Of a stretch of 64,000 nucleotides of DNA, positions 1-64,000 are shown in pieces. Source of the stretch: a beta proteobacterium AAP99 (GTDB lineage: Bacteria; Pseudomonadota; Gammaproteobacteria; Burkholderiales; Burkholderiaceae_C); assembly GCA_001295775.1 (NCBI GenBank), contig LJIA01000019.1:62001-126000 (forward strand). Reading direction: 5' to 3'. The position numbers and the translations under genes are program-made. The notes beneath the pieces were generated by a model that was not told where the DNA came from, ran no database searches, and saw only the letters and a program-made list of their open reading frames with translations. Numbering within the stretch: position 1 is the first letter of the stretch; each line of letters begins with the position of its first letter.

Positions 1-1
1 G

Positions 2-2017
2 GTCTACCGCACGGGCGACCCGATCGCCGCCGGCGTGCCGGCCTACTCCAACGCCGGCACCGATGACCCCGCCACCTACGACCGCCGCGCCGGCGACTGC
101 CATGACGGCGTCGAGTACTACGGCCTGAACGACGCCGGCACCGCGCGCGACGTCAATGGCAGCAACCGCGGCATCCTGGCGATGAACCATGAGTACATCG
201 TTCCGCAGTTCCTGCACCAGAACGGCGTGACCGCCGGCACCACCCGCGTGCAGGCCGAAGTGGACCGCGAGATCGCCATGCACGGCGTGTCCGTCGTCGA
301 GATGATGAAGCAGAACGCCAGCGGCGCCTTCGACGCCACCGGCACCTGGGGCTACGTGCAGAACTCGGCACGCAACCGCCGCATCACGGCAGCCACGCCG
401 ATCGAAATCAGTGGCCCGCTGCGCGGCAACGCCGCCATGGTCACCAAGTTCAGCCCGACTGGCACGCAGACCCGCGGCACCTTGAACAACTGCGGCACGG
501 GCACCAGCTTCTGGGGCACGCTGCTCACCTGCGAGGAAAACTGGGCCGGCTACTTCAACCGCCCCAGCGCCACCGACAACCCCAATCGCAGCACCAAGGA
601 AGTCTTCGCCCTGCAGCGCTACGGCGTGGGTGGTGACCGCTACGGCTGGAGCCGCGTGACCGCTGCCAATGCCGCCGACCAGGACAAGTACGCCCGCTGG
701 ACGGCCACCGTCACACCCGGTGCCACCGCCGCGGACGACTACCGCAACATCGCCAACACCTTCGGCTGGGTGGTGGAGATCGACCCGTACGACGTGAACG
801 CCGTGCCCAAGAAGCGCACCGCCATGGGCCGCTTTGCACACGAGGCCTGCGTGGCCAACACCCCGGTGGTCGGCCAGCCCCTGGCCTTCTATATGGGTGA
901 CGATTCTCGCGGCGACTACATCTACAAGTTCGTGTCCGAGGCCGTGTGGAGCGCCGACGATGCCAACGCCACCAACCGCATGGCCATCGGTGACAAGTAC
1001 CTGGACCGCGGCACCCTGTACGTGGCCAAGTTCAATGCCGACGGCACCGGCACGTGGCTGCCGCTCACGCTGGCTGCCGTGCAAGCCGCGCAGGCCGCTG
1101 CCGGTGGTACGCCTGCCTACGTGTTTGCTGACCAGGCCGACGTCCAGCTGAACACCCGCATCGCCGCCGATGCCCTGGGTGCCACGCCGATGGACCGCCC
1201 GGAGTGGGGCGCCGTGAACTACGCCACCCGCGACATCTACTTCACGCTGACCGAAGCCAACGCCAGCGCCGGCCGCACCGGCCGCCGCGTGGACAACATC
1301 GACGGCGCCAACCCCCGCTTCTACCAGGACCAGCGCGGCGCCACGCCCAGCGGCGCGGCCGCCACGACCAACAGCGGCAACACCTTCGGCCACATCGTGC
1401 GCTTTGCCGAAACCAACCAGAACCCCGGCAGCACCACCTTCAACTGGGACGTCTTCCTCTTCGGCGCACAGGCCGATGCCGACCCCGCCCGTGTGAACCT
1501 GTCCGGCCTGTCCAGCGCCAACGACTTTGCCCGCCCCGATGGCCTGTGGTTCAGCCCGAACACCGGCCTGGGCTGGATCCAGACGGACGACTCCGGCGCC
1601 TTCCTCGATCAGACCAACTGCATGATGCTGGCCGTCGTGCCCGGTCGTGTGGGCGATGGCCAGGCGCTTGCCGCGCAGCCCGCCAGCACCGCCGCCGCAG
1701 GCAGCACGCCCGCCGGCGCCCAGCTGGCCGCCACGCGCGTGGGCCGTCAGGTCACCGAGAGCACGCTCAAGCGCTTCCTGGTAGGCCCGCTGGACTGCGA
1801 GATCACCGGCGTGATCGAAACCCCGGACGGCCGCACCATGTTCGTGAACGTGCAGCACCCCGGTGAAGACACGCCCAATGCCGCCATCCCCACGCCGGCT
1901 TCGTACAACAGCTTCTGGCCCACGGCTGAAAAGGGTGCCGCCGGCGCCACGCCGGCCCGACCCCTGTCTGCCACGGTGGTCATCACCAAGGCGGATGGTG
2001 GCCGCATCGGCAGCTGA
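2..2017 (+). CDS. phoX: PhoX-family alkaline phosphatase (DUF839), 5' partial
   Basis: The frame is open to the left edge, so the N-terminus (where a Tat signal is expected) is missing; about 671 residues remain. PhoX enzymes are calcium/iron-dependent phosphomonoesterases exported to the periplasm or cell surface, usually under phosphate control. Family blocks seen in order are ILAMNHEYI, GRFAHEACV followed by GDDSRGDYIYKFVS, DGLWFSPNTGLGWIQ with QTDDSG, LKRFLVGPLDCEITGV and DGRTMFVNVQHPGE, as in PhoX propeller proteins. An intrinsic terminator follows. It stands close to the polyphosphate genes, a sensible phosphate neighbourhood. The family call is firm; catalytic activity is inferred from the family. 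Confidence 0.9.
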   Translation, partial: VYRTGDPIAAGVPAYSNAGTDDPATYDRRAGDCHDGVEYYGLNDAGTARDVNGSNRGILAMNHEYIVPQFLHQNGVTAGTTRVQAEVDREIAMHGVSVVEMMKQNASGAFDATGTWGYVQNSARNRRITAATPIEISGPLRGNAAMVTKFSPTGTQTRGTLNNCGTGTSFWGTLLTCEENWAGYFNRPSATDNPNRSTKEVFALQRYGVGGDRYGWSRVTAANAADQDKYARWTATVTPGATAADDYRNIANTFGWVVEIDPYDVNAVPKKRTAMGRFAHEACVANTPVVGQPLAFYMGDDSRGDYIYKFVSEAVWSADDANATNRMAIGDKYLDRGTLYVAKFNADGTGTWLPLTLAAVQAAQAAAGGTPAYVFADQADVQLNTRIAADALGATPMDRPEWGAVNYATRDIYFTLTEANASAGRTGRRVDNIDGANPRFYQDQRGATPSGAAATTNSGNTFGHIVRFAETNQNPGSTTFNWDVFLFGAQADADPARVNLSGLSSANDFARPDGLWFSPNTGLGWIQTDDSGAFLDQTNCMMLAVVPGRVGDGQALAAQPASTAAAGSTPAGAQLAATRVGRQVTESTLKRFLVGPLDCEITGVIETPDGRTMFVNVQHPGEDTPNAAIPTPASYNSFWPTAEKGAAGATPARPLSATVVITKADGGRIGS

Positions 2018-2137
2018 TGGTGATCTGACGCGGCGGTGCGCGATTCATCGCCGCGTCATTCAAGACCCGCATACTTCCCTCATAACGATGGTGTCTCCAA
2101 GCTGATCCTTCAGCACCCCTCTGATGATCAGTCTTCG

Positions 2138-2163
2138 AGCCTGCGAATTCCGCAGGCTTTTTT
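2138..2163 (+). terminator. Intrinsic terminator after phoX
   Basis: An 8-bp stem (AGCCTGCG / CGCAGGCT) with a 5-nt loop is followed by a T-rich run, about 120 bp after the phosphatase stop codon. Confidence 0.85.
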
Positions 2164-2262
2164 CTTTGTGGGCGCGGAGTCATGAGTACCGAGAGGGCCA
2201 AGAGGGCCGAGGGTTTTCCCACTATGCTCGTTGCCAGTCCATATCTACAGAATACGAAGAGC

Positions 2263-3747
2263 ATGCAGGAAGGCAGCCTTCTGGCCGCGGTTGATCTCGG
2301 CTCCAACAGTTTCCGGCTCGAGATCGGCCAGTTGCAGGGCAAGCAGATTGTCCGCCGCGACTACCTCAAGGAGCCCGTGCGCCTGGGCGCCGGCCTGAAC
2401 GAGGCGCGCCAGCTCTCGCGCGGCGCCATGCAGCGCGGCGCCGAATGCCTGGCCCGCTTTGCCGAGCGCCTGCGCGGCTTTCCGGCCGGGCAGATCCGCG
2501 CCGTGGCCACCCAGACCCTGCGCGAGGCCGTCAATCGCGACGAGTTTCTCGAACTCGCCCGCGACGCCTTGGGCTACGACGTCGAAGTGATCTCCGGCCG
2601 CGAAGAAGCGCGCCTGATCTACTCCGGCGTCTCGCATCTGCTGGCCGACCCCAACGAGCAGCGTCTGGTGATCGACATCGGCGGCCGCTCCACCGAGGTC
2701 ATCGTCGGCCATGGCCTGAAGCCGCTTGAGGCCGAGAGCTTCAAGCTGGGCAGCGTGAGTTATTCGATGCGCTACTTCGACGCCGGGCGCTTCCCGCGCG
2801 CCGGCTTCGAGCAGGCCATCATCGCCGTGGCCGCCGAAGTGGAAGACAGCATCGAGACCTTCCAGCGCTACGCCTGGCGCATGGCCTATGGCTCGTCCGG
2901 CACCGCCGGTGCACTGGCGGACATTCTGCGCAGCAACCGCATCACCGACGGCACCATCACCCTGGACGGCCTGCTCTGGCTGCGCGAGCAGTGCGAGCGC
3001 GCCGGCCACATCGACAAACTGCGCATCGAAGGCCTGAAGGACGACCGCCGCCCGGTGCTGGCCGGCGGCCTGGCCGTCATGCTCGGCATGTTCGAGGCCC
3101 TGGGCCTCACGGAAATGGAAGCCGCCCGAGGCGCCCTGCGCCATGGCGTGATGTTCGACCTGCTCGGCCGCGAACGCATCGAGACCGACATGCGCAACGG
3201 CACCGTGCGCCGCCTGCAGCAGCGCTTCGCCATCGACCAAGTGCACAGCCAGCGCGTGCAGGACCTCGCCCTCTCGCTCTACCGGCGCCTCGTGCCCATG
3301 TCCGTGGAGCCGCTGCTGGTGGAGGCCGAGCGCGAACTCGGCTGGGCCGCGCTGCTGCACGAACTCGGCATGTGCATCAGCCACAGCGAATATCACCGCC
3401 ACGGCGCCTATCTGGTGGAGCACGCCGACGCGCCGGGCTTCTCGGAATCCCAGCAGGCCCGCCTGGCCGCGCTGGTGCTCGGCCACCGTGGCGGCCTGAA
3501 GAAGCTTGAGCCCTGGCTGGCCGATGCGCGCTTTGTCGAGCAGCTGATGGCCCTGCGCCTGGCCGTCATCCTCGTGCACGCCCGCCGCAAGCTCCCCAAC
3601 GGCGTCTTCACCCTCACGCGCGGCGAAAAGACCGTCCACCTCGCCCTGGACCCCGACTGGGCCGCCAGCCACCCTCAGACCCTTTACCTGCTCAGCGAAG
3701 AAGCCGCGGCGTGGAAGCGGGCGGGGGTGCGGGTGGTGATGGACTGA
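2263..3747 (+). CDS. ppx: Exopolyphosphatase (Ppx/GppA family)
   Basis: Releases phosphate from the ends of inorganic polyphosphate in the cytoplasm. The actin-like ATPase core shows phosphate loop 1 (AAVDLGSNSFRLEIG) at the N-terminus, RAVATQTLREA, and phosphate loop 2 (LVIDIGGRSTEVIVG). The second half is the HD-like helical domain (HELGM, LGHRGG). The start at 2263 gives 494 aa, normal for the family, and places the first phosphate motif about 10 residues in. An in-frame ATG at 2182 (521 aa, preceded closely by GGAG) and one at 2224 are alternatives that add an unconserved leader. ppk and sixA lie on the opposite strand about 1.3 kb away. Confidence 0.93.
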   Translation: MQEGSLLAAVDLGSNSFRLEIGQLQGKQIVRRDYLKEPVRLGAGLNEARQLSRGAMQRGAECLARFAERLRGFPAGQIRAVATQTLREAVNRDEFLELARDALGYDVEVISGREEARLIYSGVSHLLADPNEQRLVIDIGGRSTEVIVGHGLKPLEAESFKLGSVSYSMRYFDAGRFPRAGFEQAIIAVAAEVEDSIETFQRYAWRMAYGSSGTAGALADILRSNRITDGTITLDGLLWLREQCERAGHIDKLRIEGLKDDRRPVLAGGLAVMLGMFEALGLTEMEAARGALRHGVMFDLLGRERIETDMRNGTVRRLQQRFAIDQVHSQRVQDLALSLYRRLVPMSVEPLLVEAERELGWAALLHELGMCISHSEYHRHGAYLVEHADAPGFSESQQARLAALVLGHRGGLKKLEPWLADARFVEQLMALRLAVILVHARRKLPNGVFTLTRGEKTVHLALDPDWAASHPQTLYLLSEEAAAWKRAGVRVVMD

Positions 3748-3806
3748 GGTCGTTCGGTCGGTCCGAACTGGATCACCGAGGCATTTGGCTGCCACAAAGC
3801 GGCTTA

Positions 3807-3931
3807 TTTTCAATGGATGTTTGAAAAGCAGTCCTCAGAAAGGCTCATTTTCAAATGAGTCAGAGGCTGAAATGGTCCGAAAGCCTCATCAGACAAGCGA
3901 AAAGGCGGTTTGGGATGTTTTGCATGTCACG
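3807..3931 (+). repeat. Divergent copy (R5) of the dispersed intergenic repeat
   Basis: It starts with the 21-nt palindrome TTTTCAA-N7-TTGAAAA (3807-3827). A second palindrome CTCATTT-TC-AAATGAG follows (3844-3859), then a hairpin GAGGCT...AGCCTC (3863-3887) and the tail TGCATGTCACG (3921-3931). The hairpin-to-tail distance (34 bp) and the element order equal those of the copies at 21761, 44543, 46567 and 46749. The hairpin sequence differs and the element is about 15 bp shorter. It lies just 3' of ppx in sense orientation. Confidence 0.55.
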
Positions 3932-4212
3932 CTGGGTTGGTGCGAAAGCACAGGCAGGTCTTCTTGCTTTAATCGCTCCGTACGAATGTCTGAGCAACTG
4001 CGAAAGTCACGCGGTGTTGTTGTGCGGAGCAAATATCCCAAAGCCAGGTCAACCCGTCAGGCGAGGTGATTAAATTAATATTTGGTATACCTTGTGTCAA
4101 AAGGGGCGGATGAATTGGTCGAGTTCTGGATTTGGGACTCTCGCAGCGCACTGAGCAACGAACAATTCGTCAATCAAGACGTTGTCTTCATCGTCCGCAT
4201 AGCCGGTGTTGC

Positions 4213-4335
4213 ATGCATCTGCCTCAGCGCGCGCTGTACACCATGACCCCCGTGCAAGCACTCAAAAAATGGCAAACCTCGCATCCCGATCTATTCGCCA
4301 AGCGCGTGATCAAGCATCCGGGATCCGACATTTAA
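4213..4335 (+). pseudogene. IS481-type transposase, C-terminal remnant
   Basis: The last 40 codons read like the C-terminal tail of IS481-family transposases: LPQRALYTMTP, then TPVQALKKWQTSHPDLF, then KRVIKHPGSD and a TAA stop. The usual family pattern is PQRAL-x-TP-x-QAL-x-W-x(4)-P-x-LF-x-KR-x(2)-N-x(2)-G-x-D. The DDE catalytic core is absent; upstream sequence in the same frame does not resemble it, and no terminal inverted repeats were seen. This is a decayed fragment, not an active element. Confidence 0.65.
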
Positions 4336-4425
4336 TGGCCTGCTCCTCACAGTACGTCCAAGTAAACGAAAGGCGTGATTCGGTCGATATACTAGACATC
4401 GCCAACAGTGCCAGATGAATCATAA

Positions 4426-4686
4426 TTAGCCTCTTTCATCTTTTACTGCGGCTGCACTAAGCAATTTTGCCTCGTTTTCGTTTGCGAGTTGAACGAGGGA
4501 AGGTATTTCTTCTGGATGGTTCTCTCTAGCAAGAAAGACAATAGCACCCAATATTTGATGGTTTTGGTTTATAACCTTCGCTAGCTGGCTAAGTGTGCTT
4601 TGCAATGCGACTGGGCCAAATTTTCGTTGAATCTCATGCACTCGATCTTCATGAGAGCGTCTGTATTCTTTTGGATTTCTGGCCAC
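4426..4686 (-). CDS. Hypothetical protein, 86 aa (orphan)
   Basis: GTG start with a good ribosome binding site (AGGAG, 8 nt upstream). The product is charged, probably helical and cytoplasmic, beginning MARNPKEYRRSHEDRV, with no signal peptide or membrane segment. I recognise no family. Base composition is less GC-rich than the neighbours and it sits beside a transposase remnant, consistent with acquired DNA. The ribosome binding site and sensible amino-acid composition support a real gene. Confidence 0.55.
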   Translation of the reverse strand: MARNPKEYRRSHEDRVHEIQRKFGPVALQSTLSQLAKVINQNHQILGAIVFLARENHPEEIPSLVQLANENEAKLLSAAAVKDERG

Positions 4687-5057
4687 GCTGAGTACTCCTG
4701 CCGGTGACGACTAACGTGAAATAGATGGCACAACCGCTAGACATCGAGGCGCTTGCGGTCTAAGTCGGCGCGCTCTTTCGCTCTCAAGGTGCTGTCGAAG
4801 CGGCGCTTGGCAGAGACGTTGAGTTTTGTACTAGCACTGACTTTGGTCGCAAACGCTCTAAGTTGCAGCGTTCCTTTTGTAGCTTGCAAGACGGGCATGT
4901 AGCGGCTGAAGAGCTCGGAGAGCGTCAAGTTTCCGAGACTGGCCCCGAGAGTGCCGCATCAAGTCCGTTTGGAAACGTGATATCCGGTGGGTCAGCGCTT
5001 CTCGACCGATGGCATCACTGCGCGCGTTTGGAAACTAGTGAAGGAGCGACCCCCACC
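4687..5057. other. Stretch with no convincing gene
   Basis: 371 bp between the orphan gene and sixA. One open frame of 63 codons lies on the minus strand (4928 down to 4737). It can only begin with TTG, has no clear ribosome binding site and matches no family I know. It could be a gene fragment. No tRNA, terminator or repeat copy is visible. Confidence 0.4.
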
Positions 5058-5618
5058 CTACAACAACTCCGGCGACTGCACGGCCACCAGGACGTTCTGC
5101 GCCACCTCGGCGCGCAGGCGCTGGCGGATCCACCAGACGGCGCCTTTGCGGACGGACCAGGCCTGGGTTTCTCCGCCGATGAGCCAGGCGGCCACTTCAC
5201 CCAGTGCGGGCTGGTGGCCGACGATGAGGACGGGCTGGCGGGAGTGCGGCCAGTCTGCGGCGGTGAGCAGGTCTTCTGCCGTGGCGTGGGGGCCGATGGC
5301 GTCGATGGTGCGGGCCTTGCGGTTGGACATTTCAGTGAGCGCGCGCACGGTCTGCTGGGTGCGCTTGGCGGGGCTGGCGAGGATGCGTGTGCCTTCAGGC
5401 AGGCGCTGGTGCAGCCAGGCGGCCACGCGCTGGGCCTGACGCTCGCCCTTGGTGGTGAGGGCGCGGTCGAGGTCGTCCGGGCCGCCGGATTCGCCTTCGG
5501 CCTCGGCATGGCGCCAGAGGATCAGGTCCATGCTGGCGCGTTCTTTCACGGGCGGCGGTGCCGCGGCCTTCCTGGGCTGTGGGTCCTTGGGGCTCGCGGC
5601 GGGCGCCTGCTCGCTCAT
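5058..5618 (-). CDS. sixA: Phosphohistidine phosphatase SixA-like (histidine phosphatase superfamily)
   Basis: Small branch-1 histidine phosphatase. The catalytic RHA motif is at residues 36-38 (LILWRHAEAE). A second conserved block, ILASPAKRTQQTV, carries the expected arginine, and VLIVGHQPALGE carries the second catalytic histidine. Family members dephosphorylate phosphohistidine on proteins. The start overlaps the ppk stop codon (ATGA at 5615-5618), so the two are translationally coupled. This start gives a Pro/Ala/Lys-rich leader of about 29 residues; an internal ATG at residue 30 would give the classical length. I keep the upstream start because of the overlap. Confidence 0.85.
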   Translation of the reverse strand: MSEQAPAASPKDPQPRKAAAPPPVKERASMDLILWRHAEAEGESGGPDDLDRALTTKGERQAQRVAAWLHQRLPEGTRILASPAKRTQQTVRALTEMSNRKARTIDAIGPHATAEDLLTAADWPHSRQPVLIVGHQPALGEVAAWLIGGETQAWSVRKGAVWWIRQRLRAEVAQNVLVAVQSPELL

Positions 5619-7852
5619 GCGCCGCCGTAGATCTGCATGAGTGAGCGCTGGGCCGAGGGCTTGGCGCTCCGGGCGCTCTGGTAGGTGCCGTCAGGCAGCT
5701 GCTTGAAGGCGTCCACGCCGTCCAGCAGGTAGGGCGTGAGCGCTTCGTCGATGACGCGCTGGCGCAGCTTCTTGTCGCGGATCGGCCAGCAGAGCTCGAT
5801 GCGGCGGAACATGTTGCGGCCCATCCAGTCGGCGCTGGCCAGATAGAGCGCTTCCTTGGTGCCGGCGCGGAAGTAGAAGGCGCGAGTGTGCTCCAGAAAG
5901 CGCCCGACGATGGAGCGCACGCGGATGTTGTCCGTCCAGCCCTTGATGCCGGGCGGCAGCACGCAGGCGCCGCGGACGATCAGATCCACCTTGGCGCCGG
6001 CGGCACCGGCCTCGATGAGTGCTTCGATCAGCGGCTCGTCCAGCAGGGCGTTCATGCGCGCCACCACCCGGGCGGGCTTGCCGGCCAGGGCGGCGTCTCG
6101 CGCCTCGTACAGGTGGGCGATCATGGCCTTGTGCAGCGTGAAGGGCGCCATCAGCAGGTGCTTGAGCGTGCCCACCTTGCCCTGGCTGGCCAGGTGCTGG
6201 AAGACCTGCTCGACGTCTGCGGTGAGCTCGGGGTCGGCGGTGAGGTAGCCCACGTCGGTGTAGAGCCGCGCTGTCTTGAGGTTGTAGTTGCCGGTGGACA
6301 GGTGCGCGTAGCGGGCGAGTTTCTTGCCCTCGCGCCGGGTGATGAGCAGGGCCTTGCCGTGGGTCTTGAGACCCACCACGCCGTACACCACCTGCGCGCC
6401 GACGCTCTCCAGACGCTCGGCCCAGTTGATGTTGGCTTCTTCGTCAAAGCGCGCCTTGAGCTCCACCACGGCCGTGACTTCCTTGCCGCGGCGGGCGGCT
6501 TCGATCAGCAGGTCCATGAGCACGGAGTCGCTGCCGGCGCGGTAGATCGTCATCTTGACGGCCAGGACCTGCGGGTCCGCCACGGCCTGGCGCAGGAAGC
6601 TCACGACGGGGTCGAAGCTCTCAAAGGGGTGGTGCAGCAGCACGTCGCCCTTCTGCAGGGTGTCGAAGATGGACGCTGCCGCCGGCACGGCCTTGGACCA
6701 CACCGGCGCATAGGGTGCAAACAGCAGCTTGCTCTTGGGGCCGACCGTCACCTGATCGATCATGGTGGTGAAGCGCACCAGATTCACCGGGCCATTGATG
6801 AGGAACAGCGCCTCGGCCGGCAGGCTGAACTGCTTGAGCAGGAAATCCGAGAGATCCGGCGGGCAGGCGTGGCCGACCTCGAGGCGCACGGCGTTTCCGA
6901 AGTGCCGCGCCGTGAGGTTCAGGCGCAGGGCCTGGCGCAGGTTCGTTACATCCTGCTCATCCACGGACAGATCGCTGTCGCGCGTGACGCGGAACTGCGA
7001 GAAGCCGACGACTTCGCGGTCCGGAAAAAGCTCGTGCAGGTGCGCGCGGATCACGCTGGAGAGCAGCACGAAGACCTGCTTGCCGTTGCTGACCTTCTCC
7101 GGCAGGCGGATGACGCGGGGTACCACGCGCGGCACCTTGACGATGGCGATCGAATTCTCGCGGCCGAAGGCATCCTTGCCGGACAGGCGCACGATGAAGT
7201 TCAGGCTCTTGTTGGCCACCTGCGGGAAGGGGTGCGCCGGGTCCAGGGCGATGGGGATCAGCAGCGGGCGCACTTCGCGCTGGAAGAAGTCTGCCACCCA
7301 GGCCATCTGTGCGGCGTCGCGCTCGGCGTGGCTCAGGATCTCGATGCCTTCCTTCTTGAGCATGGGCATGAGCATGCGGGCCAGTACCTCGTACTGCTCG
7401 TGCACCAGCGCCTGCGCGTCGGCGATCACGGGGCCGAACCAGCGGGCGGCGTCCGGCATCTCGGGCGGCTTGCCGTTCAGGGGCAGGTAGTCGGAGATGC
7501 GGATCTCGAAGAATTCGTCCAGGTTGGACGACACGATGCACAGGTAGCGCAGGCGCTCCAGCAGGGGGACGTCGTCGCGCTTGGCCTGGGCCAGCACGCG
7601 GCGGTTGAACTGCAGGATCGCGAGTTCGCGGTTGAGCAGTTCGCGCTTGACGGGGGCTGCGGCTGGCTCGGGCGTTGCGGAAACGGATTCGAGCGGCGCG
7701 GCGATCGGATCAGCCGCGGCGGCCTTGGCCTTGGACTTTGCAGCGGGAGCACTCTCTTTGGGCTGCTCGACGGCCGGCTTGCGCGGCGTCTTGCCAGAGG
7801 GCTTGGAGGCAGTCTTGCGCTGAGTCTTGTACTTGGCCATCGATTCGGTCAT
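5615..7852 (-). CDS. ppk: Polyphosphate kinase 1
   Basis: Makes inorganic polyphosphate from ATP through a phosphohistidine intermediate. The N-domain begins at ELLNRELAILQFNRRVLAQA (about residue 71). The catalytic domains show FESFDPVVSFLRQAV, MTIYRAGSDS, LKTHGKALLITRREG and YAHLSTGNYN, the last holding the histidine expected to be autophosphorylated. At 745 aa it is longer than the usual roughly 690 because of a Lys/Ala/Pro-rich N-terminal extension of about 68 residues, probably disordered. MAKYK at residue 5 is an alternative start. The stop overlaps the sixA start. Confidence 0.95.
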   Translation of the reverse strand: MTESMAKYKTQRKTASKPSGKTPRKPAVEQPKESAPAAKSKAKAAAADPIAAPLESVSATPEPAAAPVKRELLNRELAILQFNRRVLAQAKRDDVPLLERLRYLCIVSSNLDEFFEIRISDYLPLNGKPPEMPDAARWFGPVIADAQALVHEQYEVLARMLMPMLKKEGIEILSHAERDAAQMAWVADFFQREVRPLLIPIALDPAHPFPQVANKSLNFIVRLSGKDAFGRENSIAIVKVPRVVPRVIRLPEKVSNGKQVFVLLSSVIRAHLHELFPDREVVGFSQFRVTRDSDLSVDEQDVTNLRQALRLNLTARHFGNAVRLEVGHACPPDLSDFLLKQFSLPAEALFLINGPVNLVRFTTMIDQVTVGPKSKLLFAPYAPVWSKAVPAAASIFDTLQKGDVLLHHPFESFDPVVSFLRQAVADPQVLAVKMTIYRAGSDSVLMDLLIEAARRGKEVTAVVELKARFDEEANINWAERLESVGAQVVYGVVGLKTHGKALLITRREGKKLARYAHLSTGNYNLKTARLYTDVGYLTADPELTADVEQVFQHLASQGKVGTLKHLLMAPFTLHKAMIAHLYEARDAALAGKPARVVARMNALLDEPLIEALIEAGAAGAKVDLIVRGACVLPPGIKGWTDNIRVRSIVGRFLEHTRAFYFRAGTKEALYLASADWMGRNMFRRIELCWPIRDKKLRQRVIDEALTPYLLDGVDAFKQLPDGTYQSARSAKPSAQRSLMQIYGGA

Positions 7853-7853
7853 C

Positions 7854-7892
7854 CATCAAGTGTGACAACTTGATGTCACGGTTTGATGACAC
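7854..7892 (-). promoter_or_regulatory. Pho-box-like direct repeats and inverted repeat upstream of ppk
   Basis: On the minus strand GTGACAT-N4-TTGTCAC (7879-7862) matches the 7-4-7 architecture of a PhoB box at 10 of 14 positions, with a further GTGTCAT unit at 7892-7886. The same stretch holds a perfect inverted repeat CATCAAG-N8-CTTGATG (7854-7875). The box ends only about 10 bp from the annotated ppk start. That is odd for an activator site and may mean that the true start lies further downstream. Confidence 0.35.
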
Positions 7893-7922
7893 GCTTTTAG
7901 ACCGCGACGGGCCACGGCGTCA

Positions 7923-8807
7923 TCAAGACTTGCCCGCAGGCCGCTGGGCCGGTGCCGCCGCGCCACCGCGAACGGCCCAGGCCCACAGGCCCAGCCCGCC
8001 AATGATCATCGGCAGCGACAGCCATTGGCCCATGGACATTCCCCCGGCCAACAAACCGAGCTGGGCATCCGGCTGACGCGCAAACTCCGCGATGAAGCGG
8101 AACACGCCATAGCCAATCAGGAACACGCCGCTCACCGCGCCCGTGGCGCGCGGCCGGGACGAATACACCCACAGAATGATGAACAGCAGCAGCCCTTCGA
8201 GCGCGAACTGGTAGAGCTGGCTGGGGTGGCGCGGCAGGGCGCCGTACTGCTGCAGCAGGGGCATGAGGCTCGGGTTGGCAGCGGCCAGCGCCGCATCAGC
8301 GTTGCGTGCCTGCGGAAACAGCATGGCCCAGAACGCAGCGGGGTCGGTCACGCGGCCCCAGAGCTCGCCATTGATGAAATTGCCCATGCGCCCGGCCGCG
8401 AGGCCGGTGGGCACGAGTGGCGCAATGAAGTCGGTGATGTCCAGCCAGGCGCGCTTGCGGCTGCGCGCGAACCACCACATCGCCACCAGCACGCCGAGAA
8501 AGCCGCCATGAAAGCTCATGCCGCCCTTCCAGATCATGAGGATCTGCAGCGGGTTCTGCAGATGGGTGGCGAGGTCGTAGAACAGGATGTAGCCGATGCG
8601 CCCGCCCAGAATCACGCCCAGGGCGCCGAAGAACACGAGGTCTTCGAGATCCTGAAGGCTGAGGTTGGTGGTGCCCTTCTGGATGCGATAGCGCCCAAGC
8701 AGATAGAAGAGCACAAAGGCCACCAGATACATGAGGCCGTACCAGTGGACGGCCACGGGCCCCAGGCTGATGGCCACGGGGTCGAAGGCGGGGTGCTGCA
8801 TGGGCAT
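7923..8807 (-). CDS. lgt: Prolipoprotein diacylglyceryl transferase
   Basis: Inner-membrane enzyme that transfers diacylglycerol from phosphatidylglycerol to the lipobox cysteine of prelipoproteins. The protein is polytopic and carries the Lgt signature [14 protein letters not shown] plus the N-terminal block [14 protein letters not shown]. The chosen start ([10 protein letters not shown], 294 aa) fits the family length; a second ATG lies two codons in. The open frame runs about 50 codons further upstream, but that leader is unlike Lgt and lacks a ribosome binding site. It is divergent from ilvD. Confidence 0.93.
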
Positions 8808-9053
8808 GGTGCGGAGGCCGCGCGGGCCTGTTGCTTCAGGGGAGGCTGCGTAGAATAAGCCAGAGGCACTATCGAGCTGTTTCTCGCTGTCCCGGCGCCG
8901 TTCGTACCCTGAGTCGGTCGCCCCGCACAGCGCTCGCAGCATCATTGCGAACGCCATTTCTGGCTGGCCAAGACCCGTACCGATCTGTCTTTGCTCACGC
9001 CGACGTTGTTCAACGCCGCAACATTCGCCGCTTCATTCGCACAGAAGAACACC

Positions 9054-10742
9054 ATGCCGCATAACGATCGCTCAAAGAACGTCACCCAGGGGGTGCAGCG
9101 CAGTGCCAATCGCGCGATGTACTACGCCATGGGCTACAAGAAGGAAGATTTCGACAAGCCCATGATTGGCGTGGCCAACGGCCACTCCACCATCACGCCC
9201 TGCAACAGCGGCCTGCAGAAGCTGGCTGATGCAGCGGTGGAGGCCATCAAGGGCGCGAACGCCAACGCGCAGCTCTTCGGCACCCCAACCATCTCGGATG
9301 GCATCGGCATGGGTACCGAGGGCATGAAGTATTCGCTGGTGTCGCGCGAGGTGATTGCAGACTCCATCGAGACCTGCGTGATGGGCCAGTGGATGGACGG
9401 CGTGGTCGTCATCGGCGGCTGCGACAAGAACATGCCCGGCGGCATGATGGCGCTGGCCCGCACCAACGTGCCGGGCATCTATGTCTACGGCGGTACGGTC
9501 AAGGCCGGCCACTACAAGGGGCAGGACCTCAACATCGTCAGCGCCTTCGAGGCCGTGGGCCAGTTCTCGGCAGGCAATCTCAGCCAGGAGGATTTCGAGC
9601 AGATCGAGCAGCGCTGCATCCCCGGCAGCGGCTCCTGCGGCGGCATGTATACGGCCAACACCATGAGCTCCAGCTTCGAGGCGCTGGGCATGAGCCTGAT
9701 GTACTCCAGCACGCAGGCCAACCCGGACGACGAGAAGGTGGTCTCCACTGCCGAGGCCGCACGCGTGCTGGTCGAGGCAGTCAAGAAGGGCATCAAGCCG
9801 CGCGACATCATCACGCGCAAGAGCATCGAGAACGCCGTCGCCTGCATCATGGCCACGGGCGGCTCCACCAACGCAGTGCTGCACTATCTGGCGATTGCGC
9901 ACGCCGCCGATGTGGAGTGGACGATCGATGACTACGAGCGCATGCGCCGCAAGGTGCCTGTGATCTGCGACATGAAGCCCTCGGGCAAGTATCTGGCCGT
10001 GGACCTGCACAGGGCGGGCGGCATTCCCCAGGTGCTGAAGATCCTGCTGGATGCCGGCCTGCTGCATGGCGACTGCATGACCATCACCGGCCGCACCATG
10101 GCCGAGGAACTGGCGCATGTGCCGAGCACGCCGCGCGCCGACCAGGATGTGATTCGCAGCATCGACAAGGCCCTGTACCCGCATGGGCACCTCGCCATCC
10201 TGAAGGGCAACCTCTCGCCTGAGGGCTGCGTGGCGAAGATCACCGGCTTGAAGAACCCGAGCATCACCGGCCCGGCGCGTGTCTTCGACAGCGAGGATGA
10301 CGCGATGGCCGCCATCATGGCGCGCGCCATCAAGGCGGGCGACGTGGTGGTGATCCGCTACGAAGGCCCCAAGGGCGGGCCGGGCATGCGCGAGATGCTG
10401 TCCCCAACTTCAGCGCTGATCGGCCAGGGTCTGGGCGAGAGTGTGGGTCTGATCACGGACGGCCGTTTCTCAGGCGGCACCTGGGGCATGGTGGTCGGCC
10501 ACGTCGCACCAGAAGCCGCTGTGGGTGGGCCGATCGCGCTGATCCAGGAAGGCGATTCCGTCACGATCGATGCACACAAGCTGCTGCTACAGCTGAACAT
10601 CAGCGACGAAGAGCTGGCCAGGCGCCGAGCCGCATGGGCGCCGCGCCCGCCGCGTTACACCCGCGGCGTGCTGGCGAAGTTCGCCAAGCTGGCCTCGACC
10701 GCGTCGAAAGGCGCGGTCACGGACGCCTCGCTGGATCTCTGA
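9054..10742 (+). CDS. ilvD: Dihydroxy-acid dehydratase
   Basis: Fe-S dehydratase of valine, isoleucine and leucine synthesis (dihydroxy-acid to 2-oxo-acid), cytoplasmic. Conserved cluster-binding and active-site blocks are visible: [62 protein letters not shown] and [16 protein letters not shown]. The start [13 protein letters not shown] gives 562 aa, as in other betaproteobacteria; the open frame extends 21 codons upstream without support. An intrinsic terminator follows directly. Confidence 0.95.
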
Positions 10743-10762
10743 TCGATCTTGCGCTGCAAATG

Positions 10763-10799
10763 AAAAAACGGGGAGCCATGGTGGCTCCCCGTTTTTTTT
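10763..10799. terminator. Bidirectional intrinsic terminator, ilvD / cytochrome c
   Basis: A long stem (ACGGGGAGCCA pairing with TGGCTCCCCGT) is flanked by A6 on the left and T8 on the right, so it can stop both the plus-strand ilvD transcript and the convergent cytochrome transcript. Confidence 0.92.
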
Positions 10800-10815
10800 G
10801 GCATTGCGGCGTGGA

Positions 10816-11130
10816 TTACTTCTGCGCCATCACCCAGGCCGCCAGCGTGCGGGCTTCGGCTTCAGACACCTGCGGGTTGGCCGGCATCGGAATCTGACCG
10901 AAGCTGCCAACCCCGCCTTCGCGGATCTTCTTGGCGAGCTTGGCCACGGCGTCCTTGTCGTTGGCGTACTTGGCGGCGACGTCCTTGTAGGACGGGCCCA
11001 CCAGCTTCTTGTCGACCGCATGGCAGGCCATGCAGTTCTTGCTGCGGGCCAGTTCGGGGCTGGCCGAAGCGAGCGGCGCGCTGAGCAGTCCAGCCAGGGT
11101 GAAGAGGGCGATGACAAAGGTCTTGTTCAT
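10816..11130 (-). CDS. Small class I c-type cytochrome (c551/c552-like)
   Basis: A 104-aa periplasmic electron carrier. A cleavable signal peptide (MNKTFVIALFTLAGLLS..ASA, cleavage near residue 24) is followed by the haem site CMACH (residues 33-37) and the distal methionine in IPMPANP (M82). The VGPSYKDVAAKY block is typical of c551/c552-type cytochromes feeding terminal oxidases or nitrite reductase. No partner gene lies nearby. The ribosome binding site at this ATG is weak; the frame runs much further upstream but nothing there looks coding. Confidence 0.9.
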   Translation of the reverse strand: MNKTFVIALFTLAGLLSAPLASASPELARSKNCMACHAVDKKLVGPSYKDVAAKYANDKDAVAKLAKKIREGGVGSFGQIPMPANPQVSEAEARTLAAWVMAQK

Positions 11131-11328
11131 GTTGAAGGGGGCTCCGGGGGGCTTGGAGTGGTTTGCACTGAGTCCACAACGATCATGCGCATGATCGCGC
11201 CGACACGGATCGTCATCTGACGCATGGCTCACAGTTGGAACGGATTGTAGGCAGCCGGGTTGACGAATCTGGCGTTGTAGCGCAACGTTAGGGCTATCAC
11301 TAAACCTGAGAGGGCACTGAGGTACGCA

Positions 11329-11565
11329 ATGCCACTGGTCTGGATCGGTCTTGTCCTGGTTCTGCTGAAGTATTTCGAAGTCGGCCCCTTTGCCACGGTG
11401 TCGTGGTGGTGGATCCTCGTGCCGCTGATCGTCGCGTTCATCTTCTTTGAGGTCATCGAGCCCATGTTCGGGCTGGACAAGAAGAAGGCGCATGACGAAC
11501 TGGCGAAGGCCAAGGAGCGCCGCGTCAAGGAGCAACTGGACCGCGATCGCAAGCGCGCCCGTTGA
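11329..11565 (+). CDS. Small Trp-rich membrane protein (TIGR04438 type)
   Basis: A 78-aa protein with two N-terminal hydrophobic segments (MPLVWIGLVLVLLKYF and SWWWILVPLIVAFIFF). A strongly charged helical tail follows (KAHDELAKAKERRVKEQLDR and onward). This matches the TIGR04438 small Trp-rich protein, a family of unknown function found mainly in betaproteobacteria. GAGG lies at proper distance before the ATG. An intrinsic terminator follows. Confidence 0.8.
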   Translation: MPLVWIGLVLVLLKYFEVGPFATVSWWWILVPLIVAFIFFEVIEPMFGLDKKKAHDELAKAKERRVKEQLDRDRKRAR

Positions 11566-11610
11566 TCCAGCTCTGCCGCGGCGGGCATCGATCCAGCCGC
11601 AGCACCAAAG

Positions 11611-11639
11611 AAAAAGCGCCAGCAGAGCTGGCGCTTTTT
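11611..11639. terminator. Bidirectional intrinsic terminator, Trp-rich gene / livK
   Basis: AAGCGCCAGC / GCTGGCGCTT stem with a 3-nt loop and A5 / T5 flanks, between the convergent ends of the Trp-rich gene and livK. Confidence 0.9.
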
Positions 11640-11658
11640 GCTTTCGCGCTGAACCGGA

Positions 11659-12786
11659 TCAGTTCAGGGCAACCTTCTTGCCACCGCGGTAGGTGTAGAT
11701 GGTCATCGCGGGGTTGCGGATTTCGCCGATGCTGTCGAAACCGATGCGTGCAGTCACGCCCTGGTAGTCGATCTTGGCCAGCTGCTCGCGGATGCGCGCA
11801 GGCTCAGCGGAACCCGCCTTCTGCACGGCGTCAGCGATCATCATGACGGCGTCGTACACGTAGGGCGAGTAGACCTGGAACTGGCCGGGGAACTGGGCGT
11901 CGTAGCGCTTGCGCCACTCGGTGCCACCAGGCATCTTGGCCAGCGATGCGCCGCCTTCAGCACAGAACACGGTGTCGTTGTTGGCGCCGCCGGACAGCTC
12001 GGTGAGCTTGTCCGTGCAGATGCCGTCACCGCCCATGAACTTGGCGTTGATGCCGAGTGCCTTCATCTGGCGCAGCATCGGGCCGGCCTGGGGGTCCATG
12101 CCACCGTAGAAGATGATGTCCGGGTTGGCCGCGCGGATCTTCGTCAGAATCGCGTTGAAGTCGGTCGCCTTGTCGTTCGTGAACTCGCGGGCCACGATCT
12201 TCAGGCCGTTGGCTTCGGCGGTGCGCGCAAACACGTCAGCGACACCCTGACCATAAGCGGTGCGGTCATCGATCACGGCCACGTTCTTGGCGCTGAGTGA
12301 CTTGGCGCCGTACAGGGCCAGACCGGCACCGAGGGCGTTGTCATTGGCCAGAATGCGGAAGAAGGTGTTGAAGCCTTGCTGCGCGATGCGGGGGTTGGTG
12401 GCAGACGGGGTGATCTGCGCGATGCCGGCCTGGTTGTAGATGGCCGAAGCGGGCAGGGTGGTGCCGGAGTTCAGGTGACCGACCACGGCATTGACCTTGG
12501 CGTCCACCAGCTTCTGCGCGGCTGCGGTGCCCTGCTTGGGATCCGCTGCGTCATCTTCAGCCTGCAGCACCCAGCGGACCTTGCGGCCACCGACGGTGAT
12601 GTTGCGCTTGTTGAGGTCCTCGATCGCCATGCGGGCGCCGTTCTCGTTGTCCTTGCCGTAGTGCGCCTGCGGACCCGAGGTCGGGGCCACGTGGCCGATA
12701 CGGACAACCAGCTCTTGCTGTGCTGCAGCGGCGAAGGCAATGGTGCCGGCCATGGCTGCAAAGATCATCGATTTCTTGAAATGCAT
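11659..12786 (-). CDS. livK: Branched-chain amino-acid ABC transporter, substrate-binding protein
   Basis: Periplasmic leucine/isoleucine/valine-type binding protein, 375 aa. A signal peptide (MHFKKSMIFAAMAGTIAFAAA) is followed by the family opening VVRIGHVAPTSGPQAHYGKD. Later blocks include VVGHLNSGTTLPASAIYNQ, AVIDDRTAYGQGVA and FYGGMDPQAGPMLRQM. The start is fixed by AGGAGG before the ATG. The permease and ATPase genes livHMGF lie about 4 kb away on the other strand and are the natural partners. Real substrate range could be wider than branched-chain residues. Confidence 0.9.
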   Translation of the reverse strand: MHFKKSMIFAAMAGTIAFAAAAQQELVVRIGHVAPTSGPQAHYGKDNENGARMAIEDLNKRNITVGGRKVRWVLQAEDDAADPKQGTAAAQKLVDAKVNAVVGHLNSGTTLPASAIYNQAGIAQITPSATNPRIAQQGFNTFFRILANDNALGAGLALYGAKSLSAKNVAVIDDRTAYGQGVADVFARTAEANGLKIVAREFTNDKATDFNAILTKIRAANPDIIFYGGMDPQAGPMLRQMKALGINAKFMGGDGICTDKLTELSGGANNDTVFCAEGGASLAKMPGGTEWRKRYDAQFPGQFQVYSPYVYDAVMMIADAVQKAGSAEPARIREQLAKIDYQGVTARIGFDSIGEIRNPAMTIYTYRGGKKVALN

Positions 12787-12992
12787 GGTTCCTCCTTGGG
12801 AGTAGTCAGCCGAGACGCAGAGTCTGGGCGGCATGGTCTGGGTCGATCCAAGACCCGGCGAACATACCTGAATCGCGGCATGCATGTAAAACGTTTGTCA
12901 TCTGCCGGCGGGAGTCAGTGCAAACCCTTGTCCGGAGGGCTTCGCTGCAATCGATTCGCTCTGGATAAGACGCAGCTCAGCAGGTGCGCAGT

Positions 12993-14165
12993 TCACGCCG
13001 TGTGAAGTGCGTCGAAAGCATCCGAAAGATCCGTGCGCAGATCGTCCGGGTGTTCAAGGCCAATGTTCAGGCGCACGAGCTCGCCTCGAAGCACCGGCCA
13101 ATCGGCCGCAGTGCTCATGCGCAGCGCGAGGCTGCAGGTACCCCCCCAGCTCGCACCAACCCGGAACACCTTCAGGTGGTCGACCCAACGATCTGCTTCC
13201 TGCGACGACACACCTGGAGCGAACTCGAACGAGAACACGCTCGCAGAGCCGGAGAAGTCCCGCTTCCATATCGAATGACCCGGGCAGTCGGGCAATGCCG
13301 GATGCAGCACGCGCGCGACTTGGGGCTGCTCGGCCAGCCAGCGGGCGACTGCGAGCGTGCGGCGTCCGAGTTCTTCCAGACGCAGGCTCATCGTCTGCAT
13401 GCCGCGCAATACGAGGAAGCAGTCATCGCCGCTGACGCTCAGGCCGAGTGCGTTGCGCATGCGACGGACCCGCTCGCCCAGCGCTGCGTCGCGGCAACTG
13501 ACCGAGCCCATCACCAGATCACCATGGCCGGCGTGGTACTTCGTGAGTGCCTGGATCGACAGGTCAGCGCCGAGTTCAAGCGGCTTCAGGAGCCGACCCG
13601 CGCTCCAGGTGTTGTCCACGGCAACGTGCGCGTCGTGCCTGCGGGAAAGCGCGCAGATGGCCGGCAGATCGCACACTTCGAAACTGACCGAACCCGGCGT
13701 CTCGACCCAGATGAGCCGGGTGTTGGGGCGAAAAGCGCGGTCGAGCGCGTTGAGGTCAAGCGGGTCATAGAAGTCCGCCGCAATGCCCAGTTGCGGCAGA
13801 ACATCAGTTGCAAAGCTGCGACTCGGCCAGTAGACGTTGCGCGGCACGAGCACATGGTCGCCCGCGCGAAGGAGCGCCATGTAGGTCAGTGTCAGCGCAG
13901 AAAGTCCGCTGGGTGCAAGGCAGGTGTCGGCAGCGCCCTCGCTGATGTTGACCTGGACTTCCAGGGTTCGTGTGGTGGGGGTGCCGTAGGTGCCGTACAC
14001 CCATGGCGCTGCTCGCTTGCGGTCCTTGAACTGCGCGCTGTTGTCGAACACCACGGTTGAGGCGCGGTAAACGGGTGTGGCTAGGTTCCTGAACCCTTCC
14101 GCGACCTGGCCGGCAAGTTCTGGGTGGATGGCGAGCGTGTCAGGGTGGTAGTTGCGCAGACTCAT
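12993..14165 (-). CDS. PLP-dependent Cys/Met metabolism enzyme, cystathionine beta-lyase-like
   Basis: A 390-aa member of the MetB/MetC fold-type I family, a cytoplasmic C-S lyase or related enzyme. The PLP-binding lysine is expected at K209 (SIQALTKYHAGHGDLVMG), the PLP-ring aspartate at D184 (VAVDNTW), and the phosphate site around SGLSALTLTYMALL. The overall pattern is closest to MetC. It is divergent from an Lrp-type regulator with 76 bp between starts, so that regulator probably controls it. The exact substrate (cystathionine, methionine or a D-amino acid) is open. Confidence 0.8.
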   Translation of the reverse strand: MSLRNYHPDTLAIHPELAGQVAEGFRNLATPVYRASTVVFDNSAQFKDRKRAAPWVYGTYGTPTTRTLEVQVNISEGAADTCLAPSGLSALTLTYMALLRAGDHVLVPRNVYWPSRSFATDVLPQLGIAADFYDPLDLNALDRAFRPNTRLIWVETPGSVSFEVCDLPAICALSRRHDAHVAVDNTWSAGRLLKPLELGADLSIQALTKYHAGHGDLVMGSVSCRDAALGERVRRMRNALGLSVSGDDCFLVLRGMQTMSLRLEELGRRTLAVARWLAEQPQVARVLHPALPDCPGHSIWKRDFSGSASVFSFEFAPGVSSQEADRWVDHLKVFRVGASWGGTCSLALRMSTAADWPVLRGELVRLNIGLEHPDDLRTDLSDAFDALHTA

Positions 14166-14241
14166 GGAGCGAGAGGCGCGCGCTGGGCGCACTGGGTAAG
14201 CTGCGAACCAGCGTAGCAGGCAATCCTCCGAGACCCGCATC

Positions 14242-14811
14242 ATGGCCGTCCTGAAGCTGGACAAGACCGACCGAAAGCTGCTGAACCTGCTTCAGCAGAA
14301 CAATCAGCGAACCACCCGAGAGCTGGCCCAGTTGCTGCACATCTCGCAGCCCACTCTGGTGCGGCGCCTGCGCGAACTGCGTAGCCAGGGCGTGGTGTGC
14401 GCGGACGTGTCCCTGGTCGATCCCATCAGCCTCGGCCTGGGGATGTACGCCTTTCTGGATGTTTCGCTGCACGACCAGAGTGAGGAAGCTGCATCCCAGT
14501 TCGAGCGACGGATCCAGGATGAGCCGGAAGTGCTGCAGTGCTACTTCGTGACCGGCGCCTTCGACTTCTTCCTGATTCTCCACGTGGCGAACATCGAGGC
14601 GTACTACCAGTTCATCCGGCGAGTGCTTTCGGCGAGCGGGAATGTGCGGCACTTCGAGAGCCGGTTTCCGCTCAAGCGAACCAAATTCACCAATCGGATT
14701 GCATTCGATGAGCGCGCACTCCAGCTGGAGGTTCGGACTGCCGAGCCGCAAAAGTCGCCCGAAGCGGCCTCGCCAGGCGCGCGCACGCCGCGCAAGCGGA
14801 CCGCGCGCTGA
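14242..14811 (+). CDS. Lrp/AsnC-family transcriptional regulator
   Basis: A 189-aa regulator. The N-terminal winged helix-turn-helix (LDKTDRKLLNLLQQNNQRTT, then QPTLVRRLRELRSQGVV) is followed by the RAM/AsnC ligand domain (EVLQCYFVTGAFDFFLILHV). A basic 25-residue tail (..ARTPRKRTAR) is unusual. It is divergent from the PLP lyase and convergent with dadA (4-bp gap between their ends), the typical setting for a local regulator of amino-acid catabolism. The amino-acid effector is unknown. Confidence 0.9.
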   Translation: MAVLKLDKTDRKLLNLLQQNNQRTTRELAQLLHISQPTLVRRLRELRSQGVVCADVSLVDPISLGLGMYAFLDVSLHDQSEEAASQFERRIQDEPEVLQCYFVTGAFDFFLILHVANIEAYYQFIRRVLSASGNVRHFESRFPLKRTKFTNRIAFDERALQLEVRTAEPQKSPEAASPGARTPRKRTAR

Positions 14812-14815
14812 AGCC

Positions 14816-16120
14816 TCAGGCTGAGACGGCGGCTCGGCGACCCGTGCCCGGCGCCGGGCGTGGGACGTCGCCGGTGAACGCGAAGTCCACCTCCGGCGCG
14901 CGGCCGGACAGGATGTCCGCCATCGCCTTGCCCGAGCCACAGCCCATCGTCCAGCCCAGGGTGCCGTGCCCTGCGTTGATGTACAGATTCGACACGCGGG
15001 TGCGACCGATCAGCGGGATGTTCGACGGCGTCGATGGCCGAAGCCCGGTCCAGTAGAGAGGCGTGTCGTAGTCACAGGCTTCAGGGAACAGTTCGCGTGT
15101 GCGGCGCCGAAGCGCCTCGCAGCGAGCAGGGTTCAGTTCGCGATTCCAGCCATTGAGTTCGGCCGTCCCGGCGATGCGGAGCCGGTCGCCGATGCGGGTG
15201 AAGACCATCTTGAAGTTGGAGTCGGCCACCGAGACCCAGGGCGCCTTGCTGGAGTCCGTGATCCGGAAGGTCGCCGAGTAACCCTTGGTCGGGTAGATCG
15301 GCGCCGACAGACCCGCGGTCGCCAGAGCGAAGGGCGTGAAACTGCCGAGCGCAGTCACGTATGCGTCAGCCCGTTCAATGCGGCATTTCCCATCTGAACC
15401 AATGAGTTCGACCCCCTCGATGCGATCCCCGCTGCGCAGCAGGCGCGTGATCTGGTGGTTGAAGTGAAACTGGACGCCGCGTGACTTGCATCGCTCTGTC
15501 AGTGCAAGCGTGAACTTGTAGATGTCACCGGTTTCGTCCTCGGCCGTGTAGTCGCCGGCAACGATCCGATCTGCGATGGGCTGCAGCGCAGGTTCGATGC
15601 GCAGCACGTCTTCCTTGCTGATGACGCGCCGATTGCAGCCGAGCTCGCGCATGACGGCGGCGTTCTGGTCTGCCCCTTCCGCCTCTTCATGAGAGGTATA
15701 GAAGTTCACGATGCCGCGTTCGAGATGGTCGTACTCGAGGCCGAGTTCGCGCCGCAATGACTGCAGCACGTCGCGGCTGTAGGCACACATGCCCACGAGA
15801 TTCTGGATGTTGTGACGCACACGGCCCGGCGTGCACTCGCGCAGAAAGCGCAGCCCCCAGAGCCATTGCGCCAGCTCGGGCCGGGGGCGGAACAGCAGCG
15901 GCGCATCTTCCTTGCCCAGCCACTTGATGAGCTTAAGCAGCGCACCCGGGCTGGCCCAGGGTTCGGCGTAACTCACCGAAATCTGACAGCCGTTGGCAAA
16001 GCTGGTTTCCTGCGCAGGGCCTGGCTGGCGATCAATGACGACCACCTCGTGGCCTTGTTGGGAGGCGAACCAGGCTGTCGCGACACCGATGATGCCGGAT
16101 CCGAGGACGATGACTTTCAT
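14816..16120 (-). CDS. dadA: D-amino acid dehydrogenase, small subunit (DadA)
   Basis: FAD-dependent, membrane-associated oxidative deamination of D-amino acids, 434 aa. The Rossmann dinucleotide motif GSGIIGVATAWFASQQGHEV lies at the very N-terminus. QETSFANGCQISVSYAEPW and the C-terminal NAGHGTLGWTMGCGSGKAM are both characteristic of DadA. No alanine racemase is adjacent. With Lrp and the PLP lyase it forms a compact amino-acid catabolic module next to the liv transporter. Confidence 0.92.
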   Translation of the reverse strand: MKVIVLGSGIIGVATAWFASQQGHEVVVIDRQPGPAQETSFANGCQISVSYAEPWASPGALLKLIKWLGKEDAPLLFRPRPELAQWLWGLRFLRECTPGRVRHNIQNLVGMCAYSRDVLQSLRRELGLEYDHLERGIVNFYTSHEEAEGADQNAAVMRELGCNRRVISKEDVLRIEPALQPIADRIVAGDYTAEDETGDIYKFTLALTERCKSRGVQFHFNHQITRLLRSGDRIEGVELIGSDGKCRIERADAYVTALGSFTPFALATAGLSAPIYPTKGYSATFRITDSSKAPWVSVADSNFKMVFTRIGDRLRIAGTAELNGWNRELNPARCEALRRRTRELFPEACDYDTPLYWTGLRPSTPSNIPLIGRTRVSNLYINAGHGTLGWTMGCGSGKAMADILSGRAPEVDFAFTGDVPRPAPGTGRRAAVSA

Positions 16121-16546
16121 GGGCTGTGTGGCGAGGTGGGGCGCAAGGCAAGACGGCAGATTTTAGGTTGCCTCGATGCAACGGCAGCGATTCAACTTCA
16201 TGCAATCAAGTGAATCAAAACAAGCAAATGGCAAGAGACATGATCATCAAATAGAGAAATGACATGATTGATCTACTCAAATGATTCCTCTCAGATTGAT
16301 CGAAAAGAGCGATGTGATAGCGGGATTTTCTCGATATCTGTGGTGTGGCGCGCTTAGTCGGGGCACGCGGTGGGCCTAGAGGCTTGTGCCTACAATGCGC
16401 CACCCTTGAGCCAGCCCGTTTTCCGCGGGCCCGAGTTGCGGCGGCATCGGGTGACTGCACTGCGCGCTGGCCCTGCCGGTCGCATCGGCACCGAGAGGTG
16501 ACACACACCTCGCGAATCAACCAAATCCACTGGGGGCATCTGCCAT
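16121..16546. promoter_or_regulatory. Divergent dadA / livH intergenic region
   Basis: 426 bp. The part next to dadA (about 16190-16340) is strongly AT-rich with A and T tracts, the sort of sequence Lrp-type regulators prefer, but no unique site can be named. A TACAAT -10-like hexamer at 16391-16396 could serve livH, but a matching -35 is not obvious. No small gene or repeat copy was seen. Confidence 0.4.
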
Positions 16547-17476
16547 ATGGAAGTACTCATCCAGCAGATCGTGAACGGTCTTGTGCTGGGCAGCGTGTAT
16601 GCGCTCATCGCGCTCGGTTACACGATGGTCTACGGCATCCTGCAGCTCATCAACTTTGCCCACGGCGATGTGCTCATGGTCGGCGCACTGACCGCACTGT
16701 CGGTCATCAAGCTCGTGGTGGGTTTCGCACCTGACACGCCGGGCTGGACGCTGATGCTCATCGGAACGGGAGCGGCAATTCCCGTGTGCATGCTGCTCAA
16801 TGTCTTCATTGAGCGCGTGGCCTACCGCCCGCTGCGCAATGCTCCGCGCCTAGCACCCCTGATCACGGCCATCGGCGTGTCGATCATCCTTCAGACGCTG
16901 GCGATGATCATCTGGGGCCGCAACTTTCACGTCGTCCCGCAGCTCCTGCCCGCCGCGCCGATGAAATTCGGTCCGATCCTGATTACGCCCACCCAATTGA
17001 CCATCATCATTGTCTCGGCCGTGGTGATGCTTGGTCTGGTGCTGCTCGTCGAGAAGACCAAGCTCGGCCGCGCCATGCGTGCCACGGCAGAGAACCCGCG
17101 CGTCGCCGGCCTCATGGGTGTGGATTCGAATCGGGTGATCGTGGCGACATTTGCGCTCGGTGCTGCGCTCGCCGCCATCGCAGGCATTCTGCTCGCCGCC
17201 AACTACTACACGGCGCACTTCTCCATGGGCTTCATGCCGGGCCTGAAGGCGTTCACGGCAGCTGTGCTGGGTGGCATCGGCAACATCTACGGTGCGGTGG
17301 TCGGGGGCTTGATCCTTGGGCTGGTTGAGAGCATCGGGGCCGGCTACATCGGCACGTGGACGGGCGGCGTGCTCGGCAGCCACTACCAGGACATCTTCGC
17401 CTTCGTCGTTCTGATCATCGTGCTCGTGTTCCGGCCCTCCGGCATCATGGGTGAACGCGTCGCCGATCGAGCCTGA
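16547..17476 (+). CDS. livH: Branched-chain amino-acid ABC transporter permease LivH
   Basis: A 309-aa inner-membrane permease of the LivH type. It opens QIVNGLVLGSVYALIALGYT, followed by YGILQLINFAHGDVLMVGA and the EAA-like block TKLGRAMRATAENPRVAGLMG that contacts the ATPase. The AVLGGIGNIYGAVVGGLILG loop near the C-terminus is also standard. It is the first gene of livHMGF, with livM 17 bp downstream. Confidence 0.95.
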   Translation: MEVLIQQIVNGLVLGSVYALIALGYTMVYGILQLINFAHGDVLMVGALTALSVIKLVVGFAPDTPGWTLMLIGTGAAIPVCMLLNVFIERVAYRPLRNAPRLAPLITAIGVSIILQTLAMIIWGRNFHVVPQLLPAAPMKFGPILITPTQLTIIIVSAVVMLGLVLLVEKTKLGRAMRATAENPRVAGLMGVDSNRVIVATFALGAALAAIAGILLAANYYTAHFSMGFMPGLKAFTAAVLGGIGNIYGAVVGGLILGLVESIGAGYIGTWTGGVLGSHYQDIFAFVVLIIVLVFRPSGIMGERVADRA

Positions 17477-17493
17477 GCCCGGGAGCAGCACAC

Positions 17494-18699
17494 ATGATGA
17501 TGAATTCCTTCTTTGGCAAGAACGCGTCGCCCCAAAAGGCGTACATGGGCACCGTGCTTATTGCCGCCGCGCTGATCATGCTCCCCTGGATCGTCGGGCA
17601 GGGCGGCAACGCCTGGGTCCGCATTCTCGACTTTGCACTGCTGTACGTGATGCTGGCCCTTGGCCTGAACATCGTGGTGGGCTTTGCCGGCCTCCTGGAT
17701 CTGGGCTACATCGCGTTCTATGCGGTGGGCGCCTACATGTACGCGCTGCTGGCCAGCCCGCATCTTTGGGAGCAGTTCCCGGCGATCGCTGCGGCATTTC
17801 CCAATGGCTTGCATGTGAGCATCTGGTGGGTGATTCCACTGGGTGCGGGTCTCGCTGCGATATTTGGCGTGCTGCTGGGCGCGCCGACGCTCAAGCTGCG
17901 CGGCGACTATCTGGCGATCGTGACGCTGGGCTTCGGCGAAATCATCCGAATCTTCATGCTGAATCTGAACGCTCCGCTGAATATCACCAACGGGCCGCAG
18001 GGCATCAACAAGATTGACCCGGTTTCATTCTTCGGCGTGCCATTTGCCGGCGGCGCGGGCTCCGGGGGCTATGTCGATGTGCTGGGCATGCGGATACACG
18101 GCGTGTACCTCTACTACTACCTCTTTCTTGCTTTGACGATCATCACGATCATCATCTGCATTCGGCTTCAGGACTCACGCATTGGTCGTGCATGGATGGC
18201 GATCCGCGAAGACGAGATTGCCGCCAAGGCCATGGGGATCAATACCCGCAACACGAAGCTGCTGGCCTTTGCCATGGGCGCGACCTTCGGCGGTGTGGCC
18301 GGTGCGATGTTCTCGGCTTTCCAGCAGTTCGTGTCTCCGGAGTCCTTCAGTCTCAACGAGTCCATCGTGGTGCTGGCCATGGTGGTGCTTGGCGGCATCG
18401 GCCACATACCGGGCGTGATTCTGGGCGCGGTTCTGCTCGCGGCGCTCCCTGAGGTATTGCGCCATGGACTGCCGCCATTCCGCGAGTTCGTGCTGAACAA
18501 CATCATCACGCCGCTGGCGGGCAAGACGGATGGCTTCATCGTCACCTTCATCAAGAACCTGCTGGAGCCCGAGGTCTTCCGGTTCCTGATCTTCGGTCTG
18601 GCGATGGTGATCATCATGCTCTATCGACCCAAGGGGCTGTGGCCGGCGCCGGAGCACGGCATTGCGCCCGCCCTCAAGGCTGACGGGAGCCGCGCATGA
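17494..18699 (+). CDS. livM: Branched-chain amino-acid ABC transporter permease LivM
   Basis: A 401-aa second permease, polytopic. LivM hallmarks are YVMLALGLNIVVGFAGLLDLG, LRGDYLAIVTLGFGEIIRI, NGPQGI and the coupling block SRIGRAWMAIREDEIAAKAM, followed by VLGGIGHIPGVILGA. GGGAG precedes the ATG. The stop overlaps the livG start (ATGA at 18696-18699), so the two are translationally coupled. Confidence 0.95.
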   Translation: MMMNSFFGKNASPQKAYMGTVLIAAALIMLPWIVGQGGNAWVRILDFALLYVMLALGLNIVVGFAGLLDLGYIAFYAVGAYMYALLASPHLWEQFPAIAAAFPNGLHVSIWWVIPLGAGLAAIFGVLLGAPTLKLRGDYLAIVTLGFGEIIRIFMLNLNAPLNITNGPQGINKIDPVSFFGVPFAGGAGSGGYVDVLGMRIHGVYLYYYLFLALTIITIIICIRLQDSRIGRAWMAIREDEIAAKAMGINTRNTKLLAFAMGATFGGVAGAMFSAFQQFVSPESFSLNESIVVLAMVVLGGIGHIPGVILGAVLLAALPEVLRHGLPPFREFVLNNIITPLAGKTDGFIVTFIKNLLEPEVFRFLIFGLAMVIIMLYRPKGLWPAPEHGIAPALKADGSRA

Positions 18700-19466
18700 G
18701 CGAAGAGATCCTGCTTTCGGTCAAGGGCGTCAACAAGCGCTTCGGCGGGCTGCAGGCCTTGTCGGAGGTCGGCATTGAGGTCGAGAAGGGTCATATCTAT
18801 GGCCTGATCGGTCCCAATGGTGCCGGAAAGACCACGTTCTTCAACGTCATCACGGGCCTGTACACGCCGGACTCCGGCAGCTTCACGCTCGGTGGCAAGC
18901 CCTATTCGCCGCGTGCGGTGCATGAAGTCGCGAAGGCAGGCATTGCTCGCACTTTTCAGAACATTCGCTTATTTCCGGACATGACCGCGCTGGAAAACGT
19001 GATGGTCGGGCGGCATGTGCGCAGCAAGAGCGGGGTCTGGGGTGCGATCCTGAAGCTGCCGTCCTTCAAGCGTGAAGAAGCCGGCATCCGTGATCGCGCC
19101 ATGGCGCTTCTGGAGTATGTAGGCATCAGCAAGTACGCCAACTATCAGGCGCGAACGCTGTCCTACGGTGATCAGCGCCGCCTCGAAATCGCGCGTGCCC
19201 TGGCCACCGACCCGCTGCTGCTCGCATTGGACGAGCCCGCGGCGGGCATGAACGCCACCGAGAAGGTGATGCTGCGCCAGTTGCTGGAGAAGATCTCTGG
19301 CGAAGGCAAGACCATCCTGCTGATCGAGCACGATGTGAAGCTGGTCATGGGCCTGTGCGACAAGGTCTCGGTGCTGGACTACGGCAAGCTGATCGCGCAG
19401 GGTGCACCGGATTCGGTCCAGCGCGACCCCAAGGTCATCGAGGCCTACCTGGGCACGGCGCATTGA
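18696..19466 (+). CDS. livG: Branched-chain amino-acid ABC transporter ATPase LivG
   Basis: A 256-aa cytoplasmic ATPase. Walker A is GPNGAGKTTFFN, the signature is LSYGDQRRLEIARALAT, Walker B is LLALDEPAAGMN, and the switch histidine sits in LLIEHDVKLVM. The insertion after Walker A (IARTFQNIRLF) and overall length are typical of LivG. It overlaps livM by 4 bp, and livF begins 13 bp after its stop. Confidence 0.95.
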   Translation: MSEEILLSVKGVNKRFGGLQALSEVGIEVEKGHIYGLIGPNGAGKTTFFNVITGLYTPDSGSFTLGGKPYSPRAVHEVAKAGIARTFQNIRLFPDMTALENVMVGRHVRSKSGVWGAILKLPSFKREEAGIRDRAMALLEYVGISKYANYQARTLSYGDQRRLEIARALATDPLLLALDEPAAGMNATEKVMLRQLLEKISGEGKTILLIEHDVKLVMGLCDKVSVLDYGKLIAQGAPDSVQRDPKVIEAYLGTAH

Positions 19467-19479
19467 GAGGGAACACGCA

Positions 19480-20232
19480 ATGACTCAATCTGCGACTACA
19501 TCCCAGCCGGTCCTGAAGGTCAGCAGCCTGAAGGTGGCCTACGGCGGCATTCAGGCCGTCAAGGGCATCGACCTTGAAGTTCGTGACGGCGAGCTGGTCA
19601 CGCTCATCGGGGCCAACGGTGCCGGCAAGACCTCCACGCTCAAGGCCATTACGGGGGTGCTCAAGCCGGCGGGCGGCGAGGTCCTGTACTTCGGCAAGTC
19701 GGTCACGGGCACGGACTCGTTCAAGCTCGTTGAGCAAGGCCTGGCCATGGTGCCGGAAGGCCGCGGCGTGTTCACCCGGATGACCATCGTCGAGAACCTG
19801 CAGATGGGTGCCTTTGTGCGCAATGACGCGCAGGGCATCAAGGACGATATCGAGAAGTGGTTCACGGTGTTTCCGCGGCTCAAGGAGCGGGCGGCGCAGC
19901 TAGCCGGCACGATGTCCGGCGGCGAACAGCAGATGCTGGCCATGGCGCGCGCGCTGATGAGCCGGCCCAAGCTGCTGCTGCTCGATGAGCCGTCGATGGG
20001 GCTGTCTCCGATCATGGTGGAGAAGGTCTTCGAGGTGATTCGTACGGTGAAGTCGCAGGGCGTGCCGATGCTGCTGGTGGAGCAGAACGCCAAGCTCGCG
20101 CTCGAAGCCGCCGATCGCGGCTATGTGATGGACTCCGGCCTCGTCACGATGAACGGCGCAGCGCGCGACATGCTCACGGACCCGAAGGTACGTGCCGCGT
20201 ATCTCGGAGAAGTTGAAGCCGGGCCGGCCTGA
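19480..20232 (+). CDS. livF: Branched-chain amino-acid ABC transporter ATPase LivF
   Basis: A 250-aa partner ATPase to LivG. Walker A is GANGAGKTSTLKAI, the signature MSGGEQQMLAMARALMS, Walker B LLLLDEPSMGLSP, and LVEQNAKLAL carries the switch-region motif typical of LivF. The start MTQSATTSQPVLKVSS is preceded by GAGAGGGA. The open frame extends 26 codons into livG but without support. A hairpin follows the operon. Confidence 0.95.
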   Translation: MTQSATTSQPVLKVSSLKVAYGGIQAVKGIDLEVRDGELVTLIGANGAGKTSTLKAITGVLKPAGGEVLYFGKSVTGTDSFKLVEQGLAMVPEGRGVFTRMTIVENLQMGAFVRNDAQGIKDDIEKWFTVFPRLKERAAQLAGTMSGGEQQMLAMARALMSRPKLLLLDEPSMGLSPIMVEKVFEVIRTVKSQGVPMLLVEQNAKLALEAADRGYVMDSGLVTMNGAARDMLTDPKVRAAYLGEVEAGPA

Positions 20233-20250
20233 GCCAGCGAGCCTGCCAGG

Positions 20251-20279
20251 ACAAACGGCACCTCAGGGTGCCGTTTGTC
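20251..20279 (+). terminator. Hairpin after livF, probable terminator
   Basis: A perfect 12-bp stem (ACAAACGGCACC / GGTGCCGTTTGT) with a TCAG loop lies 18 bp after the livF stop. No real T tract follows, so it may act as an RNA-stabilising 3' end or a weak terminator. Confidence 0.65.
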
Positions 20280-20440
20280 ATTGGCGGGCCACGCGTGTGG
20301 TGCAGCATGGCAGCGGCGTGAAGGTCTGCGCGTAAACACCGAGCGGCGCGCATCACGCATGCCGCTACAACGCTGTCCAGACCCCGCAAGACGGCAGCGC
20401 GCCATCCAGACGGCGCAGGCGAACGGAGGAGATCGACCCG

Positions 20441-21754
20441 ATGCAGAACGACATTGCACGCACCGTGCTCAACGAAGGCGTGCAGCGCCGCGAGGTCTTT
20501 GGCTGGGCTGCCTATGACTTTGCCAATTCCGGCTACACCACGGTCGTGCTCACGGCCGTCTTCAACGCCTATTTCGTCGGGGTGGTCGCGCAGGGACAGG
20601 ACTGGGGCACGCTGGCCTGGACGCTGACCCTGGGCGTGTCGTCCCTGCTGATCATGTTCACGGCGCCGGGCATCGGCGCCTATGCCGATCGCTACGGGCG
20701 CAAGAAGGTGCTGCTGGGTGCAGCCACAGCCGCCTGCGTGCTGGGCACCGCCGGGTTGGCGCTGGTGGGCCGCGGGGATCTGTGGCTTGCCGTGGCGCTG
20801 ATCATCCTGACCAACTACGCCTTCAGTCTGGGCGAGACCTTGAACGGCGCCTTTCTGCCGGAGCTGGCCCGGCCCAACCACGTGGGTACGGTCTCGGGCT
20901 GGGGCTGGAGCTTCGGCTACTTCGGCGGCATGCTGACCCTTGGGCTATCTCTTGCCTGGGTCATGCAGCAGCAGGCCGCGGGCGCCACGGCCGAGCAGTT
21001 CGTGCCCGGCACCATGCTCATCACGGCAGTGGTCTTTGCCGTGGCCAGCGTGCTGACCTTCGTGTTGCTGCGTGAGCGAGCCGGCGCACAGGGCGCCCGC
21101 ATCCACCAGCCGGAAGAAAGCGGCTTGCAGCAGCTTTGGCGCAGCTACCAGAAGCTCGCACACACGCCGCAGTTTGCGCGCTTGCTCGCCTGCGGGGTGC
21201 TGTATCAGGCCGGCATCTCCGTGGTCATCACGCTCGCGGCGGTGTATGCCGCCGAGGTCATGGGCTTCACGCAGACGCAGACCATGATGCTCGTGTTTCT
21301 CGTAAACATCGCCGCCGCGCTGGGGGCCTTCGGTTTTGGCTACCTGCAGGACCGCTTGGGGCACCGGCGCGCGCTGACCATCACTCTGGTGGCCTGGATG
21401 CTGATGGTGGTGTTGGCCTACTTCGCGCGCACGGCCACGCTGTTCTGGGTGGCAGCGGTGTTTGCGGGGCTGGCGATGGGCTCGTCGCAAAGCTGCGGCC
21501 GCGCCATGGTGGCGCTGCTGGCGCCGCCTTCGATGCTGGCGGAGTTCTTCGGCCTCTGGGCCTTCGCCACACGCCTGGCGGCGGTTGTGGGGCCAGTGAC
21601 CTACGGGCTGATCACTTGGGTAACGGAAGGCAACCACCGGATCGCCATGCTGGTGACCGGCCTGTTCTTTGTCCTGGCCTGGTGGGTGCTGCGCAAGCTC
21701 GACATGGCCGCCGGGCAGCGGCAGGCGGAGGCGCTGGAAGCCGAGCAGGGCTAG
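20441..21754 (+). CDS. MFS transporter, UMF1 (Atg22-like) family
   Basis: A 437-aa polytopic membrane protein. The N-terminal FGWAAYDFANSGYTTVVLT and the loop GAYADRYGRKKVLLG fit the UMF1/Atg22-like MFS branch, whose vacuolar relatives export amino acids. About 12 hydrophobic segments are visible. The substrate cannot be read from sequence; amino-acid efflux would suit the position beside liv genes, but that is inference. AGGAG precedes the start. A copy of the dispersed repeat begins 7 bp after its stop. Confidence 0.82.
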   Translation: MQNDIARTVLNEGVQRREVFGWAAYDFANSGYTTVVLTAVFNAYFVGVVAQGQDWGTLAWTLTLGVSSLLIMFTAPGIGAYADRYGRKKVLLGAATAACVLGTAGLALVGRGDLWLAVALIILTNYAFSLGETLNGAFLPELARPNHVGTVSGWGWSFGYFGGMLTLGLSLAWVMQQQAAGATAEQFVPGTMLITAVVFAVASVLTFVLLRERAGAQGARIHQPEESGLQQLWRSYQKLAHTPQFARLLACGVLYQAGISVVITLAAVYAAEVMGFTQTQTMMLVFLVNIAAALGAFGFGYLQDRLGHRRALTITLVAWMLMVVLAYFARTATLFWVAAVFAGLAMGSSQSCGRAMVALLAPPSMLAEFFGLWAFATRLAAVVGPVTYGLITWVTEGNHRIAMLVTGLFFVLAWWVLRKLDMAAGQRQAEALEAEQG

Positions 21755-21760
21755 CGCGCT

Positions 21761-21901
21761 ATTTTCAATCAAATGTTGATAAGAAAGAACCGAAGATCTC
21801 GATTATCAACAATTGATTGAATAGGCCAATTGGCCAGTTTCCGCATGTGCCATGCGGATCTCGGCCGATTCTCTGCTGGCTTTTGCGGCCTGCATTTCAC
21901 G
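21761..21901 (+). repeat. Dispersed intergenic repeat, copy R1
   Basis: Elements in order are an AT-rich palindrome TTTCAATCAAATGTTGA (from 21763), a second TATCAAC..TGATTGAATA (from 21804), a perfect hairpin TCCGCAT-GTGCC-ATGCGGA (21840-21858) and a tail TGCATTTCACG (21891-21901). Order, spacing and core sequence match copies at 44543, 46567 and 46749. It occupies the gap between the MFS gene and the convergent fumarase gene. Confidence 0.8.
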
Positions 21902-21975
21902 CCAATGATCGAGCCGGGCAGCACGCCGATCCGGCCCCGGCGCAGCGCACTGACGCAGCCTGCTTTCCGCTGTGA

Positions 21976-23514
21976 TCAGACCGTGGCGACTGGAATCTTC
22001 CCGATCCTGGCCTGCCATTCCTTCGGGCCCGTGTTGTGCACGGACGTGCCCGAGGCGTCCACCGCCACGGTCACCGGCATGTCCTTGACCTCGAACTCGT
22101 AAATGGCTTCCATGCCCAGGTCCGCGAAGCCGACGACCTTGGCGCCCTTGATGGCCTTGGCCACCAGATAGGCGGCGCCGCCCACAGCCATGAGGTAGGC
22201 GCTCTTGTGCTGCTTGATCGATTCGATCGCCACCGGGCCGCGCTCGGCCTTGCCGATCATGGCGATCAAGCCGGTCTTGGCCAGCATCATGTCGGTGAAC
22301 TTGTCCATGCGCGTGGCCGTGGTGGGGCCGGCGGGGCCGACCACCTCATCACGCACCGGGTCCACGGGGCCGACGTAGTAGATGACGCGATTGGTGAAGT
22401 CCACGGGCAGGCTTTCGCCCTGACCTTGTTCGATCTTCTCCAGCATGTCCTGGATACGTTTGTGCGCGGCGTCGCGCCCCGTGAGCATCTTGCCGGAGAG
22501 CAGCAGGGTATCGCCGGGCTGCCAGCTGGCGACTTCTTCGCGCGAAAGCGTGTCCAGATTCACGCGCTTGCTCTTGTTGTAGTCCGGCGCCCACTGCACG
22601 TTGGGCCAGAGATCCAGCGAGGGGGCCTCCAGATAGGCCGGGCCGGAGCCGTCAAGCACAAAGTGGGCGTGCCGCGTGGCCGCGCAGTTCGGGATCATGG
22701 CCACCGGCTTGCTGGCTGCGTGCGTGGGTGCCATGGCGATCTTCACGTCCAGCACCGTGGTGAGGCCGCCCAGCCCCTGCGCGCCGATGCCCAGGGCATT
22801 GATCTTCTCGAACAGTTCGAGGCGAAGTTCCTCGAGCTTGCTGCTCGGGCCGCGCTGCTGCAGCTCGTACATGTTGATGTCTTCCATCAGGACTTCCTTG
22901 GCCATGAGCATGGCCTTCTCGGCCGTGCCGCCGATGCCGATGCCCAGCATGCCCGGCGGGCACCAGCCGGCGCCCATGGTGGGCACGGTCTTGAGCACCC
23001 ACTCCACCAGGTTGTCGCTGGGGTTCATCATCACGAACTTGCTCTTGTTCTCGCTGCCGCCACCCTTGGCGGCCACGGTCACATCGAGCTTGTCACCGGG
23101 CACCACTTCCATGTGGATCACGGCCGGCGTGTTGTCCTTGGTGTTCTTGCGCTCGAAGTGCGGGTCCGCGAGGATCGAGGCGCGCAGCTTGTTGTCCGGG
23201 TTCAGGTAACCGCGGCGCACGCCTTCGTTCACGGCGTCCGCGATCGAGCCTGAAAAGCCGCTCCAGGTCACATTCATGCCGATCTTCAGGAACACGTTCA
23301 CGATGCCGGTGTCCTGGCAGATCGGCCGCCTGCCCTCGGCGCACATGCGGCTGTTGGTGAGGATCTGCGCGATGGCGTCCTTGGCCGCAGGGCTCTGCTC
23401 GCGCTCGTAGGCGCGCGCAAGATGTGCGATGTAGTCGGCCGGGTGGTAGTAGCTGATGTACTGCAGTGCGCCGGCGACGGATTCAATCAGGTCGTCCTGC
23501 TTGATGACGGTCAT
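21976..23514 (-). CDS. fumA: Class I fumarate hydratase
   Basis: Oxygen-sensitive [4Fe-4S] fumarase of the citric acid cycle, cytoplasmic, 512 aa, with both domains fused as in E. coli FumA/FumB. Candidate cluster cysteines lie in RPICQDTGIVNVFL, GAGWCPPGMLGIGIGG and MIPNCAATRHAHF. The C-terminal half has TTATRMDKF. The start at MTVIKQDDLIES has GGAG 8 nt upstream; a longer frame exists but its leader is Arg/Pro-rich and unlike fumarase. The UPF0114 gene lies directly upstream on the same strand. Confidence 0.94.
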   Translation of the reverse strand: MTVIKQDDLIESVAGALQYISYYHPADYIAHLARAYEREQSPAAKDAIAQILTNSRMCAEGRRPICQDTGIVNVFLKIGMNVTWSGFSGSIADAVNEGVRRGYLNPDNKLRASILADPHFERKNTKDNTPAVIHMEVVPGDKLDVTVAAKGGGSENKSKFVMMNPSDNLVEWVLKTVPTMGAGWCPPGMLGIGIGGTAEKAMLMAKEVLMEDINMYELQQRGPSSKLEELRLELFEKINALGIGAQGLGGLTTVLDVKIAMAPTHAASKPVAMIPNCAATRHAHFVLDGSGPAYLEAPSLDLWPNVQWAPDYNKSKRVNLDTLSREEVASWQPGDTLLLSGKMLTGRDAAHKRIQDMLEKIEQGQGESLPVDFTNRVIYYVGPVDPVRDEVVGPAGPTTATRMDKFTDMMLAKTGLIAMIGKAERGPVAIESIKQHKSAYLMAVGGAAYLVAKAIKGAKVVGFADLGMEAIYEFEVKDMPVTVAVDASGTSVHNTGPKEWQARIGKIPVATV

Positions 23515-23551
23515 GTGGAGACTCCGGAAAGACGTTGTAGGCAGAAGGGTG

Positions 23552-24160
23552 TCAGTCGTTCTTGGCGCGGCCGTCGCGCTCCTTGGCCGCCGCATCCACC
23601 GGGGCCATGAGGCGATCAGTGAATGCGATCGCCATGGCTGAGAACAGGAAGGCGATGTGGATGATGGTCTGCCACATCAACACCTTCTCTTCGTAGTTGG
23701 CCGCATTGATGAAAGTCTTGAGCAGGTGGATCGAGCTGATGCCGATGATCGCCGTGGCCAGCTTGACCTTGAGCACGCTGGCGTTCACATGGCTGAGCCA
23801 CTCGGGTTGATCCGGGTGGTTTTCGAGATTCATGCGCGATACGAAGGTCTCGTAGCCGCCGATGATGACCATGATGAGCAGGTTGCTGATCATGACCACG
23901 TCGATCAGCGCAAGTACAACGAGCATGATGATCGTCTCATTCAGACCGGTGATGGGCTTGTCGGTCTTGTAGCCCATGTTGTTCACCAGGATCTGCAGTG
24001 CCTCCTGGTTGCCGAACGCGGCCTGGATCAGATGGGTCAGCTCGACCCAGAAGTGAACGACATACAGCAGTTGCGCGACGATCAGCCCGAGGTAGAGCGG
24101 CAGTTGCAGCCAGCGGCTGGCAAAGATGAAGGTCGGCAGGGGGCGAAGAGGGTGGGGCAT
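23552..24160 (-). CDS. UPF0114 / TIGR00645 family membrane protein (YqhA-like)
   Basis: A 202-aa protein with about four hydrophobic segments ([38 protein letters not shown], a third around [17 protein letters not shown] and a fourth near [17 protein letters not shown]). The [11 protein letters not shown] block is characteristic of UPF0114. Function is unknown. It lies 37 bp upstream of fumA on the same strand and may share its transcript. The chosen start [11 protein letters not shown] lacks a clear ribosome binding site. Confidence 0.85.
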
Positions 24161-24247
24161 GGGCGGGTAGGGCGCCAGGCTGGATTGCCGCGCGCGTGAA
24201 ATGTGGACTGACTGCGTCAGAGACGTGAGGTCAGAAAGCACGCGATT

Positions 24248-25624
24248 TTAGGTGCCGCCGGCTGCCGCTCCGCTTGCCAGCAGCTGCGGTTTCAGCTCCC
24301 GTTGTTCCACCCAGCGCAGGAGAAGCGCGAGGCCTGCCGCCGCGACCATGACGCCGACCGCGGCTGCGATCCAGAAGCCGCTCAGCCCCCAGCCGATGGC
24401 ACCCGAAGCGCGTGGCGCCTGATACGCCAACCAGAACCCACCGGCCAGACCAAGCCCCCACAGGCTGGCGGCGTAGATGACGGTTGCTGCCGTCGCGATG
24501 GCGGGCCGCTTGTAGGCCCGCAGCAGGCTGGACAGGCAGCCCTGGGCAGCGTCGAAGCAGTGGAACCAGGCCAGGACCGGCATCAAGGCAAGCGCAAGCG
24601 CCGCCACCCCGGCCTGGTTGGTGTAGCCACGCGTGATCCACGGCCCCGCAAACACGAACGCTGTGCCCACCACCAGTGCGCCACCCAGGCACAGGGTCAT
24701 CCCCTGCCGGGAGTGGCGCAGCGCCCGGGCATAGTCATGGGCGCCCAAAGACTGGCCGACGAGCACGGCACTGGCATTGGACAGGGCCAAGGGAACCATG
24801 AAGGCCAGTGCCGCCAAGTTGGCAAGAATCTGGTGGGCACCCGCCACCTCCGCCCCCATGCGCGCCACCAGCACCGCAATCAGGGTGAAGCTGGAAACCT
24901 CGATGGCAATTGCCGCGCCGTTCGGAATCCCGAGTGCGAGCAGGGCGCGCATGCGGGTCCACGCAGGCCGCACCCAATGAAATCGGAAGGGCGCGTAGGC
25001 CGGGTCGCGCCGCAGCAGGACGGCCAGAATGAAGATGTTGACCCAGGCGACGGTGAGTGTGGCCGCGGCGCAGCCGGCCGCGCCCATGGCGGGGATCGGC
25101 CCGGCGCCCCAGATGAACAGCGTGTTCAGCGGGATCTTCATGGCCACGCCGCCCAGGTTGAGGTACATCGTCACGCGCGGGCGGCCGATGGCCGAGTTCA
25201 GGCTCACCCCGACGCGCAGCAACAGGGCGGCGGGCAGGGCCCAGGCGATGGTTGTCAGGTACTTCGAGGCTTCGGTGGCGACGTCGGCGCTGGGTTTGGC
25301 CCAGGCCAGCCAAGGCGCCGGAAAGGCAAGGATGACCCCACCAACCAGCGCCAGTCCCAGGGCCAGCCAGCACGCCTGCACCGTGTCCTCGCCCAGCTCC
25401 GTGAAACGCTTGGCGCCGAAGTGCTGTGCGGCCACGGGCTGCAGGGCCATGCACACGCCCATGAGGCTCACAAATACCGTGGCGTAGATGCTTGCGGCGA
25501 GCGAGACCGCGGCCAGGTCCACAGCGGACGTGCGGCCCACCATGACCGTATCGATCAGCGCATTGGCCATCACGGCCAGCTGCGCAATCAGCATTGGCCA
25601 GGCCAGTTTGAAGATGTCCTTCAA
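24248..25624 (-). CDS. MATE-family efflux transporter (NorM-like)
   Basis: Cation-coupled multidrug/organic-cation efflux pump with about 12 hydrophobic segments. The opening LKDIFKLAWPMLIAQLA then NALIDTVMVGR is typical of MATE proteins and should be near the N-terminus. I place the start at a TTG (25624) that overlaps the stop of the upstream glycosyltransferase (TTGA), giving 458 aa, the NorM length. The frame is open for 63 more codons, inside the neighbour gene, with an Arg/Pro-rich product unlike the family. Start confidence is moderate, family confidence high. Confidence 0.85.
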   Translation of the reverse strand: MKDIFKLAWPMLIAQLAVMANALIDTVMVGRTSAVDLAAVSLAASIYATVFVSLMGVCMALQPVAAQHFGAKRFTELGEDTVQACWLALGLALVGGVILAFPAPWLAWAKPSADVATEASKYLTTIAWALPAALLLRVGVSLNSAIGRPRVTMYLNLGGVAMKIPLNTLFIWGAGPIPAMGAAGCAAATLTVAWVNIFILAVLLRRDPAYAPFRFHWVRPAWTRMRALLALGIPNGAAIAIEVSSFTLIAVLVARMGAEVAGAHQILANLAALAFMVPLALSNASAVLVGQSLGAHDYARALRHSRQGMTLCLGGALVVGTAFVFAGPWITRGYTNQAGVAALALALMPVLAWFHCFDAAQGCLSSLLRAYKRPAIATAATVIYAASLWGLGLAGGFWLAYQAPRASGAIGWGLSGFWIAAAVGVMVAAAGLALLLRWVEQRELKPQLLASGAAAGGT

Positions 25625-27492
25625 CGTGCGTTCCGGCCGTTGTCCGGGCGCGCGTCCAGGCGATACAGGCGGAAGCGCTCGTCGCGGTCGGAGAACCGGC
25701 GGCCCTCCCAGACCAGTGTCCATTGGCCGGGTTTGGGCCCTTCGGGCAGCGCAGGCAGAAAGACGCTCTCGGACAGGGCGCGCAGGGAGTCCTGGGTCAG
25801 CAGCCACTGGCACGAGACGGGTACCGGGCTGACAAAGGCATCATCACGCGCACCATCCCCCAGGATGTCTTCCTTGGTCTGGCCGGGTGTGCCTACGGCT
25901 CGCGGTTCGAGGCGCAGTTGCGCGAAGTAGCCGAAGATCGCACGTTGCGGCAGGGACAGGCGTTGCGTGGATACGCACTCATCCAGATGCTGTTGCGGCA
26001 GTGCTGCTTTCATCGCGAGTGCCACGTCTCGATAGGTCCGTGTGTGATTGATCCAGGGCATCCAGAGCGTGGTCAACAGGAACCATCCGGTGAGTACGCC
26101 CACGCCCGAGATGATCATGGCGCGCCAGACCACGATCGGCTTCTTGGCCGTGCGCCACCAGACGGTGTAGGCCCAGAAGAGCGTGGCGACCACCGCAAGC
26201 ATGAATGCAAGAACCGAGAAGCTTGGTACCCAACCCGGCGCAAGCTTGGTGAAGTTGCGCGCCAACGTGGGCGGCCAACCAGCCTGCATGGCCAGATAGC
26301 CCAGCCACACCAGAAAGATGCCGAAGCTCAGCGACATCAATGCAAACCAGTCGATTGCATTGCTGGTGGAGCGCGACAGCGTGGGGAGCAGAAAGGCGGC
26401 AAGGATGAAGCTGCCCGGGAGCACGGAGACCATCAGTGCCTCCTGCCCTTCTGCGCTGATCACCATGATGTACAGCAGATGCGTCAGCACGACTGCGGCG
26501 GGCAGCAGCATGTGCGGCGCTGAAAGGCGCTGCCGCCAGCGCCACACCGCAACTAGCGCGAAAGGCAGCGCTGGCCAGCCGAAGATGAGCAGATTGCGAG
26601 CAAAGTAGAGCGCCACGCTGCTTGACTGACCACTGTTGGCTGCCAGATTCCAGTTGAGCCACGCCTGCAGGTACGCCTGCGCCTGAGGTCCTTGCTCTCG
26701 CAACAGGTAGAGCCACAGCGCTGACGGCGCTAGTGCGAGCGGCAGGGTCAAAAGACCGAGATAGCGGCGCGCTTGCGCCATCGGCCTGTAGAAAATGGCG
26801 AGCGCAAGAACGACCAGACCCAGAGGCAGCGCGGCCTGTTGGCCCCGAGTCAGCAGCAATGCGCCAAGCGTGATGCCCAGCCAGACGGCGCCGGCCCGTG
26901 GGCGTTCGAGCGTGACAACCAACCCATACATTGCCAGACAAAGCAGACAGAACTGCAGGGCTTCTGGCGTTGCCTCGTGCAGCCGCAGCAGCAGGCCAAG
27001 GGTTGCCAGCAGTGTGAGCACTGCACCGTCTGCAATGGCGCGGCCGTAGTCCCGCGGTTCAGGTGCACCACCAAACAGGAATTGAACAGGCTGGGCCTGC
27101 CGAGTGCGCGCGAGCGTGTAGGTTGCGTACCAGGTCGCGGCGACGGCCAGCCCGGCGGCGAATCCGGTCGGAATCCGCGCCGCGAGTGGTTCGCCGAACA
27201 TGCCGCCGAGCAGCCAGATGGACAAGGCCGACAGCCAATAGGTCAGCGGGCCGTCCTGCGCAACCGGATCGCCCAAAACGTTCGGCATCAGCCAGTCGAG
27301 CAGGTTTCCGTGGGCCATCGTCCATGCGACGCCAAACGTGACGGCGTCGTCGGTCCGCCACGGGTCGCGGCCGATCAGTCCTGCGGCGCAGTAGGCGACG
27401 ACCATGGCCAGAAGGATGGTGCGTGGCAATTTGCGCGTCGCCCGCTCGGTGAGCAGGGCAGGGTTCTTGCGCAATGCGGCGGGGCTCACCAT
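25621..27492 (-). CDS. GT-C glycosyltransferase of the ArnT/PMT type
   Basis: A 623-aa integral membrane protein. The acidic first-loop motif GRDPWRTDDA, followed by AVTFGVAWTMAHG, resembles ArnT/PMT-family enzymes that move sugars from polyprenyl phosphate carriers to lipid or protein at the periplasmic face. About 12 hydrophobic segments precede a soluble C-terminal domain (about residues 480-623). Acceptor and sugar cannot be inferred; no other envelope-sugar genes are adjacent. It is coupled to the MATE gene through a TTGA overlap. Confidence 0.72.
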   Translation of the reverse strand: MVSPAALRKNPALLTERATRKLPRTILLAMVVAYCAAGLIGRDPWRTDDAVTFGVAWTMAHGNLLDWLMPNVLGDPVAQDGPLTYWLSALSIWLLGGMFGEPLAARIPTGFAAGLAVAATWYATYTLARTRQAQPVQFLFGGAPEPRDYGRAIADGAVLTLLATLGLLLRLHEATPEALQFCLLCLAMYGLVVTLERPRAGAVWLGITLGALLLTRGQQAALPLGLVVLALAIFYRPMAQARRYLGLLTLPLALAPSALWLYLLREQGPQAQAYLQAWLNWNLAANSGQSSSVALYFARNLLIFGWPALPFALVAVWRWRQRLSAPHMLLPAAVVLTHLLYIMVISAEGQEALMVSVLPGSFILAAFLLPTLSRSTSNAIDWFALMSLSFGIFLVWLGYLAMQAGWPPTLARNFTKLAPGWVPSFSVLAFMLAVVATLFWAYTVWWRTAKKPIVVWRAMIISGVGVLTGWFLLTTLWMPWINHTRTYRDVALAMKAALPQQHLDECVSTQRLSLPQRAIFGYFAQLRLEPRAVGTPGQTKEDILGDGARDDAFVSPVPVSCQWLLTQDSLRALSESVFLPALPEGPKPGQWTLVWEGRRFSDRDERFRLYRLDARPDNGRNAR

Positions 27493-27562
27493 GGAAGAAA
27501 TGTAACGCGCGAGACAGGCAGGAGAGCGGAGGGAGTGAGCACTGCGTGATCGGCTGCATTGC

Positions 27563-27599
27563 AAAGCAAAAGAGGCAGCTTGCGCTGCCCCTTTTGCTT
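27563..27599 (-). terminator. Intrinsic terminator after rpmE2
   Basis: A long inverted repeat (AAGCAAAAG..GGCAGC pairing with GCTGCC..CTTTTGCTT, one bulged pair) starts about 47 bp past the rpmE2 stop, with a T-rich end on the minus strand. Confidence 0.8.
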
Positions 27600-27645
27600 G
27601 GGGTGCATGCTCTTACGCATGCACGGATGCCCGTGAGCCCTGAGC

Positions 27646-27906
27646 TCAGGCAGCCTTGCCCGTAGCGCGGGCAAACTTCTGGCGGAACTTGTCGATGCGA
27701 CCGGCGGTGTCGAGCACCTTGTTCTGGGCACCGGTGTAGAACGGGTGCGACTCGCTGGTCACGTCGCACTTGAACAGCGGGTACTCCTTGCCGTCCAGCT
27801 TGATCGTCTCGCGGGTCTGAACCGTCGAGCGAGTGATGAATTGGACGCCGTTCGTCACATCGACAAAAACGACATCGCGGTAGTCAGGGTGAATGCCTTC
27901 TTTCAT
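27646..27906 (-). CDS. rpmE2: 50S ribosomal protein L31, type B
   Basis: An 86-aa ribosomal protein of the zinc-free type B form: it opens [17 protein letters not shown] and lacks the CxxC zinc ligands of type A L31. [10 protein letters not shown] and the basic [11 protein letters not shown] tail are standard. GAGGG precedes the start. An in-frame ATG 17 codons upstream is not supported. It lies downstream of rho on the same strand. Confidence 0.95.
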
Positions 27907-28101
27907 GGTGCCCTCGTGATGGATTGGATCGCCAGCGGCATCGGCAAGCTGCCTCAATGTGCGCCACGTGTCCTGGGTGAATGCTGCAAAGCCTTGAATT
28001 ATCTCAGATTTTTGGTGCTGCCGTCCAAAAGTGGACTGCGGGAGCGTCCCGTTGGATGCGTTAGCTGCAATTCGCTGAGTTGAATTGCCAAGATGACGGT
28101 G

Positions 28102-29364
28102 TCAGCCGCCGCGTCGCATGAGTTCGAAGAAGTCCGCGTTCGACTTGGTTTCCTTCATCTTCGACAGGATGAACTCCATCGCCTGCGCTTCATCCATGTC
28201 GTAGATGAGCTTGCGCAGAATCCAGATTTTCTGAAGCTGATCCTTCGGGATCAGCAGTTCCTCGCGACGCGTACTGGACTTGTTGAGGTTGATCGACGGG
28301 TAGACCCGCTTCTCGGCCAGGCGGCGTTCAAGGTGGATTTCACTGTTGCCCGTGCCCTTGAATTCTTCGTAGATCACGTCATCCATGCGGCTGCCGGTTT
28401 CGATCAGCGCAGTGGCAATGATGGTGAGCGAGCCGCCTTCTTCCAAATTGCGTGCAGCACCAAAGAAGCGCTTGGGGCGTTGGAGGGCGTTAGCGTCCAC
28501 GCCGCCGGTCAGCACCTTGCCGGAAGCTGGCACCACGGTGTTGTAGGCGCGAGCGAGGCGAGTGATCGAGTCCAGAAGAATGACAACGTCCTTCTTCATC
28601 TCGACCAGACGCTTGGCCTTCTCGATCACCATTTCGGCAACCTGTACGTGGCGCGGAGCGGGCTCGTCGAAGGTCGATGCCACCACTTCGCCACGAACGC
28701 TGCGCTGCATTTCCGTGACTTCTTCAGGGCGCTCATCGATCAGCAGGACGATCAACACTGCGTCGGGGTGGTTGGCAGAGATGGCATGTGCGATGTGCTG
28801 CATCATCACCGTCTTACCGGACTTCGGGCTGGCGACCAGCAAGGCGCGCTGACCGGCGCCGAGCGGCGCGATCATGTCGATGATGCGCCCGGTGATGTTT
28901 TCCTCGCCCTTGATGTCACGCTCCAGCGTGAAGCGCCGCGTCGGATGCAAGGGAGTGAGGTTCTCGAACATGATCTTGTTCTTGATCTGCTCGGGGGGAA
29001 CGCCATTCACCTTGTCGACCTTCACCAGCGCAAAGTAGCGCTCGCCATCCTTGGGCGTGCGGACTTCGCCTTCGATCGAATCACCGGTATGCAGATTGAA
29101 ACGTCGGATCTGCGAAGGCGAGATGTAGATGTCGTCGGGGCTGGCCAGATAACTTGTGTCCGGGGAGCGCAGGAAGCCGAAGCCGTCAGGTAGCACCTCA
29201 AGCACCCCGTCGCCGAAGACCTGCTCACCCTGCTTCGCGCGACGCTTCATGATGGCAAACATGAGTTCTTGCTTGCGCATACGGGCGGCGTTCTCGATTT
29301 CGAGCGTTCCCGCCATTTCGACGAGTTCGGTGATATGAAGCGCCTTGAGTTCGTTCAGATGCAT
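28102..29364 (-). CDS. rho: Transcription termination factor Rho
   Basis: A 420-aa hexameric RNA helicase that ends transcription. The N-terminal helical bundle ([19 protein letters not shown]) and the RNA-binding OSB fold ([20 protein letters not shown]) are followed by the ATPase core. That core has Walker [12 protein letters not shown], Walker [17 protein letters not shown], the Q-loop [18 protein letters not shown], and the R-loop region [16 protein letters not shown]. Length and order are normal. Confidence 0.97.
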
Positions 29365-29546
29365 GAAAGGCCAAGCCTTGGGGAGAATGCCGCGAACGCG
29401 GCGAGAACTAGATGATGCGGAGAGAGGAAGCCGTTCGGCTTCACGGTGGCTCGACCAGAGCTGGGCTCAGGGAGCACTACCGGGTGCTGCGTAGCAGCGA
29501 GACTTTCTGAATTATGGCGCCGTGTGCGTAGGCGCGCAAGTTGCGA

Positions 29547-29571
29547 ACGGGTCGGCGTTGCGCCGACCCGT
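29547..29571 (-). terminator. Hairpin after trxA
   Basis: A perfect 11-bp stem (ACGGGTCGGCG / CGCCGACCCGT) with a 3-nt loop lies 10 bp past the trxA stop. Only a weak T-rich end follows on the minus strand. Confidence 0.6.
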
Positions 29572-29581
29572 CGAGCTCAGA

Positions 29582-29908
29582 TCACAGGTGACCGTCAAGG
29601 AAGGCCGTCAGTTGCGACTTGGAAAGCGCACCGACCTTCGTGGCTGACACTTGGCCGTTCTTGAACAGCATCAGCGTCGGGATGCCGCGAATACCGAACT
29701 TGGCCGGCACATCGCGGTTTTCGTCGACGTTCATCTTCGCGACCTGCACTCGCCCGGCGTAATCCTTGGCCACTTCGTCCAGGATCGGGGCGATCATCTT
29801 GCAAGGGCCGCACCATTCCGCCCAGTAGTCCAGCAACACGGGAACGTCGGACTGAAGAACCTCTGCGTCAAAAGACGCATCGCTCACGTACTTGATCGAG
29901 CCGCTCAT
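29582..29908 (-). CDS. trxA: Thioredoxin 1
   Basis: A 108-aa cytoplasmic disulfide reductase. The active site WCGPC is at residues 32-36 ([14 protein letters not shown]), and the cis-proline block is [16 protein letters not shown] precedes the ATG. The adjacency to rho is common in proteobacteria. A good sigma-70-like promoter lies 66 bp upstream. Confidence 0.96.
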
Positions 29909-29973
29909 GGCATTTCCTGTAAGAGTGGAAGCAGATTGCGCGCGTCCTCCCGCATTGGCAGGGCGCCCTTCTC

Positions 29974-30001
29974 TATATAGGGCGAGATGTTACACGCGCA
30001 A
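29974..30001 (-). promoter_or_regulatory. Putative sigma-70 promoter of trxA
   Basis: On the minus strand TTGCGC (30001-29996) and TATATA (29979-29974) are separated by 16 bp, placed to transcribe trxA with a leader of about 55-60 nt. Confidence 0.55.
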
Positions 30002-30127
30002 GTGCAGCACTACATTGGCTTGCGTAATCGTCGCGATAGCGGCGGCCTGCCTCGCCGAAGCCCAGCGACTACTGTCGTCTCGCCTCTGCCGCGCGTCGTG
30101 CATCGACTCGGAGATACACTTCATCTT

Positions 30128-30222
30128 GGTGGGCCCCCTCGCATGGGAGTCCGGGAACCGGGTCAGGTCGGGAACGAAGCAGCCCTAACCGGTCGCTTTC
30201 AGTGCCGAGGTTCAGGCTCACC
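30128..30222 (+). ncRNA. ffs: Signal recognition particle RNA (4.5S, small bacterial type)
   Basis: The conserved SRP RNA tip is present: GGTCAGGTCGGGAACGAAGC, then AGCC, carrying the Ffh-binding loop. The ends pair as GGTGGGCC (30128-30135) with GGCTCACC (30215-30222), giving a single hairpin of about 95 nt. A TACACT -10 box at 30115-30120 sets transcription start at about 30127. With Ffh it targets membrane proteins during translation. Position just before dnaX is conserved in many proteobacteria. Confidence 0.93.
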
Positions 30223-30284
30223 TTTGACATTTCGCGGGTCGCCCAAGCGCGCGGCCTGCTATCCACCCTCTCAGGCTGGAACGC

Positions 30285-31976
30285 ATGAGCTATCAGGTGC
30301 TTGCCCGGAAGTGGCGGCCCAAGTCCTTCGGTGCCGGTCTTGTTGGCCAGGAGCACGTTGTACGGGCGCTGAGCCACGCGCTTGCCAGCGGTCGACTGCA
30401 CCACGCGTATTTGTTCACCGGAACACGCGGCGTGGGCAAGACGACGCTCTCCCGAATTCTTGCCAAGGCGCTCAATTGCACCGGCCCGGACGGACAGGGG
30501 GGGATCACCGCCGAGCCGTGTGGTGTGTGCGCGTCATGCAAAGCCATTGATGCAGGTAGATTCATCGACTACGTCGAGATGGATGCTGCAAGCAACCGAG
30601 GCGTCGATGAAATGACCACGCTGCTTGAGCGCGCTGTGTATGCGCCTACGGCGGGCCGTTACAAGGTGTACATGATCGACGAAGTGCACATGCTGACGAA
30701 CCACGCCTTCAACGCCATGCTGAAGACGCTGGAAGAGCCGCCGGAGCACATGAAGTTCATCCTTGCGACAACCGATCCGCAGAAGATCCCGGTCACGGTG
30801 CTGTCGCGCTGCCTCCAGTTCAGCCTCAAGCAGATGCCCGCCGGCGCGACCGCAGAGCATCTCGGACGTGTTCTCGGCGAAGAAGGCATCGAAGCCGAGC
30901 CCTTTGCGCTGTCGCTGATCGCACGCGCAGCGCACGGTTCCATGCGCGACGCCTTGAGTCTGACTGACCAGGCGATCGCCTTCTGCGCCGGACCAATCAC
31001 CGCGGCTGCCGTAAGGGAGATGCTCGGCGCCGTCGATACGGGGCACCTGGTCGCGCTTCTGGATGCGCTGGCCGCCCGAGATGCCGAGCGCCTCGGGCGT
31101 GAACTCGAGCAGATGAGCGTCCGGTCCATCGGATTTGAAGCGGCCTTGTCGGATCTCGCCGCCCTGCTGCACAGGATCGCGCTGGCACAGAGCATTCCGG
31201 GCAGTGCGCACGATGACATCGCTGATCAGCAGGACGTGCTTCGGCTTGCGGCAGCCTTTGGACCGGATGAAGTGCAGCTCTTGTACGGCATTGCACTCAA
31301 GGGGCTGCAGGAGTTGAGTTGGGCACCTGACCCGGCAACCGGCTTTTCGATGACGCTTCTGCGGATGCTTGCGTTCGTACCAGCGGCTTTAGCCGGGGAG
31401 CAGCCGAGCAAGCCTCTGCTCGCGCCGCGCCCAGTCAGCAGGCTGTCTGTTCCTGTGCCAGCCGTGCCGGTCGCTCGTCCGTCAATACCCCACCCCGTGC
31501 CAGCGCATCGATCGCCGGCACCACCAGAACCTGCGGTTCGCGCGACTCGGCCCGCGCCCCAGAGCGGCCCGGACGCCATTTCAGACTGGCCTGGCCTCGC
31601 TGGGCGCCTGCCGCTCACAGGGATCGCCCAGCAACTTGCCTTGCAGAGCGCATTGATCGCCGATGACGGGGAGTCGCTGGCACTGTCCGTTGCGGCACGC
31701 GGGCTGTCCAGTTCGGTGACCATCGGAAAACTGGAACAGGCTTTGGCCTCGAGTGGGTATCGCCGTAAGGTCGAGGTCCGGCTCGATGAGCAAGCCTCGA
31801 CCGAGGCCGCGGAGGGACCCGTGACGGCGCATCAACGCATGGAACTGGAGCGTACGGTCGCTCGCCAAGCGCTTGAGAGCGCTGTCCAGAATGATCCGGT
31901 CGTGCGCGAGATTCAAGATCTGTTCGGAGCGAGCGTGATTTCCTCGTCGATCCGGGCTCCGGAAGCCGGTGCGTAG
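30285..31976 (+). CDS. dnaX: DNA polymerase III subunit tau/gamma
   Basis: A 563-aa AAA+ clamp-loader subunit. It opens SYQVLARKWRPKSFGAGLVG; Walker A is GTRGVGKTTLSRIL. Zinc-module cysteines lie in ALNCTG and EPCGVCASCKAI. Walker B is VYMIDEVHMLTNHAFNAML, and the sensor/arginine region is LSRCLQFSLKQMP. A Pro-rich linker (about residues 375-435) precedes the polymerase- and helicase-binding domains. I see no A-rich slippery heptamer, so a programmed frameshift gamma product is not evident. ybaB and recR follow in the usual dnaX-ybaB-recR order. Confidence 0.96.
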   Translation: MSYQVLARKWRPKSFGAGLVGQEHVVRALSHALASGRLHHAYLFTGTRGVGKTTLSRILAKALNCTGPDGQGGITAEPCGVCASCKAIDAGRFIDYVEMDAASNRGVDEMTTLLERAVYAPTAGRYKVYMIDEVHMLTNHAFNAMLKTLEEPPEHMKFILATTDPQKIPVTVLSRCLQFSLKQMPAGATAEHLGRVLGEEGIEAEPFALSLIARAAHGSMRDALSLTDQAIAFCAGPITAAAVREMLGAVDTGHLVALLDALAARDAERLGRELEQMSVRSIGFEAALSDLAALLHRIALAQSIPGSAHDDIADQQDVLRLAAAFGPDEVQLLYGIALKGLQELSWAPDPATGFSMTLLRMLAFVPAALAGEQPSKPLLAPRPVSRLSVPVPAVPVARPSIPHPVPAHRSPAPPEPAVRATRPAPQSGPDAISDWPGLAGRLPLTGIAQQLALQSALIADDGESLALSVAARGLSSSVTIGKLEQALASSGYRRKVEVRLDEQASTEAAEGPVTAHQRMELERTVARQALESAVQNDPVVREIQDLFGASVISSSIRAPEAGA

Positions 31977-32039
31977 ATCTGACTCGCGCGACGCGTCACA
32001 CTTGGGCAGCCAAACACATCCACCCTTGAGGAACTTGTC

Positions 32040-32366
32040 ATGATGAAGGGACAGATCGCAGGCCTGATGAAGCAGGCGCAGGCGATGCAGGAAAACATGA
32101 AACGCATGCAGGACCAGCTCGGCCAGATCGAAGTTGAGGGTTCTGCGGGTGCCGGCATGGTGAAGATCGTGATGACTTGCAAGCACGACGTGAAGCGCGT
32201 GAGCATCGACCCCAGCCTGCTAGCGGATGACAAGGACATGCTCGAGGACCTCGTGGCTGCAGCCTTCAACGATGCCGCCCGAAAGGCCGAGCAGACTTCG
32301 CAGGAACGCATGGCCAGTGTGACCGCGGGATTGCCGCTGCCCCCGGGCATGAAGTTTCCGTTCTGA
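32040..32366 (+). CDS. ybaB: YbaB/EbfC family nucleoid-associated protein
   Basis: A 108-aa DNA-binding protein that forms tweezers-like dimers on the nucleoid. It begins [20 protein letters not shown] and contains the conserved [15 protein letters not shown] and [16 protein letters not shown], ending [10 protein letters not shown] second ATG directly follows the first. It lies between dnaX and recR with short gaps. Confidence 0.95.
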
Positions 32367-32388
32367 AGTCGCTTCGTGAGGGGATCGC

Positions 32389-32988
32389 ATGAGCCCCCGC
32401 GCTGATGCATTTGCAAGATTGCTCGAGGCTTTCGAACGGCTGCCGGGCGTCGGACCAAAGACCGCCCAGCGCTTCGCCGTCTATCTGCTGGCAGAAGACC
32501 GGATGGCTGCAGCGCAACTGGCAGACGCGTTGGGCACCGGGCTGCAAAGAGTAGGTCGCTGCGCCCGTTGCAACACGTTCTCGGAATCCGACTTGTGCAG
32601 CACGTGCACCGACGAGTCGCGAGACTCAAGCGTGCTTGCGATCGTGGAAACACCTGCGGATCAGCAAGCACTTGAAGCAACGCTCGGATATCGAGGGTTG
32701 TACTGGGTCCTGATGGGGCGAGTTTCACCGCTTGACGGCGCGACGCCACAGTCCCTCGGCTTTGAGGCTCTGCTTGATCGCGCCAGTGATGGTCAGGTGC
32801 GCGAGGTCATCATTGCGACCAACTTCACGGTGGAAGGCGAAGCCACAGCGTTCATGGTCTCGGACCTGCTCAAGCGCAAAGGTCTCAAGGTCACACGTCT
32901 CGCTCGCGGCCTGCCGGTCGGGGGCGAGCTCGAGTATGTCGATCTGCCTACGCTTGCCGCCTCGCTCCGGGACCGCCGGCCGGGTTGA
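32389..32988 (+). CDS. recR: Recombination mediator protein RecR
   Basis: A 199-aa protein of the RecFOR pathway that loads RecA on gapped DNA. The N-terminal helix-hairpin-helix is FERLPGVGPKTAQRFAVYLL. The four-cysteine zinc finger is at C58, C61, C70 and C73. The Toprim domain has LAIVETPADQQALEAT and VIIATNFTVEGEATA. Length and order are standard. Confidence 0.97.
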   Translation: MSPRADAFARLLEAFERLPGVGPKTAQRFAVYLLAEDRMAAAQLADALGTGLQRVGRCARCNTFSESDLCSTCTDESRDSSVLAIVETPADQQALEATLGYRGLYWVLMGRVSPLDGATPQSLGFEALLDRASDGQVREVIIATNFTVEGEATAFMVSDLLKRKGLKVTRLARGLPVGGELEYVDLPTLAASLRDRRPG

Positions 32989-33047
32989 GAGCTATCGGGC
33001 TGGCGCGAAAAACTGAAGGTATTGCGTCCTCCCCCCAACGCATCAGT

Positions 33048-33863
33048 TCAGACCGTCAGTTCCTGCCAGCGCGCAATGTGTACCGGACCGGCGTCGATCA
33101 GATCCACCAGGCCCGATTCGCGGAGTCCTGACTGCACGAGTCCTTGCTGAAAGTCTGCAAGCGCGTGATCGACGTGACCGATTTCGGCCTGTGCTCTCTG
33201 CGGCAGGAAGGCCGTGTAAACCGGCAGCCGTGGCAGCAGCTCCGCGACCCCGGCTTTCCAATGCGGCTGATTGAGCCCAGAGGCGTCCAGACGGCTCAGC
33301 GTAGGTGGGCAGAACGGTCGCCCCAATGTCTGCCAGAACGCGGAACTGCCATCGGCGGCGTGCACGCCCCGCAGCCGAACGAATACCTGACTTGTCGCTG
33401 CAGGCCGTACCTCGGCGCGGAGATACCGAAGTGCGCTTGCCAGCAGCGCTCCCGGTGCCGCACCCGTAGCGAGATCTGGCAGCGCTGCCAGTATCGCGAG
33501 CCCGCTCATCCCATGCACGTCGTGACCAAGCTGAAGCGTCTGCACCGCATGCAGGATGCCCAGATCCTCGCTCGAATGAACCGTTTGGCCCACGCGCCAG
33601 ACGGGGTACGCCTTGCGGGTGCCGAAGGCGGGCGTAAAGGTCCCAACCGCAACAATGCCGCCACCGCTGCTCACAACGAGCATCGTCGCTTCATCGGGTG
33701 GCAACGCCGTCGGGTCCGCCGGAGCGGCCCAGGGCCCACGCAGCTGTTCAAGCCACCAGGCCAGGGGGAGACGCCAGCCTGATTGGTCGATCGCGTGCTC
33801 TTGCAGCAAGTCGAGAATTGCGTCTCGGTCCGTCGTCCGGGCGAAGCGGATCTGCAGCATCAC
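33048..33863 (-). CDS. Arginine N-succinyltransferase-like subunit, short and divergent (AruF-like)
   Basis: A 271-aa paralogue of the AstA family acyltransferases. Recognisable blocks are the FWQTLGRPFCPP motif (compare FWDAVGRRFFNM in the neighbour) and LLPRLPVYTAFLPQRAQAEIG (compare LMPQAPIYVTLLPEQARLAIG). It is about 70 residues shorter than normal subunits and lacks their C-terminal extension. It is coupled to the upstream full-length subunit by ATGA (33860-33863). In Pseudomonas the enzyme is a heteromer of AruF and AruG, so this is probably the second subunit; whether it keeps catalysis is unknown. Confidence 0.7.
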   Translation of the reverse strand: MMLQIRFARTTDRDAILDLLQEHAIDQSGWRLPLAWWLEQLRGPWAAPADPTALPPDEATMLVVSSGGGIVAVGTFTPAFGTRKAYPVWRVGQTVHSSEDLGILHAVQTLQLGHDVHGMSGLAILAALPDLATGAAPGALLASALRYLRAEVRPAATSQVFVRLRGVHAADGSSAFWQTLGRPFCPPTLSRLDASGLNQPHWKAGVAELLPRLPVYTAFLPQRAQAEIGHVDHALADFQQGLVQSGLRESGLVDLIDAGPVHIARWQELTV

Positions 33864-34909
33864 TCGCCTCCTGTGAGGGTCGCACTCAATGACGCGATTC
33901 TCAGTTCATCGCCTTCAACGAGTTCAAGCAGCGCACCGTCTTGCGCGCTGATGACGAACACGCCGTCACGAATCTGGCCGTGCACGATGCTCGATCGCGG
34001 GTTGGAAGTTGCTGTGTTCAGCGCGATGAAGAGCTCACCGACCGGCTGGCCGAAGCGCACCGGCATGCGGCGGCTGCTGCGTGGCGTGCGCAGCGTGTCA
34101 AGCCGAGCATGAACTGTCGGTCCGCCATCGAACAGATCGACATACGTGTTTTCATCGAAGCCCTCGTCCATGAGAATCGAGAACGGGAGTTCTGCTGATG
34201 GATGCAACTGGCCAATCGCCAGACGCGCTTGTTCCGGCAACAGTGTCACGTAGATCGGCGCCTGTGGCATGAGTTCGGCGATGAATGACTTGCTGCGGCC
34301 GCCTGCGATCCGCTCGGCCTGTGCGTAGTCCATGTTGAAGAAGCGGCGACCGACCGCATCCCAGAACGGACAGTGCCCTGCGTCATCGCACAACCCCGGG
34401 CTCTCCGCGGCGACACGGTCGGCAAAGCGGTCTGGATGCTCCGCCATGAAGAGCAGGCGCGCACGCGAAAGCAGTTGCGGCCAAGGCGTGCTTTCCAGAT
34501 GAGGTTCGATGTAGAACGATGTCAGCAGGCTGTAGCCGCTGAGGTCGTGGCACAGGTGCAGCACGTGGATGCGGTTGGACAGGTCCAGCGAACGCGAGGT
34601 ATGCACCACGATTTCGTTGCGATAGCTATAGAAGCGATCGTGAAATCCGGCGCTGGCTGTGATGCCGCTTACGCCGGCAACATGGCCACTCGAAGTCTCT
34701 TCGAGCACGAAGAAGTAGGTTTCTTCCGTCGGAGCATCCACGTCCGAGTCGAATGAGTGGATTGACCTCCGAACCTTTTCGAGCAGGCGATCCGTGTCCT
34801 CTGGCAGAGATGTGACGCCGATCGCCGCCGCCCGTGCAATCCGTTCGATGTGGGGGAGGTCCGACAGCCGGCTTGGTCGCAGGACATAGGTGCTGGGTGA
34901 TGTGGTCAT
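33860..34909 (-). CDS. astA: Arginine/ornithine N-succinyltransferase subunit (AstA/AruG-like)
   Basis: A 349-aa cytoplasmic enzyme transferring succinyl from succinyl-CoA to the alpha-amino group of arginine, the first step of the AST pathway. Conserved blocks are the N-terminal acceptor region VLRPSRLSDLPHIERIA, FWDAVGRRFFNMDYAQAE, GGRSKSFIAELMPQAPIYV and DEGFDENTYVDLFDGGPT. It overlaps argR upstream (ATGA at 34906-34909) and the short paralogue downstream. The remaining AST genes (astB, C, D, E) are not in the window. Confidence 0.88.
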   Translation of the reverse strand: MTTSPSTYVLRPSRLSDLPHIERIARAAAIGVTSLPEDTDRLLEKVRRSIHSFDSDVDAPTEETYFFVLEETSSGHVAGVSGITASAGFHDRFYSYRNEIVVHTSRSLDLSNRIHVLHLCHDLSGYSLLTSFYIEPHLESTPWPQLLSRARLLFMAEHPDRFADRVAAESPGLCDDAGHCPFWDAVGRRFFNMDYAQAERIAGGRSKSFIAELMPQAPIYVTLLPEQARLAIGQLHPSAELPFSILMDEGFDENTYVDLFDGGPTVHARLDTLRTPRSSRRMPVRFGQPVGELFIALNTATSNPRSSIVHGQIRDGVFVISAQDGALLELVEGDELRIASLSATLTGGE

Positions 34910-35763
34910 GAGGACATGCTTCCTGCCTGCCAGTAGGTCGATACGCGGCGGCTGCGTTCCTCGCGCGGCGTCATGCCGAAGTGCGCGCGATAGGTGCTGG
35001 AGAAGTGCGGGCCGGACGAAAACCCGCAGGCCAGTCCGACCTGCAGGATGGATTGCGAGCTTTCCTGGAGCAACGTGCGGGCATGGGCCAGACGCATTTC
35101 CAGATAGTGCTTCGAAGGCAGTGTGTCGAGGTGCTGCTTGAACAAGCGTTCCAGCTGACGACGCGACACACCCACAAGTCGCGCGATGTCATCGCCCGGC
35201 AGTGGTTCTTCAAAATTGGCCTTCATCAGGGCCAGGGCTTCGGTCAGCTTCGGGTGCGTCGTCGTCCGACCCAGCGGTGCAGATCCGCCCAGGTCTGGTG
35301 CAGCCACCCCCACCGTGCCGGACGCGGCGATCCAGCGATTCAGGCACTCCGGCGCCCAGCGTTCAAGCACGGCGCGACCGACCAGCTCGGCAAGTGTTTG
35401 CGCATCAGCTTCGATCGCATCGGCCGGCGCGGCAGTTTTCATTTCGCCTCGGAGGAAGAATCGACGCTCAGCGGAGCGCGTCAGCCAGTCGAGCGCTGAC
35501 AGACATTCGGGGTCGGCGACACCGTCAGTTGCCGTGACGACGCGTACGTCGGCGTGTTCTGCGCTGTCCGAAGAGTCTGCGCGGAGCGTGACGCCCTCCG
35601 CGGTCACGACATCGGCTTGCGGCGCAAGCGCACAGAGCGCGAGCCTTGTCTCGACGGGCGCGCCGACAGCCTTCAGTGAGTTGTTCAGACGCGCGAGCTG
35701 CGCGATGGGTTCGAGCGACTGCCCTGGCGCGACGAGGATGACGATCCGGATCGTTCGCATCAA
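34906..35763 (-). CDS. argR: AraC/XylS-family arginine regulator ArgR-like, with GATase1-like sensor domain
   Basis: 285 aa. The N-terminal half resembles the DJ-1/PfpI-like domain of AraC-type ArgR regulators (IRIVILVAPGQSLEPIAQLA). The C-terminal half has two AraC helix-turn-helix units: DDIARLVGVSRRQLERLFKQ and ILQVGLACGFSSGPHFSSTY. In Pseudomonas aeruginosa the equivalent gene closes the aotJQMOP operon and activates arginine uptake and catabolism. Here it occupies the same position after aotP and is coupled to astA. Sites matching the known ArgR half-site lie upstream of the operon (41501-41602). Confidence 0.85.
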   Translation of the reverse strand: MMRTIRIVILVAPGQSLEPIAQLARLNNSLKAVGAPVETRLALCALAPQADVVTAEGVTLRADSSDSAEHADVRVVTATDGVADPECLSALDWLTRSAERRFFLRGEMKTAAPADAIEADAQTLAELVGRAVLERWAPECLNRWIAASGTVGVAAPDLGGSAPLGRTTTHPKLTEALALMKANFEEPLPGDDIARLVGVSRRQLERLFKQHLDTLPSKHYLEMRLAHARTLLQESSQSILQVGLACGFSSGPHFSSTYRAHFGMTPREERSRRVSTYWQAGSMSS

Positions 35764-35824
35764 GTGCTCGCGCCCAGCGGTCTTGCCATGCCTGTTTTGC
35801 GGGTGGCCTGCACAGGCGCGGCAG

Positions 35825-36667
35825 CTACTTCAGGCCGCTGGAGAGGAACTGCTGCAGGCGCGGCGATTGGGGACGTGCCAGCACTTCGGAGGGGTGACCT
35901 GACTCCTCCACCATGCCCTTGTGCAGGAACAGGGTCTTGTTGGAAACCTCGCGAGCAAACTCCATCTCGTGCGTCACGATGATCATGGTTCGACCTTCCT
36001 CGGCCAAGCCGCGCATCACACGCAGGACTTCGCCCACCAGCTCAGGGTCCAGCGCGGAGGTCGGCTCGTCAAACAACATGACTTCGGGCTGCATGGCCAG
36101 CGCACGGGCAATGGCCACTCGCTGCTGTTCACCGCCAGAAAGGTGGGCTGGATACAGTTCCCGTCGGTGCCATACGCCGACGCGGTTCAGATAGGTCTCC
36201 GCGCGCTCGGTGGCCTCGGCTTTGGTGAGTCCCAGTACGTGCATCGGTGCTTCGATCACGTTCTCCGTGACCGTCATGTGGGCCCACAGGTTGAAGTGCT
36301 GAAACACCATGGTGAGCCGGGCGCGCATCGCGGCCAGCTGGCGGGCGTCTGCTGCCTTCAGCGTGCCATCACGGTCCGGCACCAGACGAAGCGCCTCCCC
36401 ATCCAGGCTGATCGACCCTCGGTTGGGTTGCTCGAGCAGGTTGATGCAGCGCAGAAAGGTGCTCTTGCCCGAGCCACTGGCACCGATGAGTGTCAACACA
36501 TCGCCGGATGCCGCTTGCAGACTGACACCCTTCAAGACTTCCACCTCGCCGAATCGCTTGTGGATGTCGCTGACTTCGAGCTTGATGGGCATCGTCGGGC
36601 TGTTGTTCAACAAAGGGTTGGCGGCTTCTGCGGGCCGTGCGTTGAGCGGCTCAAGACGGGCGTTCAT
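35825..36667 (-). CDS. aotP: Arginine/ornithine ABC transporter ATPase (AotP/HisP-like)
   Basis: A 280-aa ATPase of the polar amino-acid importer family. Walker A is GASGSGKSTFLRCIN, the signature LSGGEQQRVAIARALA, Walker B VMLFDEPTSALDPE, and the switch histidine sits in IIVTHEMEFA. I choose the ATG at 36667 (MNARLEPLNARP), 7 nt after AGG and 7 bp past the aotO stop. An ATG at 36592 (MPIKLEVSDIHKRF) gives the canonical length and is a fair alternative. Confidence 0.92.
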   Translation of the reverse strand: MNARLEPLNARPAEAANPLLNNSPTMPIKLEVSDIHKRFGEVEVLKGVSLQAASGDVLTLIGASGSGKSTFLRCINLLEQPNRGSISLDGEALRLVPDRDGTLKAADARQLAAMRARLTMVFQHFNLWAHMTVTENVIEAPMHVLGLTKAEATERAETYLNRVGVWHRRELYPAHLSGGEQQRVAIARALAMQPEVMLFDEPTSALDPELVGEVLRVMRGLAEEGRTMIIVTHEMEFAREVSNKTLFLHKGMVEESGHPSEVLARPQSPRLQQFLSSGLK

Positions 36668-36674
36668 GGTCAGC

Positions 36675-37793
36675 CTAGGCACTCAGCAGGCGACCGTGGC
36701 GGAAGGGTACACGCCCGGCCACCTTGCACACGTTGGTTCCGCAAGTCACGAAAGAGCGGCCTTCGCGCGCGTACATCACACCTGAGGTATGGCTGACGAT
36801 GTCCGCGGTTTGGCCAGAGATCGGATCGATGACCTGCGCCACCACATCCTGCGCACTGACGAGGTCACCCGGATTCTTGATGAAGGCGAGTACCCCGCTG
36901 ATCGGTGCGGCGAGCGTGGCGCTGCCGGCAAGCGGGGTCGCGTCCGCTGCCAGTGGCGGCAGCGCAGCGGTTGCGCCGTTCACATGGCCCTCAAGACGGA
37001 GAAACTCCACAATCTGGCGCGCATCTGCCTGCGCAAGTTCGAGATTGATGTCGCGCGTTCCACGCAGCTCTACGGTGACGGACGCGCAGCCCAGCGCGAT
37101 GGGTGTTTCGGGGCCGAACGATTGTTGCAGGCGCCACCAGATCTGGCTGCAGGCTTCGTCAAAGGGCGCGTCACCCGATTCCGTGGCGAGCAGCGTCGCC
37201 TTGGCCTGAAGCAGCCGGGCAAGCGGCTCGATCCGAGACCAAAGGGGCGTCAGGGTGTAGAGGTGCATCACCGCTTCGCTGTCGCAGTGCAGGTCGAGCA
37301 CGATGTCTGCATCGAACGCGAGCGAAAGCAGAGTCTTGCGAAGACTCGCCAGCTCCGTGGCGGCGGGTACAAGCGCCAGCTCTGCGCGGATCGCCTCGCG
37401 GATCACGAGCGTATTGGCTCGCTCATCGGCTCCGAGCAGGCCGGTGATGCGTGCCTTCACCGCTTCAAACAGATCCGGGTAGTGCCTGTTGAAGTTCTCA
37501 CCGAGGCCAACGTCAAATCGGCCGATCGGCGTATGCAGCAGCATCTGGGACAGACCCAGCGGATTGCTCACGGGCACGACCACGATCTCGCTGAGCAGCT
37601 CACCGGAAGATTCCAGCGCTGCCAGCTCCCCGCGCAGGCAGTGAGCCACAAGCATGCCCGGCAGCTCGTCTGCATGCAGCGAACCCTGGATGTACACCTT
37701 GCGACCTGAGTCGGCGGGCCCATAGTGAAAACTGACGACTTCCCGGTGGGTGCCGGGTGTCTGGACGGGCAACCGATGTTGTTGACTGATCAT
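36675..37793 (-). CDS. aotO: Succinylglutamate desuccinylase/aspartoacylase-family protein (AotO-like)
   Basis: 372 aa, zinc carboxypeptidase-like fold (M14 family), no signal peptide, so cytoplasmic. Zinc ligands are H40 and E43 in QGSLHADELPG and H169 in IVLDLHCDSEA; the substrate-carboxylate motif is FNRHYPD (N102, R103). The C-terminal part forms a hammerhead-like domain (AAPISGVLAFIKNPGDLV). It keeps the aot operon position (J-Q-M-O-P) known in Pseudomonas, where its function is unsettled. Family enzymes hydrolyse amide bonds of N-acyl amino acids. It overlaps aotM (ATGA at 37790-37793). Confidence 0.85.
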   Translation of the reverse strand: MISQQHRLPVQTPGTHREVVSFHYGPADSGRKVYIQGSLHADELPGMLVAHCLRGELAALESSGELLSEIVVVPVSNPLGLSQMLLHTPIGRFDVGLGENFNRHYPDLFEAVKARITGLLGADERANTLVIREAIRAELALVPAATELASLRKTLLSLAFDADIVLDLHCDSEAVMHLYTLTPLWSRIEPLARLLQAKATLLATESGDAPFDEACSQIWWRLQQSFGPETPIALGCASVTVELRGTRDINLELAQADARQIVEFLRLEGHVNGATAALPPLAADATPLAGSATLAAPISGVLAFIKNPGDLVSAQDVVAQVIDPISGQTADIVSHTSGVMYAREGRSFVTCGTNVCKVAGRVPFRHGRLLSA

Positions 37794-38482
37794 GATTTTC
37801 TGGGTTGCAGGTAGACAAGCCAGCGTTGCTCGATCTGGCGGAAGGCCAGGACCAGCACGCCGGTCACGGCCAGGTAGAACACGGCGGCCGTCAGAAAGGC
37901 TTCGAAGGGCAGGTAGAAGCGGCTGTTCATCTCGCGCGCTGCGCCGGTCAGATCCAGCAGCGTGACGACGCTTGCGAGCGAGGTGCCGTGCAGCATCATG
38001 ATGACTTCATTGCTGTAGGCCGGAATCGAGCGGCGCAGCGCAGAGGGAATCACGATTCGGCGCAGCATGAGCGCGCGCGACATGCCGCAGGCGCGTGCAG
38101 CCTCGATCTCGCCGCGCGAGGTGTTGCGGATCGCCCCGGCGATGATCTCCGTGGTGTAGGCGCAGGTGTTGATGCCAAAGGCCATCACCGCACAAAACCA
38201 GGCCGAGGACAGCCAGGGCCACGCGAAGGAGTTGCGCACGAACTCGAACTGCGCCAGCCCGTAGTAGATCAGGAACAGCTGCACCAGCATGGGCGTGCCG
38301 CGGATCACGTAGGTGAACGCCCGCACAGGCAGGTTCGCCAGGCTGTCTGGTTGGGCACGCAGCACGGCCAGCGGCAGCGCGAACATCAGACCGATGGCAA
38401 GAGAAGCCGCCAGAAGTTGCAGTGTGGTCCCGAGACCACTTGCGTACTGCGGCAATGACTCGATGATCGCTTCCCAGTTCAT
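37790..38482 (-). CDS. aotM: Arginine/ornithine ABC transporter permease (AotM/HisM-like)
   Basis: A 230-aa polar amino-acid permease with about five hydrophobic segments. It has YVIRGTPMLVQLFLIYYGL, typical of HisM/AotM, and the coupling helix EIEAARACGMSRALMLRRIV. ATGA overlaps link it to aotQ (38479-38482) and aotO (37790-37793), so the three are translationally coupled. Confidence 0.93.
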   Translation of the reverse strand: MNWEAIIESLPQYASGLGTTLQLLAASLAIGLMFALPLAVLRAQPDSLANLPVRAFTYVIRGTPMLVQLFLIYYGLAQFEFVRNSFAWPWLSSAWFCAVMAFGINTCAYTTEIIAGAIRNTSRGEIEAARACGMSRALMLRRIVIPSALRRSIPAYSNEVIMMLHGTSLASVVTLLDLTGAAREMNSRFYLPFEAFLTAAVFYLAVTGVLVLAFRQIEQRWLVYLQPRKS

Positions 38483-39174
38483 GCGCGAGCTTCCCGGACA
38501 CCCTTGGAGAATCGGCGCTCCAGATGGCGGAAGACGAGGCCGGAGAGGCTGGTGATTGCCAGATAGATCGCGCCCGCGGCCAGATAGAACAGGAAGGGCT
38601 GCTTGGTGGCGCCAGCGGCCTGGGAGGTCTTGTGCATCATGTCAGTCAGCCCGATGACAGACACGATGGCGGTGGACTTCACCAGCACCAGCCAGTTGTT
38701 CGAGAAGGCGGGCAGGGCCAGACGCACCATCTGTGGCAGGACGATCCGACGCAGCGTGTGCCAGCGTGACATGCCGAAGGCGAGCGCCGCTTCCGCCTGG
38801 CCCGAAGGGATGGCCAGAATGGCACCGCGGAAGGTTTCGGTCAGATAGGCGCCGAAAATGAAACCAATCGTCAGCACGCCGGCCACGAAGGGGTTGATGT
38901 CGATGTAGCCGTCGTAGCCCAGCCTGGCCGCCAGACTGTTCACGAGTACCTGGCCGCCGAAGAACACCAGCAGCATCAGGACCAGATCCGGGATGCCGCG
39001 GATCACGGTCGTATAGCTGTTGGCCGACCAGCGCAGCGCACGAGAGCGCGACAGCTTGGCTGCCGCGCCCAGCAGCCCGAGGATGCAGGCGATCGCCAGC
39101 GAGGACAGCGCCAGACCAATCGTGATCGTGGTGCCGGCCAGCAGGCTGGGCAGGTAGTCGAGCAGGGCGTCCAT
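38479..39174 (-). CDS. aotQ: Arginine/ornithine ABC transporter permease (AotQ/HisQ-like)
   Basis: A 231-aa partner permease. Conserved blocks are SYTTVIRGIPDLVLMLLVFF, PFVAGVLTIGFIFGAYLTE and the coupling helix GQAEAALAFGMSRWHTLRRI. The stop overlaps the aotM start. aotJ lies 31 bp upstream. Confidence 0.93.
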   Translation of the reverse strand: MDALLDYLPSLLAGTTITIGLALSSLAIACILGLLGAAAKLSRSRALRWSANSYTTVIRGIPDLVLMLLVFFGGQVLVNSLAARLGYDGYIDINPFVAGVLTIGFIFGAYLTETFRGAILAIPSGQAEAALAFGMSRWHTLRRIVLPQMVRLALPAFSNNWLVLVKSTAIVSVIGLTDMMHKTSQAAGATKQPFLFYLAAGAIYLAITSLSGLVFRHLERRFSKGVREARA

Positions 39175-39205
39175 GCGAGCGCTGGGTCAGGCCTTGTCTG
39201 GGTGC

Positions 39206-40000
39206 TTACTTGCCAGGTGCGTCGCCGTAGATGTCGAAGTCGAAGTACTTCGCGGCGATCCTCTGGTAAGTGCCATTGGCACGCACTGCCTTGATGGCTG
39301 CGTTGACCTTTTCACGCAAGGCGGCATCCTGCTTGCGAAAGGCTGCGCCCACGCCGATCCCGAAGTACTTCGGATCGACCAGCAGCGGGCCGTCGAACTG
39401 GTAGCCCTTGCCGGCCGGTGTCTTGAGGAAGCCGCGCTCTGCGGCCAGCCCGTCCACCACCAGTGCATCGACGCGGCCCGCGGTCAGGTCCAGGTAGGCG
39501 TCGTCCTGCTTGGCGTAGCGCACGATCCCGCTTTGCTTGAACACGTCCGTGACGAAGCGGTCATTGATCGTGGCGCGCTGCACGCCGATCTTGCGGCCCT
39601 TCATGCCCTCGGTCGTGAACTGGAACTTCGTGCCGGCCTTGACCACGAAGCGGTTGGGCGTCTTGTAGTACTTGTCGGAGAAATCCACCGACTTGCGGCG
39701 CTCTTCGGTGATCGACATGGACGCCATGATCATGTCGAACTTGCGTGCCTGCAGCGCGGGGATCATGCCGTCAAAGTCCTGCTGTACCAGCGTGCACTGC
39801 GCCTTCATTTCCGCACACAGGGCATTGGCCAGCTCGATCTCGAAGCCGATCAGCTTGCCGTCCGGGCCCATCTGCGAGAACGGGGGGTAGGAACCTTCCA
39901 CGCCGATGCGGATGCGGGTCCAGTCGTTGGCCAGTGCTGCGGTGGATGCAGCAGCCAGCAGGCTGGCGAGAGTCAGGCGCTGCAGCAGGGTCTTGATCAT
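39206..40000 (-). CDS. aotJ: Arginine/ornithine-binding periplasmic protein (AotJ/HisJ-like)
   Basis: A 264-aa solute-binding protein with a signal peptide (MIKTLLQRLTLASLL..ALA, cleavage near residue 24). The family opening IRIGVEGSYPPFSQ is followed by LIGFEIELANALCAEMK and MIMASMSITEERRKSVDFSD. GGAG lies 9 nt before the ATG. It follows the cyanophycinase gene by 51 bp on the same strand, suggesting one transcript. Confidence 0.93.
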   Translation of the reverse strand: MIKTLLQRLTLASLLAAASTAALANDWTRIRIGVEGSYPPFSQMGPDGKLIGFEIELANALCAEMKAQCTLVQQDFDGMIPALQARKFDMIMASMSITEERRKSVDFSDKYYKTPNRFVVKAGTKFQFTTEGMKGRKIGVQRATINDRFVTDVFKQSGIVRYAKQDDAYLDLTAGRVDALVVDGLAAERGFLKTPAGKGYQFDGPLLVDPKYFGIGVGAAFRKQDAALREKVNAAIKAVRANGTYQRIAAKYFDFDIYGDAPGK

Positions 40001-40051
40001 CTTCGGTACTCCAGAGTCTTGTGCCCGAATGCAATGGGCGAGTGTTCAGGC

Positions 40052-41353
40052 TCAGCGCTTGGCCGGTGCAGAACCGGCGCCTGGCGCTGCAAGCGGAGTG
40101 TAGAAAGGCCGGTTCATGCGTACGGGTGTCACGTCCAGCAGCATGTTGGCCACGGTGTAGTCCTCGCCGCCGAAGCTGCCGGTGAACCAGCCGACGGTGT
40201 CCGCACCCTTGTACAGGCGGAACTCGAAGCCGAGGTCCGGCTTGCTGTCATTGGCAGCAGGAGCACCGCTGTAGGCCAGACCGAAGGCCTCGCGCTGCTT
40301 GTTGTCCAGCAGATTGCCCATGGCATTGACGATGATGCTGTCGCCCAGCATGTCGGGCCAGTAGGCGTCGCTGCTGAAGTAGGGCTTGAAGTCGGCAGCG
40401 TTGGGGTCGATGCGCGCATCCTTCAGCTTCTGAGGCGAAGGCGTGATCTCGCGTTTGGCGAGGTCGTAGCGGTCGCCTCGATCCAGGTAGGTCAGACGCG
40501 CACCGCGAATGTTGAACTCCGCCAGCGCTGCGTTGCGGGTGGCCTGGGAGAGATCCACCAGCAGCGCACCCTTTGCGCCGATGACCTCAATCTGGCTGCC
40601 CCGGATTATGGCGGCAGAGTCCTCATCCACGCCGATGCCCCAGGTGTAGCCCTTGGCCTGCATCAACGGCAGCATGCGGCCGAAGCGCCCGCGCTTGAGG
40701 AAGTGCTGGTCCACGAACAGTGCGTCGCCCACGAAGCCCAGTCCGCGGTCAATCTCCTTGCCTTCGCGCATGCCGTGCTTCATCACGTTGAGCACGTCCT
40801 GCGCGTCGCGGAACATGGTGGTGGACATGATGGCGGCACCCGCGCTGGAGCCAGCCACGACGCCACCTGCGCGATACACCTCCCACACGGCCTGCAGCAG
40901 AGGCGTGGGCTTGCCGCCGGGTTGCAGGGTGTCCGCAATGCGTTCCTGAGCGCCGCCGGTGAAGTACACGCCGCGCGCGGCGCGCACCTTTGCGATCAGC
41001 GCCGGGTCTTCAACCGCTCGCTTCAGATCCACGTCCTTCAGACGCGGCGCCACAGGAATGTGCTCGGCCACCGCACCATGCTTCTGCAGGGCAGCGATCG
41101 TCAGTTCAGCTGATCGGTTCGGGTTGCCTGCGGCAGTCGCAAACACCACGAAGCGCGCACCCTTGCCACCGGCGAGCTGCACGAGGCGCGCCCACACCGC
41201 GTCGTTGTCATACTTGAGTGCGCCACCGATCGGTACCGCATAACCCATGGTCTGAGCTTGCGTGCTCGCCGGCGTCTGAGCAGCGGCCACAGCTGCGCTC
41301 AAGCTCAGGCTCAAGCCGATAAGGAGTCGGTGTATCAGGCGCGGACGCAACAT
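40052..41353 (-). CDS. cphE: Secreted cyanophycinase (peptidase family S51, CphE-like)
   Basis: A 433-aa serine hydrolase with an N-terminal signal peptide (LLIGLSLSLSAAVAAAQ), hence exported. The nucleophile elbow VVAGSSAGAAIM places the catalytic serine at S170. Other family blocks are GVYFTGGAQERIADTL and GLGFVGDALFVDQHFLKRGR. Cyanophycinases cut the Asp-Arg polymer cyanophycin to beta-Asp-Arg dipeptides. FTGGAQ differs from the more usual FTGGDQ, which could alter specificity. AGGAAG precedes the start. Leading an arginine transport operon supports the substrate. Confidence 0.85.
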   Translation of the reverse strand: MLRPRLIHRLLIGLSLSLSAAVAAAQTPASTQAQTMGYAVPIGGALKYDNDAVWARLVQLAGGKGARFVVFATAAGNPNRSAELTIAALQKHGAVAEHIPVAPRLKDVDLKRAVEDPALIAKVRAARGVYFTGGAQERIADTLQPGGKPTPLLQAVWEVYRAGGVVAGSSAGAAIMSTTMFRDAQDVLNVMKHGMREGKEIDRGLGFVGDALFVDQHFLKRGRFGRMLPLMQAKGYTWGIGVDEDSAAIIRGSQIEVIGAKGALLVDLSQATRNAALAEFNIRGARLTYLDRGDRYDLAKREITPSPQKLKDARIDPNAADFKPYFSSDAYWPDMLGDSIIVNAMGNLLDNKQREAFGLAYSGAPAANDSKPDLGFEFRLYKGADTVGWFTGSFGGEDYTVANMLLDVTPVRMNRPFYTPLAAPGAGSAPAKR

Positions 41354-41500
41354 TCAAAACTTCCTTGTCGATGCTTCAGGGTCGATTGCTGTGCAGGGGC
41401 TGCACCCATTTGGGCGCACGCACCACCAAAGTGCAGCGTGAACAGCAGTGTGTGCATTTGAACAAGAGCCGCTGCGCTCGTGGGGGCTTGCATGACCGAA

Positions 41501-41542
41501 CACCGCTTGTGTGAAAGTCGATGTCGCAATCCCATAAGGTGT
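41501..41542 (+). promoter_or_regulatory. Tandem ArgR-type half-sites, plus orientation
   Basis: Two adjacent 21-bp units fit TGTCGC-N8-AA-N5. The second (41522-41542) is an exact match, TGTCGC-N8-AA. The first (41501-41521) keeps CGC and the AA at the right place (CACCGC-N8-AA). The 21-bp step is two helical turns, as AraC-type ArgR requires. Confidence 0.65.
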
Positions 41543-41560
41543 ACCGACGCGTCTGCAACA

Positions 41561-41602
41561 CGCCCTTTCAGCTTTGCGACCGACACTTTCAGCTTTGCGA
41601 CT
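41561..41602 (-). promoter_or_regulatory. Tandem ArgR-type half-sites, minus orientation
   Basis: A perfect 16-bp direct repeat, CTTTCAGCTTTGCGAC, at 41565-41580 and 41586-41601. Read on the minus strand it gives two adjacent 21-bp units, AGTCGC-N8-AA and GGTCGC-N8-AA, each one mismatch from TGTCGC-N8-AA. Orientation points towards the cphE-aot operon. Confidence 0.7.
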
Positions 41603-41730
41603 TTCCACCCGGCGACCCACCCGGAAGCGACAGACGCGTCGATAGACTGAATCTGTCCGCATTCGGTGTGCCGCATCTTGGAGACCGCACGCTTCACCGA
41701 ATCGCGTTCAACCGTCTAGGGGGAACCAGC

Positions 41731-44457
41731 ATGTCATTGAACGCCGGCGCGCCGCGCCGCTTGATCTCGAATACCCAATCGGACGCTGCACCCGTGCTGC
41801 GTCCCGTCGCACTTGCCGTGGCCTTTGCCTTCGTGGCGGGCGCAGCGATGGCGCAGACCGCGCCAGCGAGCACTGACACGCAGCAGCCCACTCAGGTGCA
41901 GCGCGTGGAGATCACCGGCTCGAGCATCAAGCGTCTCGAGGGAGAAACCGCACTGCCGGTTCAGATCATCACCAAGGCGGACATTGAAAAGAGCGGCGCC
42001 ACCACGGCCGCCGAGCTGCTGGCCAAGGTGTCCGCCTCGGCCGCTCAGCTGACCGATGGCGCGAGCTTTTCGGACATCGCCGGTCAGCGCGGTTTCAATG
42101 GCGCCAACCTGCGCGGCATCGGTGTGTCCAGCACGCTGGTGCTGCTCAACGGCCGCCGCCTGGCCAACTTTGCTTCGCCCGGTGGCAACAGCGGCGTGGA
42201 CCTGAACGCCATCCCGGCAGCTGCCATCGAGCGAGTGGATGTGCTCAAGGACGGCGCCTCGGCCATCTACGGCACGGACGCCATTGGCGGTGTGATCAAC
42301 TTCATCACCCGGCGCGATTACCAGGGCGGCGACGTTTCTCTCTACCGTTTCGACACCCAGCACGGCGGCGCGGCCAAGACGATCGTCACCGGTTCGATCG
42401 GCTTTGGTGACATCGCCAAGGACCGCTTCAACGTCTTCGCCACCCTGGACTACCAGGACAGCGAAGCCCTGCGCTCCACCCAGCGCGACTGGATCGGCTC
42501 GGTCTACGACCAGGCCCTCGGCCTGGATGTGGGCAGCTCCAACACCTTCCCGGCCAACGTGCGCCGCCTGAACAGCGCCGGCCGCCCGACGGGCAGCCGC
42601 CTGAACCCTTCGGCGCCGAACTGCAACCCGCCGGCCACCATCTACTCGCCTGGCAGCTTTGTGGGTGCGAGTGCCTGTCTGTATGACTACATGCAGGACA
42701 CCGAGATCTATCCCGCCAGCAAGCGTCTTTCCCTGATCACGCGCGGCACGTTCGCCGTGACCGACGAGCATCAGGTCTTCGCCGAGTATCTCTACAACGA
42801 CACCAAGACCAACTACCGCATCAGCCCGCTGACCATCACGGACCTGAACTACCCCGCAGCCGGTCGCTACTACCCGACCTCGCTGGGCGTGACTGGCCCG
42901 CTGCGCGTGAACATGCGCCTGTCTGAGGCCGGCGGTCGCACCAATGACGTGGATGCCAACGCGCAGCGCCTGATCGTCGGCGCCAAGGGCGTGCTCGCAG
43001 GCTGGGACTACGACACCGCCATCAACCGCAGCGAAAACACCGTCACTGACGCCTACGTGAACGGCTACGTGCGCCGCACCGACTTCAACAACGCCTTTGC
43101 CACCGGCAACATCAACCCCTTCGGCCCGAGCGACGCCGCCGGTCTGGCACTGCTCAACAGCACCAAGATCCGTGACGACGCCCGCAAGTCCAAGGGCGTG
43201 ACCGACAGCTTTGACGTGAAGCTCTCGCGCCCGATCTTCCAGCTCGCCGGTGGCGAAGCCGCGATTGCCCTGGGTGCCGAATACCGCCGCGAGTCCCTGG
43301 ACTTCACGCCCTCGGCCCTGTTGGCTGCAGGCGAGATCCGTGGCGACGGTCCGGCCACACCGCTGTCGGCCAGTCGCAAGATCACGGCTGGCTATGCCGA
43401 GCTGAGCCTGCCCTTCACCAGGCAGCTCGAAGCGCAGGTCGCCCTGCGCGGCGACCGCTACAACGATGTGGGCAACACCACCAACCCCAAGCTGGGCCTG
43501 CGCTACTCGCCCAACAAGCAGCTCCTGCTGCGCAGCAGCTACGGCACGGGCTTCCGCGCGCCCTCGCTGTCGGACCTCTACGCCCCGCCGCGCCTGGGCC
43601 AGACCAACGGCATCTATGACGACCCCCTGGGTTGCGCCGCCGCTCGCGGCACGCCGTTCGCGGCCGACTACTGCGGCCTGCAGCCGGACAAGCTCACCGG
43701 CGGCAACAAGAACCTCAAGCCGGAGGAGAGCAAGCAGTTCTCCGCCGGTTTCGTGTTCGAGCCCGCACGCGTTCTGACGATGAGCGTGGACTATTGGCGC
43801 ATCGAGAAGACCAATGTGATCAGCGCCCCGGAAGGCGTGCTGTTCAGCGACCCGGTGCGCTTCTCGCAGTTCATCATCCGCGACACTGCACCGTCGCCGA
43901 TCCCCGGCATCCCCTCGCCGATCGACCGCGTGGACTCCAGCCTGAAGAACTTTGCGGCGCTGAAGACCGACGGCTGGGATCTGGGCGTGGACGTGCGCCT
44001 GCCCAAGTTCGACTACGGCCGCGTCAGCCTCGGCTTCAACGGCACCTACGTCAACAACTACAAGACGCAGGACGGCGCCGGCGCCCGCTACATCACCGCC
44101 GTGGGCCGCTTTGCCAATGACCAGGTCGTGCAGCGCTGGCGCCATACCGCCACCGTCAACTACGACTTCGGCGATCTCGGCCTGACCCTGCAGCAGACCT
44201 ACTACAGCAACTACTACGACCAGAACCTCGACGGCGCCGGCCGCGTGCGCAAGATTGGCGCGTACGAGCTGTTCGATCTGGCGGGTTCGTATCAGGTCAG
44301 CAAGCAGCTCAAGGTCCGTGCGGGCATCAAGAACCTGTTGGACAAGAATCCGCCGCGTTCCAACCAGGTCTATTACTTCCTGGCCAGCTACGACCCCAGC
44401 TACACCGACCCGCGCGGCCGCAGCTTCTACGCCTCGGTGGCGTACAGCTTCCGCTAA
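41731..44457 (+). CDS. TonB-dependent outer-membrane receptor
   Basis: A 908-aa beta-barrel receptor. The signal peptide (VALAVAFAFVAGAAMAQ) is followed by a plug domain with VEITGSSIKRLEGETALPVQ, LRGIGVSSTLVLLNGRRLA, IERVDVLKDGASAIYGTDA and GGVINFITRRDY. The barrel has the usual GTGFRAPSLSDLYAPP block and ends FYASVAYSFR. The start is set by GGGGGAA 7 nt before the ATG. It is divergent from the cyanophycinase operon and shares its ArgR-type operators, so uptake of arginine-containing peptides is a likely role; this is inference. Confidence 0.88.
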   Translation: MSLNAGAPRRLISNTQSDAAPVLRPVALAVAFAFVAGAAMAQTAPASTDTQQPTQVQRVEITGSSIKRLEGETALPVQIITKADIEKSGATTAAELLAKVSASAAQLTDGASFSDIAGQRGFNGANLRGIGVSSTLVLLNGRRLANFASPGGNSGVDLNAIPAAAIERVDVLKDGASAIYGTDAIGGVINFITRRDYQGGDVSLYRFDTQHGGAAKTIVTGSIGFGDIAKDRFNVFATLDYQDSEALRSTQRDWIGSVYDQALGLDVGSSNTFPANVRRLNSAGRPTGSRLNPSAPNCNPPATIYSPGSFVGASACLYDYMQDTEIYPASKRLSLITRGTFAVTDEHQVFAEYLYNDTKTNYRISPLTITDLNYPAAGRYYPTSLGVTGPLRVNMRLSEAGGRTNDVDANAQRLIVGAKGVLAGWDYDTAINRSENTVTDAYVNGYVRRTDFNNAFATGNINPFGPSDAAGLALLNSTKIRDDARKSKGVTDSFDVKLSRPIFQLAGGEAAIALGAEYRRESLDFTPSALLAAGEIRGDGPATPLSASRKITAGYAELSLPFTRQLEAQVALRGDRYNDVGNTTNPKLGLRYSPNKQLLLRSSYGTGFRAPSLSDLYAPPRLGQTNGIYDDPLGCAAARGTPFAADYCGLQPDKLTGGNKNLKPEESKQFSAGFVFEPARVLTMSVDYWRIEKTNVISAPEGVLFSDPVRFSQFIIRDTAPSPIPGIPSPIDRVDSSLKNFAALKTDGWDLGVDVRLPKFDYGRVSLGFNGTYVNNYKTQDGAGARYITAVGRFANDQVVQRWRHTATVNYDFGDLGLTLQQTYYSNYYDQNLDGAGRVRKIGAYELFDLAGSYQVSKQLKVRAGIKNLLDKNPPRSNQVYYFLASYDPSYTDPRGRSFYASVAYSFR

Positions 44458-44507
44458 GCCGCAACGTCATTCCCCGCAGGTCCGACCGTCTCGGCCTGCT
44501 TGTCCCG

Positions 44508-44536
44508 AGCCCGCAGCATCGCTGCGGGCTTTTTTT
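44508..44536 (+). terminator. Intrinsic terminator after the TonB receptor
   Basis: A 10-bp stem AGCCCGCAGC / GCTGCGGGCT with an ATC loop and T7 tract, about 50 bp past the receptor stop. Confidence 0.92.
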
Positions 44537-44542
44537 CGCTTG

Positions 44543-44684
44543 ATTTTCAGCTTTTGATTGAATATCGGGTTAATTTAAGCTCGCTTATCAACTGATGATT
44601 GAAAGCAACCTTACCCCGATTTCCGCATAGACGATGCGGATTCCCGGTCGTTTCCGGGTCTCCACCGTGGGCTTGCATCTCACG
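44543..44684 (+). repeat. Dispersed intergenic repeat, copy R2
   Basis: The first palindrome begins at 44543, the second (TATCAACTGATGATTGAAA) at 44586. The perfect hairpin TCCGCAT-AGACG-ATGCGGA lies at 44622-44640 and the tail TGCATCTCACG at 44674-44684. A second stem CCCGG-N6-CCGGG follows the hairpin in this copy only. It starts right after the receptor terminator. Confidence 0.8.
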
Positions 44685-44960
44685 AATCCGGTCTTGCGCG
44701 TGGCGGCTCTGCTCGCCTCGGCCACTCGGTCCGATCGCCAGCCGGCGTGTCGTCGGCCGGCGGAGCGCCGGAATCGCCCGGCGCGCCCGTGCAGTCGCCT
44801 ACACTTGCGGGTTGCATCGGCAGCCGGTGCGGCACGCGCCGCGCCCGAGCTGACGGCCCCGCTGCAAGCTCCTTTCACGGCCGAACCCATTTCGACCCCA
44901 TTCGACCCCTCCGCAGAATCCGCTGCGACGACTGTCGAGACGAACGATTCTGCGAGCCCA

Positions 44961-46496
44961 ATGAGCACGACCCCAGAGAATTCAGACACCCCCGAGTCCG
45001 TCGCTCCGGCGCAGGTGGCCGCTCCCGCCGCCGCCAGCGCCGAAGTGCTGTTCCGCGACTTCGGACTCGACCCCCGCATCCAGGCCGCGATCGACGCCAT
45101 CGGCTACCTGCGACCCACGCCCATTCAGGCCCAGGCCATCCCGCTCGTGCTGGCGGGGCGCGACGTGATGGGCGCCGCGCAGACCGGCACCGGCAAGACG
45201 GCGGCCTTCACGCTGCCGATCCTGCAGCAGCTGGTGGCGCACGAGAGCACCAGCACCTCGCCGGCGCGCCACCCCGTGCGCGCGCTGATCCTCGCGCCCA
45301 CCCGCGAGCTGGCGGACCAGATCTCGGTCAATGTCACGCAGTACGCCGCCAAGACTGCGCTGCGCTCCACCGTGGTGTTCGGTGGTGTGGACATGAACCC
45401 GCAGACCGACGCCCTGCGCCGCGGCGTGGAAATCCTCATCGCCACCCCCGGCCGCCTGCTGGACCACGTGCAGAGCAAGAACGTGGCGCTCGGCCAGGTC
45501 AGCATCCTGGTGCTGGATGAGGCCGACCGCATGCTGGACATGGGCTTCCTGCCCGACCTGCAGCGGATCGTGAACCTGTTGCCCAAGCAGCGCCAGACGC
45601 TGTTGTTCTCGGCCACTTTCTCACCGGAGATCCGCAAGCTGGCCGCCAGCTTTCAGAAGAACCCGGTGACGGTCGAAGTCGCGCGCCAGAACGCCACGGC
45701 CACCAACATCACCCAGCGCATCTACGCGGTAAGTGAGGACGACAAGCGCAGCTGCCTGGTGGACCTGCTGCGCGCCGAAGACCCGCGCCAGGTCATCGTC
45801 TTCTCCAACAGCAAGCTCGAGACCGGTCGCCTGGCCCGCTTCCTGGAAAAGGAAGGCTTTGCGGCCGATGCCATCCATGGCGACAAGTCGCAGAACGAGC
45901 GCCTTGCCGCGCTGCAGGCCTTCAAGGACGGCAAGGTCGAGGTCCTCGTGGCCACAGACGTCGCCGCCCGCGGCCTGGACATTGCCGAGCTGCCCTGCGT
46001 CATCAATTTCGATGTGCCCTTCAACCCCGAAGACTATGTGCACCGCATCGGCCGCACCGGCCGCGCCGGCATGCACGGCCGCGCGCTGACCCTGGTCACC
46101 CCAGGCGATTCGCGCAACTTCGCGCAGATCGAAAAGCTCATCAACCGCTCCGTGGAAGTGGCCACCTGGACGCCCTCGCGCCCGCGCCGTCCTCGCGAAG
46201 ACGGCTTTGGCGAGCGTAGTGATCGTGGCGAGCGCGGCGAGCGTTACGGCCGCGACCGTGACAGCGCCCGAGACAGCTCTCGCGAGGGCGGACGCAGCCG
46301 CGGTGACGCCTATGGCGGCCGCAGCAGCTACACCCCGCGCCCCGCGCCCGTGGACCCCTTCTTCACCCAGCCTTACGAGCCCAGCGCCCCCGTGGACGGC
46401 AGCGCGGCCGGCACGCCTGCGGCCTCCGGCACCAAGCCCGGCGCGCCCCGCGTGCGCCGCCCCGTGGCTGCACTGCTCGGCGGCCGCAAGAGCTGA
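44961..46496 (+). CDS. rhlE: DEAD-box RNA helicase, RhlE-like
   Basis: A 511-aa ATP-dependent RNA helicase. The Q motif is FRDFGLDPRIQAAIDAIGY, motif I is AQTGTGKTAAF, motif II is LDEADRMLDMGF, motif III is FSATFS, and motif VI is HRIGRTGRAG. The C-terminal tail is RG/RD-rich (RGERGERYGRDRDSARD) and basic, as in RhlE proteins that act in ribosome assembly and cold adaptation. I choose MSTTPENSDTPES. The frame is open to 44634, but that leader reads through repeat R2 and is not helicase-like. The leader between R2 and the start (44685-44960) holds no clear gene. Confidence 0.92.
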   Translation: MSTTPENSDTPESVAPAQVAAPAAASAEVLFRDFGLDPRIQAAIDAIGYLRPTPIQAQAIPLVLAGRDVMGAAQTGTGKTAAFTLPILQQLVAHESTSTSPARHPVRALILAPTRELADQISVNVTQYAAKTALRSTVVFGGVDMNPQTDALRRGVEILIATPGRLLDHVQSKNVALGQVSILVLDEADRMLDMGFLPDLQRIVNLLPKQRQTLLFSATFSPEIRKLAASFQKNPVTVEVARQNATATNITQRIYAVSEDDKRSCLVDLLRAEDPRQVIVFSNSKLETGRLARFLEKEGFAADAIHGDKSQNERLAALQAFKDGKVEVLVATDVAARGLDIAELPCVINFDVPFNPEDYVHRIGRTGRAGMHGRALTLVTPGDSRNFAQIEKLINRSVEVATWTPSRPRRPREDGFGERSDRGERGERYGRDRDSARDSSREGGRSRGDAYGGRSSYTPRPAPVDPFFTQPYEPSAPVDGSAAGTPAASGTKPGAPRVRRPVAALLGGRKS

Positions 46497-46566
46497 TCGA
46501 CCCGGCGCGGCCACGCCGCGCTTCGGGTGCTCAGGTCCGGAGCGCCATCCCCTTGCAAGCATTCGG

Positions 46567-46708
46567 CATGAGATGCACCACCACGTTTCGGTGTGTCATT
46601 CAGGCCGGGATCCGCACGGGGCATGCGGAAAGCCGCTGTTCGGTATCTCCAAGCAAACGTTGATAAAGCGGTACTTCTACTCGCTCTATTCAAACATTGT
46701 TTGAAAAT
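46567..46708 (-). repeat. Dispersed intergenic repeat, copy R3
   Basis: Read on the minus strand: palindrome TTCAAACA-A-TGTTTGAA (46705-46689), second element TATCAACGTTTGCTTGG (46663-46647), hairpin TCCGCAT-GCCCC-GTGCGGA (46629-46611) and tail TGCATCTCATG (46577-46567). The T-to-G wobble inside the stem keeps pairing possible. It lies in tandem with R4. Confidence 0.78.
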
Positions 46709-46748
46709 ACCGTTGCCGTGAGCGGGTCTCTTCGAATTCACGCATCAG

Positions 46749-46889
46749 CGTGAGATGCATCGATCATTTTCACCCTTGAGAATGCCCCGAGATCCGCGCT
46801 GCAACTGCGGAAAGTGGCAGATGGCTACTTTCAACCTTGATTGATAAATAAACGCTCAAATCGATCGTTTTTCAATCAAACGTTGAAAA
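46749..46889 (-). repeat. Dispersed intergenic repeat, copy R4
   Basis: Read on the minus strand: a 21-nt palindrome TTTTCAA-N7-TTGAAAA (46889-46869), a second element TATCAATCAAGGTTGAAAG (46845-46827), a 19-nt hairpin with a 5-bp stem TCCGC/GCGGA (46811-46793) and the tail TGCATCTCACG (46759-46749). It begins directly at the gluQ stop codon. Same order and spacing as R1-R3. Confidence 0.78.
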
Positions 46890-47747
46890 TCAAGGCCATC
46901 GACTTGCCCAAGCTGCGATTGCCTGGCTCAAGAGCTCGTTCGCGGTCGGACCCTGCAGCTCGCCGAGCGCCAAGTGTCGCGTGGCCTCGCGCAGCACCGC
47001 GGTGGCATCCCGCGTGTCCACGGCGGCCGCGCCCGTCTGCTTGCTGAGCTTCTGGCCGTCGGCCGCCAGGACCACCGGCACGTGCAGGTAGCGCGGCACG
47101 GGCAGGCCGAGCTGCTGCGCCAGCCAGATCTGGCGGGGTGTCACGGCCAGCAGATCGGCGCCGCGCACCACGTCGGTCACACCGACGGCGGCGTCGTCCA
47201 CCACGCAGGCGAGGTGGTAGCTGTAGGGGCCGTCGGCGCGCTTGAGCACAAAGTCGCCGCAGGTCTCGGCCAGGTGTTCGCGCTGCTCGCCCGCCGCGCG
47301 GTCGGTGAATGCCACCACGGCCTGCCCAACGCGCGCGCGCCAGGCTCGCGGCTCGCGGCCCCCCGTGTCGCTGCGGCACGTGCCCGGATACACCAGCTCG
47401 CCGCTCGCCCCCACCCGCGCGCCGGAGTCCGCCAGCATCTTGCGGCTGCAGGCGCAACCAAAGGTGTGGCCCGCCGCTTCAAGCTGCGCGAATGCGGCGG
47501 CATAGGCGGCCGTGCGCCGCTGCTGGTCGCTCACCTCGCCATCGGGCCGCAGATGCAGCGCATCGAGCTGGGCGAGGATCGTGCGGGTGTGTGCCGGGTC
47601 GCAGCGCTGGGCGTCGAGGTCGTCGATGCGCAGCAGCCAGCGGCCGCCGTGCGCCCGCGCATCCAGCCAGCTGGCCAACGCCGCGACGATCGAGCCGGCA
47701 TGCAGCGGCCCGGTGGGCGAGGGCGCAAATCGGCCGACATAGCCCAT
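46890..47747 (-). CDS. gluQ: Glutamyl-Q tRNA(Asp) synthetase
   Basis: A 285-aa paralogue of glutamyl-tRNA synthetase without anticodon domain. It attaches glutamate to queuosine in tRNA(Asp). The HIGH-like motif is in GRFAPSPTGPLHAGS, KMSKS-like in DGQKLSKQTGA, and the zinc site in FGCACSRKML with a later TCR. It lies 12 bp downstream of yggS on the same strand. Short length and the missing C-terminal domain separate it from GltX. Confidence 0.93.
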   Translation of the reverse strand: MGYVGRFAPSPTGPLHAGSIVAALASWLDARAHGGRWLLRIDDLDAQRCDPAHTRTILAQLDALHLRPDGEVSDQQRRTAAYAAAFAQLEAAGHTFGCACSRKMLADSGARVGASGELVYPGTCRSDTGGREPRAWRARVGQAVVAFTDRAAGEQREHLAETCGDFVLKRADGPYSYHLACVVDDAAVGVTDVVRGADLLAVTPRQIWLAQQLGLPVPRYLHVPVVLAADGQKLSKQTGAAAVDTRDATAVLREATRHLALGELQGPTANELLSQAIAAWASRWP

Positions 47748-47759
47748 GCGTGCTCACCC

Positions 47760-48476
47760 TCAGGCGGCCGGCGCCTTGGGGGGGCGTGCGCCGAAGATCG
47801 CCGAACCCACGCGCACGATGGTCGCGCCCTCAGCCACGGCGTCATCCAGGTCGTCGCTCATGCCCATCGACAGGGTATCAAGCGCCAGACCGGCGGCGTT
47901 CAGCTCGGCCAGCAGCGCGGCGAGGGCCTTGAACGGCGCACGGCGCTGCTCCGCCGGTCGCGAAGGGTCCGGAATGCACATCAGCCCGCGCAACTGCACG
48001 CGGGGCAGGGTGGCCACGGCCTGCGCCAAGGCCCGCACCTCGTCCACAGCGCAGCCGCTCTTGGTGGCTTCGCCGTCCACATTCACCTGGATCAGCAGTC
48101 GCAGAGGCGCAAGGCCCTCCGGGCGCTGCTCGGAGAGGCGCTGGGCGATCTTCAGGCGGTCCACGCTGTGCACCCAGTCAAAGTGCTCGGCCACGGGGCG
48201 CGTCTTGTTGCTCTGCAGGGGGCCGATGAAGTGCCATTCCAGCGGCGGCAGGCCCAGCGCACAGGCTTGCGCGATCTTCTCCACACCCTCCTGCACATAG
48301 TTCTCGCCAAAGGCCCGTTGCCCTGCGGCCACAGCCTGAGCCACTGCCTCAACGCCAAACGTCTTGCTCACCGCCAGCAGGCGCACGGCGTGGGGCGGCC
48401 GGCCCGCCTGTGTTGCGGCGCTTTCAATGCGTTGCCCTACTGCAAACAGGCGCTGTTGCAACTCTTTAGAAGTCAA
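47760..48476 (-). CDS. yggS: PLP homeostasis protein YggS/YlmE family
   Basis: A 238-aa single-domain PLP-binding protein. The PLP lysine is K38 (RLLAVSKTFGVEAVAQAV), followed by FGENYVQEGVEKI, WHFIGPLQSNKTR, DWVHSVDRLKIAQRL and the C-terminal LSMGMSDDLDDAVAEGATIVRVGSAIFG. It controls cellular PLP pools rather than catalysing a reaction. Only a TTG start fits at 48476 (an inner TTG at 48461 is possible). It is divergent from pilT with a 227-bp gap, the conserved yggS-pilT arrangement. Confidence 0.93.
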   Translation of the reverse strand: MTSKELQQRLFAVGQRIESAATQAGRPPHAVRLLAVSKTFGVEAVAQAVAAGQRAFGENYVQEGVEKIAQACALGLPPLEWHFIGPLQSNKTRPVAEHFDWVHSVDRLKIAQRLSEQRPEGLAPLRLLIQVNVDGEATKSGCAVDEVRALAQAVATLPRVQLRGLMCIPDPSRPAEQRRAPFKALAALLAELNAAGLALDTLSMGMSDDLDDAVAEGATIVRVGSAIFGARPPKAPAA

Positions 48477-48703
48477 GCAGATAATCCAGATGCTTAAAGT
48501 GCTTTGTGAGCTTCTTCCTCGCTCACTTCGTCACGTGTCCCATGCGGTGCACGGCCCGACGTTCATGATGCGGGCGGCAATCGCGCTTAATCTGCGGTGA
48601 GGCCCGCACGGCAACCAGCCAGTGCAGCCCTCAATCGCCAAGAGGCTGGTCGCAACGCCTGACAGAGGGATCAGGCAGGTGCTGCACCCCAGCGGAGAAT
48701 TGT

Positions 48704-49744
48704 ATGGATATCACCGAACTGCTGGCCTTCTCGGTCAAGAACAAGGCTTCCGACCTGCACCTGTCGGCCGGGCTGCCACCCATGATCCGCGTGCATGGCG
48801 ACGTGCGGCGCATCAACCTGCCGGCGCTCACCCACGAAGACGTGCATCGCATGATCTATGACATCATGAACGATGCCCAGCGCAAGCAGTACGAAGAGAT
48901 CTTCGAGTGCGATTTCTCGTTCTCGATCCCGGGCTTGGCGCGCTTCCGCGTCAATGCCTTCGTGCAGAACCGTGGCGCCGGTGCGGTGTTCCGGACGATT
49001 CCGTCCAAGGTGCTCACGCTGCAGGACCTGAATGCACCGCGCATCTTCCAGGACATGTCGATGCAGCCGCGCGGCATCGTGCTCGTGACCGGCCCCACGG
49101 GCTCGGGCAAGTCCACCACCCTGGCCGCGATGGTCAACCACATCAATGACAACGTTTTCGGTCACATCCTCACCGTCGAAGATCCGATCGAATTCGTGCA
49201 CGAGAGCAAGAAGTGTCTGATCAACCAGCGCGAAGTCGGCCCGCACACGCTCTCGTTCAACAACTCGCTGCGCTCCGCGCTGCGCGAAGACCCTGACGTG
49301 ATCCTCGTCGGTGAGCTGCGCGACCTCGAAACCATCCGCCTGGCACTCACCGCTGCGGAAACGGGCCACTTGGTGTTCGGCACCCTGCATACGTCGTCGG
49401 CCGCCAAGACCATCGACCGCATCATCGATGTGTTCCCCGCCGCGGAAAAGGACATGGTCCGCGCGATGCTGTCCGAATCCCTGCGTGCGGTGATCTCGCA
49501 GAGCCTGCTCAAGACCAAGGACGGCTCGGGCCGCGTGGCTGCACACGAAATCATGATCGGCACCCCCGCCATCCGCAACCTCATCCGCGAGGCCAAGGTC
49601 GCGCAGATGTACTCCATGATCCAGGCTGGCCAGCAGTTCGGCATGCAGACCCTGGACCAGTGCCTGCTCGATCTCGTGCGCCGCAATGTGGTCAGCGCCG
49701 AGGAAGCGCGCGTCTACGCCCAGAACAAGGAAAACTTCGGCTGA
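48704..49744 (+). CDS. pilT: Type IV pilus retraction ATPase PilT
   Basis: A 346-aa hexameric ATPase at the pilus base that depolymerises pilin for twitching. It opens ITELLAFSVKNKASDLHLSAG. Walker A (GPTGSGKST) is at residues 130-138, the Asp box at ILTVEDPIEFVHE and the Walker B region at VILVGELRDLETIRLALTAA. The His box is HLVFGTLHTSSAAKTIDRI, and the C-terminal AIRNLIREAKVAQMYSMIQ motif is diagnostic for PilT. GGAG precedes the start. pilU follows. Confidence 0.97.
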   Translation: MDITELLAFSVKNKASDLHLSAGLPPMIRVHGDVRRINLPALTHEDVHRMIYDIMNDAQRKQYEEIFECDFSFSIPGLARFRVNAFVQNRGAGAVFRTIPSKVLTLQDLNAPRIFQDMSMQPRGIVLVTGPTGSGKSTTLAAMVNHINDNVFGHILTVEDPIEFVHESKKCLINQREVGPHTLSFNNSLRSALREDPDVILVGELRDLETIRLALTAAETGHLVFGTLHTSSAAKTIDRIIDVFPAAEKDMVRAMLSESLRAVISQSLLKTKDGSGRVAAHEIMIGTPAIRNLIREAKVAQMYSMIQAGQQFGMQTLDQCLLDLVRRNVVSAEEARVYAQNKENFG

Positions 49745-49765
49745 GCCTCGCGCTCCCGTTCACGC

Positions 49766-49796
49766 GCTCAGACGCGCGCAGCACGCGCGCCTGAGC
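49766..49796 (+). other. Strong hairpin between pilT and pilU
   Basis: GCTCAG-A-CGCGCG pairs with CGCGCG-C-CTGAGC around a 5-nt loop: 12 pairs with one symmetric mismatch, and no T tract. It could stabilise the pilT 3' end or reduce read-through into pilU. Confidence 0.5.
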
Positions 49797-49827
49797 CTCA
49801 CCCTCCCTTAGCAGTACTGGACCGCAC

Positions 49828-50961
49828 ATGGAACGCGATCAGGCCACCAAGTTCATGCACGACCTGCTGAAGCTCATGCTTCAGAAGCGTGGCTCGGACC
49901 TCTTCATCACCGCCGCCTTCCCACCGGCGTTCAAGATCGACGGCCGCGTGGTGCCGGTCTCCAACCAGGCGCTCACGCATGTGCACACCGCCGAACTGGC
50001 GCGTGCCATCATGAACGACAAGCAGGCTGCCGAGTTCGAAAACAAGATGGAGTGCAACTTCGCCATCAACCCCTCGGGCATCGGCCGCTTCCGCTGCAAC
50101 GCCTTCGTGCAGCAGGGCATGGTGGGCATGGTGCTGCGGACCATTCCGGCCAACATTCCGACGGTCGAGGGGATGGGTCTGCCGCCGCAGCTCAAGGACA
50201 TCGTGATGGCCAAGCGCGGCATCGTCCTGCTCGTGGGTGCCACGGGTTCGGGCAAGTCCACCTCGATGGCTGCGATGCTGCGTCACCGCAACGAAACCAC
50301 GCACGGCCACATCATCACGATCGAGGACCCGATCGAGTTCGTGCACCCGCACGCCAACTGCATCATTTCGCAGCGTGAAGTCGGGGTCGATACGGAATCC
50401 TGGGAAGCCGCACTGAAGAACGCCCTGCGTCAGGCGCCCGATGTCGTCCAGATCGGCGAAATCCGCGACAAGGACACGATGGAAAACGCCATCGTCTTCG
50501 CTGAAACCGGCCACCTATGCATGGCCACGCTGCACGCCAACAACTCCAACCAGGCCATCGACCGGATCATCAACTTCTTCCCTGAAGAAAAGCGCCAGCA
50601 GTTGCTGATGGACCTGTCACTGAACCTGCGCGCCATGATTTCCCAGCGACTGATCCCGCTGAAGGATTCCAAGGGCCGTGCCGCGGCCTGCGAAATCCTG
50701 ATCAACTCGCCGCTGATCTCCGACATGATCTTCAAGGGCGAGGTGGGCGAGATCAAGGACGTGATGAAGCGTTCGCGCGAACTGGGCATGCAGACCTTCG
50801 ACCAGCATCTGTTCGACCTCTTTGAAGACGGCAAGATCAGCTACGAAGACGCGCTGCGCAATGCCGACAGCGTCAATGACCTTCGTCTGCGCATCAAGCT
50901 TGAATCCAAACTCGCGCAGCGCGACCCCTCGCTCGGCGTGGGCCACCTTTCCATTGTCTGA
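49828..50961 (+). CDS. pilU: Type IV pilus accessory retraction ATPase PilU
   Basis: A 377-aa PilT paralogue that assists retraction. It opens FMHDLLKLMLQKRGSDLFIT. Walker A (GATGSGKST) is at residues 137-145; later blocks are IITIEDPIEFVHPH, VVQIGEIRDKDTMENAIVFA and HLCMATLHANNSNQAIDRI. Compared with PilT it has the longer C-terminal tail (RLRIKLESKLAQRDPS) typical of PilU. It follows pilT after 83 bp that hold a strong hairpin. Confidence 0.96.
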   Translation: MERDQATKFMHDLLKLMLQKRGSDLFITAAFPPAFKIDGRVVPVSNQALTHVHTAELARAIMNDKQAAEFENKMECNFAINPSGIGRFRCNAFVQQGMVGMVLRTIPANIPTVEGMGLPPQLKDIVMAKRGIVLLVGATGSGKSTSMAAMLRHRNETTHGHIITIEDPIEFVHPHANCIISQREVGVDTESWEAALKNALRQAPDVVQIGEIRDKDTMENAIVFAETGHLCMATLHANNSNQAIDRIINFFPEEKRQQLLMDLSLNLRAMISQRLIPLKDSKGRAAACEILINSPLISDMIFKGEVGEIKDVMKRSRELGMQTFDQHLFDLFEDGKISYEDALRNADSVNDLRLRIKLESKLAQRDPSLGVGHLSIV

Positions 50962-50978
50962 GAGCGCGTCAGCCCTTC

Positions 50979-51458
<480 letters not shown>

Positions 51459-51534
51459 ACCCGTCAGACTGCACTGCCTGGCACGCCTGCTCGTTTGTGC
51501 GCTGCGTCGATATGCGATATAGTCTTTGTCTCGA

Positions 51535-51611
<77 letters not shown>

Positions 51612-51653
51612 CATTCAGATCGGCGCATGGCCAGTACAGGTGTCGATCAAGAG

Positions 51654-51676
51654 GGCCCGCGATACGCGGGCCTTTT
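51654..51676 (+). terminator. Intrinsic terminator after tRNA-fMet
   Basis: GGCCCGC / GCGGGCC stem with a 5-nt loop and T4, about 43 nt past the CCA end. Confidence 0.75.
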
Positions 51677-51875
51677 GCCATGTTCTCCCGCCATGCGTCG
51701 CGCGCGAGTGCGCCGGGCGGGACGCACAGGGCTCAGGGTATCGATGCGTTTGGCCCGCGAGTGCGTTGCACCGCCGGCAAAGCACGGCCGGACCATGCTT
51801 GAAGCCCAGGCCCGCCGTCTCCGGGATGACTCACAAACCTGCTCTCTGGTGCGCTGACCAGGCGCGCCGCAATTC

Positions 51876-52718
51876 ATGACGACACTGCACGCCAAGACCG
51901 TCATCGAGACGGCGCTGCTGGTTGCCCAGCAGCCCATGCCAATCGCCGAGCTGCGCAAGCTGTTTGACGACGAGATTGGCGCGGACACGGTCCGCTTTGT
52001 GCTTGAGGAACTACGCCAGGAATGGTCTGGGCGGGGTGTGGAGTTGATCGGATTGGCCAGCGGCTGGCGCTTCCAGACGCGGCCCGAGATGCGCGAGTAT
52101 CTTGACCGGCTCAATCCAGAGCGGGCGCCGCGCTACTCGCGCGCGGTGCTGGAGACGCTTGCGATCATCGCCTACCGCCAGCCGGTAACGCGCGGCGACA
52201 TCGAGGACATTCGCGGCGTGACCGTGGCGGCCACCGTGGTGAAGACCCTGGAGGACCGTGGGTGGATCGAGACGATTGGTCACCGCGACACGCCCGGCCG
52301 CCCGGCCTTGTTTGGCACGACCAAGCTGTTCCTCGATGACCTTGGCCTGGCTTCATTGAGTGAACTGCCGGCACTGGGTGACGACGGAGCTGTCCCCGCC
52401 CTGCCCATGCCAGGCCAGCAGATGATCGACTTTGACGGACCCGCGGTGGGCGTTGCGAGTGATGCGGTCGCCGAGATCGACGCGAGTTCGGATTCTTCAC
52501 AGCAAGGCGATGGGGCGGATGAATCGTCCGACATCACGCATGCTCCGGGCGCTGAAGCCCCGGCGGCGGCAGCCGAGCTTTCGATCGATTCCACGATCGC
52601 CGAACCCGAGCTCATCGCGCCAGTTACTGTGCCTTCCGCACCGGACGCCGGCCCTGGCGCGAAAGCGGGCCAGAGTGAGTCTGCGGCTTCGACGCCGCCC
52701 CAGGAAGAACGCCCATGA
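51876..52718 (+). CDS. scpB: Segregation and condensation protein B
   Basis: 280 aa. Two winged-helix domains occupy about residues 1-175: [20 protein letters not shown] and [20 protein letters not shown], then [19 protein letters not shown] and [20 protein letters not shown]. With ScpA and SMC it organises chromosome segregation. An acidic, Ala/Ser/Pro-rich tail of about 100 residues is added to the normal length. The stop overlaps the rluB start (ATGA at 52715-52718). scpA is not in the window. Confidence 0.93.
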
Positions 52719-54181
52719 GCGATAACGATCCACAGATCAAGAATCCGTCGCAGACTGCCGAGAGCAGCCCAGCTGCCCAGTCAGACGGCGCCCAACCCGG
52801 CGAAGGTGGTGGCGCGCGCCGGCGACATCGGAGCCGACGCGGCGGCAAGCGCGGTCGTGGCGATCGCGATGCACGTCCCCCACATCAAGGGGCAGACAGC
52901 AGCGCCCAAGCGGGCGCATCTGACGAAGGTGACCCACCGCCTGCCGCTGCAGGCCGAGCTTTTGATGCAATCGTCAACAAGGGTGCGCTCAATCCCGATG
53001 AGGCTCCCAAGCTGCACAAGGTGCTGGCGGATGCAGGCATCGGGTCGCGCCGAGAGATGGAGGAACTGATCCTCGCCGGACGCATTTCGGTGAATGGTGA
53101 GCCCGCCCATATCGGCCAGCGCGTTCTGCCGTCCGACACGATCCGCATCAATGGCAAGCAGATCATGCGCAAGGACCTCACCCGGCCGCCGCGCGTCGTC
53201 CTCTATCACAAGCCTGCAGGTGAAATCGTCTCGCATGATGATCCGAACAAGCGCCCGCGTGTCTTTGATGTGCTGCCGCGTGTGAAGACCGGCAAGTGGA
53301 TGTCCGTGGGCCGGCTGGACTTCAACACCGAAGGTCTGCTGGTGTTCACCAACTCCGGCGAGATCGTCAACCGTCTGGCACATCCACGCTTCGGTCTGGA
53401 GCGCGAGTATGCGGTGCGCTTTCTCGGCGAAATGACCGAGGAGCAGCGCAACCAGCTGTTGACCGGCGTGCAGCTCGATGACGGTCCGGCCAAGTTCGCG
53501 AGCATCGAGAGCGCCGGCGGCGAGGGCGCGAACCAATGGGCACGTGTCGTCATCAGCGAAGGACGAAATCGTGAGGTGCGCCGCATGTTCGACGCGGTCA
53601 ATCTGCCGGTCAGCCGGCTGATCCGCATTCGCTTTGGCGGCTTTGTGCTGCCACCGCGTCTGAAGCGCGGACAGTGGATGGAGCTGGATGCGGACACCTG
53701 TCGCGCACTGCAGTCCGAACTGGGGCTCGGCCCGAAGCCGAAATCGGAGCCCGACGAAGAGGACGGCAACCGGATGGATTACCAGCCACCGAAGCCGCGC
53801 GGTCGTCGCGAGAAGTTCCTTGCGACGCACAATGAAGCCGGCCATGTCATGCTGACGAGCCATGCCTTGAACATCAATCCGGACGCCTGGATGAGCGGCA
53901 TGGGCCAGCCCGGCGCCGCGCCCGGAGGGCGCAATCGGCCCGCGGGCCCAAAGCAGGGCGGCGGTGGCAAGCCTGGACGGCCAGGCAAGAAGGCCGGCGG
54001 CAATCGACCCCAGGGCAATGGCGCGCCCCGCCGAGGGCCGCAGCCCGGCAAGACGGCGGCCGCTGTGGATGGCGCCTCGCAACAGCCGCAGCCCAAGTCG
54101 CGCAATCGGCGCCGCGGTGGACGCCGTGGCGGCAAGGGCGGCGCTGGCGGTTCAGGTCCACCTGCGCCTTCGGAGGGCTGA
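52715..54181 (+). CDS. rluB: 23S rRNA pseudouridine(2605) synthase RluB
   Basis: 488 aa. The S4 RNA-binding domain (about residues 98-155, [20 protein letters not shown]) is followed by the RsuA-type catalytic domain with the nucleophile D202 in [33 protein letters not shown] marks the RluB/RsuA branch. It modifies the large-subunit rRNA. Both ends carry low-complexity basic tails (residues 35-60 and about 400-488, rich in Gly, Arg, Lys, Pro, Gln), common in betaproteobacterial RluB. It is coupled to scpB. Confidence 0.93.
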
Positions 54182-54225
54182 GCAGCGTCCGGCGCACAGG
54201 CGGTGAATCAATTTGCAGTGGCGCT

Positions 54226-54254
54226 TTGAGCTTCCAGGCAGAATTCCTTATAAT
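54226..54254 (+). promoter_or_regulatory. Sigma-70 promoter of the rimP-nusA-infB operon
   Basis: TTGAGC (54226-54231), 17-bp spacer and TATAAT (54249-54254), a near-consensus promoter. Transcription should start near 54261, about 150 nt before rimP. Confidence 0.8.
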
Positions 54255-54260
54255 TCAAAG

Positions 54261-54341
54261 GATTAGCTACTGCTGATGGCTCAGTTGGCTGTTCAGGCGT
54301 GATTCGCGCCTGATGCAGCCGGCGTAGAAGCCGCCTGAAAT
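54261..54341 (+). promoter_or_regulatory. Structured leader with possible attenuation upstream of rimP
   Basis: TCAGGCG (54293-54299) can pair with either of two identical CGCCTGA segments (54307-54313 and 54332-54338), giving mutually exclusive stems ahead of an intrinsic terminator. A nine-codon reading frame (54276-54302, MAQLAVQA and stop) ends inside the first segment. This layout suggests attenuation, or a short stand-alone RNA of about 105 nt. Confidence 0.45.
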
Positions 54342-54366
54342 TGGGCCTTCCGGCCCATTTTTTTTT
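54342..54366 (+). terminator. Intrinsic terminator inside the rimP leader
   Basis: TGGGCC-TTCC-GGCCCA stem (TTCC loop) followed by nine T residues, about 45 bp before the rimP start and downstream of the promoter at 54226. Confidence 0.85.
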
Positions 54367-54409
54367 CTGGCGCGCGTTTTGATGCTGTAGCAGTGCCGAG
54401 TGGATATCG

Positions 54410-54898
54410 ATGGCCGACCTGACCCAACTTGTTGAATCGACGATTGCGCCGATGGGCTATGAGCTCGTGGATGCCGAGCGCGCCGGCCGCGGCCTGCTGC
54501 GCATCACCATCGATCGGGCAGACGACAGTGGCGAGCGGATCAGGATTGAAGACTGCGAGCGCGTCAGCCGGCAGCTGACCAATGTGTTCATGGTCGAAGG
54601 CATCGACTACGCGCGTCTGGAAGTCGGTTCGGCCGGTGTGGATCGTCCGCTGAAGAAGCTGACGGACTTCGTGCGGTTTGCAGGGGAAAACGCCGTGCTC
54701 AAGCTGCGCGTGCCGCTGGCAGGTCGCAAGAATTTCGAAGGTGTGCTGCAGACTCCCGAGGGTGAAGGGCCTGACGCGAAGCTCGCGCTGGTCTTCAAGG
54801 GCAAGGATGGCACCGAGCAGGTTTTGGATTTTGTTCTGTCGGACATTGAGCGTGCGAACCTCAACCCGGCGCTCGATTTTGGGAAGGGCAGGAAATGA
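54410..54898 (+). CDS. rimP: Ribosome maturation factor RimP
   Basis: A 162-aa protein needed for 30S subunit assembly. It has the N-terminal block [20 protein letters not shown], then [20 protein letters not shown] and [19 protein letters not shown]; the C-terminal SH3-like part ends [13 protein letters not shown]. It is the first gene of rimP-nusA-infB and overlaps nusA by ATGA (54895-54898). Confidence 0.95.
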
Positions 54899-56373
54899 AT
54901 CGTGAAGTGCTGATGCTCGTGGACGCACTGGCGCGCGAGAAGAATGTCAGCAAGGAAGTGGTCTTCGGTGCCCTGGAGACCGCCCTGGCTTCGGCGACAA
55001 AGAAGCGCTTTACCGATCCCGAAGTGGATGTGCGCGTCTCGATCGACCGGGATTCCGGCGAGTTCGATGCATTCCGCCGCTGGCAGGTTGTGGCCGATGA
55101 CGCCGTCGAGAATCCTTCGGCGCAGATGGCGCTGTCCGAAGCGCGTTCACAGCTGCCCGAAATCGATCTGGACGACCACGTCGAAGAGCAACTCGATGAC
55201 GTCGAGTTCGGCCGCATTGGCGCCCAGGCTGCCAAGCAGGTGATCCTGCAGCGCATCCGCGACGCCGAGAAGGAACAGATCCTCAACGACTTCCTCGAGC
55301 GCGGCGAGAAGATTGGCACCGGCATGGTCAAGCGCATGGACCGTGGTGACTCGATTGTCGAAATCGGCAAGGTCGAAGCTCGCCTGCGCCGTGACCAGAT
55401 GATCCCCAAGGAGAACCTGCGCATTGGCGACCGAGTGCGCGCATACATCGGCAAGGTGGATCGCACCGCGCGTGGCCAGCAGGTCGAGCTGTCGCGCACG
55501 GCACCGGAATTCATCATTGAACTATTCCGCCTCGAAGTGCCCGAGATGGAGCAGGGCCTGCTGCAGATCAAGTCGGCGGCCCGCGACCCCGGCGTGCGCG
55601 CCAAGATCGCCGTGACCACGAGCGACCGTCGCATCGACCCGATCGGCACCTGCGTGGGTGTGCGCGGTTCGCGCGTTCAGGCCGTCACAGGCGAGCTGGG
55701 CGGCGAGCGTGTGGACATCGTGCTGTGGAGCGAAGATCCGGCCCAGTTCGTGATCGGCGCGCTGGCTCCTGCCAACGTGCAGTCCATCGTTGTGGACGAG
55801 GAAAAGCACGCGATGGACGTGGTCGTCAACGAAGATGAACTCGCCGTGGCTATCGGCGTTGGCGGTCGGAACGTGCGTCTGGCCTCCGAACTGACCGGTT
55901 GGCAGATCAACATCATGACTGCCGACGAGTCCGCAACCAAGCAGACTGCCGAGCGCGATCGTGTAGTCAAGCTCTTCGTGGACAAGCTTGATGTGGACGA
56001 GGAAGTTGCAGGCATTCTCGTGGACGAAGGCTTCACGGGTCTCGAGGAAGTGGCCTACGTGCCCATCAACGAGATGCTGGCGATCGAGGCCTTTGACGAA
56101 GACACGGTCAATGAGCTGCGCAATCGCGCGCGTGACGCGCTCCTGACGCAGGCCCTCGCGCAGGAAGAGTCGCTCGAGACGGGCGCAGGCAAGACCGACC
56201 TTCTCGGCATCGAGGGTCTGACCGCGGACATGTTGCCCAAGCTGGCGGACATCGGCGTCTACCTCATCGAGGACCTCGCCGAGTTGGATAGCGAAGAATT
56301 GAATGAAGCCATTGGTGTGGGCGAGGAAGCCGCCAAGAACATGATCATCCAGGCTCGCCAGAGCTGGAGCTGA
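54895..56373 (+). CDS. nusA: Transcription termination/antitermination protein NusA
   Basis: A 492-aa RNA polymerase partner. The N-terminal domain ([20 protein letters not shown]) is followed by S1 ([20 protein letters not shown]), two KH domains ([20 protein letters not shown] and [20 protein letters not shown]) and two C-terminal acidic repeats typical of proteobacterial NusA. It is coupled to rimP; infB begins 47 bp downstream. Confidence 0.97.
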
Positions 56374-56420
56374 TTGCCGGCCACCCGAGTGTCCGCACCC
56401 TGAAAGATTCTGAGGACTGA

Positions 56421-59222
56421 ATGGCAAGTACCACCGTCGCCCAACTCGCCAGCGAACTGAAGCTCTCGGTTCCTGTGCTGCTCGAACAGCTCAAGGCCGC
56501 CGGCGTCTCCAAGGCAGCGGCGGATGATCTGCTGGCTGAGTCGGACAAGACACAGCTGCTCGACAGCCTGCGCAAGGCGCATGGGTCCTCCGGCGAGGAT
56601 AAGAAGCGCATCACGATCACGCGCAAGCAGACCACCGAGATCAAGCAGGCAGACGCCACCGGCAAAGCCCGCACCATTCAGGTGGAGGTTCGCAAGAAGC
56701 GCGTGCTCGTCAAGCGTGACGCCACCGAAACGGTTGCGGTGCCTGTCGAGGCTCCCGTTGCAGCCCCGGCCGCACCCGTCGTGTCTGATGAGGAGCGCGT
56801 CCGCCGTGAAGATGAAGCGCGCCGCCAGGCCGAGCTGATCGCACGCCAGGAGGCCGAGGCCCGCGCTCGCGCGGAAGCCGAGGAGGCTGCGCGCGAAGCG
56901 CAGCGCCAGCGCGAGGCACAGGCCAGTGCAGCCGCGGCCCAGGCCGATGCACCTGCTGAAGCTGCCCCGGCTGCAGAGCCCGCGCCGATTGAAGCGGTGG
57001 CTGCGCCTGTTCCCGCAGAACCGAGTGCCGCCGAAGTGGCCGCAGCCCGCGCGAAGGCCGAGGAGGACGAGCGCAAGCGCCGCGATGACGCGCGCAAGCG
57101 TGCCGAGGCTGAAGCGGCTGGCATCCGCCAGCTCATGGCGGCGCCCAAGAAGATCGTCAAGGCGCCTGAAGCCCCCGCTCCTGCGTCTGCACCGATTTCG
57201 GGCACCCTGCACAAGCCTGCGAAGGCAGCCGGGACCGAAGAGGTCAAGAAGGATGACAAGCCGGGCACCAAGACCAAGACCCTCAAGGCGGGCGAACTGT
57301 CCTCGAGCTGGTCTGCAGACGGCGCCCGCGGCAAGAAACCCGCCGGAAAGCCCGCGACCCCTGCTGGCCGCGATGGCTGGCGTGCGGGCGGTGGCCGGGG
57401 CAAGGGTGGCCGTCGAGGCGATGATCGCGGCGATGACCAGCGTGCCAACATGCCCGCCGAGCCAATCGTTCGCGAAGTGCACGTGCCCGAGACCATCAGC
57501 GTGGGCGATCTCGCGCACAAGATGGCCGTGAAGGCTGCCGAGGTGATCAAGTCCCTGATGAAGATGGGCCAGATGGTCACCATCAACCAGGTGCTGGACC
57601 AGGACACCGCAATGATCGTGGTCGAGGAGCTCGGCCACAAGGCGATCGCGGCCAAGCTGGATGATCCGGAAGCCTTCCTGACCGAAGAAGAGACCACGAG
57701 CGAGTTCGAGTCCCTGCCGCGTCCGCCGGTCGTGACCGTGATGGGTCACGTCGACCACGGCAAGACCTCGCTGCTGGACTACATCCGCCGCGCCAAGGTC
57801 GCTGCGGGCGAAGCCGGCGGCATCACGCAGCACATCGGTGCCTATCACGTGGACACGCCGCGCGGCGTGGTCACCTTCCTCGACACCCCGGGTCACGAGG
57901 CCTTCACGGCCATGCGTGCCCGCGGTGCCAAGGCCACCGACATCGTGATCCTGGTGGTCGCTGCTGATGACGGCGTCATGCCCCAGACCAAGGAAGCCAT
58001 CCGCCATGCCAAGAGCGCCGGTGTGCCGATCGTGGTCGCGATGAACAAGATCGACAAGCCCGAAGCCAACCCGGACCGCGTCAAGCAGGAATTGGTGGCT
58101 GAGGAAGTGGTGCCCGAAGAGTACGGCGGCGACTCGCCCTTCGTGCCCGTGTCTGCCAAGACCGGTCAGGGCATCGATGACCTGCTTGAAAACGTGTTGC
58201 TGCAGGCCGAGGTGCTGGAACTCACGGCACCCAAGGATGCGCCGGCCAAGGGTCTGGTGATCGAAAGCCGTCTGGACAAGGGCAAGGGCCCGGTCGCCAC
58301 GGTGCTGGTGCAAAGCGGCACCCTCAAGCGCGGTGACGTCGTGCTCGCCGGCGCCAGTTTCGGCCGTGTGCGCGCCATGCTGGACGAAAACGGCAAGCCC
58401 ACACAGGAAGCCGGCCCGTCCATCCCCGTGGAAATTCAGGGCCTGACCGAAGTGCCGGCCGCCGGTGACGAACTCATGGTGCTGGGCGATGAGCGCAAGG
58501 CGCGCGAAATCGCGCTGTTCCGCCAGGGCAAGTTCCGCGACACCAAGCTTGCACAGCAACAGGCCGCCAAGCTGGAAAACATGTTCCAGAACATGGGCGA
58601 CGGCGCCAAGAAGAACCTCACGCTCATCATCAAGGCCGATGTGCAGGGTTCGCAGGAAGCCATTGCGCATGCCATGGGCAAGCTGGCCAACGACGAAGTG
58701 CAGGTCCAGATCGCGTTCAGCGCGGTGGGCGGCATTTCCGAGAGCGACGTCAACCTGGCCATCGCCACGAAGTCCGTCATCATCGGCTTCAACACGCGTG
58801 CCGATGCTGGTGCGCGCAAGCTGGCCGAGAACAACGGCATCGACATCCGCTACTACAACATCATCTACGACGCCGTGGATGACGTGAAGGCTGCACTGTC
58901 CGGCATGCTCGCGCCCGAGAAGAAGGAAGAAGTGCTGGGTCTGGTGGAGATCCGCCAGGTCATCAGCGTCTCCAAGGTCGGCAAGGTGGCGGGTTGCATG
59001 GTGCTCGATGGTCTCATCAAGCGGGGCGCACAGGTGCGCCTGCTGCGCAACAACGTGGTCATCTGGACGGGCGAGCTCGACAGCCTGCGCCGCTTCAAGG
59101 ACGACGTGCGCGAGGTCAAGGCCGGTTTCGAGTGCGGTCTCTCGCTCAAGAACAACAACGACATCTCCGAGGGCGATCAGCTCGAGGTCTTCGAAGTCAA
59201 GGAAGTGGCCCGCACGCTCTGA
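56421..59222 (+). CDS. infB: Translation initiation factor IF-2
   Basis: A 933-aa GTPase that places fMet-tRNA on the ribosome. The N-terminal IF2N module ([20 protein letters not shown]) is followed by an Ala/Glu/Arg-rich coiled region (about residues 125-245) and a second IF2N module ([20 protein letters not shown]). The G domain has G1 [13 protein letters not shown]3 [11 protein letters not shown] and G4 [11 protein letters not shown]. Domains II to IV end [10 protein letters not shown]. The in-frame start follows a GAGGAC sequence. Confidence 0.97.
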
Positions 59223-59246
59223 TGCGCGCAGCCCGATGAACACCCG

Positions 59247-59618
59247 ATGCGCAATAAGCCCAAGACCGGCGGCAGACCCCTACGGGTCGGCGACCAGATC
59301 CAGCGCGATCTGGCCGAGCTGCTGCAGTTCGAGGTCAAGGACCCGCGCATCGGCCTCATCACCCTGACCGGGGTCGAGGTTTCGCCTGACTATTCCCACG
59401 CCAAGGTCTATTTCACGACCCTGGCCGAGGATGCCAAGATCGATGAAGTCATTGCCGGCCTGAACGCTGCACGTGGCTATCTGCGCCGCGAGCTCGGCCG
59501 CCGCCTGTCGATCTTCCAGACCCCTGAGCTGCACTTCATCCACGACCAGTCGATCGCCCGCGGAGCGCATCTCTCCGAGCTGATCGATCAGGCGGTCAAG
59601 GACAAGGCACAGGACTAG
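59247..59618 (+). CDS. rbfA: 30S ribosome-binding factor RbfA
   Basis: A 123-aa KH-fold protein that helps mature the 16S rRNA 5' end and supports growth in the cold. It has RVGDQIQRDLAELLQFEVKD, then GLITLTGVEVSPDYSHAKVY and RRLSIFQTPELHFIHDQS. It lies 24 bp after infB and 3 bp before truB, as in many bacteria. Confidence 0.95.
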   Translation: MRNKPKTGGRPLRVGDQIQRDLAELLQFEVKDPRIGLITLTGVEVSPDYSHAKVYFTTLAEDAKIDEVIAGLNAARGYLRRELGRRLSIFQTPELHFIHDQSIARGAHLSELIDQAVKDKAQD

Positions 59619-59621
59619 CGC

Positions 59622-60545
59622 ATGGAAGCCACTCTTTCCACGCGCCCGGCCATTCCCGCCCGGCGTGTGGAGCGGGTGGCGGTCCACGGCGTGCTCCTGC
59701 TGAACAAGCCGCGCGGCTTGTCCAGCAATGATGCGCTGCAGAAGGCGAGGCGGATCCTGCGCGCCAGGAAGGCGGGCCACACCGGCACGCTCGATCCGGA
59801 AGCGCACGGCCTGCTGCCGCTGTGCTTTGGCGAGGCTACAAAGTTCTCGCAGGACCTGCTGGATGCAGACAAGACCTACGAAGCCAGCGTGCGCTTCGGC
59901 ATCAAGACCAGCACGGGGGATGCCGAGGGTGAAGTGATCGCCACGCGTGAGGTCACGCACGACCAGAAGGCCCTGCAGCTTGCCTGCGAGCGCTTCGTCG
60001 GCCCGATTGACCAGGTGCCCCCCATGCACTCGGCGCTCAAGCAGGGCGGTGTGGCGCTGTACGAACTGGCGCGCAAGGGAATAGAAGTTGAGCGGGCGGC
60101 GCGCCGGGTGCAGATCCATGCCATCGACGTGCTCAGCCAGACGCCGGATAGCGCGGTACTGCGCTGCCACGTCAGCAAGGGCACCTACATCCGGACTCTG
60201 GCCGAAGACATTGGCGAGGCACTGGGCTGCGGCGCGCACCTGACCGCGCTGTACCGCACGCAGGTCGGCCCGCTGAGCGTGGCGGATGCTGTCACGCTGG
60301 AGCAATTGTCTGCGGCGCAGAATCCCGCAGCTTTGCTCGCGCCCGTGGATAGCCTGGCGCAGGGCTTGCATGCCGTGCGTCTGAGCGAAAACGAACGGGA
60401 TCGGGTGCGCCAGGGGCAGCGCCTGATCATCAATGACGACTTTGACGGCACCGTGCGTATGTACGGGCCGGATGGATTTCTTGGCATCGGCACGCTTTCT
60501 CAGCGCCGCTTGCAGCCCACCCGAGTTTTGAACCTGAAAGACTGA
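59622..60545 (+). CDS. truB: tRNA pseudouridine(55) synthase TruB
   Basis: A 307-aa enzyme forming pseudouridine 55 in the T-loop of tRNAs. Motif I is [19 protein letters not shown]; the catalytic aspartate is D58 in [36 protein letters not shown] and [20 protein letters not shown], then the C-terminal PUA-like part, complete it. A leader of about 20 residues precedes the conserved start. Confidence 0.95.
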
Positions 60546-60557
60546 GATAGGCCTCCC

Positions 60558-62378
60558 ATGTCCCGCCAGCTACGCAACATCGCCATCATCGCCCACGTGG
60601 ACCACGGCAAGACCACGCTCGTGGACCAGCTCCTGCGCCAGAGCGGCACCTTCCGCGAGAACGAAAAGGTGGCCGAGCGCGTGATGGACAGCAACGACCT
60701 CGAAAAGGAACGTGGCATCACGATCCTGGCCAAGAACTGCGCGGTGCAGTGGAACGGCTACCACATCAACATTGTCGACACCCCGGGGCACGCAGACTTC
60801 GGCGGTGAAGTGGAGCGAGTGCTCTCCATGGTGGATGGCGTGCTGCTGCTGGTGGACAGCGTGGAAGGCCCGATGCCGCAGACGCGCTTCGTGACCAAGA
60901 AGGCGCTGGCCCTGGGTTTGAAGCCCATCGTCGTGATCAACAAGATCGACCGCCCGGGCGCGCGGCCGGACTACGCCATCAACTCGACCTTCGAGCTCTT
61001 CGACAAGCTCGGTGCCACCGAGGAGCAGCTCGACTTCCCGATCGTCTATGCCTCGGGCCTGAACGGCTTTGCCGGCCTGACCGAAGACGTGCGCAGCGGC
61101 ACCATGGACCCGCTGTTCCAGATGATCGTGGACCGCGTGCCGACGCGGGATGACGACGTGGACAGCCCCCTGCAGTTCCAGATCTGCTCGCTGGACTACA
61201 ACAGCTATGTGGGCCGCATCGGCATTGGCCGCGTGAACCGCGGCCGCATCAAGCCCGGCCAGCCCGTGGCCCTGTGCAACCCGGTGGATGGCAGCGTCGT
61301 CACGCGCAAGATCAACCAGGTGCTCAAGTTCCGCGGTCTGGAGCGCGAGTTGGCCGACGAGGCCCTGGCCGGCGACATCGTGCTGATCAACGGCATCGAG
61401 GACATCGGCATCGGCGTCACGCTGTGCGCCGTGGACACGCCCGAGCCCCTGCCGATGATTGCCGTGGACGAGCCCACGCTCACCATGAACTTCATGGTCA
61501 ACACCTCGCCTCTGGCCGGCCGTGAAGGCAAGTTCGTCACCAGCCGCCAGATCCGCGACCGCCTGACCAAGGAGCTGAATAGCAACGTGGCCCTGCGCGT
61601 GAAGGACACGGGCGACGACACCGTGTTCGAGGTCTCCGGCCGCGGGGAACTGCACCTCACCATCCTCGTGGAAAACATGCGCCGTGAAGGCTACGAGCTG
61701 GCCGTCAGCCGCCCGCGCGTGGTGTTCCGCGAGATCGACGGTGTGAAGCAGGAGCCGATCGAGGCCCTGACGGTGGACGTGGAAGACGACCACCAGGGCG
61801 CCGTGATGCAGGCCCTGGGCGAGCGCAAGGGCGAGCTGGCCAACATGGAAAGCGACGGCCGCGGCCGCACGCGCCTGGAGTACCGCATTCCGGCCCGCGG
61901 CCTGATCGGCTTCCAGGGCGAGTTCCTGTCAATGACGCGCGGCACCGGCCTGATGAGCCACGTGTTTGACGGCTACGCGCCGGTGCGCGAGGGCATCGTC
62001 GGCGAGCGCCGCAACGGCGTGCTGATCACCCAGGACGACGGCGAAGCCGTGGCCTATGCGCTGTGGAAGCTGCAGGACCGCGGCCGCATGTTCGTCAGCC
62101 CGGGCGAAGCGCTGTACGAGGGCATGATCATCGGCATCCACAGCCGGGACAACGACCTCGTGGTCAACCCCATCAAGGGCAAGCAGCTCACCAACGTGCG
62201 CGCCTCCGGCACCGACGAAGCCGTGCGCCTCGTGCCGCCGATCCAGCTCACGCTGGAGTACGCCGTGGAGTTCATCTCGGACGATGAGCTGGTGGAAGTC
62301 ACACCCAAGAGCATCCGTCTGCGCAAGCGCCATTTGAAGGAACACGAACGGAAGAAGGCTGAGCGTGAAGCTGCTTGA
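60558..62378 (+). CDS. typA: Translational GTPase TypA/BipA
   Basis: A 606-aa ribosome-associated GTPase involved in large-subunit assembly and stress adaptation. G1 is [16 protein letters not shown]2 [12 protein letters not shown]3 [16 protein letters not shown] and G4 [12 protein letters not shown]. The EF-G-like domains III and V plus the TypA-specific C-terminal domain ([35 protein letters not shown]) are complete. The start follows AGGCCTCCC. It lies 12 bp after truB. Confidence 0.96.
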
Positions 62379-62497
62379 GGAGCTTCGCGCTCTGCCTGCG
62401 GCTGTTGATCAAGCCCCTTCGTTTCCTTCAGGGGAGACTCGCGGCAACTCTGCAGCCCAGACTTGATTCGCTAGAAGCCCATTTCATGCGGTTCTTC

Positions 62498-62558
62498 AGG
62501 CCAAAATGGCTGGAAAGCCTTGCGGGACAAGCGGAAAGCACTTTCGACCTGCCATGAC
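62498..62558 (+). repeat. Doubtful, degenerate copy (R6) of the dispersed repeat
   Basis: The stretch 62498-62538 matches 3864-3904 of copy R5 at about 30 of 41 positions (AGGC, AAATGG, GAAAGCCT, GACAAGCG, AAAG), including the hairpin arms. A weak tail-like TGCCATGAC follows about 30 bp later. The AT-rich palindromes are not evident. It lies between typA and its terminator. Confidence 0.3.
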
Positions 62559-62593
62559 AAAGGGCGCTGAGTTCATCAGCGCCCTTTGCTTTT
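62558..62593. terminator. Bidirectional intrinsic terminator, typA / S9 peptidase
   Basis: AAAGGGCGCTGA / TCAGCGCCCTTT stem with a 5-nt loop, then GCTTTT on the plus strand. It serves typA and the convergent peptidase gene. Confidence 0.85.
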
Positions 62594-62626
62594 CTGCAGG
62601 CCGCAGCCTGCGTCGCCTTCAAGTGT

Positions 62627-64000
62627 TCACGGCTTGAGGTGCTTCACAAAGAAGCGCTCCATGGCGCCGTAGAACTCGAATTTGTTCTCTTCATTCTGGA
62701 AGCCGTGGCCCTCGTTGTCCTTGACCATGTACTCCACATCCACGCCGCGCTTGCGCAGGGCCTCGACGATCTGGTCGCTCTCGGCCTTGTTCACGCGGGG
62801 GTCGCGCGCGCCCTGGGCCACGAGCAGCGGCGTCTTGATCTTGTCGGCGTGGAACACGGGGCTGGCGGCCATCAGCGCCTCCTTTTCGGTCTCCGGGTTG
62901 CCGACCATCTCGTACATCTGCTTGCGCCAGGGCTCCCAATAGGGCGGGATGGTGTTCATGAAGGTCAGCAGGTTGGACACCCCCACATAGTTCACGGCCG
63001 CCGCATAGAGGTCCGGCGTGAAGGTCACGCCCGCCAGCGTGGTGTAGCCGCCGTAGCTGCCGCCATAGATGCCCACGCGCTTGGGGTCGGCAATGCCCTG
63101 GCTGATGAGCCACTGCACGCCGTCGGTCACGTCGTTCTGCATGGTGCGGCCCCACTGCTTGAAGCTGGCCTCCCAGAATTTGCGGCCGTAGCCCGTGGAA
63201 CCGCGGAAATTCATCTGCAGCACGCAGAAACCGCGGTTGGCCAGGAACTGCACCTCCGGGTTGAAGCCCCAGCCATCACGCGCCCAGGGGCCGCCGTGCG
63301 GGTTGACGATGCAGGCCAGGTTCCTGGCTTCCTTGCCCACGGGTAGGGTCAGGTAGCCGTTGATCGTCAGGCCATCCCGGCTCGTGTAGCTGGTCGGCCG
63401 CATCGGCGCCATGTCCTTGGGATCGATCTTCGGGTTGATCACGGCCAGGCGGGTGAGGGTGTCGCCCTTGGCGTCGTAGATGTAGCGGGCGCCTTCGGTC
63501 ATGTCGCTGGAGGCGGCGACGATGAACTTGGTCTCGTCGCGTGTGGCGCTCTGCAGGTTCACTTCCATGCCCGGCAGCTTGGCGGCCAGGGTGGCAAAGC
63601 GCTTGGCCACCGTGTCGTCAAAGAACTTGCGTTCCATCTTGGCGGTCATGAACTCGGCGTGCGTCATGCGCTTGGCCTTGCGTGACCACACCGCACCCCA
63701 CAGGTCCACGTCATTGCGCTCAAAGACCAGTTGCTCGGCATCCGGCCTGGCCGGGTCGATCGTGACGAGCGCCTTCTTGTCGCGCCCGCGGTTGGACAGG
63801 GCGTAGAAGCGCTTGTTGTCCGCGGTGAAGAACAGCGGCTGCACCTCAGTCTTGAAGTCGGTCTTGATGATGTCCTTGAACTGGCCGGCATTGCCGGCGC
63901 GGTGGATCACAACGGTGTCCGTGCCGCGGCTGGCCACGCCCAGGCGCAACTGACCGCGGTGGTCCGTGATCCAGCCGGTCACGTCACCCGGGTTCTGGCC
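62627..64000 (-). CDS. S9-family prolyl oligopeptidase-type peptidase, 5' part outside the window
   Basis: Alpha/beta-hydrolase serine peptidase of the acylaminoacyl-peptidase/DPP-IV type. The frame is open to the right edge, so the N-terminal propeller is incomplete and the 457 visible residues are the C-terminal part. The catalytic serine is in IYGGSYGGYTTLAGV, the aspartate in QGARDPRVNKAESD and the histidine in DNEGHGFQNEENK. NPHGGPWARDGWGFNPEVQ and LQMNFRGSTGYGRKFWEA form the oxyanion region. Substrates are probably short peptides; a signal peptide cannot be judged. Confidence 0.9.
   Translation of the reverse strand, partial: GQNPGDVTGWITDHRGQLRLGVASRGTDTVVIHRAGNAGQFKDIIKTDFKTEVQPLFFTADNKRFYALSNRGRDKKALVTIDPARPDAEQLVFERNDVDLWGAVWSRKAKRMTHAEFMTAKMERKFFDDTVAKRFATLAAKLPGMEVNLQSATRDETKFIVAASSDMTEGARYIYDAKGDTLTRLAVINPKIDPKDMAPMRPTSYTSRDGLTINGYLTLPVGKEARNLACIVNPHGGPWARDGWGFNPEVQFLANRGFCVLQMNFRGSTGYGRKFWEASFKQWGRTMQNDVTDGVQWLISQGIADPKRVGIYGGSYGGYTTLAGVTFTPDLYAAAVNYVGVSNLLTFMNTIPPYWEPWRKQMYEMVGNPETEKEALMAASPVFHADKIKTPLLVAQGARDPRVNKAESDQIVEALRKRGVDVEYMVKDNEGHGFQNEENKFEFYGAMERFFVKHLKP

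Follow-up and report, generated by a model that had tools for sequence, protein, structure and literature searches.

A candidate cyanophycin-scavenging locus with a linked TonB receptor, a tandem ARG box and an AstA-like gene pair

Genes and features of the locus

The window, that is the entire 64,000-nucleotide stretch of DNA analysed here, contains a block of ten genes that had been read from the sequence as one nutritional unit for cyanophycin. All ten are open reading frames in the places assigned to them, and their products match the expected families with NCBIfam and Pfam profiles. The host bacterium is a relative of Roseateles, and the completeness of its genome is estimated at 99.05%. 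As predicted, the gene for a TonB-dependent outer-membrane receptor on the forward strand (41731..44457; profile matches to Plug and barrel) diverges from a reverse-strand gene for a CphE-type cyanophycinase of 433 amino acids (40052..41353). A leader is readable from the ATG at 41731, which is most likely the receptor start rather than 41521. The region between the two genes contains a pattern match to a tandem ARG box (41566..41602, reverse strand) pointing toward the cyanophycinase. A terminator-like hairpin of 11 pairs with a T run lies 3′ of the receptor gene (44507..44531, forward strand); it is a consensus match only, of a kind found at 11 sites where 6.8 are expected. A consensus scan of the region found no sigma-70-type promoter.

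The cyanophycinase gene is followed on the reverse strand by genes for AotJ, a LAO-type periplasmic binding protein with a readable leader (39206..40000), the AotQ- and AotM-type permeases, both of the His/Arg type (38479..39174 and 37790..38482), AotO (36675..37793), a HisP/AotP-type ATPase (35825..36592), an AraC-type ArgR-like regulator of 285 amino acids (34906..35763), an AruF/AstA-alpha-like protein of 349 amino acids (33860..34909) and a short AruG-like AstA paralogue of 271 amino acids (33048..33863). Profile matches bear out the expected AraC-type ArgR and two AstA-like subunits, the latter also by alignment. Judged on its translation, AotP probably starts near 36592, as against the longest frame, which begins at 36682. 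Three of four anticipated ATGA start-stop overlaps do read ATGA, but the one between AruF and AruG reads GTGA.

CphE scores 129.5 bits with TIGR02069, barely above the cut-off of 126.6 (by about 3 bits). Ser170 lies in a G-S/T-S-A-G motif and is invariant across the 15 sequences aligned, and the nearest solved folds to the predicted model are cyanophycinases (Z 28.6 against 3en0). The structural match covers mainly residues 36–349; a C-terminal extension of ~127 residues was included in the model, and residues 1–34, where a Sec-type leader is readable by eye, are of low confidence. Model match and motif serine together point to a cyanophycinase, putatively of the extracellular type. A search of the same genome for cyanophycin synthetase (CphA) gave no match over the cut-off.

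The arginine importer had been described as complete with J, Q, M, O and P. Four of these products match importer families, AotJ scoring 274 bits with TIGR01096 (cut-off 256) as a binding protein of the general LAO type, but AotO is an enzyme of the M14 / AstE_AspA family. Its best PDB matches are 8ein and 8eip (E 1e-78 and 8e-78), and comparison with 8eip, whose title names CphZ with β-Asp-Arg, gives a Z of 47.5 over 365 residues with 36% identity. E242 aligns with the glutamate mutated in 8eip, and H40, E43 and H169, which we take to be metal ligands, are invariant in the alignment. On this full-length similarity and the conserved catalytic glutamate, AotO is CphZ, a predicted β-Asp-Arg hydrolase, and hence the dipeptidase that the predicted pathway required but had overlooked. 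With CphZ as its closest solved relative, AotO was rejected as an importer subunit and, the AstE model having no match in the genome, also as a succinylglutamate desuccinylase. Two other dipeptidases were set aside for this genome: IaaA, found in three of the genomes compared (G008, G022 and G029), has no match here, and IadA has none over its cut-off.

Linkage of receptor, cyanophycinase and operator

The receptor is closely tied to cyanophycin loci. In 60 genomes, our own included, all 12 receptor matches of at least 700 bits lie in such loci, the next best match scoring 574 bits, and 11 of the 12 adjoin a cyanophycinase, so that the adjacency is kept in relatives; it recurs in many genera. 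In a tree made by a quick method, 49 of the 51 linked receptors group together (SH-aLRT 99), separate from the 15 unlinked paralogues sampled; taken alone this tree is biased because the unlinked sequences were chosen as the next-best paralogues of the 60-genome search, and the unbiased count is that of the search itself. Its sequence places the receptor in a subfamily associated with cyanophycin loci, and from the linkage and the shared operator region we infer that it may be specific for pieces of cyanophycin. Porins could already let the dipeptide through in its free form, which leaves the need for a TonB receptor unexplained unless the imported pieces are larger.

A broader survey covered 80 named cyanophycinase loci, the best 80 of at least 554 candidates, with several contigs ending inside the locus and one place counted twice (L095, the same as L051). 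Among these 80 the receptor occurs in 38 loci, CphZ in 38 and both in 30, while 34 have neither in the stretch covered. Since, in addition, three loci (L043, L048 and L050) carry a cyanophycinase but no receptor of this subfamily, the cyanophycinase occurs outside the unit too. The 38 CphZ loci from the same best 80 comprise 8 with a full ABC importer, 22 with a DcuC-family carrier, none with both and 8 with neither complete.

The ARG box has the form nGTCGC-N8-AA-N5-nGTCGC-N8-AA with a 21-bp period; the pattern was fixed after inspection of the window and one other genome (G001), and the remaining loci are the independent test. Among 106 cyanophycinase genes, which are partly duplicated (L043 is the same place as L079; L095 was excluded), the tandem box lies upstream of 20 of the 23 with a linked ArgR and of 4 of the 83 without one. 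Two loci (L078 and L085) have ArgR and no exact tandem box before CphE. All 25 sites are oriented toward CphE, where 0.03 would be expected. In a separate count, 25 sites fall within 17,765 intergenic bases, against a single site in 735,024 other bases; this lone outside site is L039's own, because the receptor match there overran its real start. The box in the window is one of two exact tandem matches in the whole genome. No genome-wide enrichment was seen, the backward control exceeding the pattern matches in all 10 genomes, and matches outside the loci are therefore not read as targets. In the part of PMC10963909 available, the ARG box of P. aeruginosa has the consensus TGTCGCN6GNAA and occurs in tandem, 5 bp apart; the box described here agrees in consensus, tandem form and spacing, but lies between cyanophycinase and receptor, and its first T is not conserved.

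An AraC-type regulator with a helix-turn-helix (residues 193–271) and a tandem box at a candidate target promoter region are thus both present. The N-terminal half of this ArgR is short, with 285 amino acids in all compared with about 330 in most relatives. A DJ-1/PfpI-like N-terminal domain scores over the cut-off in L056 and below it in L076, and the profile has no match in the ArgR of the window, G001, L040 or L077. Given the shortened domain, the response to arginine may differ. Taken together, the adjacency of receptor and CphE, the co-occurrence of ArgR and operator and the recurrence of importer and CphZ favour the notion of a single nutritional unit for cyanophycin.

The AstA-like pair and alternative readings

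AruF reaches 370 bits with TIGR03243, the AstA subfamily model (cut-off 284), and stays below every equivalog cut-off; it matches PF04958 with 355.5 bits, its nearest solved sequence is 1yle, and it retains 47 of the 51 residues that are invariant in 10 aligned canonical AST enzymes. AruG, with 116 bits against the same 284, is below all NCBIfam cut-offs and passes that of Pfam; it retains 30 of the 51 residues, and its C-terminal part is missing. Within the family of the host, an AruF-like gene is present in 7 of 9 genomes with a cyanophycinase and in none of the 27 without, and only in these loci. The pair appears to belong to the locus, yet to no AST pathway here. It is most likely still an acyltransferase, predicted to modify arginine or a related compound whose fate lies outside AST.

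The original prediction had the locus send arginine through AruFG into the AST pathway, as the presence of AruF and AruG relatives in the operon would suggest. This describes a kind of system that does exist: in a Rhodocyclaceae MAG (L107/L175/L177) the genes run contiguously as receptor-CphE-aotJQMOP-argR-astC-aruF-aruG-astD-astB, AstB being confirmed in a search run without AstE. It is very improbable for the genome at hand, where AST was ruled out as the outlet. A profile search that found AstB in the control E. coli and in G056 gave no match here or in the family's other eight genomes with a cyanophycinase. AstE has no match here and none over the cut-off across the nine (weak scraps in G029 and G035), and AstD none over the cut-off in any of them, only other aldehyde dehydrogenases (best score here 249.8 against 579.3); AstD and AstE are both over the cut-off in G056, G048 and G039. 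More widely, 19 of 21 genomes with a linked AruF-like gene have no AstB match. The pair could instead be a decaying, functionless leftover of an ancestral full operon. The AST-linked AruF of the Rhodocyclaceae MAG nests within the locus-type AruF group, so that loss of the other AST genes makes a good history, and AruG is missing its C-terminus along with 21 of the 51 canonical invariants. Decay itself is nevertheless rather unlikely, as AruF is under purifying selection (dN/dS 0.10 against the sister species) and AruG has a dN/dS of 0.13 in the same comparison, with dS near saturation. The AruF-like gene has also been retained with ArgR over many genera (15 of the 16 named ArgR loci among the best 80 of at least 554, the sixteenth contig ending there), and Niveibacterium keeps one beside a separate argR-astC-aruF-astA-astD-astB block (L076, L174). 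At slightly less than even odds, the pair is a distinct, conserved acyltransferase that split from AST and serves in cyanophycin use. AruF would have kept most of the residues conserved in AST enzymes, and AruG would be a short partner; the enzyme would acylate arginine, β-Asp-Arg or another product within an ARG-box-controlled unit whose TonB receptor would be specific for pieces of cyanophycin.

The block as a whole might also be something more ordinary. AotJQMP by itself is a standard arginine importer, and seven genomes have aot-CphZ operons without an adjoining cyanophycinase (G008, G012, G014, G029, G031, G035 and G056). That a general arginine/ornithine importer merely sits next to an unrelated peptidase and an unrelated receptor, for a siderophore for example, is nonetheless hard to credit when the linkage of receptor, CphE and CphZ repeats over genera with two unrelated inner-membrane carriers, and when receptor and CphE have an ARG-box region in common. 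A unit for other β-aspartyl or arginine-rich peptides, with cyanophycin as one substrate among several, would suit the generic AotJ and a cyanophycinase only 3 bits above its cut-off, but the closest solved folds are cyanophycinases (Z 28), and we regard this as unlikely. We favour, with a probability of roughly 0.8, a dedicated, arginine-switched cyanophycin-scavenging unit with an AstA-like pair outside AST.

A model for cyanophycin scavenging and known systems

Cyanobacteria and other bacteria store nitrogen in cyanophycin, which becomes accessible upon cell lysis. Gene identities, conserved linkage, the operator and the missing matches underlie the following model of its use. Exported CphE would cut the polymer to β-Asp-Arg, the dedicated receptor would bring polymer fragments or dipeptide through the outer membrane, and AotJ with AotQMP would move β-Asp-Arg, and probably arginine too, through the inner membrane, where cytoplasmic AotO (CphZ) would split the dipeptide into aspartate and arginine. 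This inward flow, like expression from a single transcript, is presumed. The target of ArgR would be the tandem ARG box in the interval between the receptor and CphE genes, whereby polymer-derived arginine would increase the expression of the locus.

Sharon et al. are said to have reported in PNAS in 2023 that AotO of the Pseudomonas aeruginosa aotJQMOP-argR operon is CphZ; importer, CphZ and AraC-type ArgR are reported to stand there in identical order, whereas here a cyanophycinase and a receptor are added at the head and the AST-less AstA pair at the end. Two AstA-family subunits beside ArgR recall the AST operon (astCADBE / aruCFGDBE), from which the locus differs in its short, divergent AruG and in the AST genes for which this genome gave no match (AstB, AstE) or none over the cut-off (AstD). 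A clustered cyanophycinase, β-Asp-Arg dipeptidase and transporter in a genome without CphA over the cut-off make it a cyanophycin utilisation locus, as the available part of PMC10206079, which counts such scavenging clusters, describes them (Ben Hania et al. 2017, as cited there). The dipeptidase of the loci described in that part is IadA or IaaA, in place of which CphZ is found here, and the TonB receptor, ABC importer, ArgR with ARG box and AstA-like pair come in addition. For Citromicrobium sp. JLT1363 a TonB transporter beside a cyanophycinase was likewise proposed for cyanophycin from adjacency, as one case in the portion of PMC3400609 available; here a receptor clade is linked over several genera and has a shared operator region.

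Cyanophycin loci as such were already known; this one is set apart by the combination of receptor clade, proposed ARG-box control, importer swap and AST-less AstA pair. If the pair has indeed split off from AST, it may serve as a catabolic entry together with a further hydrolase, or provide an internal signal. An orphan succinyltransferase-related pair is singled out in this way, and its substrate can be asked about directly. Receptor and ARG box would allow cyanophycin loci to be recognised in metagenomes, and for the Burkholderiales cyanophycin uptake would come with a testable parts list: the receptor clade, either of two inner-membrane carriers, CphZ and the arginine switch.

A conserved receptor–cyanophycinase unit

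The ten genes named in the original prediction are all present at 33048-44457, each fitting its expected family. From the promoter side the minus strand encodes cyanophycinase, AotJ, AotQ, AotM, AotO, AotP, an AraC-type regulator (ArgR), a protein resembling AruF and a short one resembling AruG, and 377 bases separate the cyanophycinase gene from the divergent TonB receptor gene. Four ATGA overlaps had been claimed; those at Q/M, M/O and ArgR/AruF are ATGA while AruF/AruG is GTGA.

A cyanophycinase match was obtained in 10 of the 60 genomes searched, AAP99 included. The receptor search of the 60 genomes gave 12 matches of at least 700 bits (next best 574 bits), and 11 of these are divergent from a cyanophycinase gene, so that this adjacency is conserved; the twelfth, in genome G012, adjoins argR-aruFG-aot-CphZ. 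At three more cyanophycinase places in the 60 genomes (L043, L048, L050) the fetched stretch contained no receptor of this type. Among the best 80 of at least 554 candidate loci, kept for cyanophycinase similarity, the receptor (at least 600 bits) is present in 38, CphZ in 38, both in 30 and neither in 34; ArgR occurs in 16, an AruF-like gene in 15, a full ABC importer in 8, a DcuC-family carrier in 22, and both carriers in none. Phylogenetically, 49 of 51 linked receptors form one set (99 SH-aLRT) apart from 15 sampled unlinked paralogues, the exceptions being those of L139 and L143. The proposed scavenging unit is conserved.

Parts of this arrangement have precedents. The portion of PMC10206079 consulted describes cyanophycin utilisation loci that pair a transporter with IadA or IaaA (there citing Ben Hania et al.), and that of PMC3400609 notes a receptor adjoining cyanophycinase in Citromicrobium. 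Within the literature searched, which lacks most subscription papers, we found no report bringing cyanophycinase and arginine succinyltransferase together, and co-mentions of cyanophycin and ArgR look unrelated by title; it is in this sense that the arrangement is called new.

Several variants were observed. Tandem cyanophycinase pairs occur in many Roseateles-type and Oxalobacteraceae loci (L083, L084, L086, L092, L116, L122, L126, L128, L130, L135, L141, L047). An Oxalobacteraceae variant (L115, L116, L120-L122, L126, L128, L130, L135, L137, L139, L141, L145) has receptor and cyanophycinase on the same strand rather than divergent, the opposite strand encoding CphZ together with a carrier of the DcuC family, and shows no ArgR match within the stretch and no ARG box upstream of the cyanophycinase gene. 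Planctomycetes-titled contigs (L110, L111, L114 (Kuenenia), L117, L119, L123, L131, L133, L136, L138, L151) carry cyanophycinases 44-48% identical to the one at this locus, for which transfer and wrong binning are two possible sources. Compared with the sister species (L039), dS is 0.47-0.80 for receptor, cyanophycinase and aotJQM (37790-44457) and higher for the flanking genes recR (2.2) and ebfC (1.1); either strong codon bias or later exchange could account for the low values.

AotO as a predicted β-Asp-Arg dipeptidase

The uptake path originally proposed had no enzyme to cut β-Asp-Arg, a step that AotO would supply. AotO matches PDB entries 8ein and 8eip along almost the whole protein, with E near 1e-78, and its predicted model (mean pLDDT 86.5) superimposes on them with Z scores of 47.5 and 47.3 over 365 residues at 36% identity, the next-ranked structure reaching 37.4. 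Both entries are titled as the cyanophycin dipeptide hydrolase CphZ of Acinetobacter baylyi, 8eip being the E251A mutant with β-Asp-Arg, and the mutated Glu is kept in AotO as E242. Sequence and model thus point to AotO as the β-Asp-Arg dipeptidase of the locus. Sharon et al., in PNAS in 2023, reportedly described P. aeruginosa AotO as a CphZ and the aot operon as serving β-Asp-Arg uptake. Proteins annotated as 'succinylglutamate desuccinylase/aspartoacylase family' are identified as cyanophycin dipeptide hydrolases in the consulted part of PMC10206079.

The AAP99 genome (3.86 Mb, completeness 99.05) contains no cyanophycin synthetase over the cut-off, its best match scoring 93 bits versus 850, while 28 of the 60 genomes searched do. 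AAP99 is therefore best described, from its gene content, as a probable consumer and not a producer of cyanophycin. Among ten genomes searched, IaaA matched in three, AAP99 not being one of them, and IadA exceeded the cut-off in none (a 22-bit scrap in AAP99), leaving CphZ as the sole recognised β-Asp-Arg dipeptidase there. A second, distant cyanophycinase-like protein of 475 aa with a readable leader is encoded elsewhere in this genome (L176:10629-12056, G000:C15). Its matched region shows 27% identity, and no Pfam family was hit at 0.001. Comparable distant matches occur in G001, G022 and G029, and G029 has an additional such gene 3′ of its AstA pair (L046:7321-8775).

ArgR and its putative operator

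Positions 41566-41602, between receptor and cyanophycinase, hold the tandem repeat nGTCGC-N8-AA-N5-nGTCGC. The P. aeruginosa ArgR ARG box is given in PMC10963909 as TGTCGCN6GNAA, in tandem with 5 bp spacing, and the repeat is an ARG box of this type. Within 900 bases upstream, a box precedes 20 of 23 cyanophycinase genes in ArgR loci versus 4 of 83 in loci without ArgR; three of these four (L081, L089, L142) are on contigs ending early and the fourth is L049 of G012, whose ArgR sits in a second locus. The three ArgR-linked genes without a box belong to L078 and L085. G014 and G031 have the receptor–cyanophycinase pair with neither an AruF-like gene nor a box at that place, and together with the box frequencies this argues that regulator and operator travel together. 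All 25 sites are oriented toward the cyanophycinase gene (0.03 expected from resampled sequence). The exact tandem pattern has two matches in the whole AAP99 genome, one of them at this locus, and genome-wide enrichment was not seen, a backward control giving more matches in 10 of 10 genomes, so that the evidence lies in position and not in totals. We infer that arginine activates the locus.

In G012 each of two loci (L049, L058) combines a TonB receptor with a match to the ARG box, but only one of them has ArgR. The AAP99 regulator (34906-35763) has an N-terminal half ~45 residues shorter than most relatives and the highest dN/dS (0.25) of 12 genes compared with the sister species.

An AstA-like pair without the AST pathway

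The distribution of the AruF-like gene tracks that of cyanophycinase, the gene being present in 7 of 9 family genomes with cyanophycinase versus 0 of 27 without (36 searched). In six of the seven it lies inside the cyanophycinase locus and in G012 within the receptor-argR-aot-CphZ locus, which has no cyanophycinase. Ten canonical enzymes share 51 invariant residues, 47 of which are retained by AruF and 30 by AruG. Comparison with the sister species gives dN/dS values of 0.10 (AruF) and 0.13 (AruG, only rough because dS is 2.3), close to those of CphZ (0.12) and CphE (0.09).

The proposed flow of arginine into the AST pathway fails in AAP99, where AstB and AstE have no match and AstD none over the cut-off. 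AstE and AstD over the cut-off are missing from all nine family genomes with cyanophycinase. Among 12 genomes searched, G056 alone gave an AstB match, as did 2 of 15 named genomes; there was none in 19 of the 21 distinct genomes with a linked AruF-like gene (7 + 15, G022 and the L095 genome counted as one since their contigs are equally long), although several of these are MAGs. All three enzymes were recovered by these searches in G056, and both AstD and AstE in G048 and G039, which were screened for those two alone.

The scheme that fails at this step in AAP99 is nearly literal in a Rhodocyclaceae MAG (L107, L175, L177), where receptor, cyanophycinase, aotJQMOP, argR, astC, aruF, aruG, astD and astB form one block. 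Its AruF branches among the AruF proteins of the locus type with 100/99 support; the short AruG proteins cluster by themselves, and because of long branches the exact place of that cluster is unsure. In Niveibacterium a pair of the locus type (L076) coexists with an argR-astC-aruF-astA-astD-astB block elsewhere (L174). The simplest history would be a polymer-to-glutamate operon from which the other AST genes were lost in most lineages, with an altered AstA pair retained.
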